Assembly (NCBI GenBank): GCA_002786785.1
Contig: PCUD01000116.1
Coordinates: 50,252 to 103,861 of the forward strand
Source: Ignavibacteriales bacterium CG18_big_fil_WC_8_21_14_2_50_31_20
GTDB lineage: Bacteria > Bacteroidota > Ignavibacteria > Ignavibacteriales > Melioribacteraceae
Length of the DNA stretch: 53,610 bases
Reading direction: 5' to 3'
Made by a program: the position numbers and the translations under genes. Shown piece by piece: positions 1 through 53,610 of the stretch; position 1 is the stretch's first letter; each line of letters begins with the position of its first letter. The notes beneath the pieces were generated by a model that saw nothing but the letters and a program-made list of their open reading frames with translations, did no database searches and was not told the origin of the DNA.

Positions 1-2
1 TT

Positions 3-461
3 TACTTTTTTGAATATTGGCCAATTCTACTGATAGTTTTTGGCATTTATGTTATCTTTAAACAAAAAGAGCAAAAATCTTTTAATCTAGAAAATGAAAA
101 TGTTAGCGGAATTGATATTGATTACATTGATGATGTTTCAATTTTTGGTGGTGGAAATAAATCCATTATTTCACAAAATTTCAAAGGTGGAAAAGCCACT
201 GTAATACTTGGTGGATCTCAATTGGATTTTCATCAAGCAAGCCTTGCAGAAGGTACAAATATACTTGATGTAACAGCTCTTTTTGGTGGAATGGAAATTA
301 CTGTACCGCGCGACTGGAAAGTAATTGTTAATGTAACCTCTGTGTTTGGTGGTGTTGACGACAAGCGTGTAATTAATGTAAACCAAGTTTATGAAAACAA
401 CAAAATATTAGTCATAAAAGGAGCTGCTATATTTGGTGGTTGTGAGCTAAAAACATACTAA
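3..461 (+). CDS. LiaF-like membrane protein, 5' end missing
   Basis: The reading frame is open from the left edge, so the start lies outside the window. The visible part begins with the end of a hydrophobic segment (YWPILLIVFGIYVIF) followed by a charged linker and a C-terminal domain. That domain has a recurring FGG or LGG turn: IFGGG, ILGG, LFGG, VFGG and IFGG, about 20-30 residues apart. This is the pattern of the LiaF-like C-terminal domain, which folds as stacked beta turns. LiaF-type proteins act at the membrane with a two-component system that responds to envelope stress. A histidine kinase starts 4 bases downstream, which fits that role. The family call rests on the repeats, the membrane segment and the context. 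Confidence 0.72.
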   Translation, partial: YFFEYWPILLIVFGIYVIFKQKEQKSFNLENENVSGIDIDYIDDVSIFGGGNKSIISQNFKGGKATVILGGSQLDFHQASLAEGTNILDVTALFGGMEITVPRDWKVIVNVTSVFGGVDDKRVINVNQVYENNKILVIKGAAIFGGCELKTY

Positions 462-465
462 TTTG

Positions 466-1515
466 ATGAAAATATTAAATCTAAAAAATATTGATTACCG
501 CAAAATATTGACTTTAATAAATGTTATAATTGGATTTCTATTCCTTCTTTTTATGTACTTTGTTGAAAATATTGAGTTTGAACTTGCAATAGTTGATGTT
601 ATTATAACTTGTGGACTATTTATTTTAGTAACCTTTGCTTTGTGGTATCCAAGCAATTATTTTAATATTGAATCATATTCTTTACCAATTCTTTTGTTAA
701 ATAATTTTATTATTGCTTTGCTTACTTCAATATTTACTATGACTTTAGCATATTTAATAATAACATTATTAAAACCAAATTATGAAACATATTATATTTC
801 CACATTTAGCTTACGATTTTCATTTGGAACTTTATGGATTGTAATTGTAATAATTCTAAACTATGTAGTCATTTTTTATAAAAATATAGCAAAAAAAGTA
901 CTTGCAGAATCAAAATTAAATTCTCTTATTGCAGAAGCTGAATTAAAATCGTTAAAATATCAAATAAATCCACATTTTATTTTTAACTCACTTAACTCAA
1001 TATCTTCGCTCACAATTACTAATCCAGAAAAAGCACAAGAAATGGCAATAAATTTATCTCAGTTTTTGCGCAAAATTCTTGCCGGAAATGATGTAAAAAA
1101 AGTTTCGCTCGAAGAAGAATTAAAAAATGTTGAATTATATCTTAAAATTGAAAAAGTTAGGTTTGAAAATAGGTTGGAATTTTCAATTAATTTAACAGAT
1201 GATTGCAAAAGTGTTCTTATCCCAAATATGATTTTACAACCTTTAATTGAAAATTGTATTAAACATGGTGTTTACGAAAGCAGTGAAACAATTCATATTG
1301 ATTTTAATTGCTCGAAAAATGGGAACTATATTGAAATAAATATTTCCAACAATTTTGATCCAAAACTTTCAAATAAAAATGGAGAAGGAATTGGTCTTCA
1401 AAATATAAATAGTCGGCTTAAGTTAATTTATAACAGACCTAATTTAATTTCTATCAAAAAATTGGATAATGTTTTTACGGTTATTTTATTGATTCCTCTT
1501 GAATTCAAAAAATAA
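466..1515 (+). CDS. LytS-type sensor histidine kinase
   Basis: Membrane sensor kinase of the LytS/YehU (His_kinase, PF06580) type. About four hydrophobic segments fill residues 14-145. The phosphoacceptor block YQINPHFIFNSLNS follows, with His at about residue 170. The ATP-binding domain has LIENCIKHG (N box) and GEGIGLQNINSRL (G box). The family phosphorylates LytTR response regulators, and one lies 78 bases downstream. A TTG codon directly before the ATG could also start the gene, but ATG at 466 is preferred. The gene follows the LiaF-like gene by 4 bases, so the three genes probably form one operon. The signal sensed cannot be read from the sequence. Confidence 0.9.
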   Translation: MKILNLKNIDYRKILTLINVIIGFLFLLFMYFVENIEFELAIVDVIITCGLFILVTFALWYPSNYFNIESYSLPILLLNNFIIALLTSIFTMTLAYLIITLLKPNYETYYISTFSLRFSFGTLWIVIVIILNYVVIFYKNIAKKVLAESKLNSLIAEAELKSLKYQINPHFIFNSLNSISSLTITNPEKAQEMAINLSQFLRKILAGNDVKKVSLEEELKNVELYLKIEKVRFENRLEFSINLTDDCKSVLIPNMILQPLIENCIKHGVYESSETIHIDFNCSKNGNYIEINISNNFDPKLSNKNGEGIGLQNINSRLKLIYNRPNLISIKKLDNVFTVILLIPLEFKK

Positions 1516-1593
1516 AGAGAAATAAAAGTGTTGAAGTTTTGTAAATGGAAACAAGAATAAAAAATTATAAATAGTTAGAAAAAGAGAAAATTG

Positions 1594-2331
1594 ATGAAAG
1601 TAATAATTATTGATGACGAAAAACTTGCAAGAGATTTGGTTAGAAATTTTTTACAATCATTTGAAAATATTGAAGTTATTGATGAATGTGAAAATGGATT
1701 TGAAGGTATTAAATCGATAAATGTGCATAATCCAGATTTGATTTTTCTTGATATTCAAATGCCAAAATTAAATGGTTTTGAAATGCTTGAACTTTTGGAA
1801 AATAATTATAACATAATTTTTACTACTGCTTATGACCAATATGCTTTGAAAGCTTTTGAAGTAAATGCAGTTGATTATCTACTAAAACCGTTTTCGCGAG
1901 AGAGATTTGCCGAAGCTGTAAAAAAGGTGATTGAAAAAATTAGTAATTCAAAGAATAACGATAAACAAATTTTACGTCATTCCGATTTTATTCAATCAGA
2001 TGAAAAATTAAACAGAATTGTTGTAAAAAAAGGTAGCAAAATAATTGTTTTGCCAATAGATTTAATAAAATATTTGGAAGCCCAAGATGATTATATAAAT
2101 ATTATTTCTTCAGAAGGTTCGTTTCTGAAACAAAACAGAATGAAATATTATGAGGAACATCTACCCAATTCCTTTATCAGAATTCACCGTTCATATATTG
2201 TAAATCTTAGCGAAATAAAAGAAATTGGTTTACTTGAAAAAGATAATCATATTGTTGTTTTAAAAAGTGGGGGAAAACTTCCTGTTAGCAAGAGTGGATA
2301 TATTAGGCTAAAAGAAATAATTAGATTATAA
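1594..2331 (+). CDS. LytTR-family response regulator
   Basis: Two-domain DNA-binding response regulator. The receiver domain (residues 1-120) has the acidic pair in IIIDDEK (D7, D8), the phosphoacceptor in LIFLDIQMP (D53), the Thr in IIFTTAYD and the Lys in DYLLKPF. The C-terminal LytTR domain has the typical LIKYLEAQDDYINI and FIRIHRSYIVNLSEIKEI blocks. The partner kinase is immediately upstream. LytTR domains bind paired direct repeats, and the likely target is its own operon or other envelope genes. As with the kinase, a TTG lies directly before the ATG; ATG at 1594 is preferred. Confidence 0.92.
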   Translation: MKVIIIDDEKLARDLVRNFLQSFENIEVIDECENGFEGIKSINVHNPDLIFLDIQMPKLNGFEMLELLENNYNIIFTTAYDQYALKAFEVNAVDYLLKPFSRERFAEAVKKVIEKISNSKNNDKQILRHSDFIQSDEKLNRIVVKKGSKIIVLPIDLIKYLEAQDDYINIISSEGSFLKQNRMKYYEEHLPNSFIRIHRSYIVNLSEIKEIGLLEKDNHIVVLKSGGKLPVSKSGYIRLKEIIRL

Positions 2332-2387
2332 ATATGAAATTAAATCATTCTTAAACAAAATAAAAATGAGTTTATATATCTAATTTA

Positions 2388-2416
2388 TTGACAATTTCAT
2401 TAGATTTTTCTATTTT
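2388..2416 (+). promoter_or_regulatory. Putative sigma-70 promoter of the tetR-RND operon
   Basis: A perfect -35 hexamer TTGACA (2388-2393) is followed by a 17-base spacer and TATTTT (2411-2416), a 4 of 6 match to the -10. It lies about 30 bases before the tetR start codon and in the correct orientation. In AT-rich DNA chance matches are common, but an exact -35 with ideal spacing is better than background. Confidence 0.5.
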
Positions 2417-2445
2417 TCGAACATTAACACAAAATAGTCGAAAAA
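2413..2445. promoter_or_regulatory. Inverted repeat before tetR, candidate operator
   Basis: TTTTTCGA (2413-2420) and TCGAAAAA (2438-2445) are perfect inverted 8-mers separated by 17 bases. They overlap the putative -10 and end directly at the ATG of the TetR gene at 2446. TetR proteins often repress their own operon through such palindromes. The spacing is wider than in most TetR operators. Confidence 0.4.
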
Positions 2446-3063
2446 ATGAAAAACGAAAAATTTGATAAGAAAAAAGAAGAAATAAAAGCCGCTGGAATAA
2501 AATCATTTGCTGCTTATGGATATGCCAAAACAACTTTGGAAGATATTGCAAGCATGATGGGAATGAAAAAGAATTCACTTTACTATTATTTTGAAAGTAA
2601 AGAAGCTCTTTTGCGAGAGTTGGTTGAAAGTGAAATTAATGCGCATTTTGTCTTTTTGCAAAATATTATCTCTGAAAAATTGCCAGCAGATAAAAAAATT
2701 TTAAAAGTAATAAAGAGTTTAGCCTTATTTATTCGCGAAAGAACATTAAGTTATACAGTTAAGCTAAGTGCATTTATTGAATTAAGTAAAGTAATAAAAA
2801 ATGAATTCAAAGATTTACAGAATACTGAATGCAAAGTGATTGAAGCAATTTTAATTGAAGGTGTTGAATCTGGATTATTTATTAAACACGATACAAAAAC
2901 TGTTGCTAAAGATATCGAGTACCTCGTACCAGCAATATTTAGAAGTCAATATACAGATTCAAATGCAGAGTTTGTTCATGAAGTTGATTTTGAAAATATA
3001 TCGTTAATGGTTGAACGCTTGATAAATTATATTATAAATGGAATAAAAGTAAAAAATAAATAA
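2446..3063 (+). CDS. TetR/AcrR-family regulator of the RND efflux operon
   Basis: 205-residue repressor of the TetR family. The N-terminal DNA-binding domain (about residues 8-58) shows the hallmark AAYGYAKTTLEDIASMMGMK and LYYYFESKEALL, covering the helix-turn-helix. The remaining helical part would bind a ligand and dimerise. It is the first gene of a four-gene run, and its stop codon overlaps a possible ATG of the outer membrane channel gene (TAATG). It therefore probably controls its own operon. Inducers are usually pump substrates, and none can be named here. Confidence 0.9.
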   Translation: MKNEKFDKKKEEIKAAGIKSFAAYGYAKTTLEDIASMMGMKKNSLYYYFESKEALLRELVESEINAHFVFLQNIISEKLPADKKILKVIKSLALFIRERTLSYTVKLSAFIELSKVIKNEFKDLQNTECKVIEAILIEGVESGLFIKHDTKTVAKDIEYLVPAIFRSQYTDSNAEFVHEVDFENISLMVERLINYIINGIKVKNK

Positions 3064-3080
3064 TGGAGTGTTGTCATATT

Positions 3081-4499
3081 ATGAAAATTAAACTATTCTT
3101 ATTTGGAGTTTTGCTAAGTTTTAGCGCGCTCTTTGGTCAAAAAGCAACCATTGATTTAAATGATGCAATTAAAATTGCTTTGCAAAACAACAGAGAAATT
3201 GAGATTGCAAAAATGGATGTAAACAAAGCAGATGCAGCAGTTTCGGAAGCTTTTGGCTATGCTTTACCATCTGTAGATTTTACAGCGGGGTTTACGCATT
3301 TTCTTCAAAAACCACAGACATCTTTTCCAGATTTTGGGGCAATGCTAAACAACTCAACTTATAGCGTTTTATTTGATGAAAATATAATTCCCCGTGATAA
3401 CAATAAGTTTTTACCAATGGATTTTAAACTACAAACTTTTGCACAATCAAATAATTATGAAACAAAAATTCAAGTAACACAAATTTTATTTAATTCCGCT
3501 GTTTTTACTGGAATTGGAGCTTCCAAAATTTATCGTGATTTAGCCGTTCAATCACTTAAAAATACAATTGCGAAAACTGTTTTAGATATTAAAAAGGCAT
3601 ATTATGGCGTGCTTTTAACTCGCGATTTATACACTATTGCAAAAACGCGTTTTGATAATGCCAACGCCCATCTTAATAATATTAAAGCAATGCGTAAGCA
3701 AGGTTTAGTTTCAGAATATGCAGAAATGCAAGTTGAAGTACAAGTTGAAAATATTAGACCATTGTTAATCCAGTTAGAAAATGCAAATACTGATGCAACA
3801 AATGGACTTAAAATTTTGCTAAACATTCCCCAAGAAAACCAAATTGATTTGACAGGAAAAATGGTTTATGAGGATGAGGTATTACCTAATGAAAGTGAAT
3901 TAATTGCCGAAGCAAAATCTTACAATTTAAATTTGAAGGCATTAAAAATTAAAAATCAACTTGACGATGAATTTGCATCCATCAATAGAGGTGAGTATTG
4001 GCCTACTATTGCCGCTTTTGGTAATTACACTTACGCAGGTTCAAGTGAAGATTGGAATTTTAATAATTATTCATCATCTATTGTTGGCTTAAATTTTTCT
4101 ATCAATTTGTTCCAAGGTGGCAGAACAAAAAACAAAGTTCAGCAAGATATTATTGTTTCAAAACAAACGGGTGAACAAATTAAAAGTTTAACAAATGCGA
4201 CAGAAATGCAAGTAAAATCAAAACTTAATGATTTAAATAGAGTAAAAAAACAAATTGATGCTATGCAAAGAAATATTTCGTTAGCAGAAAGAGCTTATGA
4301 AATTGCTGAAAATAGATTTAAAGAAGGCGAAGGTAGTGAACTTGAAGTTAAAGATGCAGATGTATCTTTAAGCGAAGCAAAAATTAATTACACTAATGCT
4401 GTGCATGATTTTTTAGTTGCAAAAGCTACACTTTACAATTTAATAGGTAGAGTTGATGAACAGTATTACAGTTATGTATCAGATTATTTAGAAGATTAG
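3081..4499 (+). CDS. TolC-family outer membrane efflux channel
   Basis: Outer membrane factor of a tripartite efflux pump. A signal peptide (MKIKLFLFGVLLSFSALFGQ) is followed by two OEP repeats of long amphipathic helices and strands. Typical features are LNDAIKIALQNNREIEIAKMD near the N-terminus and the second half ending in AYEIAENRFKEGEGSELEVKDAD, the usual OEP C-terminal helix block. The length, about 472 residues, is normal. An in-frame ATG at 3063 overlaps the tetR stop and would add MECCHI. The start at 3081 gives the cleaner signal peptide, but the choice is open. The adaptor and pump genes follow. Confidence 0.9.
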   Translation: MKIKLFLFGVLLSFSALFGQKATIDLNDAIKIALQNNREIEIAKMDVNKADAAVSEAFGYALPSVDFTAGFTHFLQKPQTSFPDFGAMLNNSTYSVLFDENIIPRDNNKFLPMDFKLQTFAQSNNYETKIQVTQILFNSAVFTGIGASKIYRDLAVQSLKNTIAKTVLDIKKAYYGVLLTRDLYTIAKTRFDNANAHLNNIKAMRKQGLVSEYAEMQVEVQVENIRPLLIQLENANTDATNGLKILLNIPQENQIDLTGKMVYEDEVLPNESELIAEAKSYNLNLKALKIKNQLDDEFASINRGEYWPTIAAFGNYTYAGSSEDWNFNNYSSSIVGLNFSINLFQGGRTKNKVQQDIIVSKQTGEQIKSLTNATEMQVKSKLNDLNRVKKQIDAMQRNISLAERAYEIAENRFKEGEGSELEVKDADVSLSEAKINYTNAVHDFLVAKATLYNLIGRVDEQYYSYVSDYLED

Positions 4500-4535
4500 G
4501 TTAATAAAATTGAAAAATTAATTAAAGGAAAAGTT

Positions 4536-5669
4536 ATGAAACGAGCGTGCAAAATCAACTACGCAAAAGAAAATGATTATAATTGCGAGTTCCATCTGAC
4601 AAAAACAAATAGTTATAAACAGATGAAACATGGAATGAAATATTTATTCTATTTCACAGTAGTATTTCTATTTACTGTTGTAGGATTTACGGGGTGTTCC
4701 GGTGAAGACAAAGAAGAATCAAAAAGTATGGAACAAATCCAAAAGGAAGAAGGCTTTCCAGTTACCATTGAAAATATTACGTACAAACCATTTGTTAAAC
4801 ATTTAACATATTTTGGAAAATTTAGCGGCGAAAAAGAGACAATTGTTGGCGCAATGATTGGTGGAAGAATTGAAAAAATAAATGCCCGTCCTGGTGATTA
4901 TGTTAAAAAAAATGATGTAATTATTATATTTCCAGAAGATTCACCTGCTTCACAATTTGTGCAAGCTAAATCTGCTTATGAAAATTCAGAAAAGACTTAT
5001 AACAGAATGAAAGCACTTTATGAAAAAGGTGAAATAGCTCAAGCTCAATTTGATGGAGTTGAAACAAAATTTTCTGTAGATAAGCGAAATTATGAAATTA
5101 CAAAAGATATGCTAAAACTTGATGCACCATACGATGGTACAATTACAGAAATAATGGTGCACGAAGGCGATAATGTTAAAGAGAAAACAATGCTCTTTAC
5201 AATTGCAAAATTAGAAAAAATGAAAATTAGAATTTGGCTTTCCGATTCTGAAAGAATGCAAATTAAAATTGGAATGAAAGCAATTGCATCTTTTAATGAT
5301 AAATCGTTTATTGGCAAAGTTTCTGAATTATCACTCAGCGTAAATCCAATGACACAATCTTTTTATGCAGATTTAATTTTTGATAATAGCAAAAAGGAAA
5401 TTTTGGCTGGAACTACAGCTGATGTAAAGATTATTACTTACGAAAATGAAAATTCAATTGTTGTTCCCCGTAATTTGGTTAGCAATGACAATGGGAAAAA
5501 CTTTGTATTTATAGCTGAAAACAATTTAGCTAAAAAAGTTTTTGTTGCTATTTCTAACGAAACTGGAGAAAATTTTGAAATTAAAGATGAATTAAAAGTT
5601 GGCGATTCATTAATTACTCAAGGTTTCTCCAGATTAAGTGACGGATCAAAAATAAAAGTGGTTAAGTAA
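4536..5669 (+). CDS. RND efflux periplasmic adaptor, lipoprotein
   Basis: Membrane fusion protein (HlyD/AcrA type) that joins the inner membrane pump to the TolC-like channel. It contains a lipoyl-like half-motif (IGGRIEKINARPGDYVKKNDVII), a coiled-coil hairpin (about residues 145-185), the second lipoyl half (LDAPYDGTITEIMVHEGDNVKEKTMLF) and beta-barrel domains. Residues 34-54 form a lipoprotein signal ending in GFTGC, so the protein is probably anchored by Cys54. The start is odd. The only SD-like sequence (AAAGGAAAAG) precedes ATG 4536, which would put 33 residues before the signal peptide. ATGs at 4623 and 4635 give a normal signal peptide but lack an SD. Confidence 0.9.
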   Translation: MKRACKINYAKENDYNCEFHLTKTNSYKQMKHGMKYLFYFTVVFLFTVVGFTGCSGEDKEESKSMEQIQKEEGFPVTIENITYKPFVKHLTYFGKFSGEKETIVGAMIGGRIEKINARPGDYVKKNDVIIIFPEDSPASQFVQAKSAYENSEKTYNRMKALYEKGEIAQAQFDGVETKFSVDKRNYEITKDMLKLDAPYDGTITEIMVHEGDNVKEKTMLFTIAKLEKMKIRIWLSDSERMQIKIGMKAIASFNDKSFIGKVSELSLSVNPMTQSFYADLIFDNSKKEILAGTTADVKIITYENENSIVVPRNLVSNDNGKNFVFIAENNLAKKVFVAISNETGENFEIKDELKVGDSLITQGFSRLSDGSKIKVVK

Positions 5670-5679
5670 AGGAGACAAT

Positions 5680-8600
5680 ATGAATTTAATAAAACTTTCA
5701 GTTGAACGTCCAGTACTTACAACTGTTATTCTAATGGTCTTTATACTCTTTGGTGGATTGGCGTTCAACACATTAAATTTGAACAATATGCCTAAGGTTG
5801 AAATTCCGTATGTAACAATTACAACTATTTATCCTGGTGCAGGGCCAAAAGAAAATGAGACCTTAATTACAAAAAAGGTGGAAGATGCGGTTTCCACTAT
5901 CAGCCAAATAAAAAGAATTGAATCTTATAATATGGATGGAGTTGCAATTACTCTTATTGAATTTGCCCTTTCAAAGGATGTTGATGTAGCAAATCAAGAA
6001 GTAAAGGATAAAGTAGATCAAATTTTGAACGATCTTCCTTCGGATGCAAAAAAACCAATTATTCAAAAAATTGATATTAATGCAGCTCCCATTATGGATT
6101 TAGTTCTAAGTGGTGAAAAAGATTCAAGAGAACTTTATCATATTGCTTCAACAAGATTAAAAGACCGATTATCACAAATAAATGGTGTAGCCGATGTTAA
6201 ATTAGCTGGTGGTCAAGAAAGAGAAATTAGAATTGCTCTAAAAAATAAAGTTGTTTACGAAAATTTTATTTCACTTCCGCAAATGTTAAATATTTTAGCT
6301 TCTCAAAACATTGATTTACCAAGTGGTACTTTTAAATTAGCAAATCAGGAATACTCGGTTCGTGTAAAAGGAAAGTTTCAAGATGTTAACGAATTAAAAA
6401 ATCTTGAAATTCCAACAGCTTTTGGTGATAAAAGATTAGCTCAAATTGCAAATGTTGAAGATTCAGGAAAAGAAATTCGTAAACGCGCAGTATATTTTGA
6501 TAGCGAAACTGGGATTACTGATTCTAATGCAGTTCGGCTTTCAATTATTAAAAGTTCGGATGGAAACGAAGTTGATGTTTCTGATGCTGTAAATGCGGCA
6601 CTGCCCGAAATTCTTTCTTCTTTACCAAAAGGATTATCACTAAAAATTGTTAGTGATAACTCAGTTTTTACTCGCAGTTCAGTTGATGATACTACAAGTA
6701 ATATTTCACTTGGGGTTATTTTAACTTCAATAATTTTATTCCTTTTCTTATTTAATATTCGTTCAACAATAATTGTTGCACTTTCAATGCCAGCTTCAAT
6801 CATATCAACCTTCTTGCTTTTCCAATGGTTTGATATGAGCTTAAATGTTATGTCGTTAATGGGTATTTCTGTTTCTGTTGGTGTGCTCGTATCCAACTCT
6901 GTGGTTGTAATTGAAAATATATTTAGGCATAAAGATATGGGAAATTCCCCCAAAGATGCTTCCATAAAAGGAACAACTGAAGTTGCAATTGCAGTTGTTG
7001 CAGCAACATTAACCAATGTTGTTGTGTTTCTTCCAATTGCAAATATGTCTTCAATGGTTGGAATGTTTATGAAAGAACTTGCTCTTGCCGCTGCATTTTC
7101 CACTATATTTTCCCTATTGTTTTCTTTTACATTAACACCAATGTTAGCCTCTTTAATGATTAGAAAAGATGGGAAAGTAAATAGACTTGCTCAAAAAGCT
7201 GATGCTTTCTATTTAACATGGGATAATTTTTATCGTAAAATTCTTACTAAATCTTTAAAAAATAAATTTGTAAGTTTAATAATAATTGCTTTTTCCTTTG
7301 TGCTGTTCATTATATCAGTTTTATATTACGGACCGAAAATTGGTTTTGATATGATGCCTCAATCTGATAATGGTTTATTGCAAGTTACTGTTGAGCTTCC
7401 ACAAGAATATAATATTTACGAAACTGGTAAAGTTCTGAAAACAATGGAAGATAAAATCAAAAAGTATCCTGGAATGAAAAGCATTGTTACAGAACTTGGT
7501 AAAATTACGGATATAAACACTGGAACAAATGTAGCACGTATGGATATAAATTTTGTTCTAGCTGATCAAAGGGAACAAAAACTTGATTATTATATTAATG
7601 AGTTTGTTAAAGAACTTTCTGTTATTCCTAATGCAAGATTAATTACAGTTGATTACAAGTCATTTGGTGGTGGCGGAGCTCCAATTCAATTCTTTGTTAT
7701 GGGGCAAGATCTTGAAGTTTTGAATAAACTTAAAAACGAAATTTTTACTAAAATACAAGATATACCTGGACTTATAAATCTTGATCAAAGTTCTCGTGAA
7801 GGCAAACCTGAAATTACTATAATTCCAAACAGAAAAAAACTTAGTGAGAGTAGTATTTCTGCACAAGAAATTGCAATAACAGTTCGCTCTGCCTTAGAGG
7901 GAATTGTAGCTTCAAAATACTTAGAAGATGGTGAGGAATATGATATTACAGTAACAATGAATGACGCTTCAGTTGATTCGCCAGAAAAAATTGGAAAAAT
8001 TTCAATACCTTCAAGAAATGGTAATGTTTACAGAATTTCTCAATTAGCTGATGTGAAATTTACTAAGAGTTATTCAAAGATTTTGCATCGTGATAAATAT
8101 GTAACAATTCAGTTTACAGGTTCACCTGCTCCCGGTATTCCATTAGGAAATGTAACAAATGAAATTGAAAATAGGATGAAAGGAATTAATTTTCCAGAAG
8201 GATATAAAATTAAATGGTCTGGAACAGCAGAAATGATGAAAGAAATGGTTACTGATATGGGATTTGCATTTGTTTTGGCAATGCTTCTAACTTATTTATT
8301 ACTTGCTGCAATTTTGGAAAGTTTTGTTCAACCAGTATTCATTTTGCTAACAGTACCACTCGCAATTATTGGTGTACTTGCTTCGCTATACTACACTGGA
8401 ATTGCGTTCGCAATCACATCGTTAATGGCAATAATAATGTTAATTGGTATAGTTGTAAATAACGCAATTCTTATGCTCGATTATACAAACCAACTTGTTC
8501 GTGAACAAAATCTTAATGTAAAAGATGCATTAATCGAAGCATGCCCTACAAAACTAAAACCAATTATAATGTCAACTTTAGCAATTATTTTAGGTATGTT

Positions 8601-8766
8601 ACCTTTGGCTATTGGAATTGGTTCTTCTGGTGTTGAAATGAGACAACCCCTTGGTGTAGTTGCAATTGGTGGTTTAATTGTTTCAACTGTCTTAACTTTA
8701 TTTGTTGTTCCAGCTTTCTATTACATTTTTGAAGATAGAAAAAATAAATCGGCAAAAAAAATATAG
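5680..8766 (+). CDS. RND-superfamily efflux pump, inner membrane
   Basis: 1028-residue inner membrane transporter with the full RND layout: TM1 at the N-terminus (VERPVLTTVILMVFILFGG), two large periplasmic loops, and TM blocks at about 335-500 and 850-1020. An SD (AAAGGAGA) precedes the ATG. The upstream genes encode the adaptor and channel, so the three form a tripartite pump. Charged residues that carry protons in AcrB are missing. The TM4 motif reads VLVSNSVVVIEN, with Ser405 and Asn406 where AcrB has Asp407 and Asp408. TM10 reads VVNNAIL, with Asn927 at the place of Lys940. Asn in TM10 is common in SwrC-like relatives, but those usually keep one TM4 Asp. The substrate is unknown. Confidence 0.93.
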   Translation: MNLIKLSVERPVLTTVILMVFILFGGLAFNTLNLNNMPKVEIPYVTITTIYPGAGPKENETLITKKVEDAVSTISQIKRIESYNMDGVAITLIEFALSKDVDVANQEVKDKVDQILNDLPSDAKKPIIQKIDINAAPIMDLVLSGEKDSRELYHIASTRLKDRLSQINGVADVKLAGGQEREIRIALKNKVVYENFISLPQMLNILASQNIDLPSGTFKLANQEYSVRVKGKFQDVNELKNLEIPTAFGDKRLAQIANVEDSGKEIRKRAVYFDSETGITDSNAVRLSIIKSSDGNEVDVSDAVNAALPEILSSLPKGLSLKIVSDNSVFTRSSVDDTTSNISLGVILTSIILFLFLFNIRSTIIVALSMPASIISTFLLFQWFDMSLNVMSLMGISVSVGVLVSNSVVVIENIFRHKDMGNSPKDASIKGTTEVAIAVVAATLTNVVVFLPIANMSSMVGMFMKELALAAAFSTIFSLLFSFTLTPMLASLMIRKDGKVNRLAQKADAFYLTWDNFYRKILTKSLKNKFVSLIIIAFSFVLFIISVLYYGPKIGFDMMPQSDNGLLQVTVELPQEYNIYETGKVLKTMEDKIKKYPGMKSIVTELGKITDINTGTNVARMDINFVLADQREQKLDYYINEFVKELSVIPNARLITVDYKSFGGGGAPIQFFVMGQDLEVLNKLKNEIFTKIQDIPGLINLDQSSREGKPEITIIPNRKKLSESSISAQEIAITVRSALEGIVASKYLEDGEEYDITVTMNDASVDSPEKIGKISIPSRNGNVYRISQLADVKFTKSYSKILHRDKYVTIQFTGSPAPGIPLGNVTNEIENRMKGINFPEGYKIKWSGTAEMMKEMVTDMGFAFVLAMLLTYLLLAAILESFVQPVFILLTVPLAIIGVLASLYYTGIAFAITSLMAIIMLIGIVVNNAILMLDYTNQLVREQNLNVKDALIEACPTKLKPIIMSTLAIILGMLPLAIGIGSSGVEMRQPLGVVAIGGLIVSTVLTLFVVPAFYYIFEDRKNKSAKKI

Positions 8767-8774
8767 ATTGATTT

Positions 8775-8804
8775 TGAGGTGCATTTATTATAGAATGCAC
8801 CTCA
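8775..8804 (+). promoter_or_regulatory. Strong hairpin between the RND pump and crotonase genes
   Basis: TGAGGTGCATT (8775-8785) and AATGCACCTCA (8794-8804) form a perfect 11-base-pair stem with an 8-base loop. No T-tract follows, so it is not a standard terminator. The 3' arm contains ACCTC, complementary to GAGGT both in the 5' arm and in the strong SD (GAGGAGGT, 8812-8819) of the next gene. It could stabilise or process the mRNA, or take part in a switch at the ribosome binding site. Confidence 0.55.
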
Positions 8805-8823
8805 CACTTAAGAGGAGGTAATT

Positions 8824-9600
8824 ATGGAGCACTTAAAAAATATTGAATTTACTAATAGTGAATTCAATTGTGAGATTGAAAATGATGTGGCTATCTTAAC
8901 TATTAAAGGAAATGCTTTTAACTCTGTTTCATCTGTCGCTCGAAATACTGATATTATTCCTTGGTTTGATAAAGTTGAACAATCGGAAAATGTAAGAGGC
9001 GTTTTGGTATTAAATGAAAATGAGGCAATGTCCGAAAAAGCATATAATGAGTTTTTAGCAGAAATTATTGGTAGTGATTTTGACCCGCAAAATCCAAAAG
9101 AAATTTCTCGATTTACTAAAAATGAAATTAGAACACGCGAAATAACTATTTTGGGAAACATTATCAGAAAAATAATTTCGTTTAAAAAATTACTAATCAT
9201 TGGAATTAATGGTGATATTGTATCTCCATTCTTTGGGCTTTCACTTGCTGCCGATTTTCGTTTTGCTTCAACTAATACAAATTTTGTCCTCTCACACATA
9301 AAATACAGACTTCACCCAAGTGGAGCATTACCTTTCTTTCTGCCAAATTATCTTTGCCAATCTCAAGTAGCAGACCTTCTATTCAGAGGTACAAAGTTAC
9401 CAGCAACAGAACTAAAAAAATTAGGACTAATAAATGATTTTTATGATGAAACTGAATTTATTGAAAGGACAAAAGCTGAAGCCACTCAAATCTGTAAAGT
9501 AAGCCTAAATGTTGTTAAAAGCACCAAAAAGCTACTTTATCGTTATAATAATTCTCTAAATGAATATTTTGATTTAGAATCCGAATTTATACTAAAATAA
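8824..9600 (+). CDS. Divergent crotonase (enoyl-CoA hydratase/isomerase)-fold protein
   Basis: 258-residue protein with the outline of the crotonase superfamily: a beta-rich start (CEIENDVAILTIKGNAFNS), the oxyanion-hole region LIIGINGDIVSPFFGLSLAADFRFAS, and HPSGALPFFLPNYL followed by LFRGTKLPATELKKLGLIN. The superfamily binds acyl-CoA thioesters. The glycine-rich GGG of the oxyanion hole and the catalytic glutamates of true hydratases are not evident, so the reaction is unknown and may differ. The gene has one of the best SDs in the window (AAGAGGAGGT) and follows the RND genes across a hairpin. It may be read through from that operon. A terminator follows. Confidence 0.75.
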   Translation: MEHLKNIEFTNSEFNCEIENDVAILTIKGNAFNSVSSVARNTDIIPWFDKVEQSENVRGVLVLNENEAMSEKAYNEFLAEIIGSDFDPQNPKEISRFTKNEIRTREITILGNIIRKIISFKKLLIIGINGDIVSPFFGLSLAADFRFASTNTNFVLSHIKYRLHPSGALPFFLPNYLCQSQVADLLFRGTKLPATELKKLGLINDFYDETEFIERTKAEATQICKVSLNVVKSTKKLLYRYNNSLNEYFDLESEFILK

Positions 9601-9623
9601 ATTTTATAACCCTTCAAAAATTC

Positions 9624-9656
9624 AAAAGCCATTAAACAATAAGTATAATGGCTTTT
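9624..9656. terminator. Bidirectional terminator between convergent genes
   Basis: AAAAGCCATT (9624-9633) and AATGGCTTTT (9647-9656) form a 10-base-pair stem with a 13-base loop. A-rich and T-rich flanks allow it to work in both directions. It lies between the convergent crotonase gene (+) and the small membrane protein gene (-). Confidence 0.75.
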
Positions 9657-9697
9657 AAATTACAAATTAGAAATCCAAAGATTTTATTAAAATTGTT

Positions 9698-10159
9698 TCA
9701 AGAATAAAATCTATGAGTAATTGCAAATAGAAGATTTAATAAAACTAGGATGTTGATTATTAAATTTGCTCTAAATATTTTTTTAATGTTTTCCTGTGAT
9801 AATGTTGCAACATTATTTTTAAGCTCAATTCTAATTTTTTTTGCGGTTGGAATTACAAGTGCTCCAGTAATGATTAAAATCGCAACTAAAATAATTTGTT
9901 TTGTTGCTAACCAATGATTGCTTGACATATCGAAAAAGCCATATCCAGAATTTAGGACAAGCAATATTCCAGTAATCAATATGCCAATTGAGCCAACAAT
10001 TCCAAAAATATTTGTAAACATCAAATAATTTGAAATATTTTCATTAACTGAAATTCCTTTATTTATTTTGCTTCGTAAAATAAATTCTACAGCAAAAAAT
10101 GCGAGCCAAATTCCAGAAAAGATTATGTGCAGAGTAATATATGTTTGGTAGATATTCAT
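9698..10159 (-). CDS. Small four-helix membrane protein, DUF2269/CopD-like
   Basis: 153 residues with four hydrophobic segments, at about 5-27, 45-68, 83-105 and 128-150. A His sits in the first helix (LHIIFSGIWLAFF) and there is a conserved-looking GIVGSIGILITGILLVLNSGYGFF. The arrangement resembles DUF2269 and CopD-like integral membrane proteins, some of which bind metal or haem, but this is a weak match by eye. An SD (AAAGGAAAC) precedes the ATG. The gene follows lptB by 42 bases in the same direction and ends at a terminator, so it may close the LPS operon. Confidence 0.55.
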   Translation of the reverse strand: MNIYQTYITLHIIFSGIWLAFFAVEFILRSKINKGISVNENISNYLMFTNIFGIVGSIGILITGILLVLNSGYGFFDMSSNHWLATKQIILVAILIITGALVIPTAKKIRIELKNNVATLSQENIKKIFRANLIINILVLLNLLFAITHRFYS

Positions 10160-10201
10160 TTGTTTCCTTTATATTTTATTATGTTGTTTAGTTTTTATGT
10201 A

Positions 10202-10942
10202 TTAATATCTTTCAAGTTTAAAATTTTCCCCAAGGTAAAGCTTTCTTACATCTTCATCTTCAGCTAAGGCAGTTGCGGTTCCTTCTCTAAACAGATTTCC
10301 ATTTATCAAAATATATCCACGGTCAACAATACCAAGAGTTTCGTGCACATTGTGGTCTGTTATTAAAATGCCAATTCCTTTATGTTTAAGATTTGCCACA
10401 ATTGTCATAATATCTTCAACTGCAATTGGATCAACACCTGCAAATGGTTCATCCAACAGAATAAATTTTGGGTCGCTTGCTAAAGCACGAGCAATTTCAG
10501 TTCTTCTTCTCTCTCCGCCGCTTAGCTGAAAACCTTTGCTATCTCTAATATGAGTTATGTTTAATTCCTCCATCAACGATTCCGCTTTTTCCTTCCGTTT
10601 TGAATTATCCATTTTAATAAGTTGAAGAATTGCCATTATATTCTCCTCAACCGTAAGTCGCCTAAATACCGATGCTTCTTGAGGTAAATAGCCAATACCC
10701 ATTTTAGCCCGCTTGTACATTGGCTCCGAAGTAATTTCAACATCATCTAAAAAGACTTTTCCACTTTTGGGCTTTATCATTCCTACAATCATATAAAAAG
10801 TGGTTGTCTTTCCAGCACCGTTTGGCCCAAGCAGACCAACAACTTCCCCTTGATTTAAACTAACCGAAACGTTATCAACAACAGTTCTTTTTTTATAAAC
10901 TTTAACTAAATCTTCACTTCTTAAAGTTAATATTTTTGACAT
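10202..10942 (-). CDS. lptB: LPS export ABC transporter ATP-binding protein LptB
   Basis: Cytoplasmic ATPase that powers extraction of lipopolysaccharide from the inner membrane. Walker A is [11 protein letters not shown], the signature is [16 protein letters not shown], Walker B is [13 protein letters not shown], and a switch His is present in [10 protein letters not shown]. The length (246) and the phrase [17 protein letters not shown] are typical of LptB. The ATG directly follows the TAG of the lptA-like gene. lptF and lptG, the membrane partners, are not in the window. Confidence 0.96.
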
Positions 10943-12292
10943 CTATTTTCTTCCTTGAATTAAAACGGATTTCTTAGGCTTATTGTTATAAATTATAAAT
11001 GATGGAATTGTAAAATCTAACTCATTTCCTTTTATTAAATTTTCTGGATGGTACTCACTTTGAACAGATTCATACATTGAAACATTTACTACAGCGTTAT
11101 CATCAAATTTCATTTTTGCTCTACTGGAACTTGATTTAATTAATCCATTTGGTTCACCTTTTTCAAACATAAAATAAATACTTAAAACTTCACCTTTAAC
11201 ATCTGTTAATTTTAATTTCCCTTTGCTAAAATAAAGATTTATTTTATCACCAGAAATTTGGTCAAAACGATAATTATATTTTTCATTTTTGGAAAGGATC
11301 GTAGCTTCATTTCTAATATGAATAGAATCAAGTTTATTATTCGATAAAAATATGTTTATGGAATCACCAACTAATTGTGAATTTGTGTACCAAAGTACAG
11401 GTGAATTTTTATCGTTCTTTATTTTTTTTATCATTAATCTATTTTCATCTCTATAAAGCACTGTATAATTATTAACTGATGATAATTCGCCCCTAATAAT
11501 TTTAACTGAATCAATTGCTAATAATTTTTTAACAGAATCTTCTTTTGATTCAAACGCTTTTGCTCGTATTAATAAGGTATCTAATTTACCTTCGTTAGTA
11601 GTATCAATTTTGGTTAAAAGTGGATTTCCAATAATTCTAGTAAAGTTTATTTCACCATCATCAATTAGTTCATTTCCAATAATTGTAAGCTTCTGTTTTT
11701 TATTTACAATACGTACATTTCTAAAAGCATTTGATTTTTTGATTGTCCTTAGATGAATCAAACTATCACAAAAAATTATAGATTCTTTGTCCGAGATATT
11801 TACATTTCCAACAGCAATTGCTTTTTGAATTTCACTAAAATATGTAAGTGTACTTGATTTTAAAGTATTGATAGAATCAACAAGCTGAACATTTGAATTA
11901 AAAACGGATTTTTCCAAATTGAAATAATAGTAACCAGAATCGGCAGTAAGTACAACATGCCCGTCTTTTAGTGTCAATTTTCTGTCAGAATAAATATACT
12001 TTTCATCACCAAAATAAAAACCTTTATCAGAAGTAATTGTAATAGTATCTTGAGTAGCAATTACATTTCCGATTAATTCTGCGTTATTATTTGTCAAATT
12101 TTGAATGGCTTTATTGCAAGTAACTTTAACATTTCCTTGCGTCATAACTACATTACCAATAACCTCACGAAAACTAATTCCATCTATTGTTTTACCAATT
12201 AAAGAATCACCAATGACTCGGATTATTTCGGATTTTTCTTGAGCAAGAAGAGAGGAAAACAAAAGTATGATTATATGAAATATTTTTTTCAT
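10943..12292 (-). CDS. lptA: LptA/OstA-like LPS transport protein, extended
   Basis: Periplasmic protein with a signal peptide (MKKIFHIIILLFSSLLAQ) and OstA/LptA-type beta-jellyroll repeats over most of its length (for example VIGNVVMTQGNVKVTCNKA, IGNVIATQDTITITSDKG and AVGNVNISDKESIIFCDSL). LptA forms the bridge that carries LPS to the outer membrane. At 449 residues it is more than twice the length of E. coli LptA, so it may span more of the periplasm by itself. Its start overlaps the stop of lptC (TAATG), and lptB follows with no gap. The symbol is given by context and fold; it could also be called an OstA-like protein. Confidence 0.85.
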   Translation of the reverse strand: MKKIFHIIILLFSSLLAQEKSEIIRVIGDSLIGKTIDGISFREVIGNVVMTQGNVKVTCNKAIQNLTNNNAELIGNVIATQDTITITSDKGFYFGDEKYIYSDRKLTLKDGHVVLTADSGYYYFNLEKSVFNSNVQLVDSINTLKSSTLTYFSEIQKAIAVGNVNISDKESIIFCDSLIHLRTIKKSNAFRNVRIVNKKQKLTIIGNELIDDGEINFTRIIGNPLLTKIDTTNEGKLDTLLIRAKAFESKEDSVKKLLAIDSVKIIRGELSSVNNYTVLYRDENRLMIKKIKNDKNSPVLWYTNSQLVGDSINIFLSNNKLDSIHIRNEATILSKNEKYNYRFDQISGDKINLYFSKGKLKLTDVKGEVLSIYFMFEKGEPNGLIKSSSSRAKMKFDDNAVVNVSMYESVQSEYHPENLIKGNELDFTIPSFIIYNNKPKKSVLIQGRK

Positions 12293-12846
12293 TATTTTGC
12301 TTTCGAAGTAGTTGTTTGGTAAGTAACATTTTTAATAACGTAATTTTCAATATTTTGGTCAGAAACTAAACCAAAACCCTCAATTACTTCGGTTTCAGTT
12401 GTAATTCGCACAAACTTTTCACTCACAATTTTTTCATCTGCTTTTCTCCACATTAATTCATCGGTTTCCAATTTAACGTGCGAACTATCGTTAACTGCAA
12501 CCACGCTATCAAGCGCATACATATCTTGAGTAGCATCATCAATTTTGCCTTTTTTTGATGTTAATTGAGATGACTTATTTCCTAAAGAATTAAAAAACTC
12601 TACTTTAACATTTTTTAACAATTTTTCTTTAGGACTTTCATAAGCTTCCATGTAATCTGTGTAAAGAATTGCTTTCAAATTGCCGTTATCAGTAAATATA
12701 ATTTTAGAATTCCAACTTTCCAGAATAGGAATGTTCTCTTCTTCCATTGTTAAATCTACTTTTGGTTTAATGTTTTCATTATTACATTGAATAAAAAAAA
12801 CACTAATTATTAAAATGAAGACGTATTTTGCTTTAATTTTAATCAT
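12292..12846 (-). CDS. lptC: LPS export protein LptC, lipoprotein-like
   Basis: 184-residue membrane-anchored LptC. The N-terminus ([21 protein letters not shown]) has a lipobox-like IQC, so it may be lipid anchored instead of held by a TM helix. The body has the LptC/YrbK pattern: NGNLKAILYTDYMEAYE, VEFFNSLGNKSSQLTSKKGKIDD, TDELMWRKADEKIVSEKFVRI and TTETEVIEGFGLVSDQ. It receives LPS from the inner membrane complex and passes it to LptA. It overlaps kdsC by 8 bases and the lptA-like gene at TAATG, so translation is probably coupled. Confidence 0.88.
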   Translation of the reverse strand: MIKIKAKYVFILIISVFFIQCNNENIKPKVDLTMEEENIPILESWNSKIIFTDNGNLKAILYTDYMEAYESPKEKLLKNVKVEFFNSLGNKSSQLTSKKGKIDDATQDMYALDSVVAVNDSSHVKLETDELMWRKADEKIVSEKFVRITTETEVIEGFGLVSDQNIENYVIKNVTYQTTTSKAK

Positions 12847-13330
12847 AACTCAGTTTTTCAATCATTTCAAGTACATTGTTTAAAATGCTTCCATTAATAT
12901 CTATATCAATAGTAAAATCAACAATTCGCTTAACTTCACGTCTAGCACTATTTGGAGCTATTGCAATTCCAGCTTTTTGCAATAATGGAATATCAAGCAT
13001 ATCATCACCAATATAAAGCACATTTGAAAATGTTAAATTCAATTGTTTAAGAATTGCTTGAACTCCTCCAACTTTATTAAACGACGATGTAATAACAATG
13101 CAATTATCAATTGCAGTAAGGTTATTAGTTAATTCATCTTCTTTACGCTGAGTAATAATACCAGCATAATACTTTTTCGATTTTAATTTTTTTGTAAATT
13201 CTTTAACACAATTTAAAAGCACATCTTCATTTTTGTCTTTATTAAGAATTAAAACTCCATCTAAATCAAAAAGAAATATTTTAACGTTTGCAATTTTTTG
13301 TTTTATATCTTTATCGAGTATAATAATCAA
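12839..13330 (-). CDS. kdsC: 3-deoxy-D-manno-octulosonate 8-phosphate phosphatase
   Basis: HAD-family phosphatase of the small, capless KdsC type. Motif I is FLFDLDGVL, motif II is GIITQRKED, and motif III/IV is [26 protein letters not shown]. KdsC releases phosphate from Kdo-8-phosphate, the step before CMP-Kdo formation by KdsB, which is encoded upstream in the same run. The start is unusual. The first in-frame codon, TTG at 13330, overlaps the ruvB TGA and is only 1-2 bases from a strong SD (GAAGGAG). The next codons are ATT, ATT and ATA, so initiation at one of these is possible. No in-frame ATG lies before motif I. Confidence 0.9.
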
Positions 13331-14364
13331 ACTCCTTCAAATAAATCATCTTGGTTAATTCCGCGCTTTGTTCTTTTTTTATTAAATCTTTTGTAAGCTA
13401 AATCGGTTGCTTCTCTGCCACGCGGAGTTCTTTGAATAAATCCTTGTTGTATTAAAAATGGTTCGTAAACTTCTTCAATTGTACCAGCATCTTCATTAAC
13501 ACTAACAGCAAGTGTACTTAAACCAACAGGTCCGCCATTAAACCGTTCAATAATGGAAAGAATTATATCTTTATCCATTTCATCCAAACCATCTTCATCA
13601 ACTTCCAAAGCTTTTAAGGCTTTTTGAGTTGTTGCAATATCAATTTTATTTATATTATCAAAATCAGAAAAATCACGGGTTCTTCTAAGTAATCTATTAG
13701 CAATTCGTGGAGTACCTCGTGAACGTTTTGCTAATTCTAAAGCGGCATTTTCATCAATAATAACATCTAACAAATTGGCTGAGCGAATAACAATATTTTT
13801 GAGTAACGCACTATCGTAATAATCTAATCTAAATTTTATTCCAAAACGATCTCGCAAAGGAGCAGTAAGTAAACCAGCACGAGTAGTAGCTCCAATTAAT
13901 GTATATTGCGGAAGTTTTATTTGAATGCTTCTTGCATTAGGACCAGTATCTATCATAATATCCAACTTATAATCTTCCATAGCCGAATATAAATACTCTT
14001 CAACAACTGGACTTAATCTGTGTATTTCATCAATAAATAAAACAGAATTTTCTTCTAAATTAGTTAAAATGCCTGCTAAATCGCCAGGTTTTTCAAGTAC
14101 AGGACCAGAAGTGAGTTTTAAATTAACACCCAATTCGTTAGCAATAATATTTGCAAGGGTTGTTTTCCCAAGTCCCGGTGGTCCAGTAAGAAGAACATGA
14201 TCAAGGCTTTCACCTCTCTTTTTTGCAGCACCAATAAAGACTTTTAAATTGTCAGTAATTTTCTGTTGCCCACTAAATTCGTTGAAATTTTTGGGGCGCA
14301 AAGCCTTTTCAATAGTAACTTCTTCATCTAATTTATTTGGATCTCTAATTGGTAAATCATGCAT
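13327..14364 (-). CDS. ruvB: Holliday junction branch migration helicase RuvB
   Basis: Hexameric AAA+ motor that drives Holliday junction migration with RuvA. Walker A is [12 protein letters not shown], Walker B is [11 protein letters not shown], sensor 1 is [20 protein letters not shown], the arginine-containing region is [16 protein letters not shown], and the C-terminal winged helix includes [15 protein letters not shown]. The length (345) is normal. ATG at 14364 is chosen over the TTG just before it, since TAGGT lies 7 bases upstream. ruvA and ruvC are not in the window. The gene sits among LPS genes, probably in the same transcript. Confidence 0.97.
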
Positions 14365-14372
14365 CAAAAAAC

Positions 14373-15455
14373 CTATTCCAATCTAAAATTTTTTCTAAAA
14401 TAATTAAACTTTCTTACTCTAAATTTATCAATTCCTAAGGATATAAATATCATTAAAATTAACATTAAAGTAACAGCTATCGCTGTTGATTCGGCAGATA
14501 ATGAATTTCCAATTATTTGAGATAGACCAATGGAAGTTGGAGAACCATATAAAATCACTAAATGAATTATATAAATCCACAAAGAATTTTTAGAAAATGA
14601 TTGAACAACTTTTGGTAAAGAACTACTGAGTGTGCCAATAAAACTAAAAATGGATAAAAGAATTAATAATGCACCAAATCTCAAAACGGAATCAAAATAG
14701 ACAAAATCAACAAATTTGGATGAATAGAATAGTGCGATACCAATAATTAAAATTATAAATAAATTTAACTTTTTTGTAATAAAACTATTTTCTTGTGAAA
14801 TTATAAATCCCCAAATTGCTCCGAAAAAGACAAATTCCAGATAAGGAAATATTGGGAATATTGATCCAAATTTACTTGTAAAATAAGAAGCTATAAAAAT
14901 ATTTTTGGTGTTTTCCCACTCAAATTGAAGAAAAAGTGGAGAACCAAAAAAAACGATAATTGTCAAAATTGAAAAAGTAATAATTGGATTAACTTTTATT
15001 TTTAGTGACAAATATGAAAAAAAGACAATCAGTAATAATCCAATACCAATAAGGTGAAGTGCATCAACCGTAAAAAAAGTTAACCATTGCGAATAGCTTA
15101 CATAAGCAATATTAAAAAATTTTATCGTCGGATATCTTAAAAGATAACCAATAAGAATAAGTGTAATTCCACGATAAATTCCTTTTAAAATTCTGGGGTT
15201 AATTGTATAATCAAATTCTTTTTGGGATAGTAAATATGAAAAGACAAATCCTGCAGAAAAAATAAACAGTGGCGCTGTAAAAGCACGAAAAAAAAGCCAT
15301 AATTGATAAAAGTTAGAATTGATATCAATTGATGAAATATTTAATAACGAATGAGTTGTATGCCCTTGAATCATCATAAAAACGGCAAAAGCTCGCATCA
15401 AATCAATTGAAAGAATTCTGTTAGCATCTGTTTTATTCAAAGAATTTACTCTCAC
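14373..15455 (-). CDS. DUF1624/HGSNAT-like membrane acyltransferase
   Basis: 360-residue inner membrane protein with about 10 hydrophobic segments. The N-terminal motif [26 protein letters not shown] matches the heparan-alpha-glucosaminide N-acetyltransferase catalytic domain (DUF1624), including the conserved D-x-x-R and the His. The family moves acyl groups across membranes onto sugars. Its place in a run with Kdo and LPS genes suggests envelope glycan or lipid modification, which is inference. The first in-frame codon is a GTG that directly follows the preceding TAG. A TTG at 15440, behind the SD-like AGGTGAGAG, is a second possible start. Confidence 0.8.
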
Positions 15456-15869
15456 CTAAACAAGTTGGCGTGGATGATTTTTCACCCATTCAACCACGTA
15501 ATTAGAAATTTGTGAAGTGGATGCACCTGGAGTAAACAATTCGCCGACACCTAATTCCTTTAATTTTTTGATGTCTTCATCTGGAATTATTCCACCTCCG
15601 AATAAAAGCACATCATCCATTTGCTTTTCTTTCATTAGGGTTAATATTTTTTTGAATATTGTATTATGGGCACCTGATAAAACACTAATTCCAATTGCGT
15701 GAACATCTTCTTGAATGGCAGCTTCAACAATCATTTCGGCAGATTGTCGCAGACCAGTATAAATAACTTCCATTCCAGCATCTCTAAGTGCAGCTGCAAC
15801 AATTTTAGCACCTCTATCGTGACCATCCAATCCAGATTTAGCGACAATTACTCTAATTTTTTCATTCAT
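15456..15869 (-). CDS. Stand-alone B12-binding domain, methylmalonyl-CoA mutase C-terminal type
   Basis: 137-residue cobalamin-binding protein matching the C-terminal domain of methylmalonyl-CoA mutase and related acyl-CoA mutases. It has the B12 motif D-x-H-x-x-G in [20 protein letters not shown], plus GISVLSGAH and [20 protein letters not shown]. In two-part mutases this small subunit pairs with a separate catalytic subunit, and none is encoded in the window. It lies 3 bases after the PLP deaminase gene and directly before the DUF1624-like gene, so the partner must be elsewhere. Confidence 0.93.
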
Positions 15870-15872
15870 TTT

Positions 15873-16832
15873 TTAAGCCTCAAGATATTTCTTTCGTTTT
15901 GGAAATACTCCAAAAATTCCACCAGTATGCACAAAAAGAATTTTGCAATTTTTCTTTTCTTTAAGAAAATTTTCATAAAACGCATAAAAAGCTTTGCCAG
16001 TGTATGTTGGGTCTAATAAAATTCCTGTTGTTTGAAATAGTTCTTTTATTACTTTTAATTTTTCATCAGTAATGTTTTTATAACCTTCTTCAGAATAGCC
16101 ATCTAAAATAATAAGATTATCGTAATTAACTTTAACTTTCAATTTAAAATCAACAATTGCGTCTTCAACTAATTGAATAATGGCGGAGCGGACAAATTCT
16201 GGGTCATCCAAAACATTAACAACATAAATTTTAATTTTTGAGCCTAACAAAGCAGCACCAAGCAGCATTCCAGCAGAAGTTCCTCCACTACCATAAGCAG
16301 AAAGAATTCCTTTAATTTTTGTAAGTTTTTTTTGCTCTTTTAATTCATTCATAAAATTTATGTATCCCCACAAACCAAGTGGAGTTGAGCCACCCGAAGG
16401 CAAAACATAAACTTTGTGTCCTTCCTTTTGTAATTTTTTGCTTTCTTCTAACATAATTGAACTGACATTGGCATAATCATTTTTTGATAAATACACAATT
16501 TCAGTTCCAACAAGTTGGTCAAGAAATAAATTTCCATCAGGATTTTGTGTTTCACTTCCCCAAAGGAAAAGTTTTGTTTTTACTCCAATTTGTCTTGCTG
16601 CAATTGCAGTTGCTCTTGCATGGTTTGACTGATCGCCACCAGATGTAAATAAATAATCGGCATTTTTCTTTTTTACATCTGCAAGAATATAATCCAATTT
16701 TCGAATTTTGTTACCTGTTAGTTCCGTGCCAGTAAAATCATCTCTTTTAATTAAAAATTGGGTTCCCCTAAATTCAATTTTTTGAATTGGGGTTGGAAGA
16801 TTTGCAATTTTAATTTTTTTTGGAGTTTTCAT
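15873..16832 (-). CDS. D-cysteine desulfhydrase / ACC deaminase-family PLP enzyme
   Basis: Fold-type II PLP enzyme of the ACC deaminase/D-cysteine desulfhydrase family, which degrades small D-amino or cyclopropane amino acids to a keto acid and ammonia. The Schiff-base Lys lies in GTELTGNKIRKLDYIL, the next motif is LFTSGGDQSNHARATA, and the glycine-rich phosphate loop is SAYGSGGTSAGML. In bacteria outside plant associations D-cysteine desulfhydrase activity is more usual, so that is the better guess. ATG at 16832 is chosen because AGAAGG lies 6 bases upstream, just after the stop of the kdsB-like gene. A longer reading from 16880 would overlap that gene and has no such site. Confidence 0.88.
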   Translation of the reverse strand: MKTPKKIKIANLPTPIQKIEFRGTQFLIKRDDFTGTELTGNKIRKLDYILADVKKKNADYLFTSGGDQSNHARATAIAARQIGVKTKLFLWGSETQNPDGNLFLDQLVGTEIVYLSKNDYANVSSIMLEESKKLQKEGHKVYVLPSGGSTPLGLWGYINFMNELKEQKKLTKIKGILSAYGSGGTSAGMLLGAALLGSKIKIYVVNVLDDPEFVRSAIIQLVEDAIVDFKLKVKVNYDNLIILDGYSEEGYKNITDEKLKVIKELFQTTGILLDPTYTGKAFYAFYENFLKEKKNCKILFVHTGGIFGVFPKRKKYLEA

Positions 16833-16842
16833 AACAACCTTC

Positions 16843-17592
16843 TTATTTTTTGTTTTCAAAGTATTTTCGCGCAATTTCAAGATCAGTTTGATTATTTATT
16901 GTTAAATATTCTTCCTCTGTAACTACCATTTTAATTTTGAGTCCGTGTTCAAGCAATCGTAATTGTTCAAGTTTTTCAATTCTTTCTAAATCAGTTGGTG
17001 CTAAATTACTAATTGTTTCAATTGCTTCATTTGAATAAGCATAAATTTCTATATGTTTATAAATTTCGGCACTAAAAACTTTTTCAATATTTGTTTTAGC
17101 ATCTTTAACAAAAGGAATTGGTGAATAAGAAAAATATAAAGCGTGATTATTATAATCAAACACAACTTTTGGAACTACAGTAGATTTCATTTCATCAACA
17201 GATTCAATTTTTTTTGCTAATGTTGTTATAAAAGTATCAGGGTCAAAAAGATGTGGTTCAATAACTTGGTCAAGCATTTTTGGACTCACAAACGGATTTG
17301 CGCCTGGAATATTTAGAAAAACATCGGCTGACATTTCGGATGCAATATAAGCAACCCTTTCGGTACTTGTTAAAAATTCTTTTGGTGTTAACTTTGCTTT
17401 TGCTCCAAACGAACGGACAGCTTTATATAAAACCTCATCATCAACAGCAATTATAACATCATTCATTAATTTTGATTTTTTTGCATTTTCGTAAGTGTGT
17501 TGAATTACCGTCTTTCCACCAATATTTGCAAGTAGTTTACCCATAAGTCTGGTTGAGGCAAAGCGAGCGGGAATTATTCCTACAATATTCAT
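16843..17592 (-). CDS. kdsB: Divergent CMP-Kdo synthetase-like cytidylyltransferase
   Basis: 249-residue nucleotidyltransferase aligned along its whole length with KdsB, which activates Kdo with CTP for LPS synthesis. Matching parts are MNIVGIIPARFASTRLMGK, VIIAVDDE, STERVAYIA, ALYFSYSPIPF, YKHIEIYAYS and DLERIEKLEQLRLLEHG. Important positions differ. The usual QGDEP is PGANP (residues 96-100), so the Mg-binding Asp is Ala98. The C-terminal VDTPEDL reads INNQTDL, where the second Mg-binding Asp is Asn. The family is clear, but activity on Kdo is not. Linkage to kdsC and lptCAB supports a related role, perhaps with a modified ulosonic acid. Confidence 0.8.
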   Translation of the reverse strand: MNIVGIIPARFASTRLMGKLLANIGGKTVIQHTYENAKKSKLMNDVIIAVDDEVLYKAVRSFGAKAKLTPKEFLTSTERVAYIASEMSADVFLNIPGANPFVSPKMLDQVIEPHLFDPDTFITTLAKKIESVDEMKSTVVPKVVFDYNNHALYFSYSPIPFVKDAKTNIEKVFSAEIYKHIEIYAYSNEAIETISNLAPTDLERIEKLEQLRLLEHGLKIKMVVTEEEYLTINNQTDLEIARKYFENKK

Positions 17593-17603
17593 TTATTTAT
17601 ATT

Positions 17604-17891
17604 CTACTTAATTACTTTTGGAACTTTGAAATACTTATCTGTTTTATATAAAGTATTTTTAAGTGCATCTTCTGTTGAAATTGATTTTTTTTGAACATCT
17701 TCCCTAAATACATTTTCACCATCAACTGGATGTAAAAGGGGTTTTATATTTTCGGTATCTAACTCATTTAACTTATCAACATAGGTAAGAATTTGATTTA
17801 ATTGAGTTGTATATTCATCTATTTCGTTTTCATTAAATTTCAATTTTGCAAGTTTTGCAATATGTTCAACTTCATTTTTTGTAACTGACAT
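17604..17891 (-). CDS. gatC: Asp/Glu-tRNA amidotransferase subunit C
   Basis: 95-residue GatC, the small stabilising subunit of the GatCAB complex, which converts Glu-tRNA(Gln) or Asp-tRNA(Asn) to the amide form. The family start MSVTKNEVEHIAKLAKLKFNENEI, the middle LNQILTYVDKLNELDTENIKPLLHPV and the end FREDV are all recognisable. The start has an SD (AAGGGA). gatA and gatB are not in the window. The gene lies 9 bases after the VWA lipoprotein gene and 11 before the kdsB-like gene. Confidence 0.95.
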   Translation of the reverse strand: MSVTKNEVEHIAKLAKLKFNENEIDEYTTQLNQILTYVDKLNELDTENIKPLLHPVDGENVFREDVQKKSISTEDALKNTLYKTDKYFKVPKVIK

Positions 17892-17900
17892 TTATTTCCC

Positions 17901-19448
17901 TTATCTACTAATTTTAAAACTAAGTGTTTTGTTAAAACCGTTTTGTGTATCATCAACGGTTAGTGAACCAGTTCCAGCCAAAGCAGAACTTGGAGCAGAT
18001 ATTTGTACATTTGAATTTTCTGGTGGATTAATTTCTGTAACAATTAGTGAAGGATTTGTTCCCCAACTATAAATTGGACTTTTAGTATCTCCAAAAGTTG
18101 ATAAATTAAGCTCAACTGGGTAGCCTCCTGCAATTAGTGTAAACACAGAATCTCCAAGTGGATTAGCAAATGTAGAATTAATATAAATACCTGGAATTGG
18201 GTCAAAAAATCCCGCACTGCTAAATGTTCCATCGGCAACAGAATATATTTGATTTCCAACAACTCTTAAATAAATTGAATGCTCATTATTTCCACGTTTA
18301 GGACTTGAGTATTCCATCCAATAAAAACTATTTGCATAAGTTTCTATTTCTTGCTGAATTTGCAAAAACACTTGATTTAATTCGCTTAATTCCGTTATTG
18401 TAAAAGCTCCTTGATTACCAATTTCTTTCAGAATTTCTGGTTCAATTTCAGAACCTAGACCAACAGTGTAAACCTTTTTTTTACCAATTGCATTTAATGC
18501 ATCGGATAAAGTTTTACTTCCTTGTGTATCATTTCCATCTGTGAATAATACAAGTGAACCTTGGATAATATTATCAGGAGTAATTATATCAGTCCAATGT
18601 GAAACTCCCTCAATTACAGAACCGTAAAGATTAGTGCTTGCAAATCCACTTCCAATATTATCTATTGCATTTTTTAATGCATTTTTATCTGTAGTAAAAT
18701 CCATAACTATTTCGGGGCTGCTCGAAAATTTATAAAGTGCCACTTGTTGCTGAGTAGTCATATTGTTAACAAAATTTTTCGCGGCATCTTTCAAAAGTTG
18801 TAAACTATTTGCATCATCACTAATACTTGTGCTATTATCAATCATTAAAACTGTTTTTAATAAATAAGGATTAGCCAACCGCTTTGTTATTGATAAATTT
18901 GACTCAAATATTGAAACAGTTTCGCCATCTTCAGAAATTTCAAAATCATTTATTGTTAAATAATCAATTCCTTTGTTTGAAATATCTGTTGCTTGAAACA
19001 TCATTTTTACAATATTTGGGGTAGCTGTAGTAACAGTGTGTGTAGTTAAAACATATCCAGGTGGAATTGTATAAATTTGGCTAGTTGTAAAATGCCAAAT
19101 TGGGCTACTCTTTTGTGTTCCATCGCTAAAGTTTGCAACTACATTCCAGTAGTAAACAGCATTTGTTCCACTAGCAATAACATCTGTAAATTTATCGGTT
19201 GTGTTGGATTTTATGATAGTAACTGGTGGAGTTACTTTGTCAAAATATATTGTGTAACTTGTTGCACCAGAACATTCCCAACTTAAACGTTGATAATTTT
19301 GAACGTTAATTGCTCCAGTTGAAGGTGTTGGTGAGTAAGGTATTGTTTTATCATTAGGTTTAATTGGATTAGTAATATTTTTATCCAACTTACAAGAACT
19401 GAATACAACACTTAATATTAATATAACCCACAAAATTTGTCGGTTCAT
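17901..19448 (-). CDS. VWA-domain lipoprotein with an Fn3-like domain
   Basis: 515-residue envelope protein. The N-terminus MNRQILWVILILSVVFSSC has a lipobox, so it should be lipid anchored. Residues 45-120 resemble a fibronectin III or Ig-like domain (ATSYTIYFDKVTPP, YYWNVVANFSDGTQKS). A von Willebrand factor A domain covers about 195-370, with an intact metal-site motif DNSTS in LMIDNSTSISDD and the later LFTDGNDTQG. The rest is beta-rich with no T9SS sorting tail. VWA domains bind partner proteins through a metal ion; the partner is unknown. It is the first gene of the run that leads through gatC to lptB. Confidence 0.85.
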   Translation of the reverse strand: MNRQILWVILILSVVFSSCKLDKNITNPIKPNDKTIPYSPTPSTGAINVQNYQRLSWECSGATSYTIYFDKVTPPVTIIKSNTTDKFTDVIASGTNAVYYWNVVANFSDGTQKSSPIWHFTTSQIYTIPPGYVLTTHTVTTATPNIVKMMFQATDISNKGIDYLTINDFEISEDGETVSIFESNLSITKRLANPYLLKTVLMIDNSTSISDDANSLQLLKDAAKNFVNNMTTQQQVALYKFSSSPEIVMDFTTDKNALKNAIDNIGSGFASTNLYGSVIEGVSHWTDIITPDNIIQGSLVLFTDGNDTQGSKTLSDALNAIGKKKVYTVGLGSEIEPEILKEIGNQGAFTITELSELNQVFLQIQQEIETYANSFYWMEYSSPKRGNNEHSIYLRVVGNQIYSVADGTFSSAGFFDPIPGIYINSTFANPLGDSVFTLIAGGYPVELNLSTFGDTKSPIYSWGTNPSLIVTEINPPENSNVQISAPSSALAGTGSLTVDDTQNGFNKTLSFKISR

Positions 19449-19570
19449 TTTTTACCTAATATTTCTAATTTTTGATACTGCAAAATTATTCAATTATTAG
19501 TCAATTATAAAGTAGAAACTGTAAAGACCGAATGAACTACGTCTTTATGCAACTTATTGGATACAAAAAA

Positions 19571-19590
19571 CCCACGAAATATTTCGTGGG
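19571..19590 (-). terminator. Terminator after the PorV-family gene
   Basis: A perfect 20-base palindrome with 10-base arms CCCACGAAAT and ATTTCGTGGG. On the minus strand a run of T follows it. It lies 12 bases past the stop of the PorV-family gene and separates that operon from the VWA lipoprotein gene. Confidence 0.85.
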
Positions 19591-19602
19591 CTTTTAGTTA
19601 AA

Positions 19603-20607
19603 TTAAAAATTAACCCCAACCGAAAAATGTTGAGCATCTTTTAATATTCCGAATTTTTGATAAGCATAATCAATAAATACTGCTAATTGAGGGGCAAAAT
19701 CATACTTTAATCCAAAACCGAGTGTAAGTCCTTCTTCCGAATTTTCTAAAAGGAGTGATTTGTAACCTCCACGAAGAGCAATCATGTTAAAGACTAAATA
19801 TTCTGCTCCAACATTTATTGATTCTTTATTATCACTTGGATGGAGAGCATCGACAGCTATAGTAAATTTATGGTTTTCCAAATCAATTATATCCATTCCA
19901 ACACCAATTTTAAATGTTAATGGAAGAGGCCATTTATCAGTATCTAATGTTGCAAGAATTTGGTCATTATTTCCATATTGCGATGGGTCAATATCATGTT
20001 GAACATTTAAGTCGCTACCAGTAATTTGCATATCGCCACCAAGATTTGTAATAGAAGCACCAATACGCAAACCGTAAACATCCGAATGGAATAAAACTCC
20101 AAGATCAACTGCATAAGTTGAAGCAGAGCTATTCCAAATATTTTGAGAAATATATTTTACAGTTCCACCAATTGAAAACCTATCAGTAAGGTTTTTGGAA
20201 TAAGTTACTGCAATTGCTAAATCATTTGCAGTAAAAGTTCCGCCAGTTCCTTCTGATTCAGCTAAAGTTGTAATTTCCATATCACCATAATCAAGATTTG
20301 TAACAGAAACACCAATAACCCCAGCGTCTCCCATATTTACAACAGCACCTGCCCAATTATAGGCAATATCTGCGAACCATTTAGAATGTGTAAAAAGTGC
20401 ACCGCTTTTATTCATTCTTGCAGCGCCAGCAGGATTCCAGTAAAGAGAACTTACGTCGTTAGCGGTGGCAACAAATGCACCACCCATAGCAATAGCACGA
20501 GGCCCAATGCCAATATTTAGGAACGGTGCAGCAGTTGAGCCAGTTTTAGATTGCCCAAACAAACTCACCGATAAAGTCATCAATATGATTAATATATTTT
20601 TTTTCAT
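19603..20607 (-). CDS. PorV/PorQ-family outer membrane protein
   Basis: 334-residue outer membrane beta-barrel protein with a signal peptide (MKKNILIILMTLSVSLFGQ). It carries the family block FLNIGIGPRAIAMGGAFVATANDVSSLYWNPAGAARM in residues 28-64. PorV is the T9SS shuttle protein that hands cargo to the attachment complex; close relatives of uncertain role share the motif. It follows a large T9SS-type protein and a TonB receptor in one operon, which supports a role in exporting or anchoring that protein. The final residue is Phe, as in many barrel proteins. Confidence 0.83.
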   Translation of the reverse strand: MKKNILIILMTLSVSLFGQSKTGSTAAPFLNIGIGPRAIAMGGAFVATANDVSSLYWNPAGAARMNKSGALFTHSKWFADIAYNWAGAVVNMGDAGVIGVSVTNLDYGDMEITTLAESEGTGGTFTANDLAIAVTYSKNLTDRFSIGGTVKYISQNIWNSSASTYAVDLGVLFHSDVYGLRIGASITNLGGDMQITGSDLNVQHDIDPSQYGNNDQILATLDTDKWPLPLTFKIGVGMDIIDLENHKFTIAVDALHPSDNKESINVGAEYLVFNMIALRGGYKSLLLENSEEGLTLGFGLKYDFAPQLAVFIDYAYQKFGILKDAQHFSVGVNF

Positions 20608-20619
20608 TATTTCACTCCG

Positions 20620-23600
20620 TTACTTTAACAAGGCAAATTTGCCAATTTTTGTTTCACCATTTTGTGTCTCAACTACAAAAATATAAACGCCATAAGCAGC
20701 ATCTAAATTTTCATCTGTTCGCAAATTCCAATAAACATCGCCTATAAACATATTATCTTGCTGAAGAGCTTTAATTTTATCTCCACGAACAGTAAAAATT
20801 GAAATTTTAGAACCAGGAGGAACTCGAGTAAATCTAATTTCTCGTTCTCCCCGTCCACTTGTTTGGCTACTTAATAATGCAGATTCACCACTATGAGTAA
20901 CAACATAAGGATTTGGAACCACTTTGATTAAATCAAGATTCATTGTTTTTCCAGTTTCATCCATTTGTGGACCTTTTACAGCAAACGTTACCACATCGGC
21001 ACTACTAAATGGTTTTGTGGTTGTGATGATTAATTTACCTGCTGTTTCTAAAGGAATTTTTGGCTCTAAATAATTTATATTTATCCTCCAAGTTCTAACA
21101 TACTTTCCTAAAACATTTTCTTTAAACCATAGACTGTATGTTGTTGTTATTGTCCCTGTTTTCAAATAAACAAAATCAATTTCCTTTCCAGTAGTTTTAT
21201 TAAATACTTTCAAATGAGTTTCAGCTGCTGGAATTATTGTCTTAAATGGTGGTAATTTTTTACCAATAGTATCAGCAACGGACATGTTAACAAATGTAGA
21301 ATCGAAAAATTGAATTTCATAATCGTTTGGAATATTTATCCCATTATCAGCAGGTTTATCTGCATTAGTAAATATTTGGAAAGAATAATTTACAGTTTTT
21401 AGATTATTTAAATCGACAAATCCAGAAAGTGAAGTATCTTCTTTAATTACCCAATCGTTATAAATTTGTAATCTAAAACCATGAATAATTTTTGTATTTC
21501 CGGTAAAAATATTGTCTTTATTAATTAAAGTATCATAAGCTGCGGTGTAATAATCAGTATTAACGGCAACTAATTTTCCATTTACTACTACTGTGTCGGT
21601 TCCTGTTGGAACAATAATTGAGTCGCCAGGATTAACAATAGAAGTATTATTTGTTAAAGGAAAATAGACAGTATCTGGAGTTTGTAAATCGATTAGAGAA
21701 TAATTTTCGGTATAACCTTGGAGAGCTGTATCTCTAAAAGTTAATTGATATGAAAAATTATTATTAATTTTTTCGTCATCTATTATTTCAACTTCAATAT
21801 CGCCAGTAGCTTTATAAGTATCGTTTTTTTCAAAACTTAATAAATTGGCTTTTTCATAACCAGTAGGTCTTCTGCCAGGAGTAATAAAACCTGTATTATC
21901 ATCAGTAAGAATATTACCAGTAGCTTCTCTAAAAATAAATTTTGAATTTTCAGACGGAAATATTGCCAATTCTGCATCCCCGGCATCATATGCACAAACT
22001 GCATAATAATATGTAATTCCAGGAGTTACGGTAGAATCAATAAATCTGTTTACAACACCTGTGTTATCTCCTAAGAAGTATGTAGTACCACCTATTTGCT
22101 CTAACATTGACTCAGTTGGATAATAGAACCCACTAATAGAATCTGCAATATCGTACTGAACAATTGGTTTATCAAAAGCTAGTACTCCAAATGCGTTAGT
22201 AATTGTTCGAGCATCCCTGAAGCCAGCATCAGTTGTACGATAAATTTTATATCCTTGGAAATCTAATTTTTTTGTTATAAAATCCTTAGAGCGTTCAGTT
22301 GGACCGTTATCCCAGTAAATAACAACTTTACCATCATCCTGTGTAATAGTAATTTTTGGTTTACGAGGAGGTTGTGGAAATTTATATCCAGAATTGTAAA
22401 TCTGTTGAACAATTTGTTGATTGCTTTGAATATCTTTTAAATCTTCACCAAACAAAAGAGCTTCTGAAAATCGTTCAATTTTTTTAGACAATAATGGGAA
22501 GAAGCCAGATGCATATATAAAATCTCCATCTTGAGGAATTGGGGGTATAACATCAAAACGACCAGGAGTCATTCTTATCCACAAAAGTGAGTCGTTGGAC
22601 ATATCGGGAGAAGAGGCTTGAGCAAAGAAGTTAAAAGCTGTTAAACCAATTTGATCAGATTCATCAGGGTCAGTTCTTCCAAAGTTTGGTTCGCCTTGTG
22701 TTGGAACTCCATCTCCTTCCCCAAGGTCTTTTCCTGGATAATTATCATCGTCAGGACCTAAACCATCTTGTCCAAGGTCATCAGAAGTAACATCCCAGTC
22801 GCCATCTTCATCAATATCGTTATCGCGTTTTTCATCAATAAGTAAATCATTAAGACCTTCACCTGTAAAGTAATTTATATATTTAACAGGTTCTTGTCCC
22901 TTAATAGTTCTTGAAGTAATATGAATAGCTTCGTTTTCATCAATTAAGCCATCCAAATCATTATCAATTCCATCAGAGGCAGTGGGGTCTGGAATAGATA
23001 CACCATTAACAACACTTCCAATATGCCCTTCTCTTAAAGAGACACCACTATTAACAACAATCATTTCGCCAAGAGAATACACTGTATCGGGCAAACTGCT
23101 TAAAGTATACTTAGTTCTTTCATAGGTTATTTTATCAATTAAAATAACTACATCGCCAGCGGCATAAGTTTTAGCAAGAAAATCTGGAACACCAAAACGA
23201 GGAGAAGAAAGATCTTCAGAATCACCATCATTATCAATTCCATCAAAAGGATTACCTGGAGATTCTAAATAAGCATACCCAACATAACCTACTTTTTGTC
23301 CCTTGTTACCAATACCATCACTATCCCAAGAATATGTGATTGATTTTTCAACATTAAATGACCCAAGATCATCACCACTATCGCCATCACCACCAGCAAG
23401 AGTTCCAACAACAGTTCCAAAATCAGCACGTCGATAGTTTGCAGTTCCATCGTTATGAATATCCATTAACCAAAAAACTACATCTTCTGCTAAGAAACTT
23501 GACCATTGGAAACCACGTTGCGTATATTGCAAACCCATCCCATGTCGTGATAAATCTTTATTATCGGGAATCCAAAGAGTGGCTTCGTCTGAAGAGTTTA

Positions 23601-24192
23601 CCCCGTTAAACTCGTCGTCCATTTGGTCATCAGCAACAAAAAAGCTTTCTTGATCAGCTTGAGCAATTCCCCGCCCAAAATATCCCCACCATTCTGTATT
23701 ACCATCTTTATCTACATAATCAACAACATCCGGGAAACCACCAGGATCTGTCCATCCACCAATTGGCCATGAATTTTGCAAATGACTCATTGCAACAGAT
23801 TCACCATTAGGATTAATGAAACCAGGAATTGGGTTAAACCCCCAAAAATACCCTTGCGTTGGATGTCTTTCGTCACCTTGATTAGTTCGTGGACCACGAG
23901 AAATTGCAACAGATTGAAGTGTTATATTATTAGTATTTGTAAACTCAACACCAATTAATGGAGTAACATCACCAATATAATTTTCGCCAGAACCAAGGGG
24001 CCACTCGCCTCTAATATCAATTCCTTGTCGAAAACCAGTAATTGCTCCATCGTTATAAAAAGAAATTCCAACTCTGTTTCCAGTATGAAATCCTATCTTT
24101 AATAAAGTAGCATCTCCTCTGCCTTGTGCAGTAATTTGCAAAGAAAGTAGAAAAGAAATCACTATAAATATCTTTAATGTTTTTATCATCAT
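20620..24192 (-). CDS. Large secreted protein with calcium-type repeats and T9SS-like sorting tail
   Basis: 1190 residues with a signal peptide (MMIKTLKIFIVISFLLSLQITAQ). Several Asp-rich loops, about residues 315-500, resemble thrombospondin type 3 or dockerin calcium sites: DGIDNDGDSEDLS, DGIDNDLDGLIDENEA and DNDIDEDGDWDV. Fn3-like segments follow (about 620-740). The last 90 residues contain KVVPNPYVV, SKISIFTVRGDKIKALQQ and AYGVYIFVVETQNGETKIGKFALLK, a T9SS type A sorting pattern. The protein is therefore probably exported to the cell surface. It lies between a TonB receptor and a PorV-family gene, with 12-18 base gaps. Its target is unknown. Confidence 0.82.
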   Translation of the reverse strand: MMIKTLKIFIVISFLLSLQITAQGRGDATLLKIGFHTGNRVGISFYNDGAITGFRQGIDIRGEWPLGSGENYIGDVTPLIGVEFTNTNNITLQSVAISRGPRTNQGDERHPTQGYFWGFNPIPGFINPNGESVAMSHLQNSWPIGGWTDPGGFPDVVDYVDKDGNTEWWGYFGRGIAQADQESFFVADDQMDDEFNGVNSSDEATLWIPDNKDLSRHGMGLQYTQRGFQWSSFLAEDVVFWLMDIHNDGTANYRRADFGTVVGTLAGGDGDSGDDLGSFNVEKSITYSWDSDGIGNKGQKVGYVGYAYLESPGNPFDGIDNDGDSEDLSSPRFGVPDFLAKTYAAGDVVILIDKITYERTKYTLSSLPDTVYSLGEMIVVNSGVSLREGHIGSVVNGVSIPDPTASDGIDNDLDGLIDENEAIHITSRTIKGQEPVKYINYFTGEGLNDLLIDEKRDNDIDEDGDWDVTSDDLGQDGLGPDDDNYPGKDLGEGDGVPTQGEPNFGRTDPDESDQIGLTAFNFFAQASSPDMSNDSLLWIRMTPGRFDVIPPIPQDGDFIYASGFFPLLSKKIERFSEALLFGEDLKDIQSNQQIVQQIYNSGYKFPQPPRKPKITITQDDGKVVIYWDNGPTERSKDFITKKLDFQGYKIYRTTDAGFRDARTITNAFGVLAFDKPIVQYDIADSISGFYYPTESMLEQIGGTTYFLGDNTGVVNRFIDSTVTPGITYYYAVCAYDAGDAELAIFPSENSKFIFREATGNILTDDNTGFITPGRRPTGYEKANLLSFEKNDTYKATGDIEVEIIDDEKINNNFSYQLTFRDTALQGYTENYSLIDLQTPDTVYFPLTNNTSIVNPGDSIIVPTGTDTVVVNGKLVAVNTDYYTAAYDTLINKDNIFTGNTKIIHGFRLQIYNDWVIKEDTSLSGFVDLNNLKTVNYSFQIFTNADKPADNGINIPNDYEIQFFDSTFVNMSVADTIGKKLPPFKTIIPAAETHLKVFNKTTGKEIDFVYLKTGTITTTYSLWFKENVLGKYVRTWRININYLEPKIPLETAGKLIITTTKPFSSADVVTFAVKGPQMDETGKTMNLDLIKVVPNPYVVTHSGESALLSSQTSGRGEREIRFTRVPPGSKISIFTVRGDKIKALQQDNMFIGDVYWNLRTDENLDAAYGVYIFVVETQNGETKIGKFALLK

Positions 24193-24210
24193 TTTTATAC
24201 CCGAAAATTT

Positions 24211-27108
24211 TTAAAAGTTATAAGATAAACCAACTTCAACCCTTCTTGGCTGAGAAAAGTTATTTGGATTCATAAAAATTTCATCTAACGTGTTGTAATA
24301 AGTATTAGGGTTTATTCTATCTGCTTCAGTTCTGGAAATTGTATAGTAAGGATCACCAGTATCAGTATAAACTCCTGTTGGATTATCCCAATCAAGTAAA
24401 TTCATTACACGAGCAAAAATTGAAATGTATGTTGTGCCAAGTGGAAAATCCTTATAAATTCTTAAATCAACATTAAAATTAGTTGGTTTAACTGTGCTAT
24501 TTCTTGGATAAGCATTTTGTGTAACACGAGTAAATTTGTTTACAGCAGGAGTATATGGTTGTCCAGTAAAGAAATTTGAAATAATTGAAAAACCCCAATT
24601 ACGAGATTGTGAATAAGCAATGGAAACATTTACAGTGTGGGTTTGATTCCAATCTAAAGGAGCAATAATTGTTTCTGGCAACGCACCTCCAAGAACGGCA
24701 TTACGTGCATCTGCTGGGTTGGAAGCATTACCCTTTGTTTCCGAAAAAGTATAGTCTAAATTAAGAGCTAAACCATCACTAATTCTTTGAGAATATTTTA
24801 ATACAAATCCTTTTGAAAAGCCAAAATCGGAGTTGGCATAGCGACTATAACTTTGAGCTCCGCCAAATACAAGTACTTCATCGGATTGTGTACCAGTTAA
24901 ATCTCTAAAATCTTCAAAGAAAACAGTTACATCAACCGCTGAAAATTCTCCAATTTGCTGTTGAAGACCAATTTCACCTTTTACTGTACTTTGTGGTTTT
25001 AAATCAGCATTACCAAATAGTGCTGAGTTACCAGAGCCAACACCAAGTTCAAATTCTGGATTTGAATACAGATACTCATATCTTGGTAATTGGAAAAAAT
25101 GTCCATAAGAAAAATGAATAACACCCTGATCGGTAATTGGAAATGCAATACCAATACGTGGAGATATTTGAGTTTTAATAGATGCATCTTTATACCAATA
25201 AGCTAATCTATCTTCATCCGATTTAGCTTCTTCACCACCATCTTGAACACCATTACCATTAGCATCATTAAATTTGTTATTTGGTCTTAAAGGATTTTTA
25301 TAATTTGGATCAGTTGGATCAGCAAGTACAACGCCATCAGGATTAAACATGTCAAATCTTAAACCTGCATTAATTATCATATTGAATGCTTCAACTTTTA
25401 CTTGAGCATAACTTGCAAATTCAACTGGTTTGTGTAGATATTCGTTATTATCAACTGATTCTAGAGGAGGAATTTGAACATTATAGGGATTTGTTTTCTG
25501 TCCGTTTTCATCTAACATATCAACAAGGTTTATATCGTGATAATATAATTCTTGTCTCTTGTATTCAGTACCAACTTGCAAATTAATTTCTTGAGTTAAC
25601 TGCGAAACCCAATCGAACTTACCAAGAAAAGCTTTTGTGCTTCTTTCAAATCTACTTTTATCAGTACCACCAACCGCATAACTATATGCAGGTGTTTGAT
25701 GAATAGTATTATCAACATATTGTGTGTAGCTTCCACCATTAACTAATAACATTAAGTCAACCCAATCGTTATCTCCAAATTCATAAGGATTATTAGGATC
25801 AGTTGTGTAAATGTTTTCATACAAATAATGATGATATTCCTTAGTATAGTAGCTAGCATTTAAAGTATAAAAACTGCTATTAGATATAGCATGGTTTAAA
25901 CTAAGAATATGAGAATAAGAATTTTGGAATCGTTGTAAATTATTATCTGGAGTTAATTTTGCTCCACCACTATAATTTTGATATTCTTGTTCATCACCAA
26001 TAAAATTGTAGCTAATTTTCATTCCATCAGCTAATCTATATGTAAGTTTTCCTTGTCCAAAATATTTTTTGAATGGATTAAGGGAAACATATTTATCTGT
26101 TATTGTTGATTCTAAAGGGTATCCATATTTATTAAAAAACAAATAATTTGAACCAGCAGAATTTGGTGCTTCTACTGCCCTATCCGTTACAGAAAATTGG
26201 TCTCTACCATATAAATAACCCAAGTTTTGGTAATATCTCACATTAGCATAAAAGAAAAGCTTATCCTTTATTATTGGACCACTTAAACTAGCTTCAATAT
26301 TGGCAACAGTAAAAGGTGATATTTCATCAATATTCCAAAATACATCTGTTCTGTTTGAAATATAATCACCACTATATGCCTGTATGTTGCCACTATATTT
26401 ATTTGAACCATCTTTTGTAACTAAGTTGATAACACCAGATAGTGCTTGTCCATATTCTGCGTTAAATGCACCACTTATTATTTGCATTTCCTTAATAGCA
26501 TTCTGGTTAACTTCAACAACACTGCTTCCATCGTAAGAATCGGTAACAGGAACACCATCAATTTGATAAGCAACTTGTCCACTACGACCACCTCTAACAT
26601 GAATTCCACCGCCTTGAGAAATAACAATACCCGCTTGGAGTGATAAAATATCGCCCAAATCAGTTACTGGCAATTCCTTAATAAGTTCGTCGCCAACAAC
26701 AGAAGTAGAGGCGGTTAAATCCTTTTGAACTAAAGGTTTTGAAGCAACAACAACAACATCTTCACTCAACGAAATTGAAGTTTCGGTAATTGTTATATCA
26801 AGCTGTGTTGTTTGGTCAATTGAAACTCGAACGTTTTTAATTATGGTTGAGTTGTATCCAATTGCAGATGCCTTTATTGTATAAGTACCTGGAGGAACGT
26901 TAATAATTGAAAAATATCCATCAATATCAGATGCAGCTCCATAGTTTGTCCCCATTATAATCAGGTTTACAAACGGAAGGCCTTCACTTTTAGCATCAAT
27001 AACTCTACCAGCAATCTTACCAGTTGTGGCAAACTCATAATCAAGGGCAAAGTTTAGCGAAGAAATTGTTAAAAAAAAGAGAATTAGAACAAATAAATTT
27101 TTCCTCAT
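24211..27108 (-). CDS. TonB-dependent receptor with CarboxypepD_reg domain
   Basis: 965-residue outer membrane receptor. A signal peptide (MRKNLFVLILFFLTISSLNFA) is followed by a CarboxypepD_reg domain (TTGKIAGRVIDAKSEGLPFV through NVPPGTYTIKASAIGY), a plug domain (LPVTDLGDILSLQAGIV, GGGIHVRGGRSGQVAYQIDG) and a 22-strand-type barrel ending in VGLSYNF. The start is ATG 27108, which has the strong SD GGGAGGT 3 bases upstream. The longer frame to 27156 would put 16 extra residues before the signal. The gene heads an operon with the secreted 1190-residue protein and the PorV-family gene. The ligand is not evident. Confidence 0.93.
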   Translation of the reverse strand: MRKNLFVLILFFLTISSLNFALDYEFATTGKIAGRVIDAKSEGLPFVNLIIMGTNYGAASDIDGYFSIINVPPGTYTIKASAIGYNSTIIKNVRVSIDQTTQLDITITETSISLSEDVVVVASKPLVQKDLTASTSVVGDELIKELPVTDLGDILSLQAGIVISQGGGIHVRGGRSGQVAYQIDGVPVTDSYDGSSVVEVNQNAIKEMQIISGAFNAEYGQALSGVINLVTKDGSNKYSGNIQAYSGDYISNRTDVFWNIDEISPFTVANIEASLSGPIIKDKLFFYANVRYYQNLGYLYGRDQFSVTDRAVEAPNSAGSNYLFFNKYGYPLESTITDKYVSLNPFKKYFGQGKLTYRLADGMKISYNFIGDEQEYQNYSGGAKLTPDNNLQRFQNSYSHILSLNHAISNSSFYTLNASYYTKEYHHYLYENIYTTDPNNPYEFGDNDWVDLMLLVNGGSYTQYVDNTIHQTPAYSYAVGGTDKSRFERSTKAFLGKFDWVSQLTQEINLQVGTEYKRQELYYHDINLVDMLDENGQKTNPYNVQIPPLESVDNNEYLHKPVEFASYAQVKVEAFNMIINAGLRFDMFNPDGVVLADPTDPNYKNPLRPNNKFNDANGNGVQDGGEEAKSDEDRLAYWYKDASIKTQISPRIGIAFPITDQGVIHFSYGHFFQLPRYEYLYSNPEFELGVGSGNSALFGNADLKPQSTVKGEIGLQQQIGEFSAVDVTVFFEDFRDLTGTQSDEVLVFGGAQSYSRYANSDFGFSKGFVLKYSQRISDGLALNLDYTFSETKGNASNPADARNAVLGGALPETIIAPLDWNQTHTVNVSIAYSQSRNWGFSIISNFFTGQPYTPAVNKFTRVTQNAYPRNSTVKPTNFNVDLRIYKDFPLGTTYISIFARVMNLLDWDNPTGVYTDTGDPYYTISRTEADRINPNTYYNTLDEIFMNPNNFSQPRRVEVGLSYNF

Positions 27109-27637
27109 AGTACCTCCCAATAACAAAAAGGAATAATTTTTAAAAAGTTTATGCAAGTTATGAAATGATTAATAAAAATAAAATTGATATTTACTTCTAG
27201 TTATAAATTGCTTCAATTATTTTCTCATTTTTTACATTTGTCTAAAATAAAAATATGCAAAATAAAATCCCGCAATTTCCATCTCTCGAAGTATTGTTTT
27301 TGGAATAATATCGCTTTTTCATTATAAGATTGAGGAATTTTTCTCATTTTAAATCTGGATGCTACTTATAAACCCAATCATAATTTCCATTATTTTATTT
27401 TTAAATTATGTAATTCATATCTGTATTGTCATCAGTATCATTTTTGAAATATAAATGTGGAATTTAAGCCTTTTTATGGCAACTAATATAATTTTTATCT
27501 ATTTGTTTTAATATAAAATGATGCTTAGAACAAATTTGTGTTGATTGTTAACAAAAAAATCATATTAGATTAGTCAGCCTTTTTATACTAAAAAGACTGA
27601 CTAATCTTAATCATAATTGAGAAGTTGTGTTTGCAAA
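27109..27637. other. 529-base non-coding stretch
   Basis: Very AT-rich space between the DUF4857-like gene and the TonB receptor gene, both on the minus strand. Its right end holds the terminator at 27567-27607 and its left end the SD of the receptor. The promoter of the receptor operon should lie here, but I see no convincing -35/-10 pair. No ORF, riboswitch or tRNA was recognised. Confidence 0.6.
27567..27607 (-). terminator. Terminator after the ABC/4Fe-4S operon
   Basis: AGATTAGTCAG (27567-27577) pairs with CTGACTAATCT (27597-27607). After one mismatch the stem continues with CTTTTTA and TAAAAAG around a 3-base loop. On the minus strand it is followed by a T-rich stretch. It lies 30 bases after the stop of the DUF4857-like gene. 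Confidence 0.8.
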
Positions 27638-28870
27638 CTAGCTTTCATGTTTTATTAAAACAACTGCTATTAATCCATAAATGCCTGTTACAAGAATAAT
27701 AATTGTATCTATTAACTGAAACTTATTATCTCGTTTTCTACTAAAAACAAGGTAAAAAACAGCTAAAAGGCTGCTTACTATTAAAAACCTTAAATCGGAA
27801 ATTTCGGAATAGAAATCCACATACAAATTATCCGAACTTGTTAATGAAAGTTTAAATGGAAATAAGTAATTGGAAACATCACCAACTAAGTAATCTTCGT
27901 TAGTTTTTAATGTTTCTTCATAAGTATCAATAACTTTGTAGTTCCTATCAGTAACTATGGTTTTAACTATTTTATTAGAAACAAATCCAATTTCACGATA
28001 GAACATATTGCCTTTAATCACTAATTGCATTTCCTTTCTATCATATCCCTCGGATGGGATTTCAATTATTCTATAGTTATCGTATGAGATAATAAATATT
28101 TTGTTATCATCAGTTATAAAAAGAGCATATTGCTCTTTTAAGTTTGATTCTCTTAAATGAATATAATCTATTTTTATGCCTTCTGGAATTTCAACTTTTC
28201 GAATAAATGGTTTATTTTTAATTCTTTTTATGTGAAATAGTTTATCACTGTTATCAACTACTAAGTAGCCTTCATCAAATGGCTTTCTTGTAGAGGGATT
28301 TCCAAAAACATTTTTTGCAGGAAAAGCAAATCCATTTTCAATAAGAGCATTATTAAAAAGATTGCTCAATTCTGCTTCAACTTCATTGGTACTACAGTTA
28401 ATAAATTCCATTTTCTCGGCAATTCGGAAAAACTCGTGAGGCATTTGTAAATCAGGTCGCCCTGGTGCTGATTCGATTAATGGATTAAGCATAATTGTAT
28501 ATCTAAATATATCGTATGGTTTTATAGCATAAAATACATTGTTCAATTTTACGTCTTGAATATCAAGTGCAACTCCATTTAATGAATCTGGCATTTCTTC
28601 GCGATAAAGTAACTGCCTATAATTGAAAAATGGAGTAAGTCTCTCAAACTCTTCACGGGTGTACATTTTACCCTCTCTATCATACCTTAATAAGTCTTTT
28701 CCACCAGCTTTATTAAATAAAAAATCTTTAGAAACTGGACTGAAATAAACTCGTGGAACTGGATATGAGTTATAGAACAGCATTGAATAAAAAGAAGGTA
28801 AAATAATAGAAACAACTATAATTGCAGTAATTACAAGTAAATAACGTGATAATTTAGCCGAAAATATCAT
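27638..28870 (-). CDS. DUF4857-like membrane protein of an ABC cluster
   Basis: 410-residue protein with one hydrophobic segment at the N-terminus (LLVITAIIVVSIILPSFYSMLF) and two at the C-terminus (LRFLIVSSLLAVFYLVF and IIILVTGIYGLIAVVLI). Between them lies a large, probably periplasmic, domain with beta-rich segments such as YALFITDDNKIFIISYDNYRIIEI. It resembles the DUF4857 family, which is found beside ABC transporter genes in Bacteroidota; this is from memory and context. Its start overlaps the permease gene by 4 bases. A role as extracytoplasmic partner of the transporter is an inference. Confidence 0.65.
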   Translation of the reverse strand: MIFSAKLSRYLLVITAIIVVSIILPSFYSMLFYNSYPVPRVYFSPVSKDFLFNKAGGKDLLRYDREGKMYTREEFERLTPFFNYRQLLYREEMPDSLNGVALDIQDVKLNNVFYAIKPYDIFRYTIMLNPLIESAPGRPDLQMPHEFFRIAEKMEFINCSTNEVEAELSNLFNNALIENGFAFPAKNVFGNPSTRKPFDEGYLVVDNSDKLFHIKRIKNKPFIRKVEIPEGIKIDYIHLRESNLKEQYALFITDDNKIFIISYDNYRIIEIPSEGYDRKEMQLVIKGNMFYREIGFVSNKIVKTIVTDRNYKVIDTYEETLKTNEDYLVGDVSNYLFPFKLSLTSSDNLYVDFYSEISDLRFLIVSSLLAVFYLVFSRKRDNKFQLIDTIIILVTGIYGLIAVVLIKHES

Positions 28871-29535
28871 TTTGAACCTCGCTTGAATCTTAATCCAGAA
28901 AGCATGTGAGCGTAATTGTATAATAAAGTAAAGACAATTAAAACCACAATTATTTTTATAAATCCACCCAAAATAACATCAACTAAAAATTCATTTATTA
29001 GAAAATATCCAATAATTGCAATTACTAATCTTCTGCTCCAAGTTGGTTCAATCATAATTGCTGAAACAAAAAAGTAAGATAGGAAGCCAGATAAAAACCA
29101 TGGAATAATTGAAATTATCATTGCATAAGTAATTTCACTAGGAAACACAATACTTGAACCAATAACCAAAACAGCAACTAAAGGAATAAATAGAAGTAAT
29201 AAAGTTGTAGTTCCAAAAAGATTTAGAAAAAGCAACACTCTATTTTCTTCAAGAGGCAAATGCAATGTAAGTTTAAGTTTCATATCCAATACTTCTGGCA
29301 GATATTGAGCCACAGAAATAAAAATTCCGACAACAAAAGGCACATATTTTAAGCTCTGAAAGAACATATAGCTTTTGTAAACTATTGAACTCCAAATCAT
29401 TTCGGCACTATTGTACTCAATAACAGCCCTCAAATTTGTAAAAATATAAATAAGAAGCAGTAATTCTAAGATTAGCGAACCAACTGCCCACCATCTTATT
29501 TTAATCCATTCTTTATATGCTAAAGCTTTATACAT
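28867..29535 (-). CDS. ABC-2 type transporter permease
   Basis: 222 residues with about six hydrophobic segments (for example VGSLILELLLLIYIF, TTTLLLLFIPLVAVLVIGSSIVF and IISIIPWFLSGFLSYFFVSAIM). A cytoplasmic-type start, MYKALAYKEWIKIRWWAVGS, is typical of ABC-2 permeases. The ATPase gene ends 10 bases upstream and the DUF4857-like gene overlaps downstream. It would form the membrane channel of the transporter. In the related NosFY system the permease and ATPase serve copper-site maturation, but the substrate here is not known. Confidence 0.8.
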   Translation of the reverse strand: MYKALAYKEWIKIRWWAVGSLILELLLLIYIFTNLRAVIEYNSAEMIWSSIVYKSYMFFQSLKYVPFVVGIFISVAQYLPEVLDMKLKLTLHLPLEENRVLLFLNLFGTTTLLLLFIPLVAVLVIGSSIVFPSEITYAMIISIIPWFLSGFLSYFFVSAIMIEPTWSRRLVIAIIGYFLINEFLVDVILGGFIKIIVVLIVFTLLYNYAHMLSGLRFKRGSK

Positions 29536-29545
29536 TTTATCTCCG

Positions 29546-30430
29546 TTAATATTTTCCAGTTAGTCCAATAAAAGCATCTTCTAAATCCATTTTGTGATCT
29601 TTGAAATCTGTAAAATTCACACCTTTCGTTCTCAAATGGTTCTGAACGTTTTCAACATCATTAAATGAATAAACAGTAGCTTTATTCTTAATAATTTCAA
29701 AATTATTTATTACTCCATCTTTTGAAATTAACTCAGTTTGATTAGTGTTAAATTGATACATTTTGAATGTATTTTTAAACTCATCAATTGGCATTTGTAA
29801 CACCACGCCATTATAATCAAGAATAACACAATCATCTAAAAAACCATCCAAATCTTGAATAATATGTGAAGTGATAAAAATAGTTTTATTTTCAGCCTTT
29901 CCATATTCTTTTAGGAAATCGAGAAAAAGCCTTCTATAACCGGCATCTAAACCCATTGAATAGTCATCAAGAATTAGCAAATCGGGGTCTTGAGCTAATA
30001 ATAATCCAAGAGTAACTTGCGATCTTTGTCCACAAGACATTTTAGATATTTTTTGATTATCCAATACTTTTAGTTTTGACATTAAATCGAAGTAAACATC
30101 CCTTTTCCATTGGGGATAAAATTGTGAATAGTATTTTTCAATTTGAATGATATTCATAAAGGAATATTGAATATGACCTTCTATCAAAAATCCTATTTGC
30201 GACTTTGTTTTTGGAGAGAGCTTATAAGAATCTTCACCTAGTATTAAACACTGTCCAGATTTTGGTTTGAGAAATCCGTTCAAAATGTTAATTGTTGTTG
30301 TTTTTCCTGTGCCATTTTTACCAAGCAAGCCAAAAATGCTACCTTTCTTAATATTAAAATTAAGATTTTCGTGCACTTTTTTGCTCCCGTAATAATGGGT
30401 CAAATTTTTCACTTCAACTACGTATTCCAT
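29546..30430 (-). CDS. ABC transporter ATP-binding protein, atypical motifs
   Basis: 294-residue ABC ATPase. Walker A is GLLGKNGTGKTTTINIL. The signature is KMSCGQRSQVTLGLLLAQ, with SCGQ for the usual SGGQ. Walker B is DLLILDDYSMGLDAG, so the catalytic Glu after the Walker Asp is an Asp. The switch His is present in FITSHIIQDLD. A C-terminal extension (about 215-294) is typical of ABC-2 drug or copper-type exporters. The permease follows by 10 bases and the 4Fe-4S protein precedes by 14. The Asp may slow hydrolysis, or may be normal for this subfamily. Confidence 0.9.
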   Translation of the reverse strand: MEYVVEVKNLTHYYGSKKVHENLNFNIKKGSIFGLLGKNGTGKTTTINILNGFLKPKSGQCLILGEDSYKLSPKTKSQIGFLIEGHIQYSFMNIIQIEKYYSQFYPQWKRDVYFDLMSKLKVLDNQKISKMSCGQRSQVTLGLLLAQDPDLLILDDYSMGLDAGYRRLFLDFLKEYGKAENKTIFITSHIIQDLDGFLDDCVILDYNGVVLQMPIDEFKNTFKMYQFNTNQTELISKDGVINNFEIIKNKATVYSFNDVENVQNHLRTKGVNFTDFKDHKMDLEDAFIGLTGKY

Positions 30431-30444
30431 TTTACCTCGAAAAT

Positions 30445-32391
30445 TTAGTTTAAAAGTTCATTAGCTTTTTTAATAACACCTTCTGGTTTAGACTTAAACG
30501 GGTTTTCAACATATTCAATTTTTCCACCTTTAAAATGTACTCTCATTTTGGGAGAAGATAACGCAGCTTTAACAGTATCAAGCGGAGTAACTGTATCTTT
30601 GAAATATACATGAGCTTTTGGCCCATCATCATATAATGTTGATAATCTTACTATTCCTTTCCAGTTTGATAAATGGCTTGTTAAGTAGCTGAGTTTAATA
30701 TAAAGAGTAGTAACAGCTGCTTCTTTCATTGGATAAATTAAAACACTTAAACTATCCACATTTTGTGCAGCATATTTATTGAATTTTTTATCATATTCTT
30801 TGAACATTCCTTTTTCGTAATCAAGCATAGATATTTTGCCAAGATTTATTCCTGCTTCTTTAACATCAAATTCAATTTCTTGCTTCATTGTTGAGCCATC
30901 ACGCATTTTTAGTTCAACTTCCTCAGCTAAAATTAGCTCAATAATTTTATCAATATTTAGCTTTTGTTCATCGTAAAATATTTTTGTTTGAACTGGTTCG
31001 CCAAAAATTGTTTCAAAACCAAAAACTCCATCATTAATTCTTAATGCATAAGTTAAATTGTTAAAATCAGTTCTATCAAAGAAATTATCAATTCCAATTT
31101 GTGCAACTGATAGTGAATCCAAACCAATTTTTTCAGTAGCTCTAACTCTTTGCTTAACTGGTTGAAAAATTGATTTTTTAACTTCTAACTCGCTAATAAC
31201 TTTTGGATTGTAATAAATATCAACAGAATGTGACGCAGCATAGGCATCCAAACCAACAATTCCTTTAATGTTTGCAATTTGTGATTTAAACGAAGATGCA
31301 CTTCCAAAACACTTGATTGAGGTTAAATCTTCTTGGTGATAAACAGCAACATTATCCAATTTTTCAAATCCACCCCATCTTTCTGAAAGAGTAGTAAATT
31401 CATAAAATGAAGATGCAATTAGACCAGCTATAACTAAAACCACTGTTCCAATTGGAGCAACATATTTGCCAAATTTAGTTGGCATTTTATTAACAGTTAA
31501 AGTTTGTTTAACTGGGCATGCGTAAACGCAATCTGTACAAAGCATGCAATCAACATGATTAACTGCATCATATTTTGAAACTTCAATTCCGTGAGGACAT
31601 TCATCATCACATTTTGAGCAAGTTGGGCATTTGTCATCTTTTCTGGTAATTTTAAATAATGGGAAAAAGAAACTCTTTTTGAAAATTATTTCACTAAGAG
31701 CTGCAAGTCCAATAACGCCACCAAGTAACCACTCGAGACCAAGATTTGCACCAAAGAAATTAGCTCCAAAATAAACGACAGCCACAATTATTACTACTAT
31801 AAAATTTGAGAATATATTTCCAATTGCTCCAAGTGGGCATAAATATTTACACCAGAACATACGAGTAAATAGTGACCCAAGAATAACTATTGCAAGCGAA
31901 ATTGCTGACAAATACCAGACAATGTCATTATTTTGGAAAAAAGTAACAGAAGCTAAATATGGGTCATATTCTTTGCAAAACAATTCGCTTGCAGTCATTG
32001 TAGCATAAATTGTATAGTATAAAAGTACATATTTCAAAAGACGTAAAGGTCTATCTAAAAATTCTGGGATATTAAATCTAATTTTAAATTTATCTCCTAT
32101 TCTGCCAAGCCATTCTGTAAAAGTGCCTATTGGACAAAGATAGCTGCAGAAGAGTTTACCAAAAATAATGGCACCAACAATTAAAGAAATTCCTAACATC
32201 ATTTGAACTTCGCCCATTTGGCAAGAGGAACTTCCAAGATTAAATTTGCTCATTAAAGAAGCAATACCACCTAATGGGCAATAAGCTTCAAAATCGGGGT
32301 TAAACGCCGAATCAAAAAAAGGACGAATAATTGCATATAGAATTAATGCAACTATTGACAGCTGAATAGATAAACGTATTTTATTTTTCAT
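30445..32391 (-). CDS. NapH/NosR/CcoG-like 4Fe-4S membrane protein with HMA-like domains
   Basis: 648-residue inner membrane protein. Membrane helices fill residues 1-250 and carry NapH/NosR-type cysteine motifs: CSYLCPIGTFTEWLG and CKYLCPLGAIGNIF. Two 4Fe-4S ferredoxin motifs follow at about 254-300: CPTCSKCDDECPHG and CMLCTDCVYACPV. After another helix come two domains shaped like heavy-metal-associated (HMA) folds. The first has a single Cys (SIKCFGSASSFKSQIANIKGIVGLDAY) and the second has none (TTLYIKLSYLTSHLSNWKGIVRLS). The membrane part should pass electrons across the membrane. The ABC genes downstream suggest NosRFY-like co-operation. No N2O reductase gene is nearby. Confidence 0.83.
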   Translation of the reverse strand: MKNKIRLSIQLSIVALILYAIIRPFFDSAFNPDFEAYCPLGGIASLMSKFNLGSSSCQMGEVQMMLGISLIVGAIIFGKLFCSYLCPIGTFTEWLGRIGDKFKIRFNIPEFLDRPLRLLKYVLLYYTIYATMTASELFCKEYDPYLASVTFFQNNDIVWYLSAISLAIVILGSLFTRMFWCKYLCPLGAIGNIFSNFIVVIIVAVVYFGANFFGANLGLEWLLGGVIGLAALSEIIFKKSFFFPLFKITRKDDKCPTCSKCDDECPHGIEVSKYDAVNHVDCMLCTDCVYACPVKQTLTVNKMPTKFGKYVAPIGTVVLVIAGLIASSFYEFTTLSERWGGFEKLDNVAVYHQEDLTSIKCFGSASSFKSQIANIKGIVGLDAYAASHSVDIYYNPKVISELEVKKSIFQPVKQRVRATEKIGLDSLSVAQIGIDNFFDRTDFNNLTYALRINDGVFGFETIFGEPVQTKIFYDEQKLNIDKIIELILAEEVELKMRDGSTMKQEIEFDVKEAGINLGKISMLDYEKGMFKEYDKKFNKYAAQNVDSLSVLIYPMKEAAVTTLYIKLSYLTSHLSNWKGIVRLSTLYDDGPKAHVYFKDTVTPLDTVKAALSSPKMRVHFKGGKIEYVENPFKSKPEGVIKKANELLN

Positions 32392-32441
32392 TTAATTCCC
32401 AAAAATTTTTCAAACAGATATAATTTTATTAAAACATAAAG

Positions 32442-32468
32442 CAGAGACGACCAAATCAGTCGTCTCTG
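32442..32468 (-). terminator. Hairpin terminator between the T9SS and 4Fe-4S units
   Basis: CAGAGACGAC (32442-32451) and GTCGTCTCTG (32459-32468) form a perfect 10-base-pair stem with a 7-base loop. On the minus strand it is followed by CTTTATGTTTT, a moderately T-rich tail. It probably ends or weakens transcription before the 4Fe-4S gene, which starts about 50 bases further on. Confidence 0.7.
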
Positions 32469-32490
32469 AAAATAAAACAAAAAAGATAGC

Positions 32491-35091
32491 TTATTTTATA
32501 AGCATCATTTTTTTAGTTGCGGTAAAATCACCGGATTCAATTCTATAAATGTACATTCCTGTTGTTAAATTGGAAGCGTCAAATGATATTTCATAGATTC
32601 CAACTGGTTTAATTTCGTTTAATAGAGTAACAACTTCTTGTCCAAGAGTATTAAACACTTTAAGTGTTACCAAACCACTATTAGGAATTGAGAATTTAAT
32701 AACAGTGCTTGGGTTAAACGGATTAGGATAGTTTTGACCTAATTCATAAACTGTTGGAATTTCAACATCAGTTTCAACATCGGTTACAAGAGCAAAAGCT
32801 TTTTGCGAAACCTCACTATTATTTCCTGCATAATCAACAGCAACCACCATATAATAATAAGTTACACCCTGAATAACATCACTATCATTAAACAAATTTT
32901 CAGTTGTAGTATATGTAGCGACTATCATAGTATCAGTAGTAAATTCTGCATCCGTTGAACGATAAATTGCATAATATTGGAAATCATTTTCTACATTTTT
33001 ATCCCAAGCAAGTTCAACTTTTTCATCAAAACCATTAGCAATAACTCCAGTAGGAACAACTGGTGCTAAGTTATCAATTGAATAACCACTATCCGCAGGT
33101 GACATAAAAAATACTTTAGGATCAGATGTATGAGCAGAAATTCTAAAGGTTGACCAAACTATTCCGTTAATTGTTGAATCGCCCAAAGTTGGTGAAACAA
33201 AGTGATAGTTTGAATCTTGAATAGCATTAAAACTACCAACCGCGTCCCAACCGTTATTATCCATTTTTCTCCAAACCGAATATGATGTATTAGAAGTGCT
33301 TGTTGAAAACGAAATTCTTACCTCTCCACCTTGGTCATTTGGAATATCTGAAATAGAATAAATGATTGGCACACTTGGAATTGCATCGCTATTAAAGAAC
33401 ATTTGGTCTACCCAAATATCTGAAGCGTTGACAGCAAAGTTTCTGTTATCCACTAATTCTAATTCATTATTTATTGCATATAAATAGTTATATATTTTTG
33501 ACGTATCAGTAGGCATATTTATCATTATTGAATAAATTTGATTTTGATCCTCATCTAACAATTGGAACATATTTCCTTGCCAATTTCCATTGGGGTCTTT
33601 TGCATCAACTTGGAAATCTCCTCTAACATAAACAGCGTCTTCGTATGGATTAAATGTACCATTTGCAATTTGAACTGCAAGATTACATTCAAGATATACA
33701 ATTGTATGGGCTTTCATTTGACCAAGCCATAAATCTATACCCAGTGGTGTATTTACAAATGGGTTAAAAGTAGCAGGTGAACTTTTAAAATATCCACCAA
33801 AATAAACTGTACCATCATCATTTATATGGGCAGTAGTTATATAATCATCTGCAACGCCACCATAATTTTTTGCCCAAATTAAACTATCCTGATACACTTT
33901 CATAACAAACATATCTCTGCCACCATAATTAAGCAATGTATCTCCATTAACTTCTAAATTGCTTTTGGTAATACCAGAAACGTAATAATAACCACCAGCA
34001 TCTTTTATTGAGTTAATAGACATAGCTTCATCATAATCAGCACCACCATAGAAAAAGTCTCCATCATAATCGCCTGCATCTGTATAAGCTAAAACGAAAA
34101 TATCAGCACCTCCATTAGATTCGTGCAATGTAGAAGATGGACTAACATAAATTGAATCAACAAAATATCCAGAGATCAAAATATTACCAGGTTCACTTGT
34201 ACCTCTATCAACATATTCAATAGAATTTGCTTCAACATCTTTTGGACCATTAGCAGAATACACCCACTGATATTCTCCAGCTGAATTTAACTTTGCAATA
34301 AATGTATCATAGCCACCAATGCTAGTAATATTAAATGATCCAAATTTCATCTCGGTGCTTATATAATAACCAGTAATATAAATATTGTTATTTTTGTCAA
34401 TAGTTAAAGCAGATGGATAATCATTAGCTTCTCCACCAGCAGTTACGCCCCAAATAGGATTACCATCAGAATCTGTTTTAAGTACAAAAACTTCTCTTTC
34501 GCCATTTGAATATATGTTAATACCCTCATATGTTAAGGAGTCAAGTGCATTATCACCATAATAACCAATAAAAGTATAGTTACCATCTGCATCAATTTTT
34601 GAATCTAATATTTTATCTTGGTGTGTTGAATAAGCTTGTTTCATCCAAAGATAATTTCCATTAGCATCAAATTTTGCAATAACCACATCAAAGTTACCAT
34701 GACTTGTAAGGGTATCTGAACCCAAAATTACAGTTTGAAAAAACGAAGCTGTAATAATAACATTGCCTGAAGCGTCAACCATTACTGTTCTTCCTTCATC
34801 TGCACTATAACCACCAAAAGATTGAGCCCATTGAATTTCGTTGTTAGCATTATATTTTGCAACAAAAATATCATAGTTATTTACTGGTGTGATTGAAACA
34901 CCATTACCAAAATCAATTTTTGCATTATACTTCCCAGTAATATACTTGTTGCCTGCAGCATCGGCACAAACATCATAAGTATAATCTGATCCTGTTCCAC
35001 CATTTTGCTTAACTGCGTCAAATAGGTAATGCTGACCAAAAGCAACCGAGCTAAGCATAAGTATTACTAACAAAGTAAGTGATTTTTTCAT
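32491..35091 (-). CDS. T9SS-sorted SBBP beta-propeller protein
   Basis: 866 residues with a signal peptide (MKKSLTLLVILMLSSVAFGQ). Residues 20-440 are SBBP-type propeller blades built on GNKYITGKY, DIFVAKYNANNEIQWAQSFGG, NYLWMK and similar units, about 50-60 residues each. Later come Fn3-like segments (NGFDEKVELAWDKNVENDFQYYAIYRSTD). The tail has the complete T9SS type A pattern, LGQNYPNPFNPSTVIKFSIP to TGMYIYRIESGDFTATKKMMLIK. It should be exported to the surface or medium. It follows another T9SS protein by 57 bases in the receptor operon. The binding partner is unknown. Confidence 0.9.
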   Translation of the reverse strand: MKKSLTLLVILMLSSVAFGQHYLFDAVKQNGGTGSDYTYDVCADAAGNKYITGKYNAKIDFGNGVSITPVNNYDIFVAKYNANNEIQWAQSFGGYSADEGRTVMVDASGNVIITASFFQTVILGSDTLTSHGNFDVVIAKFDANGNYLWMKQAYSTHQDKILDSKIDADGNYTFIGYYGDNALDSLTYEGINIYSNGEREVFVLKTDSDGNPIWGVTAGGEANDYPSALTIDKNNNIYITGYYISTEMKFGSFNITSIGGYDTFIAKLNSAGEYQWVYSANGPKDVEANSIEYVDRGTSEPGNILISGYFVDSIYVSPSSTLHESNGGADIFVLAYTDAGDYDGDFFYGGADYDEAMSINSIKDAGGYYYVSGITKSNLEVNGDTLLNYGGRDMFVMKVYQDSLIWAKNYGGVADDYITTAHINDDGTVYFGGYFKSSPATFNPFVNTPLGIDLWLGQMKAHTIVYLECNLAVQIANGTFNPYEDAVYVRGDFQVDAKDPNGNWQGNMFQLLDEDQNQIYSIMINMPTDTSKIYNYLYAINNELELVDNRNFAVNASDIWVDQMFFNSDAIPSVPIIYSISDIPNDQGGEVRISFSTSTSNTSYSVWRKMDNNGWDAVGSFNAIQDSNYHFVSPTLGDSTINGIVWSTFRISAHTSDPKVFFMSPADSGYSIDNLAPVVPTGVIANGFDEKVELAWDKNVENDFQYYAIYRSTDAEFTTDTMIVATYTTTENLFNDSDVIQGVTYYYMVVAVDYAGNNSEVSQKAFALVTDVETDVEIPTVYELGQNYPNPFNPSTVIKFSIPNSGLVTLKVFNTLGQEVVTLLNEIKPVGIYEISFDASNLTTGMYIYRIESGDFTATKKMMLIK

Positions 35092-35148
35092 AACATTTTC
35101 TCCTAGAACTATTTAATTAATATTTTGAAATAACCTACATTACTCAAT

Positions 35149-37353
35149 CTATTTTATGAGTAACATTTTACGACTTGCCGAAAGGCCGGCATTTTGTATA
35201 GTATATATATAAATCCCTGAAGAAAGTTTAGATGCATTAAACTCAACTTCATAGGTACCAGCTTTTTGTGTTTCATTTACCAAAGTAGCAACTTCTTGTC
35301 CAAGCATATCATATACTTTTAGTAACACATTTTGTTCTGTTGATTTAGGAATAGAATATTGTATTTTAGTTGATGGGTTAAATGGATTTGGATAATTATT
35401 TTTTAAAACAAAACTATTTAGCAAATTATCGTCTGTTTTTTTGACACTTACTTCTGGTGAAACTGTAAATATTTCGCTACTTCCACAAGCCAGCCATGGA
35501 TAACCTAATGTATCTACAAATAAATCATAGTTAGTTGAAGCAGTAACAACTTCCAAATCAATTATATTTGTCCATGTTACGCCTGAGTTAGTAGTTTGAA
35601 AAAGATATTTAGACCCAGTAACATACCAATTTGATTCATTTACTATTTCAACAGCTTCAATTTTTGAAGGAAGTCCATTGATAGCAATATATTTCCATGA
35701 TTTACCAGCATCGGTAGATTTAACTAATATTTCACCAGCGGCCAAACCTAAATTACTATTAAAAAATTCGACTTCATTAAAATCAAAAACTCCTGTAGTA
35801 TCACTAATATTTGCTACTGCCCAAGTATCACCACCATTTCCAGTATAAGCCAAAACAGATTCATTGCCAACCACAACTCCGCTGCTTTCGTCAAAAAAGT
35901 GAAGTGAATTTAATTCATTTGGTAGAGCAGCAATCTGAGTTGTCCAAGTATTTCCACCATCAACTGTTTTATAAAATGCACTAATATCTGAGGCTAATTT
36001 TCCAACAACAAAGCCAACATTTTCGTTAATAAACTGAACATCAAAATTATTAACGGCAGTCGCCATAGTGTCTTTCATAATTTGAGTCCAAGTAAGACCG
36101 CCATCGGTTGTTTTGGAAACCACTCTATTTCGCTGCGCCGCATAGCCAATATTATTGTCAAGAAAGTAAATATTTTCAACTGTTGGACAAACATTATTGC
36201 CAGCTATAAAACTACTTTTCCAATTCATGCCAGCATCATTTGAAATCATTAAATTACCATAGAAACCAGCAGCAAGTATATTTCCGTTTGGCAACTGCTC
36301 AATATCATAAAGTGAAGAATTAATTACAGGTGTAATCAACTCCCAAGTTTGACCAGCATCGTTTGAAAGAGCAATTCCACCAACACTACCAACAATACAT
36401 ATTTTATCATTTATCAAACTAATTGCTTTTCCTTGAAACCCAAAAGGCAAATAAGCTTCTTTCCATGTCAACCCGCCATCAGTAGTTTTGTATGCCACTG
36501 TTCCTTTATAAACAGACCCACCTACCATAATACCAGTCAAATCATCCATAAATGTCATTCCATACATATTTACATATTGTCTGTCTTCTTCTGCTTGTTC
36601 AACAAAAGTCCAATTTTTACCTCCATCGGAAGTTCTTAATGTGAATGAAGGTTGCAATCCCGCAGCGCTGCTTGAGCCCCAACCAGTTGCACAAGCAACA
36701 TTATCATCAGCCATTGCTACAGCATATAAATCATTTCGTGAATATACTGGTGGGATGTTTGTTGGGTTTGGTGCTTGATTCCAAGTTAAGCCATCGTTTG
36801 TATAATACAGGCCATAAACGCCAGATTTCCCACCAACACATATTCCATGACCAGGTGAACTAAAATCCATTGAGCGTAGTTCAGTAGCAACTCCAGTTAA
36901 TTGAATTGACCACGAATCACCACCATCATTTGTATATAAAACTTGATAGCCATTCATAATCCAACCAATATTTTCATCAGCAAAATATATTGAGTATATA
37001 CTTCCCTCAGTAGCTTCAACGGCAACTTGGTTCCATGTAGCACCACCATCTAATGTTTTTAGTAAAAGATTGCTCGAACCGCCTGCATATCCAATATTTT
37101 CATTTGCAAAGAAAATGCTGCTCATTGTGGTAATAACTGGAAGTGTATCCATTGGTGTAAACCATGTTGAGCCACCATCAATAGTTTTTAGAATTGTTCC
37201 AGATAAACCTGCAATCCATCCAAGATTTTCATTTAGAAAAAATACATCAGTAAGAGCACTATAAGAGGATTGGCTAACTTTGCGCCAATTTTTACTGCCA
37301 TATACTGAAACAGACAAAGTTAGCAATAATAAAATTAGTAGTTTTCTGAGCAT
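35149..37353 (-). CDS. T9SS-sorted YCF48/BNR-repeat propeller protein
   Basis: 734 residues with a signal peptide (MLRKLLILLLLTLSVSVYG). It has roughly a dozen YCF48/BNR-type repeats, each with a core such as KTIDGGSTWFTP, KTTDGGLTWTQI, SNDAGQTWELI or KTVDGGNTWTTQ, alternating with FFANENIGYAGG-like strands. This indicates one or two beta-propellers. The C-terminal T9SS sorting domain reads LKNNYPNPFNPSTKIQYSIP to SSGIYIYTIQNAGLSASRKMLLIK. It is a surface or secreted protein in an operon with the DUF6850-like barrel (21 bases upstream). No catalytic residues are apparent. Confidence 0.9.
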   Translation of the reverse strand: MLRKLLILLLLTLSVSVYGSKNWRKVSQSSYSALTDVFFLNENLGWIAGLSGTILKTIDGGSTWFTPMDTLPVITTMSSIFFANENIGYAGGSSNLLLKTLDGGATWNQVAVEATEGSIYSIYFADENIGWIMNGYQVLYTNDGGDSWSIQLTGVATELRSMDFSSPGHGICVGGKSGVYGLYYTNDGLTWNQAPNPTNIPPVYSRNDLYAVAMADDNVACATGWGSSSAAGLQPSFTLRTSDGGKNWTFVEQAEEDRQYVNMYGMTFMDDLTGIMVGGSVYKGTVAYKTTDGGLTWKEAYLPFGFQGKAISLINDKICIVGSVGGIALSNDAGQTWELITPVINSSLYDIEQLPNGNILAAGFYGNLMISNDAGMNWKSSFIAGNNVCPTVENIYFLDNNIGYAAQRNRVVSKTTDGGLTWTQIMKDTMATAVNNFDVQFINENVGFVVGKLASDISAFYKTVDGGNTWTTQIAALPNELNSLHFFDESSGVVVGNESVLAYTGNGGDTWAVANISDTTGVFDFNEVEFFNSNLGLAAGEILVKSTDAGKSWKYIAINGLPSKIEAVEIVNESNWYVTGSKYLFQTTNSGVTWTNIIDLEVVTASTNYDLFVDTLGYPWLACGSSEIFTVSPEVSVKKTDDNLLNSFVLKNNYPNPFNPSTKIQYSIPKSTEQNVLLKVYDMLGQEVATLVNETQKAGTYEVEFNASKLSSGIYIYTIQNAGLSASRKMLLIK

Positions 37354-37374
37354 GATTCCTCCAAAATGATTTAG

Positions 37375-38832
37375 TTAAAATTTGTAGAACCTAAATGTGG
37401 TATATATTCCAAAATTATTTTTATGCAGTTCGTTTGCTGAGAGATTTGTTGAAGAATACTCTATTCGTGATTCAATTTCTAATGCTTCAGATATTTTTGC
37501 ATTTCCACCCAAAGTAATAAAATGGGTTGTAACGTTATCACCACCAAATATAAAATCATGTTCTTGGAAAATAAAATTGTATCCAACTCTAATTTTGAAT
37601 ATATCGTTAATTGATTTTTCTATTCCAAGTTTGGCAAAATGACTAATTCCGTTTATTTGAGAATATTTGTCATCAATATATTTATTTGAATCCGCAGCTA
37701 TTGAGTGTAATTCATATTCCGTGCCAATTAAAAAATCATTTTCTACATTAGTGTAAGTGGCTCCAATTCCACCATAAACATTACTAATGTTTATATCCCA
37801 AATAGTTAAATTGTGCTTACTATTTTTTGTCCAACTATTATTGTCATTATATCCGCCAACAAATCCAAACGTTAAGTTATTACTTTGCAACCACTTAGCC
37901 ACAATTACAATCTCGGTATTTTCTTGGCTAGTATATCCATCTTCAACTTCAATTATAGAACTAAATGGGAAAAGCGACTTAGAATTATGAAGCAAATAGT
38001 TTGCATTTAATCCAATTGTAAAATTATCAAATGGCTTATACTGAGTTTGAAAAGCTACTGAATTTCCAAATTTCTTAAGTTTATAACTTTGCGATGTACC
38101 ACGAAGTTCAATGTTATAAATTTCGCCTCTGTATAAAAATGTTTGAACAGTTCTGTTATTAACATCGGTAGCAACTATACGTTCTTGCTCATCAATTATT
38201 TTATAGTTAGCACCTAAAACTAAATTATCAGATATTTTATAAGCCAAACCTAAATTTCCCGAGACATTACGGTATAATGTTTCAGCATATGTATATACTT
38301 TTTTTAATCCATCCAGGATTTTGTAATTAACAGATGCCCCCAAATAAAGATTATCAAAAATTTCGAGGCTGTGCATAAATTCAAAAGTTGGTCCGCTGTA
38401 TTTATAATCGCCAGAAGTAGTATCAGTAAAAAAGAAAGCATCACCAGAATATGGATTTAGAGTTAGTATTTTATTTCTGTCCTTATGTAAATCGTACTGA
38501 TATGTAGCAAGACCACGGAACGTTCCATTTTTACCAAGTGGTTTAATTCCTATAAAATTAACTGAATAATTGAAAACATCGCCTGATTCATAATATCGAT
38601 GATAATCGCCATTGCTATTTTTAAAAACTGGAGTAATATCCAATCTTTGATTTTGTTGACTATTAACTAACCAAGCTGGATTTCCCCCAAGAATAAATGG
38701 GTCAATTTGCGAATCGATATCAATTATCGAATAACTCAAGCCACCAAGTTGATCTAACCTACTTTGTTGAGTAAACAAGCACGTATTCACAAAAAGAGAG
38801 ATAATTGCTAATATTTTAATTTTTGAATTCAT
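37375..38832 (-). CDS. DUF6850-like outer membrane beta-barrel protein
   Basis: 485 residues with a signal peptide (MNSKIKILAIISLFVNTCLFTQQ) and alternating hydrophobic beta-strands over the whole length, ending GIYTTFRFYKF with a terminal aromatic residue. The text IDPFILGGNPAWLVNSQQNQRLDITPVFKNSNGDYHRYYESGD is typical of the barrels found after TonB receptor and DUF4876 genes in Bacteroidota (DUF6850). That name is from recognition and context. It sits 6 bases after the DUF4876-like lipoprotein gene and may cooperate with the receptor. Confidence 0.7.
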   Translation of the reverse strand: MNSKIKILAIISLFVNTCLFTQQSRLDQLGGLSYSIIDIDSQIDPFILGGNPAWLVNSQQNQRLDITPVFKNSNGDYHRYYESGDVFNYSVNFIGIKPLGKNGTFRGLATYQYDLHKDRNKILTLNPYSGDAFFFTDTTSGDYKYSGPTFEFMHSLEIFDNLYLGASVNYKILDGLKKVYTYAETLYRNVSGNLGLAYKISDNLVLGANYKIIDEQERIVATDVNNRTVQTFLYRGEIYNIELRGTSQSYKLKKFGNSVAFQTQYKPFDNFTIGLNANYLLHNSKSLFPFSSIIEVEDGYTSQENTEIVIVAKWLQSNNLTFGFVGGYNDNNSWTKNSKHNLTIWDINISNVYGGIGATYTNVENDFLIGTEYELHSIAADSNKYIDDKYSQINGISHFAKLGIEKSINDIFKIRVGYNFIFQEHDFIFGGDNVTTHFITLGGNAKISEALEIESRIEYSSTNLSANELHKNNFGIYTTFRFYKF

Positions 38833-38838
38833 CTACTT

Positions 38839-39930
38839 TTATTGCCATCCTGGTGTTGGTTTGTGAAGCACCTTCCAATCTAAGGTACCATCGTTAGTAT
38901 CAATTCCTTTTTCGCGTCGTTGCATTGATTCGCCATTATACTTTGGAGGTGATTGAATCCAACCTCTATCAATTCTATCATCAAGAGTTTTCCTGCTACT
39001 ATTACTTGATTGATATTCAACTCCATCCAAAATGGTTTCAATGTCTATTCCATCTTCCCAAACTGTATCAACTCCACTAGCTAAAATAATTATATCAGAT
39101 GTGAGGCTAATCATAAAATCAGATGTTTTATCTAATCTAAAGCTATTTAAATTAGGAACTTTAGGATTATCGAAATCAACGGCATTAAATTGATTTACAA
39201 ACTCCCAATCTACATTACTTAAATCGATACTTGTTCCAACGGTAGCAGAATGATCAATTGCATCTTGAGCAATTGCTATAAAGGTTTGCGGTTCAAATGG
39301 ATAATTTTTTTCACCACTTCTGCCTGGAAATTTGAAAGCATAAGTAACACCATCAATATCGCCATCGTCATCCCAATCATCGCCAGGATCTTTGGTAGAA
39401 TTGTCTGTTCCAGAAACTCTAAATATTTGCATACCATCTAAATATTTCACCTCGTTGCTGCTATTAAACAACTCAATAAATTGATCATAAAAAAAGAATA
39501 TGCTATTAACAGGACCGCCTGCATAAATTTCATTAATAGATATTCCATTTGATGATATTGGCTTTGTAAATATAGTGTCCATAATTTGCATACCACTCAA
39601 AACTTCCAAATCGTTTGAATTTCCAACAAGTAAAATTGTTACATCCAAGGGGTGTTTTCCGCGAGCAGAAATTTGGTAAACTGATGAAGGAATATTCTTT
39701 AAATACAAAATCCCACTTTCGTCTGTATATTCAGTTCTTATACCATATTCTGAAACAAGAATCATTTCCGAATTAGCCAAAGGCACAAAATTTTTAATGG
39801 AATCAACTGCCGAATTATTCCATACAGCTACAATTCTTAACTCCGCTTCGCCATCAACCTGAAGTGGTGATTTTTCTTGGCATGAAAAAAGAAGTGTTAA
39901 AAATAGTAATGATAGTAATGTTTTTTTCAT
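38839..39930 (-). CDS. DUF4876-like surface lipoprotein
   Basis: 363 residues. The start MKKTLLSLLFLTLLFSCQEKS is a lipoprotein signal with lipobox LFSC. A carboxypeptidase-like beta domain occupies about 25-115 (NSEMILVSEYGIRTEYTDESG, YLKNIPSSVYQISARG). A lamin-tail-like or DUF4876 domain follows: ISINEIYAGGPVNSIFFFYDQFIELFNSS, an Asp-rich stretch DPGDDWDDDGDIDG, and PFEPQTFIAIAQDAIDH. In Bacteroidota such lipoproteins are encoded with a TonB receptor and likely sit with it at the outer membrane. The receptor gene is 20 bases upstream. The ligand is unknown. Confidence 0.75.
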   Translation of the reverse strand: MKKTLLSLLFLTLLFSCQEKSPLQVDGEAELRIVAVWNNSAVDSIKNFVPLANSEMILVSEYGIRTEYTDESGILYLKNIPSSVYQISARGKHPLDVTILLVGNSNDLEVLSGMQIMDTIFTKPISSNGISINEIYAGGPVNSIFFFYDQFIELFNSSNEVKYLDGMQIFRVSGTDNSTKDPGDDWDDDGDIDGVTYAFKFPGRSGEKNYPFEPQTFIAIAQDAIDHSATVGTSIDLSNVDWEFVNQFNAVDFDNPKVPNLNSFRLDKTSDFMISLTSDIIILASGVDTVWEDGIDIETILDGVEYQSSNSSRKTLDDRIDRGWIQSPPKYNGESMQRREKGIDTNDGTLDWKVLHKPTPGWQ

Positions 39931-39950
39931 TGTTTGACTTCCAAATATAT

Positions 39951-42617
39951 TTATTCAAATAACTTATCAAAAATCATACTGAACTCCATTCCGTAAAATA
40001 GGTTAGGATTTCTTGTGGTTTCACGGTAATAATCTGATGGTGGATAATAATAATTCCAAATAGCTGGGTCATCTAAGAAATTATTAACGTAAAATGAGAC
40101 TTCTGCGCCATCAAAAAGTGATTTAGAAACGTTAAAACTAAAAAGCCATTTTGGAGGTTTAGAAATAACCGACTCTTCATAATCACGACTAATTGTTCCA
40201 CTTTCTGTGAGTAGATTTTTATCAACAGGTATTAAACTAAAGTTTTGATATCTATCAGAATAAAGTTGTTCGGCACGAAGTGTAACCCACAATCCTAAAT
40301 CTCTGTTAACGTAATTTAAGTAGTAATTTATTTGAAGTTTGTCTCTCCATTGACCTGATGATGGATAATAAAATCCAATTAATGTATCTGTTTCAACTCC
40401 TGGAACGTGGTAATTTGCATACTGCCCTATTGATTTATCATAATTATATGTAAATGAATAACCAGTACTTGGTGATTTATCGTAGCTATATGCACCAGTT
40501 ATTTTAAAATTGGTATTAAGAAAATCAATTTTTGCAGTTCTAAAAGTGAATTCAATTCCTTTGCTAATATGCTTTCCAGCATTGTAGCTAAGCGAGTATT
40601 CACCAATATAATATATTCCCTTTTTTCCATTGTTTTCAATTTCGATAAACACTGGAGTGTCTTGATAGTCTGGTTGATTATTTCTTTCGCTATAATATGC
40701 TGTAAGGGAAATTCCCATTTTGTTAATAAACTTGTGGTCGTAAGATAGTTCTAATTGTGTGGTTTTATAGCCTTGTAAATTGGGTACACGTTTATCATAT
40801 CTAAAATATTCATTTGTTCCCGAAACTGGGTTACGCCAAGTAAAAACTGTTTCAGGAGGATAAACTGTACTCATAGCTGGAGATTTTGAACTACTTCCAA
40901 AATTAATTCTTAATTGGTTCTTAGATGAAAAATATGTTAAAAGACTAATACGAGGATTAAAAAAACTACCTTGATAAGAATTAACCAAATCTCCATTGCC
41001 CCAAATTCCACTCAAATTTAGCGAATTAGGTCTATACATTTCATATCTGAAGCCAAACATAAGTGAAAAATCAAATAAAAAATGCCCAGTTAATTTATCT
41101 TCGGCATACATGCTTAATATTATTTGGCCAGGAACCGAATCAAAACTATAAGGTCTATTTTGTGATTCAACACCATAATAATTGTAAACTGTATCAAACA
41201 CAACCCCCTCACCAGTATTTGCATCGTATTGAACTTCTGTCCCAGCAAGAATATTATGAATATAATCGCCAGTATAAAAAACGTTTTGCCATTCTAAACG
41301 CCCACCAGCAAGCCATTGAATTCCTTTATTTTCTAATTTTCCAATAAAAGAAGAAAGAGTATCATTTTCTGGAGTAATTAAATATTCTGTAACTAATTTA
41401 CTTTTCATTGAATTGATTTTACGCATACTAACATAAGCATTATATTTAAAATCAGAAATTTTGTTAAAAGGTTTAATCGTTCCCCAAGTATTAAATCCCA
41501 ATGTGTAACCACGATTGTAATCCTTAGTTTGAAGCAGATCGCCTTGTGGTTCTTCTTCGTCGCTAATAAACTGTCCTTTAAATTTATAATTTGCAATCCA
41601 ATCATCAAAATGTTTTAGCTCAAAAGTAAGTTGCGAAGTAAATCGAGTATATTCATCACCAATTAATCTCAAATCTCTTTCACTTCGGGCAATGTTAAAG
41701 TTATAATTTACTGAGTTGCTATTTTTTAAGTCAAAGCCACCGCCGAGGTTTGCTTCTGTGTTTTGGGGATTATTTTTAACTTTAATTCTGTGAGGAGCAG
41801 CTCCCATTTTTGTGCTAAGTTCAATAATTCCATTTGAAAAATCACCATATCTAACCGAAGGCATTCCAGAAATAACTGAAACTGATTCAAGATTATCTGC
41901 TGGAATTTCGCGTAAATCAACACTTCCACCAATACTATTTACTCCAAATTTTGAACCTGTCATAGCTTCAAACTGCATATTGGAATTGTTGGAAATTGGT
42001 TCGCCATCAATAATTACTTTGGTTCCAAAAGCTGAAATATTATCGCCTTCGCTCGCTCTTATTGCAATTTGACTTGTTTTACTAATTCCTGGATTTGCTG
42101 ATTTTTGCACTCCAGGAACTAAATCGAGAACATCACCCAAGTTGGTTGCTTGAAAATGCTCAATTTCGCCAGAATTAATATCGGTTTTTGTTGCAATATC
42201 TCTTGGTAGTAAATCATCCTTTCCTGTAACTATTATTCCACCAACGTTAAATGACTCTGGTTTTAGGTTAAAATCAAGTTCAATAAATCTATTTTCGATA
42301 ATCTCTATGTCTACTATTTTTTTTGTATACCCAACATAAGAGGCTTGAACTTTATATTTCCCAACAGGAATGTTTTCTATTCGATATTTTCCTTTGAAAC
42401 ATGTAGCTACCCCAAAATTAGTTCCAATTATAATAATATTTGCTGAAAACAGAACTTTCCTATTTTCATCATAAACTATTCCTTTTATTCCACCAACTTT
42501 ATCTATTTTCTCATTTGGATTATTAAAAGGACTGGGAGTCTTGTTATTAAGTGGGTAAGTTGTAGTATTAGATAAAATGAAAACAAAAATGACTAAAAAA
42601 AGCCGACTAAACTTCAT
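39951..42617 (-). CDS. TonB-dependent receptor, first gene of the DUF4876/T9SS operon
   Basis: Outer membrane receptor of 888 residues from ATG 42617. A GTG four codons upstream at 42629 is possible but less likely. It has a signal peptide (MKFSRLFLVIFVFILSNTTTYPL), a CarboxypepD_reg domain (VGGIKGIVYDENRKVLFSAN to IPVGKYKVQASYVGYTKK), a plug (LGDVLDLVPGVQKS, IAIRASEGDNISAFGTKVII) and a barrel ending GMEFSMIFDKLFE. Four further envelope genes follow with short gaps. Receptors of this kind import large or metal-containing ligands using the TonB system. The linkage to redox and ABC genes makes a metal or cofactor plausible, but this is not shown. Confidence 0.92.
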   Translation of the reverse strand: MKFSRLFLVIFVFILSNTTTYPLNNKTPSPFNNPNEKIDKVGGIKGIVYDENRKVLFSANIIIIGTNFGVATCFKGKYRIENIPVGKYKVQASYVGYTKKIVDIEIIENRFIELDFNLKPESFNVGGIIVTGKDDLLPRDIATKTDINSGEIEHFQATNLGDVLDLVPGVQKSANPGISKTSQIAIRASEGDNISAFGTKVIIDGEPISNNSNMQFEAMTGSKFGVNSIGGSVDLREIPADNLESVSVISGMPSVRYGDFSNGIIELSTKMGAAPHRIKVKNNPQNTEANLGGGFDLKNSNSVNYNFNIARSERDLRLIGDEYTRFTSQLTFELKHFDDWIANYKFKGQFISDEEEPQGDLLQTKDYNRGYTLGFNTWGTIKPFNKISDFKYNAYVSMRKINSMKSKLVTEYLITPENDTLSSFIGKLENKGIQWLAGGRLEWQNVFYTGDYIHNILAGTEVQYDANTGEGVVFDTVYNYYGVESQNRPYSFDSVPGQIILSMYAEDKLTGHFLFDFSLMFGFRYEMYRPNSLNLSGIWGNGDLVNSYQGSFFNPRISLLTYFSSKNQLRINFGSSSKSPAMSTVYPPETVFTWRNPVSGTNEYFRYDKRVPNLQGYKTTQLELSYDHKFINKMGISLTAYYSERNNQPDYQDTPVFIEIENNGKKGIYYIGEYSLSYNAGKHISKGIEFTFRTAKIDFLNTNFKITGAYSYDKSPSTGYSFTYNYDKSIGQYANYHVPGVETDTLIGFYYPSSGQWRDKLQINYYLNYVNRDLGLWVTLRAEQLYSDRYQNFSLIPVDKNLLTESGTISRDYEESVISKPPKWLFSFNVSKSLFDGAEVSFYVNNFLDDPAIWNYYYPPSDYYRETTRNPNLFYGMEFSMIFDKLFE

Positions 42618-42647
42618 TCCAAACAACACTCGCTGTGTGTGTTAATA

Positions 42648-42671
42648 TTTTAATTAATATATTAATTAAAA
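42648..42671. promoter_or_regulatory. 24-base AT-only palindrome upstream of the TonB receptor gene
   Basis: A perfect inverted repeat with 12-base arms (TTTTAATTAATA and its complement), centred 43 bases upstream of ATG 42617. It could be an operator or part of a promoter. All bases are A or T, so chance formation is not negligible in DNA of this composition. Confidence 0.35.
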
Positions 42672-42832
42672 ATTACAACAACGATTATTAAAATTCAATA
42701 TTTTTTTTTTATAATGTAAAACATTTTTATGAAAATTAAATATTTATTCAAATTTTACTTTTATGAATACTTTTTATGCAAATTTTAGCTAAAAAAGTTA
42801 TACTTCACACAAATATATGAATTTCACTAAAA

Positions 42833-43855
42833 TTATTTGTATCCATTTGGATTTTTAGATTGCCACCGCCAAGCATCCTCACACATTTTATTAATTCCAA
42901 ATTTTGCTTCCCAGTTTAATTCACTTTTTGCCAATTTAGGATTTGCAAAACACTCAGCAATATCTCCAGCTCTGCGGGGAACTATTTTATATGCAATTCT
43001 TCTATTAGAAGTCTTTTCAAAAGCTTTAATTACTTCAAGAACGGAGTAACCTTTACCTGTTCCCAAATTGTATTCAACACACCCTTGAAATGAACTAAGC
43101 TTTTCCAATGCAGATAAATGTCCAGCGGCTAAATCAACAACATGGATGTAATCTCGCACTCCTGTTCCATCAATTGTAGGGTAATCATTTCCAAAAACAG
43201 ATAGTTCCTTTCTCTTTCCAACAGCAACTTGCGAAATAAAAGGCATCAAATTATTAGGAATTCCATTTGGATCTTCTCCTATCAATCCCGATTCATGTGC
43301 CCCAACTGGATTAAAATATCGAAGTATTATAATATTCCAAGAATTGTCTGACTTGTATAAATCTCGAAAAATGTCTTCAATCATTAATTTTGTTCTTCCA
43401 TAAGGATTTGTGGCTGAAAGCGGAAAATTCTCTTCAATTGGTACTTTGTGTGGGTCTCCATAAACTGTAGCTGATGAGCTAAAAACAATATTCCTAACGT
43501 TATTTTCTTTCATTACGTTAAGTAAATTTAAGGTTCCAATAATATTGTTGTTATAATAATGTAAAGGAATTTGAACAGATTCACCAACAGCTTTTAAACC
43601 AGCAAAATGAATAACAGCATCAAATTTTTCAGATAAAAATATTTTATTAAGATTTTCCCTATCTAACAAATCAACTTTATAGAACTTTAATTCAGAATTG
43701 GTTATTTTTTCAACTCTTTTTAATGATTCAATTTTACTATTACTTAAATTATCAACAATAACAACTTGGTAATTAGCTTTTACTAATTGAATTACAGTAT
43801 GACTTCCAATGTAGCCAACACCGCCTGTAACTAAAATTTTCATTTTTTCTGACAC
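42833..43855 (-). CDS. galE: UDP-glucose 4-epimerase
   Basis: Short-chain dehydrogenase-type epimerase that interconverts UDP-glucose and UDP-galactose for sugar use and envelope glycans. NAD-binding motif VTGGVGYIGSHTV, catalytic VFSSSATVYGDP, and NPYGRTK with the Tyr-x-x-x-Lys pair. The late block GTGVRDYIHVVDLAAGH is typical of GalE. The length (336-340) is normal. Two starts are possible: GTG 43855, with GAGG 5 bases upstream, or ATG 43843, which gives MKILVTGG. It stands alone between divergent or unrelated genes. Confidence 0.95.
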   Translation of the reverse strand: MSEKMKILVTGGVGYIGSHTVIQLVKANYQVVIVDNLSNSKIESLKRVEKITNSELKFYKVDLLDRENLNKIFLSEKFDAVIHFAGLKAVGESVQIPLHYYNNNIIGTLNLLNVMKENNVRNIVFSSSATVYGDPHKVPIEENFPLSATNPYGRTKLMIEDIFRDLYKSDNSWNIIILRYFNPVGAHESGLIGEDPNGIPNNLMPFISQVAVGKRKELSVFGNDYPTIDGTGVRDYIHVVDLAAGHLSALEKLSSFQGCVEYNLGTGKGYSVLEVIKAFEKTSNRRIAYKIVPRRAGDIAECFANPKLAKSELNWEAKFGINKMCEDAWRWQSKNPNGYK

Positions 43856-43978
43856 AACTTCCTCTTTTTATTTTTTTTACACATATAATATAATATTTTG
43901 ATATTTGAAATAATAAGATATTTCTTTAGTTTTAAAGTTCACATTAAAATAATAACCACTGAAAGGTAGGTGATAACT

Positions 43979-44173
43979 TTGGTTGGAATTATTCTTTCTG
44001 ATAATGAGAATATTGATAGAGCTCTAAAACGTTTTAAGAAAAAATATGAGCGTTCTGGTGTTCTTAAAGAATTTAAGAAACGTCAGTATTTCGTTAAACC
44101 TTCTATTGAAAATAGATTGGAACGGATTAAAGCAAAAAGAAGAGCTTATAAAGAATCTCGCAGAGATAACTAA
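43979..44173 (+). CDS. rpsU: Ribosomal protein bS21, TTG start
   Basis: 64-residue basic protein of the small ribosomal subunit: [20 protein letters not shown], then [34 protein letters not shown]. bS21 lies near the anti-SD end of 16S rRNA and affects initiation. The start is not ATG. A GTG at 43970 would add MIT, while TTG at 43979 gives [10 protein letters not shown], the usual bS21 N-terminus. TTG lies 6 bases after an SD-like AGG (GAAAGGTAGG, 43961-43970). TTG is therefore preferred. A strong terminator follows 10 bases after the stop. Confidence 0.93.
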
Positions 44174-44180
44174 AGTTAAA

Positions 44181-44211
44181 AAACCCCTCAAAGTTGAGGG
44201 GTTTCTCTTTT
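44181..44211 (+). terminator. Terminator after rpsU
   Basis: AAACCCCTCA (44181-44190) and TGAGGGGTTT (44195-44204) form a 10-base-pair stem with a 4-base loop, followed by CTCTTTTT. It has A-rich sequence on the other side, so it may also serve the convergent LOG-family gene. Confidence 0.9.
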
Positions 44212-44250
44212 TAAACATTTTTTAATTTTATTGTTAGTTTGATTTAAATA

Positions 44251-45078
44251 TTACTTCTGATTCAAATAATATTTTTCAAAATGAGAAGTAACTTTTAAAA
44301 ATACTTCATCAATTGTATCACAAAAATCAAATAATTTTAAATCACTTCTGCTAATAGTTCCGTGTTCTATTAGTTTTTCAAAATTAATAATCTCTTTCCA
44401 AAATTGTCCATCATAAATTATAACTTTCATATTCTTTTTAATTTTACGAGTTTGCATAAGTGTAACAACTTCCATCAGCTCATCTAATGTACCAAAACCA
44501 CCAGGGAAAACAATAAGAGCTTTTGCAAGATAAACAAACCAAAATTTTCTCATAAAGAAATAATGAAATTCAAATGTTGATTCTGGTCTGAGATAAGAAT
44601 TACCGAATTGCTCAAATGGAATAGAAATATTTAATCCAATTGAATCACCACCAGCAAGTCTCGCTCCTTTATTTGCGGCTTCCATTATTCCAGGACCACC
44701 TCCGCTACAAACAATAAATCGTTTTTCATCTTCAGATAATTTCATTGACCACTCAGTTAACCTTTTTGAAAGTTCAACTGCATCCTCGTAATAACGTGAC
44801 ATTAAAACCATTCGCTCTGCTTGAGCAATTTCTTCTTTGTGTTTAGCAGAAGTTTTATTTTCTACTTTTTTCAATTCACGTAGTTTAGCTTTAGCTTCTT
44901 TTTCTGATTTAATACGAGCAGATCCAAAAAAAACAATTGTATCAATAATTTTATTTTTGTTAAATCTTAACTTTGGTTCAATAAATTCAGATAAAATTCG
45001 TAATTCTCGTGCCCCAGCAGAATTGAGAAATTCAGAATTATTATACGCTTTAAAAACTTCTGCCTTCTTTTTTGTCAT
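44251..45078 (-). CDS. LOG-family nucleoside 5'-monophosphate phosphoribohydrolase-like protein
   Basis: 275-residue member of the LOG/TIGR00730 family, often misnamed lysine decarboxylase. Motifs are VFFGSARIK, IVCSGGGPGIMEAANKGARLAGG and the active-site PGGxGTxxE in VFPGGFGTLDELMEV. Characterised members split AMP-type nucleotides, including cytokinin precursors. Others in bacteria have different nucleotide substrates. ATG 45078 is preferred since GGAG lies 5 bases upstream; the longer start at 45091-45093 would place the SD inside the coding frame. It has no operon partner on either side. Confidence 0.88.
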   Translation of the reverse strand: MTKKKAEVFKAYNNSEFLNSAGARELRILSEFIEPKLRFNKNKIIDTIVFFGSARIKSEKEAKAKLRELKKVENKTSAKHKEEIAQAERMVLMSRYYEDAVELSKRLTEWSMKLSEDEKRFIVCSGGGPGIMEAANKGARLAGGDSIGLNISIPFEQFGNSYLRPESTFEFHYFFMRKFWFVYLAKALIVFPGGFGTLDELMEVVTLMQTRKIKKNMKVIIYDGQFWKEIINFEKLIEHGTISRSDLKLFDFCDTIDEVFLKVTSHFEKYYLNQK

Positions 45079-45111
45079 ATTTACTCCATACATTTAATTT
45101 AGGACTGTGAA

Positions 45112-45152
45112 TATACAAAAAAACCTATCCTTTCATATGAAAAAGATAGGTT
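45112..45152 (-). terminator. Terminator after secG
   Basis: AACCTATC and GATAGGTT form the outer stem, with TTTCAT and ATGAAA continuing inside a small bulge (45122-45152). On the minus strand a run of eight T follows. It lies 22 bases after the secG stop. Confidence 0.85.
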
Positions 45153-45174
45153 CATTTATTAAAAATAAATAAAT

Positions 45175-45528
45175 CTATTTTTCGGTTTTTGTAGGAACTT
45201 CGTTTTGTTGAACTGGAAGTGTTGGAGTAGTTGGTGCTTGTTGAGCCTGAGAATTTTGAATAATACTTTCTCTTTGGTCTGTTGTTGACTGACCTGGCAA
45301 GAAAAATAAGTTAATTGTTATCGCTAAAACTAACAAAGCTCCACCTAACCACCATGTAGATTTACTTAAAAAATCTGCAGTTCTACGTGAACCAAACATA
45401 TTTCCAAAATTACCAGTTGCTCCGCCAGTAATTCCAGCCATTCCACCACCTTTACTTGATTGTAATAGTACAACAACAACTAGTAAAAATGAAATTATAA
45501 TTTCAATTGTGATTAATAATGTATACAT
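45175..45528 (-). CDS. secG: Preprotein translocase subunit SecG
   Basis: 117-residue small subunit of the SecYEG channel. It has two membrane helices (IEIIISFLLVVVVLLQ and WLGGALLVLAITINLFFL) flanking the conserved SSKGGGMAGITGGATGNFGNMFGSRRTADFLSKSTWWLG. A Gln/Pro/Thr-rich tail follows that varies in the family. An SD (AGGAG) precedes the ATG. It lies 23 bases after a tRNA-Met gene on the same strand and is followed by a terminator, so the two may be co-transcribed. Confidence 0.96.
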   Translation of the reverse strand: MYTLLITIEIIISFLLVVVVLLQSSKGGGMAGITGGATGNFGNMFGSRRTADFLSKSTWWLGGALLVLAITINLFFLPGQSTTDQRESIIQNSQAQQAPTTPTLPVQQNEVPTKTEK

Positions 45529-45551
45529 TAATTTTTTCTCCTAATAAATTG

Positions 45552-45625
45552 TAGCGAGGGAGGGATTCGAACCCCCGACACGTGGATTATGATTCCACTG
45601 CTCTAACCGACTGAGCTACCTCGCC
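45552..45625 (-). tRNA. tRNA-Met (anticodon CAT), probably elongator
   Basis: On the minus strand the sequence folds as a complete cloverleaf. The acceptor is GGCGAGG with CCTCGCT (G1 pairs with U72), the D arm is AGCTCAGTCGGTTAGAGCA, the anticodon arm is GTGGA-ATCATAA-TCCAC, and the T arm is GGGGG-TTCGAAT-CCCTC. The loop reads CAT at 34-36. The pairing at position 1-72 and similarity to elongator sequences argue for Met elongator, but a CAT anticodon can also be Ile2 with lysidine. CCA is not encoded: CAA follows the discriminator A. Confidence 0.93.
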
Positions 45626-45787
45626 ATAATTTTTAAATAATAGACAACAAATATAGAAATAGAATGAAATAATTACAAGAACAATACATTTAATTATTTT
45701 ATCCGTGTTAAATATAAAATTGGATTATATACAAAATTTGAACACAAATTTTATAAGATTTTAAATTGCTTAGTTAATTATTTTGAT

Positions 45788-46792
45788 TTAATTTGACTGT
45801 TTTTTCAATAAATAAATAAACGTTGGTGCTCCAATCATTGCAGTTACAACTCCTACAGGAAGTTCTGATGGCAAAATTATAATCCTGGCAATTGTATCTG
45901 CTAAAATCAAAAATATTGCTCCTATTAAAAAGGATGCTGGAACAACAATTCTGTTATCAGTGCCAAAAATCATCCTAACAACATGTGGAATTAACAATCC
46001 AATGAAACCAATTATTCCACTCACTGAAACAATAAACCCAACTAAGACACTTGCAAAAAGATAAATAATAGATTTTACAGTTTTAGTGTTAAGACCAAGA
46101 TTAGTTGAGTCTTCATCTCCCATTGCTAAAAGATTAAGTTTATATCCAAAAAGTGAAAGAATTATTGAGATTAGCATTGAAAACACAACAACATAGTATG
46201 CAGAAAAATTATCCGCCATAGCTAAATTTCCAACTAACCAAAAAATAGCAGTGCGTAAAGTGTGGTTAAGAAAAGTGAGCATCAACAAAATTGAAGCTGA
46301 AAAAAAAGCCCCAATCATAACTCCGGTTAATAAAAGTGTATTTGGTTCAAGTCTACCAAATCTATGTCCAATAAAAAAAACTAACCCAATTACAAATAAA
46401 GCTCCAAAAATCGAAAATATTTGGACAAAAAAGAAAGACAGTCCAAGCAACATGGCAAGCACTGCACCAAAACTTCCTCCACTTGAAACCCCAAGAATAT
46501 ATGGATCGGCTAGTGGATTCATTAACAGAGCTTGAAAAACAGCGCCCGCAACAGAAAGCCCACCACCAACTCCTATTGCCAAAAGTAATCTGGGAATTCT
46601 TATATTAAAAATAATTTCGTTTGCAGTATTTGAACTTTCTGAATTTGAGAGTAAGCTCAATATTTCACTAAACGAAATAGTTACAGAGCCAAACTGAATT
46701 GCAAAAATGCTTACAATTAATAATAAAATAAAGAGAACGGAAAGTTTTAAAATAAATGATTTTAAATTTATCGTTGTTCTATCAAGTTCCAT
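45788..46792 (-). CDS. FecCD/BtuC-type ABC permease without a neighbouring ATPase
   Basis: 334-residue inner membrane permease of the iron-siderophore/cobalamin importer family. Typical blocks are IRIPRLLLAIGVGGGLSVAGAVFQALLMNPLADPYILGVSSG, the GIIGFIGLLIPHVVRMIFGTDNR region near residue 265, and LPVGVVTAMIGAPTFIYLL at the end, with about 9-10 hydrophobic segments. Its start overlaps the obg stop by 25 bases. No ATPase or binding-protein gene is adjacent in the window, so partners must be elsewhere. The substrate could be haem, cobalamin or a siderophore. Confidence 0.88.
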   Translation of the reverse strand: MELDRTTINLKSFILKLSVLFILLLIVSIFAIQFGSVTISFSEILSLLSNSESSNTANEIIFNIRIPRLLLAIGVGGGLSVAGAVFQALLMNPLADPYILGVSSGGSFGAVLAMLLGLSFFFVQIFSIFGALFVIGLVFFIGHRFGRLEPNTLLLTGVMIGAFFSASILLMLTFLNHTLRTAIFWLVGNLAMADNFSAYYVVVFSMLISIILSLFGYKLNLLAMGDEDSTNLGLNTKTVKSIIYLFASVLVGFIVSVSGIIGFIGLLIPHVVRMIFGTDNRIVVPASFLIGAIFLILADTIARIIILPSELPVGVVTAMIGAPTFIYLLKKQSN

Positions 46793-47757
46793 AAAGCATC
46801 AATTAAATTTGAAGTACCATCTTGTGTAACAGATGAGATTAGAAAAGGAATTCCATCATAATTTTTAATTTTTTTAGTTAATAATTTATTTTTCTCCTTA
46901 TCGCTCAATAAGTCAGATTTTGTAAAAACAATTACTCGTTTTTTATCCTTCATTAAGTCACTAAATTCTATTAACTCATTTAATAAAACGTTATAGACGT
47001 TTTGAGGCTTTTCAACAGTTGGGTCAATTAAAATCAAAAGAACTTTTGTTCGCTCAATATGTTTTAGAAACTTATGGCCAAGACCTTTACCAACGTGAGC
47101 ACCTTCAATAATTCCTGGAATATCGGCAATTACAAAACTTTTAAAATCTTTGTACTGAACTATTCCAAGATTTGGTTCTAAAGTTGTAAAAGGATAATCA
47201 GCAATTTTTGGTCTGGCAGCTGAAACAACTGAAATAAAAGTCGATTTGCCTGCATTTGGAAATCCTACAAGTCCAACATCAGCTAAGAGCTTTAATTCAA
47301 GAACTATGTTCATTTCTTTGCCTTCAATTCCATGCTGAGCATAACGCGGAGCTTGGTTTGTAGCAGTTGCAAAATTACTATTACCTTTTCCCCCTATTCC
47401 ACCTTTTAGGAAAATAACTTTCTTTCCATTTTCGTTAAAATCAACAAGAACATCATTTGTTTCTTCATCTTTAATAATAGTTCCAACTGGGACTTTAATA
47501 ATAATGCTTTCGCCATCTTTTCCATCTTTTTGAGATTTTTCTCCAGAAGCTCCATTTTCAGCAATTGACTTTCTACGATATTTAAAATCGAGTAGTGTTG
47601 TTAAATTATTATCAGCAACAAAAATTATATCGCCACCTTTGCCACCATTTCCACCAGAAGGACCGCCTTTGGCAACAAATTTTTCACGTCTAAATGCAAC
47701 AGCGCCAGGTCCACCATTACCAGCTTTTACATATATTTTTGCATAATCTATTATCAT
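46768..47757 (-). CDS. obgE: Obg/CgtA GTPase
   Basis: 329-residue ribosome-associated GTPase. The glycine-rich Obg domain (1-158) contains KAGNGGPGAVAFRREKFVAKGGPSGGNGGKGGDI. The G domain follows with G1 GFPNAGKST, switch region TTLEPNLG, G3 ADIPGIIEGAHVGKGLGHKFL, G4 FTKSD and G5 LISSVT. It takes part in late 50S maturation and stress signalling. The C-terminal OCT domain of some Obg proteins is absent, as is common. The permease gene overlaps its 3' end. Confidence 0.97.
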   Translation of the reverse strand: MIIDYAKIYVKAGNGGPGAVAFRREKFVAKGGPSGGNGGKGGDIIFVADNNLTTLLDFKYRRKSIAENGASGEKSQKDGKDGESIIIKVPVGTIIKDEETNDVLVDFNENGKKVIFLKGGIGGKGNSNFATATNQAPRYAQHGIEGKEMNIVLELKLLADVGLVGFPNAGKSTFISVVSAARPKIADYPFTTLEPNLGIVQYKDFKSFVIADIPGIIEGAHVGKGLGHKFLKHIERTKVLLILIDPTVEKPQNVYNVLLNELIEFSDLMKDKKRVIVFTKSDLLSDKEKNKLLTKKIKNYDGIPFLISSVTQDGTSNLIDALWNLIEQR

Positions 47758-47794
47758 TAGTTTACTTTTTAAAATGCATCTTTTTTAGTTTGCA

Positions 47795-49714
47795 TTATTT
47801 ATAAAATTCGGAAATAATATTCTTAAACATTTTAATTTCCTTTATTGATGAATCAACAAATGCTTTTTTAGCAATTTCATCAATTATATTGTACGCTTCC
47901 GCCTCACTTTTTGCCTCGGAAATTTCTTCAATTGCTTTAGCAAAATCTTCCATATCGTAATCAAAAACTACTTCTATTATTTTTGGAATTTTTTTATTAT
48001 CCAACACTTTTGAAATATCAATTAAATTATACGATTCTTTATTAGTTGAATTAGTTTCTTCTGAACTTTCATCACTTGTTTCCGAGCTTTCGAATCTATT
48101 ATTTGTATTTCCCTCTAATTCTTCTTTACTAAATAATAGTGGTTCTGTTTCTTCCTCAATTTCTGTAGCTTTGTTATCAAAATCCATTACGTTTTTGTCA
48201 TCTTCATCAAGTAACGAATCTATTTCTTCCATAATTTTAGAATCTGGGTTCTCCGGAATAAAATCAAAAAGATCATTTTCTTCTTCTGTTTCCAAATTAG
48301 ATTCAAAATTGCTTTCAGATTTTTTTGAAGATTCTGATGCCCAGCCTTCATTATCCTCATTATTATCAATATCATTTGATTCATCATCCAACTTTGCAAC
48401 AAGATCATTTGCACTAAAAGTTATTGATGAGCCAAGTTTAATAAAACCTTTTTCTTGTTCTTCAACAACAGATTGCTCATTTGCGTCTTGCTCATCCTCT
48501 TCAGAATCCATAATAACATTATTTATTTTTGTCTCTAAAGGGTCTGAACTTTCGTCAATTTCAATACGAGCCAAAGGTAGTTCATCTTCTTCAACATACG
48601 AATTTAATTCTTCTTCCTCTGTTGCTAATTCATATATTTCGTCAATATTTTTCTCGTCTATTCTCCTATCTTCATCTAACTCTGGAGGTTCAAGTTCTTT
48701 ATCTTTAATCTCACCAAAATCATCAACTTCTTCTTCAATATTTTCAATATGAGATTGCAAAAATGATTTTGGCTCATCGGCTAAGGATTCATTTTGTCCC
48801 TCATTATTATGCTCTTCTGTTGGTAATTCGTCAGTTTCAATTTCCTCTTTTTCATAACCATCATCAATTTCTTGAATTGATTTATTTTCAAGATTAATAT
48901 CGGATTGTTCTATTTGTTCTACTTGTAAAATATCATCTTCAATAATTTCGCTTTCCTCAGCATCTAACAATATGTTTTTGAATTTAACAATATCAAACTT
49001 GTTTTTATTTCCAAATCCGAACTTTTCATCAATTAAAAGTTTTAATTTATCTAAACTTTTATCCACTAAAAATAATTCAACAAATTGCTTTGAAATTTTT
49101 TGATTCTTCAACTCGCCAGCATAAATAAACTCTGCCATACTATTAAAAGCTGTATCTAAGACTTTGTCAAAATTGCTTTCATAATTTATTTTGTCAATTT
49201 TATTTAACAATTCTTCCAACTCATCAGAAGAAAGTGTGACCATTCTTTTTTTATTAAAAAAATTTATTAACAATCGTTTTAAAAAAGGATAGTAATAGAC
49301 ATAATTCAATATTTGTTTTACTTCAACTATTTGCTTTGTTGATTCATTTTCGTTTTCAAACACAAACTGCATTAGTGACCATTTAGGTCGAATAAGAAAA
49401 TTTGTATTAAAAGATGTAGCGTGTAACAGTAATTTGCTTAAATAGTCAAATGAGAATTTCTTTGTCTTTTTAATTTCTTCTCCAATGGATGAAAAATATT
49501 CAGTTATATTGTCACCCGAATAGTCAAAAAGTGAATCTTTTAGAAGTTTTTGCCTATCCTCATAAATCAAAAAGTCAATTTCTGCAGATAAATATTGAAG
49601 TAACGCTGGATGTATGTTAGTTGTAAGTAATTGCTCATAAGTGATAAACGAACCCAAATGCTTAATTTTATTTAAGTTGTATTTGTATATAAATTCAATT
49701 TCTTTTTCAAACAT
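47795..49714 (-). CDS. Long acidic protein of unknown function
   Basis: 639 residues, not recognised as a known family. It has three parts. Residues 1-245 are probably helical and relatively hydrophobic (LSAEIDFLIYEDRQKLLKDSLFDY, VKQILNYVYYYPFLKRLLINFF). Residues 250-560 are strongly acidic and low in complexity, rich in Glu, Asp and Ser, and likely disordered. Residues 565-639 form a helical C-terminal domain (KKIPKIIEVVFDYDMEDFAKAIEEIS, AYNIIDEIAKKAFVDSSIKEIKMFKNIISEF). No signal peptide or TM helix is seen, so it is probably cytoplasmic. It sits 37 bases upstream of obg in the same direction. A scaffold or regulatory role is possible but not shown. Confidence 0.7.
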   Translation of the reverse strand: MFEKEIEFIYKYNLNKIKHLGSFITYEQLLTTNIHPALLQYLSAEIDFLIYEDRQKLLKDSLFDYSGDNITEYFSSIGEEIKKTKKFSFDYLSKLLLHATSFNTNFLIRPKWSLMQFVFENENESTKQIVEVKQILNYVYYYPFLKRLLINFFNKKRMVTLSSDELEELLNKIDKINYESNFDKVLDTAFNSMAEFIYAGELKNQKISKQFVELFLVDKSLDKLKLLIDEKFGFGNKNKFDIVKFKNILLDAEESEIIEDDILQVEQIEQSDINLENKSIQEIDDGYEKEEIETDELPTEEHNNEGQNESLADEPKSFLQSHIENIEEEVDDFGEIKDKELEPPELDEDRRIDEKNIDEIYELATEEEELNSYVEEDELPLARIEIDESSDPLETKINNVIMDSEEDEQDANEQSVVEEQEKGFIKLGSSITFSANDLVAKLDDESNDIDNNEDNEGWASESSKKSESNFESNLETEEENDLFDFIPENPDSKIMEEIDSLLDEDDKNVMDFDNKATEIEEETEPLLFSKEELEGNTNNRFESSETSDESSEETNSTNKESYNLIDISKVLDNKKIPKIIEVVFDYDMEDFAKAIEEISEAKSEAEAYNIIDEIAKKAFVDSSIKEIKMFKNIISEFYK

Positions 49715-50146
49715 GTTTTTGCTCTACGTTAAACAGACTTCAGTTTATTGATTCGGTTCTTAAATTTAACAATTTATTTTGTAATGCAATAATGAAAAAA
49801 TCAACTCCTAACTCTAGAGATAACCAATTCGAAATATTAAAGTTTACGGTAGAGGTTTTTATTTAAGGCAAAAGTTCTATTCAATTGGTGAATATTTTGA
49901 TTCACTGTTAGAATCAACTCAATTATTATTACAAAGTAATAAAATCAAATTAAAAAGTTTTTTTTGCATTTTCAATGTTATTAAAAACCTTATTTAATTT
50001 TGTTAGTCCAAAAACTAATTCAACTGAATCAGGCATTGATGATAAATGTTAGAACTCCCATGCTTAAAATGTTTTTTTAATGAAACAACAAGTTGTTGTA
50101 GTTTGCTTTATTTTAAATGCATAATTCCAATTTTAACCAACAACAT
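49715..50146. other. 432-base non-coding stretch
   Basis: Space between the sigma-54 regulator gene and the acidic protein gene, both on the minus strand. I see no gene with a start codon and SD. A frame without a start codon from about 49835 to 49996 reads KVYGRGFYLRQKFYSIGE and onward for about 50 residues, and might be a remnant. Promoters for the acidic protein must lie here, but none is clear. A weak hairpin with ACAACA and TGTTGT arms near 50087-50101 could be a poor terminator. Confidence 0.5.
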
Positions 50147-51895
50147 TTACTTTATTGATTTTGAAATATTAATATTATGCTTCTTCATTTTTCTCCACAG
50201 AGTTGAAGGATCAATATTTAATTCCTTTGCCGCTTTCGGTCTATTGTGATTATTCTTTTCCAAAACTGAAATTATTAATTCTTTTTCAGTTTCCTTAAAG
50301 CCTTTTTGTCTGCTTGAATTATCTAACACACTAGCTTGCTCATTAAATTCTCTTATTCTTTTTGGCAAACACTCAACTTGGATTACTTCTCCATTGCATA
50401 AAACGAAACAATGCTCAATAGCATTTTCCAATTCCCTAATATTACCTGGCCAGTTATAATCCAGTATAAGATCAAAAGCAGATGATGAGAATTGCCTTAT
50501 GCTTTTGTTGAATTTCTTGTTGAAACTTTTAATAAAATGATTAACCAATAAAGGGATATCATCCATTCTTTCTCTTAATGGTGGAAGATGAATATTAATT
50601 ACATTAATTCTGTAAAACAGATCTTCTCTAAATCTTTTTGCGGAAATTTCTTCAGAAAGATTTTTGTTTGTAGCTGCAATTATTCTGGTATCCATTTTAA
50701 TAGATTTGTTTCCACCAACCCTCTCAAATTCGTGAGTTTCTAAAACCCTCAGAAGCTTTGTCTGCACTGCTGTTGAAAGATCACCAATTTCATCCAAGAA
50801 TAAAGTGCCTCCTTGTGCAAGTTCAAACCTTCCAATTTTAGTTTTTATTGCACCAGTAAAAGCTCCTTTTTCATGTCCAAAAAGTTCGCTTTCTAATAGT
50901 GATTCCGCAAACGCACTACAATTAACTGCTACAAAAGGACCTGTTTTCCTTGAACTTTTAAGATGAATTGCGCGTGCTGCTAATTCTTTTCCAGTCCCAC
51001 TTTCACCAGTTACTAAAACAGAGCTATCAGTTTGTGACACACTTTCCAGAACAGAAATAATTTGTTTAATCTCTTTATTTCTGCCAACAATATTCTCATA
51101 TGTATAATATTCATTAAGATGTGCAGATAAGTTTCTTATTTCTGAAATGTCAATAAAAGTTTCAACAGCACCAATATTCTCATTTTTATTGTTAATTAAA
51201 ACTACAGAATTTACACGAATAGGAATATTTTTACCACCCTTTTGAATTATCTCTAATTCATTTCCCAACATTGGTTTACCATTTTTAATTGTTTGTTCCA
51301 TGTGGCATCCATTGCGACAAAGAGAAGAGTTGAAAATATTCCAACATTTTTTACCAATAGCTTCCAACTTTTTAAACCCTGTTATTTTTTCTGCAGAGGT
51401 ATTAAATGAAGTGATATTCCAATCGTTATCAATTGTAAATGTACCTTCTATATTACTATTAAATATTGCATCAAGTTTATTTTTTTGATCGATAAGTTCA
51501 GAAGTCTTTTGTTGAATTTCTTCAGCTAAAAAAAGCATTTCTTTTGTATCTCTAAATACAAAAACTACACTTAGAACCGTTTCATCCCTTTTAATAGGAG
51601 TAACTGATGCAAGCACATTAATTATATTGCCCTTATTATCGGTTATGTTAATGGAAAGATTCGAAAAAACAATATTATCTTTTAATGATTCAATAATATA
51701 TTTTCGTTCACTATTTTTTTTCGCAAAAATAAAATCAAATTTACTTCCTATTACCTCTTCTTCAGAATAACCTGTAATTCTTGAAGCTGCTGCATTAAAT
51801 ACAATGATTTTTTCATCTTTGCTAATTACAACAATCCCATCAGGAATTATTAAAGTTTCCTTATTCCTATCAATTATATTTTGAACATCTGTCAT
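50147..51895 (-). CDS. Sigma-54-dependent activator with two PAS domains
   Basis: 582-residue enhancer-binding protein from ATG 51895. PAS 1 covers about 10-120. PAS 2 covers about 145-265 and holds a cysteine motif, Cys184-x8-Cys193-x3-Cys197-His198 ([17 protein letters not shown]), which may bind a cofactor or sense redox state. The AAA+ domain has GESGTGKE (Walker A), the sigma-54 contact GAFTGA and [11 protein letters not shown] (Walker B). The C-terminal Fis-type helix-turn-helix is [23 protein letters not shown]. The frame opens further upstream to 52087, but that part crosses the promoter region and does not look like protein. It is divergent from a radical SAM operon with a sigma-54 promoter. 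Confidence 0.93.
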
Positions 51896-51919
51896 TGTTT
51901 TCTCAAAATTTGTAAATAA

Positions 51920-51948
51920 AATATAGCCATTTGATTGCGATAATGCAA
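51920..51948 (-). promoter_or_regulatory. Possible sigma-70 promoter of the activator gene
   Basis: On the minus strand TTGCAT (51943-51948) is followed by exactly 17 bases and TATATT (51920-51925). The -10 is a 5 of 6 match; the -35 is only 3 of 6. It lies about 25 bases before ATG 51895. The -35 overlaps the palindrome at 51944-51969, so a bound activator could repress its own gene. Confidence 0.4.
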
Positions 51949-51969
51949 CCTTTATGCATAAACATTGCA
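51944..51969. promoter_or_regulatory. Imperfect palindrome, candidate activator binding site
   Basis: A 26-base inverted repeat, with halves TGCAACCTTTATG and CATAAACATTGCA matching at 11 of 13 positions around the centre TTTATGCATAAA. Its centre is about 97 bases upstream of the predicted start of the sigma-54 promoter, within the range used by enhancer-binding proteins. A further short pair TTGC/GCAA overlaps it at 51935-51948. Confidence 0.6.
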
Positions 51970-52027
51970 CTATTACAATAATATTTAAAAAATGATTAAA
52001 AAAAACGACTAAAAAGCTTGTTTTTTG

Positions 52028-52043
52028 TGGCATACAATTAGCA
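52028..52043 (+). promoter_or_regulatory. Sigma-54 (-24/-12) promoter of the radical SAM operon
   Basis: TGGCATACAATTAGCA matches the consensus TGGCAYR-N4-TTGCW at every defined position except one T of the -12 element. The GG (52029-52030) and GC (52041-52042) are separated by exactly 10 bases, as sigma-54 requires. Transcription would start near 52054, giving a leader of about 22 bases with SD GAGGT before ATG 52076. A sigma-54 activator gene is divergent next to it. Confidence 0.82.
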
Positions 52044-52075
52044 TTAATAGTATAAATCTTAAAACGAGGTATAAT

Positions 52076-53125
52076 ATGAATAGTCAAATAATTACTCGGT
52101 TCAAAAATATTGCAAAAAAAATCTCCGCAAAATTGGAAGAGAGTATTCTTTCTGATAAATCACTAAAATGCAAAGTAGTATATGGACCTGTAAAAACGAG
52201 AAGATTAGGTTTAGTATTAGGAATTAATAATGCACAATCAAAAACATGTTCATATAATTGTGTTTATTGTCCAAGTGGAAAAACCTCTTGCTGCTCTACA
52301 TTCAGTAATAGCTGTTTGTCGCCTTATGAACTTTATATTTCTGTTAAAAATAAATTAGAAGAAATAAAAAGAAATGGACAAAAAGTGGAATATATTCTTT
52401 TTGCCGGCAGTGGAGACCCAGCGCTTGATCCTAATCTATCAAAAGAAATCTCACTATTGCGAGAATTTGGTTATAAAATTGCCGTTTATACAAATTCTTC
52501 TTTAATCTGGAATGAAAACATACAAGAAAATTTAATGTTTGCAGACTATGTATCTCTTAAAGTTGATACTGTTTCTGAAAATACTTGGTCGAAACTAAAC
52601 CGCCCACATCCAAGATTAAGATTTAAGCATATATTAAATGGAATAGAACAGTTTTCAAAAAGATTTAGAGGTACACTTAGTACTGAAACTACACTTGTAA
52701 AGGATATCAACGATAGTACAGAGGAAATACATGAGCTTTCGAACTTTTTGAATAATCTCAAATGTAAAACATCATATTTTCTCACACCTTCGTTTCCTCC
52801 AACAAAAAGCTTCGCCGTAAGTCCTGAAGCTAGTGTATTGGAACAATTATCCGGAATGTTAAAAGAAAAATTAAAAAACGCGGTTTTATTGTGTTGCCCC
52901 GAAACAGAAGAGTTCTTTGCAACCGGTGATTTTGAAAATGAATTAATGGGATTGCTTTCACTTCACCCTGTTAGGGTTGATTCAGTAAAACACTTTGTTA
53001 AAGAGAACACCAAATTAGACTTACTTGAAAATTTAATTGATAATCAGACTATAAAAGAAATAACATATAGTGAAAGAAATTTTTATGTAGAGAATATTGA
53101 ACCCAACTTAAGTGTGGCTTCATAA
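52076..53125 (+). CDS. COG0731-type radical SAM protein
   Basis: 349-residue radical SAM enzyme. The cluster motif is C58-x3-C62-x2-C65 in [14 protein letters not shown], preceded by [18 protein letters not shown], the block that marks the COG0731 group (related to TYW1 but of different or unknown function in bacteria). A SAM-binding glycine stretch reads [14 protein letters not shown]. The C-terminal third (from about 255) contains [16 protein letters not shown] and a possible helical domain. ATG 52076 follows SD GAGGT; a TTG at 52025 lies inside the promoter and is rejected. It is the first gene of an operon with a small protein and an Mrp-type ATPase. The substrate is unknown. Confidence 0.87.
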
Positions 53126-53147
53126 ATATTTTTGAGGGAATTGTTAG

Positions 53148-53300
53148 ATGGATAAAATGAAATCAATTAATATTAATAAATATTTTTCTTTACTCCTCTG
53201 GCTTGTTGGATCAAATCTTTATTCAAGAAAAGGAATAAGACAATATCTAGACGGTCTTGGCTCTTTCTCAACAAAAATTGGAAATACAGAATATGACTGA
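53148..53300 (+). CDS. Small 50-residue protein, unrecognised
   Basis: Short ORF between the radical SAM and Mrp genes. It reads MDKMKSININKYFSLLLWLV and continues GSNLYSRKGIRQYLDGLGSF to a stop at 53298-53300. GAGGG lies about 9 bases before the ATG, and the stop overlaps the start of the Mrp gene (ATGACTGA), so it is probably translated and coupled. A short hydrophobic stretch (YFSLLLWLVG) is too short for a certain TM helix. No family was recognised. It could be a small partner of the ATPase or radical SAM protein. Confidence 0.65.
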   Translation: MDKMKSININKYFSLLLWLVGSNLYSRKGIRQYLDGLGSFSTKIGNTEYD

Positions 53301-53610
53301 GCACGAACAAGATATAGCTTATGAAGAAGAAGAAAAAAGAATTAAAGAGAATGTTTCAAAGATTAATCACCGTATAGCCGTATTTAGTGGTAAAGGCGGT
53401 GTTGGTAAAACAACATTGAGCGTAAACCTAGCTTATGGATTACAATTAGAAGGCTTCTCAACTGGAATTCTTGACGCAGATATTACAGGTCCTAATGTTG
53501 CTAAAATGCTTGGGATTAATAGCGAATTGATTATGCTGGATTCGAAAATGATTCCGTTTGAAAAATATGGAGTAAAAATGATTTCCATAGATTCATTAAT
53601 TCCATCTGGA
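53293..53610 (+). CDS. Mrp/NBP35-family ATPase, 3' end missing
   Basis: The first 106 codons of a P-loop iron-sulfur carrier protein. After a short acidic start (MTEHEQDIAYEEEEKRIKEN) comes the deviant Walker A VFSGKGGVGKTTLSVNLAYG, then ILDADITGPNVAKMLGI, the hallmark of Mrp/ApbC/NBP35 proteins. The family moves or assembles 4Fe-4S clusters. It overlaps the small upstream ORF by 8 bases. The gene runs off the right edge, so the C-terminal CxxC motif cannot be checked. Sigma-54 control of an Mrp gene is known from the orange-protein loci of Desulfovibrio. Confidence 0.93.
   Translation, partial: MTEHEQDIAYEEEEKRIKENVSKINHRIAVFSGKGGVGKTTLSVNLAYGLQLEGFSTGILDADITGPNVAKMLGINSELIMLDSKMIPFEKYGVKMISIDSLIPSG

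Follow-up and report, generated by a model that had tools for sequence, protein, structure and literature searches.

The 16-mer TGGCATACAATTAGCA (52028–52043, + strand) lies in the 180-bp gap between a sigma-54 activator gene and a divergent radical SAM gene of an uncultured Ignavibacteriales, 48 bp ahead of the radical SAM start codon, and it raises the question of whether so short a match is a promoter and, if so, which genes it serves. Positions are those of the window, that is, the whole stretch of 53,610 nucleotides that was analysed. It is considered very probable that the 16-mer is a sigma-54 promoter which, together with the divergent activator and two upstream dyads, drives an operon running from the radical SAM gene to a NifX-like gene.

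Flanking Genes

The activator (50147–51895, − strand) is a protein of 582 aa with two PAS domains, an AAA+ domain, an AAA lid and a Fis-type HTH, as found by domain matches (PF00158, E = 8.4e-72; PF25601; PF02954) and in the translation, where the GAFTGA motif is seen directly; the Sigma54_activat AAA+ domain, GAFTGA and the Fis-type HTH are together the features of a bEBP. On the + strand, the operon begins with radical SAM protein 1 (PF04055, 349 aa, 52076–53125), preceded by the Shine-Dalgarno sequence GAGG (52066–52069), and continues with an NBP35/Mrp-type P-loop ATPase (PF10609, 53293–53610) that extends beyond the window end. The genes that come after it, all outside the window, are in order CGGC (PF08821), PNPOx-like (PF01243), radical SAM 2, DUF5320 and NifX-like (PF02579). 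A small frame (about 50 aa, MDKMKSININKYFSLLLW...) was also noticed at 53148–53301, after radical SAM 1 and overlapping the start of the NBP35 gene. In the congener G004 (L064 6143–6459 and L065 3231–6082), radical SAM 2 beside the operon matches in two short pieces and CGGC is missing from that place; CGGC and a radical SAM 2-like gene are found on another contig.

The Candidate Promoter

Compared with TGGCAYRNNNNTTGCW, the site has a single mismatch (T to A, position 13). The −24 box (TGGCAY) is complete, the −12 box (TTGCW) carries one change, and both invariant pairs, GG (52029–52030) and GC (52041–52042), are present with ten bases between them, exactly as the preliminary description had read them. 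With the C of the latter pair at −12, the transcript start is predicted at 52054.

Taken by itself, the 16-mer is not beyond chance. The window holds three matches with at most one mismatch against 1.91 expected, and a hand-set matrix ranked the site highest in the window on both strands with 13.7 bits, next to a runner-up of 13.5, a score that by itself does not set it apart. A genome-wide scan for TGGCAYRNNNNTWGCW returned eight matches (the reversed control, none), and because five of these eight strict matches are in coding sequence the motif is unusable on its own. A search with the consensus TGGCACG...TTGCW, two mismatches being allowed, did not return the 52028–52043 site and gave chance-level matches only. 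Within the 180-bp intergenic region, a match of such quality on the right strand occurred in 5 of 20,000 shuffles, and it is the context, namely the intergenic position and the conservation in relatives, that renders the promoter convincing. A second intergenic strict sigma-54 site, TGGCACACAACTTGCA, was found elsewhere in the genome at L157 6333 (G000:C65:65332), 85 bp ahead of a gene for 251 aa; some 3.3 kb upstream there is an activator gene.

Upstream Dyads and Spacer

Two dyads, absent from the preliminary description as was the nature of the operon, lie upstream of the site. The first, UAS1 (TTGCGATAATGCAA, 51935–51948), is an exact TTGCRN4YGCAA centred at about −112, and the second, UAS2 (TTGCACTATTACAA, 51965–51978), 30 bp away and centred at about −82, has one mismatch; both are conserved in the orthologous intergenic regions. 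This is the sole dyad pair so spaced in the window, and 20,000 shuffles of the intergenic sequence yielded none. When one mismatch at most was allowed, ten orthologous intergenic regions, the source genome and its congener (L063 and L064) being left out, had 6.6 dyads per kb versus 0.24 per kb in the remainder of these loci, figures that are partly post hoc given that the consensus was derived from the same aligned regions. A stronger argument is provided by the fixed spacing and the phylogenetic breadth: the paired dyads of the orthologous regions are 30–31 bp apart, and, measured from where the nearer dyad starts, the −24 box begins 64–68 bp farther on in L066, L067, L078, L079, L170 and L171, and 65 bp farther on in L068, while in L069 and L086 the distance to the promoter candidate is longer. 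The conserved pair would thus supply the putative enhancer sites expected of a sigma-54 promoter. Another dyad pair, at L086 6900 and 6932 (32 bp apart), lies just past the point where the match to the radical SAM gene ends and suggests another target in that genome.

The spacer between enhancer and promoter (51979–52027) is 84% A+T and may possess an intrinsic bend. No IHF-like site was found between the dyads and the promoter when one mismatch was allowed; the sole IHF-like site lies farther upstream, adjoining UAS1 on the − strand. A housekeeping promoter of the activator overlapping UAS1, an arrangement that would produce autorepression of the kind described for the Desulfovibrio activator DVU2106, was also considered as a possibility; scanning yielded a single weak match, which is below the shuffled mean and overlaps the activator gene at its 5' end.

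Conservation in Relatives and Linkage to the Activator

The promoter is identical in the congener (L064) and is conserved in L066 (TGGTACGTTAATAGCA) and L078 (TGGAACACAATTAGCA), with looser versions in L067, L068, L079 and L170 (TGGAACGATTAATGCA); in L086 it reads CGGCACGCTTATTGCA and stands farther from the dyads. The TGG of the −24 box is retained in L067, L068, L069, L070, L079 and L084, where the GC of the −12 box is replaced by GA, GG, GT or TC, which reflects either a relaxed −12 box or wrongly called sites. At L070 1117–1319, L084 2992–3240 and L171 2260–2700, dyad and promoter-like sites beside the activator precede a different first gene (MNIKPKCIACTVKQA..., which reads as a DUF89-type protein), and the first gene of the operon therefore varies.

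Among 58 genomes (the source genome and 57 relatives), strong orthologs of radical SAM 1 were found in seven (G000, G004, G007, G015, G023, G042 and G045), all seven of which have an activator ortholog; a close activator without a radical SAM 1 ortholog was seen in only two further genomes. In G007 the activator and radical SAM 1 are on separate contigs, and the radical SAM gene retains both dyads (L068). The activator of that genome (L170) is divergent from a gene that reads as NifX-type (MNKRIAIAIEE...DHFGHC), with a dyad and a promoter, followed by what reads as a MinD/ferredoxin-type gene (an ATPase with ferredoxin-type cysteines). The conserved site, the two enhancer-type dyads and the strict co-occurrence of activator and radical SAM 1 support the earlier proposal that the promoter belongs to the radical SAM gene and is served by the adjacent activator. 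A broader proposal, put forward tentatively and given slightly less than an even chance, is that an Ignavibacteriales lineage of PAS-containing sigma-54 activators controls a dispersed and reshuffled radical SAM/NBP35/NifX-type regulon through the TTGCRN4YGCAA pair, with an unusually relaxed −12 box in some members.

Alternative Explanations

The 16-mer might be a chance match, with an ordinary housekeeping promoter reading the operon and the activator controlling something else, and its near-chance frequency in the window and the location of most genome-wide matches in genes are what such a coincidence would produce. A coincidence does not, however, account for a site that is conserved in relatives, for a dyad pair conserved at a fixed distance from it, or for the co-occurrence in seven of seven genomes; in G007, where the activator is separated from its target, dyads are retained at both places. 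Moreover, a search limited to the E. coli-type consensus gave no sigma-70-like site on the + strand ahead of the radical SAM gene, and this explanation is considered quite improbable. Even less credit, in effect almost none, is given to the idea that the promoter bases are translated, as part of an extended radical SAM protein or activator. TTG-start frames do cover the site on both strands, but the activator matches in relatives start at residue 1 (ATG 51895), as does the L064 radical SAM match (ATG 52076), which has the Shine-Dalgarno sequence just ahead, and the length of the intergenic region differs among relatives. Because the conserved proteins start at these two codons, the site is intergenic, and the frames over it are over-extended on both strands, as had been stated in the preliminary description.

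The same description had made the promoter depend on an rpoN gene in the genome, and on this point it formally fails, since two family models and one protein query found no rpoN in the draft assembly, which is 99.4% complete. The promoter and the activators could accordingly be relics of a system left silent when the strain lost rpoN. Against this, the assembly is in 182 contigs, and the genes on either side of rpoN in relatives, hslV and DUF3109, are likewise absent, although the protein query that found none of the three here detected all of them in each of the six relatives tested. In addition, rpoN is present in 56 of the 58 genomes searched, all four congeners included, and the activator retains GAFTGA and is 97% identical to that of the congener. 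The absence of rpoN is likely to be an assembly gap because hslV and DUF3109 are also missing and the four congeners have rpoN; a contiguous segment that carries rpoN is probably missing from the assembly, and the strain would then possess sigma-54. The loss of rpoN is accordingly judged very improbable, more so than a chance match. In the source genome, 14 activator AAA+ domains are near-complete and one more is matched in split form. At the DNA level, the rpoN region gave only a distant PPIase paralog on contig C146 as a match, and no rpoN was present near that contig end.

Proposed Mechanism

Under the favoured explanation, that of a sigma-54 promoter controlled by the divergent activator, the PAS-PAS-AAA+-HTH protein would bind the dyads centred at about −112 and −82, their 30-bp distance placing the bound activator on one helix face. 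It would then loop across the A/T-rich spacer to RNA polymerase-sigma54 at 52028–52043 and open the promoter by ATP hydrolysis once a signal, which may be redox or iron-sulfur status, is sensed by the PAS domains. The genes from radical SAM 1 through NBP35/Mrp, CGGC, PNPOx-like, radical SAM 2 and DUF5320 to NifX-like would be transcribed as one operon, and a probable task of their products, on the model of the Desulfovibrio orp system, is the assembly of iron-sulfur or mixed-metal clusters.

Relation to Known Systems

By analogy, the operon most likely encodes iron-sulfur or metal-cluster proteins similar to those of the Desulfovibrio 'orange protein' operons. In Desulfovibrio vulgaris, transcription of the orp operons, which contain Mrp/NBP35 and orange protein genes, depends on sigma-54 and IHF together with the activator DVU2106 and its two palindromic sites (PMC3897727; PMC6345978). 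The locus resembles the orp operons of the Hildenborough strain (PMC3897727, PMC4641369) in its sigma-54 promoter, in a single-component activator gene beside a divergent operon, in two palindromes upstream as putative activator sites and in its Mrp/NBP35 and NifX-like targets. It differs in that the operon is headed by a radical SAM gene and also has CGGC, PNPOx-like and DUF5320 genes, in that there is one divergent operon instead of two, and in the GAFTGA of the activator, DVU2106 being listed with GAFTDA; the spacer is A/T-rich, whereas the Desulfovibrio orp promoters need IHF. Similarly, MrpORP and NBP35-type Fe-S carriers (PMC6345978) share a sigma-54-controlled NBP35/Mrp P-loop ATPase that is encoded together with a NifX domain of the orange-protein kind, but here two separate genes encode the ATPase and the NifX-like domain. 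In the sigma-54/ORP-like Deltaproteobacteria MAG loci L143 and L149, the activator faces a divergent gene that by reading is NifX-like, with TGCA-type upstream repeats and a perfect −24/−12 site, although that activator is only about 44% identical over the AAA+/HTH part and the strict dyad is not matched.

An ORP-type cluster is recognised by genes for an Mrp/NBP35 ATPase and a NifX-like protein (PF02579) that adjoin their own sigma-54 activator and two palindromes, and all of these are present here. The tandem ferredoxin-MinD ATPases (Orp3/Orp4) were not among the operon genes examined, and for this reason the operon is called orp-like and not a strict member of the type. What is described is real and of a known type, a well conserved regulatory unit of a sigma-54 promoter and its cognate activator, here attached to an orp-like operon whose first gene encodes a radical SAM enzyme. 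The promoter is otherwise an ordinary sigma-54 promoter, and the dyad offers a searchable motif for the regulon. A specific activator, enhancer motif and promoter are thereby tied to a metal-cluster operon in an uncultured Ignavibacteriales, which extends orp-like sigma-54 control beyond Desulfovibrio and adds radical SAM enzymes to it.
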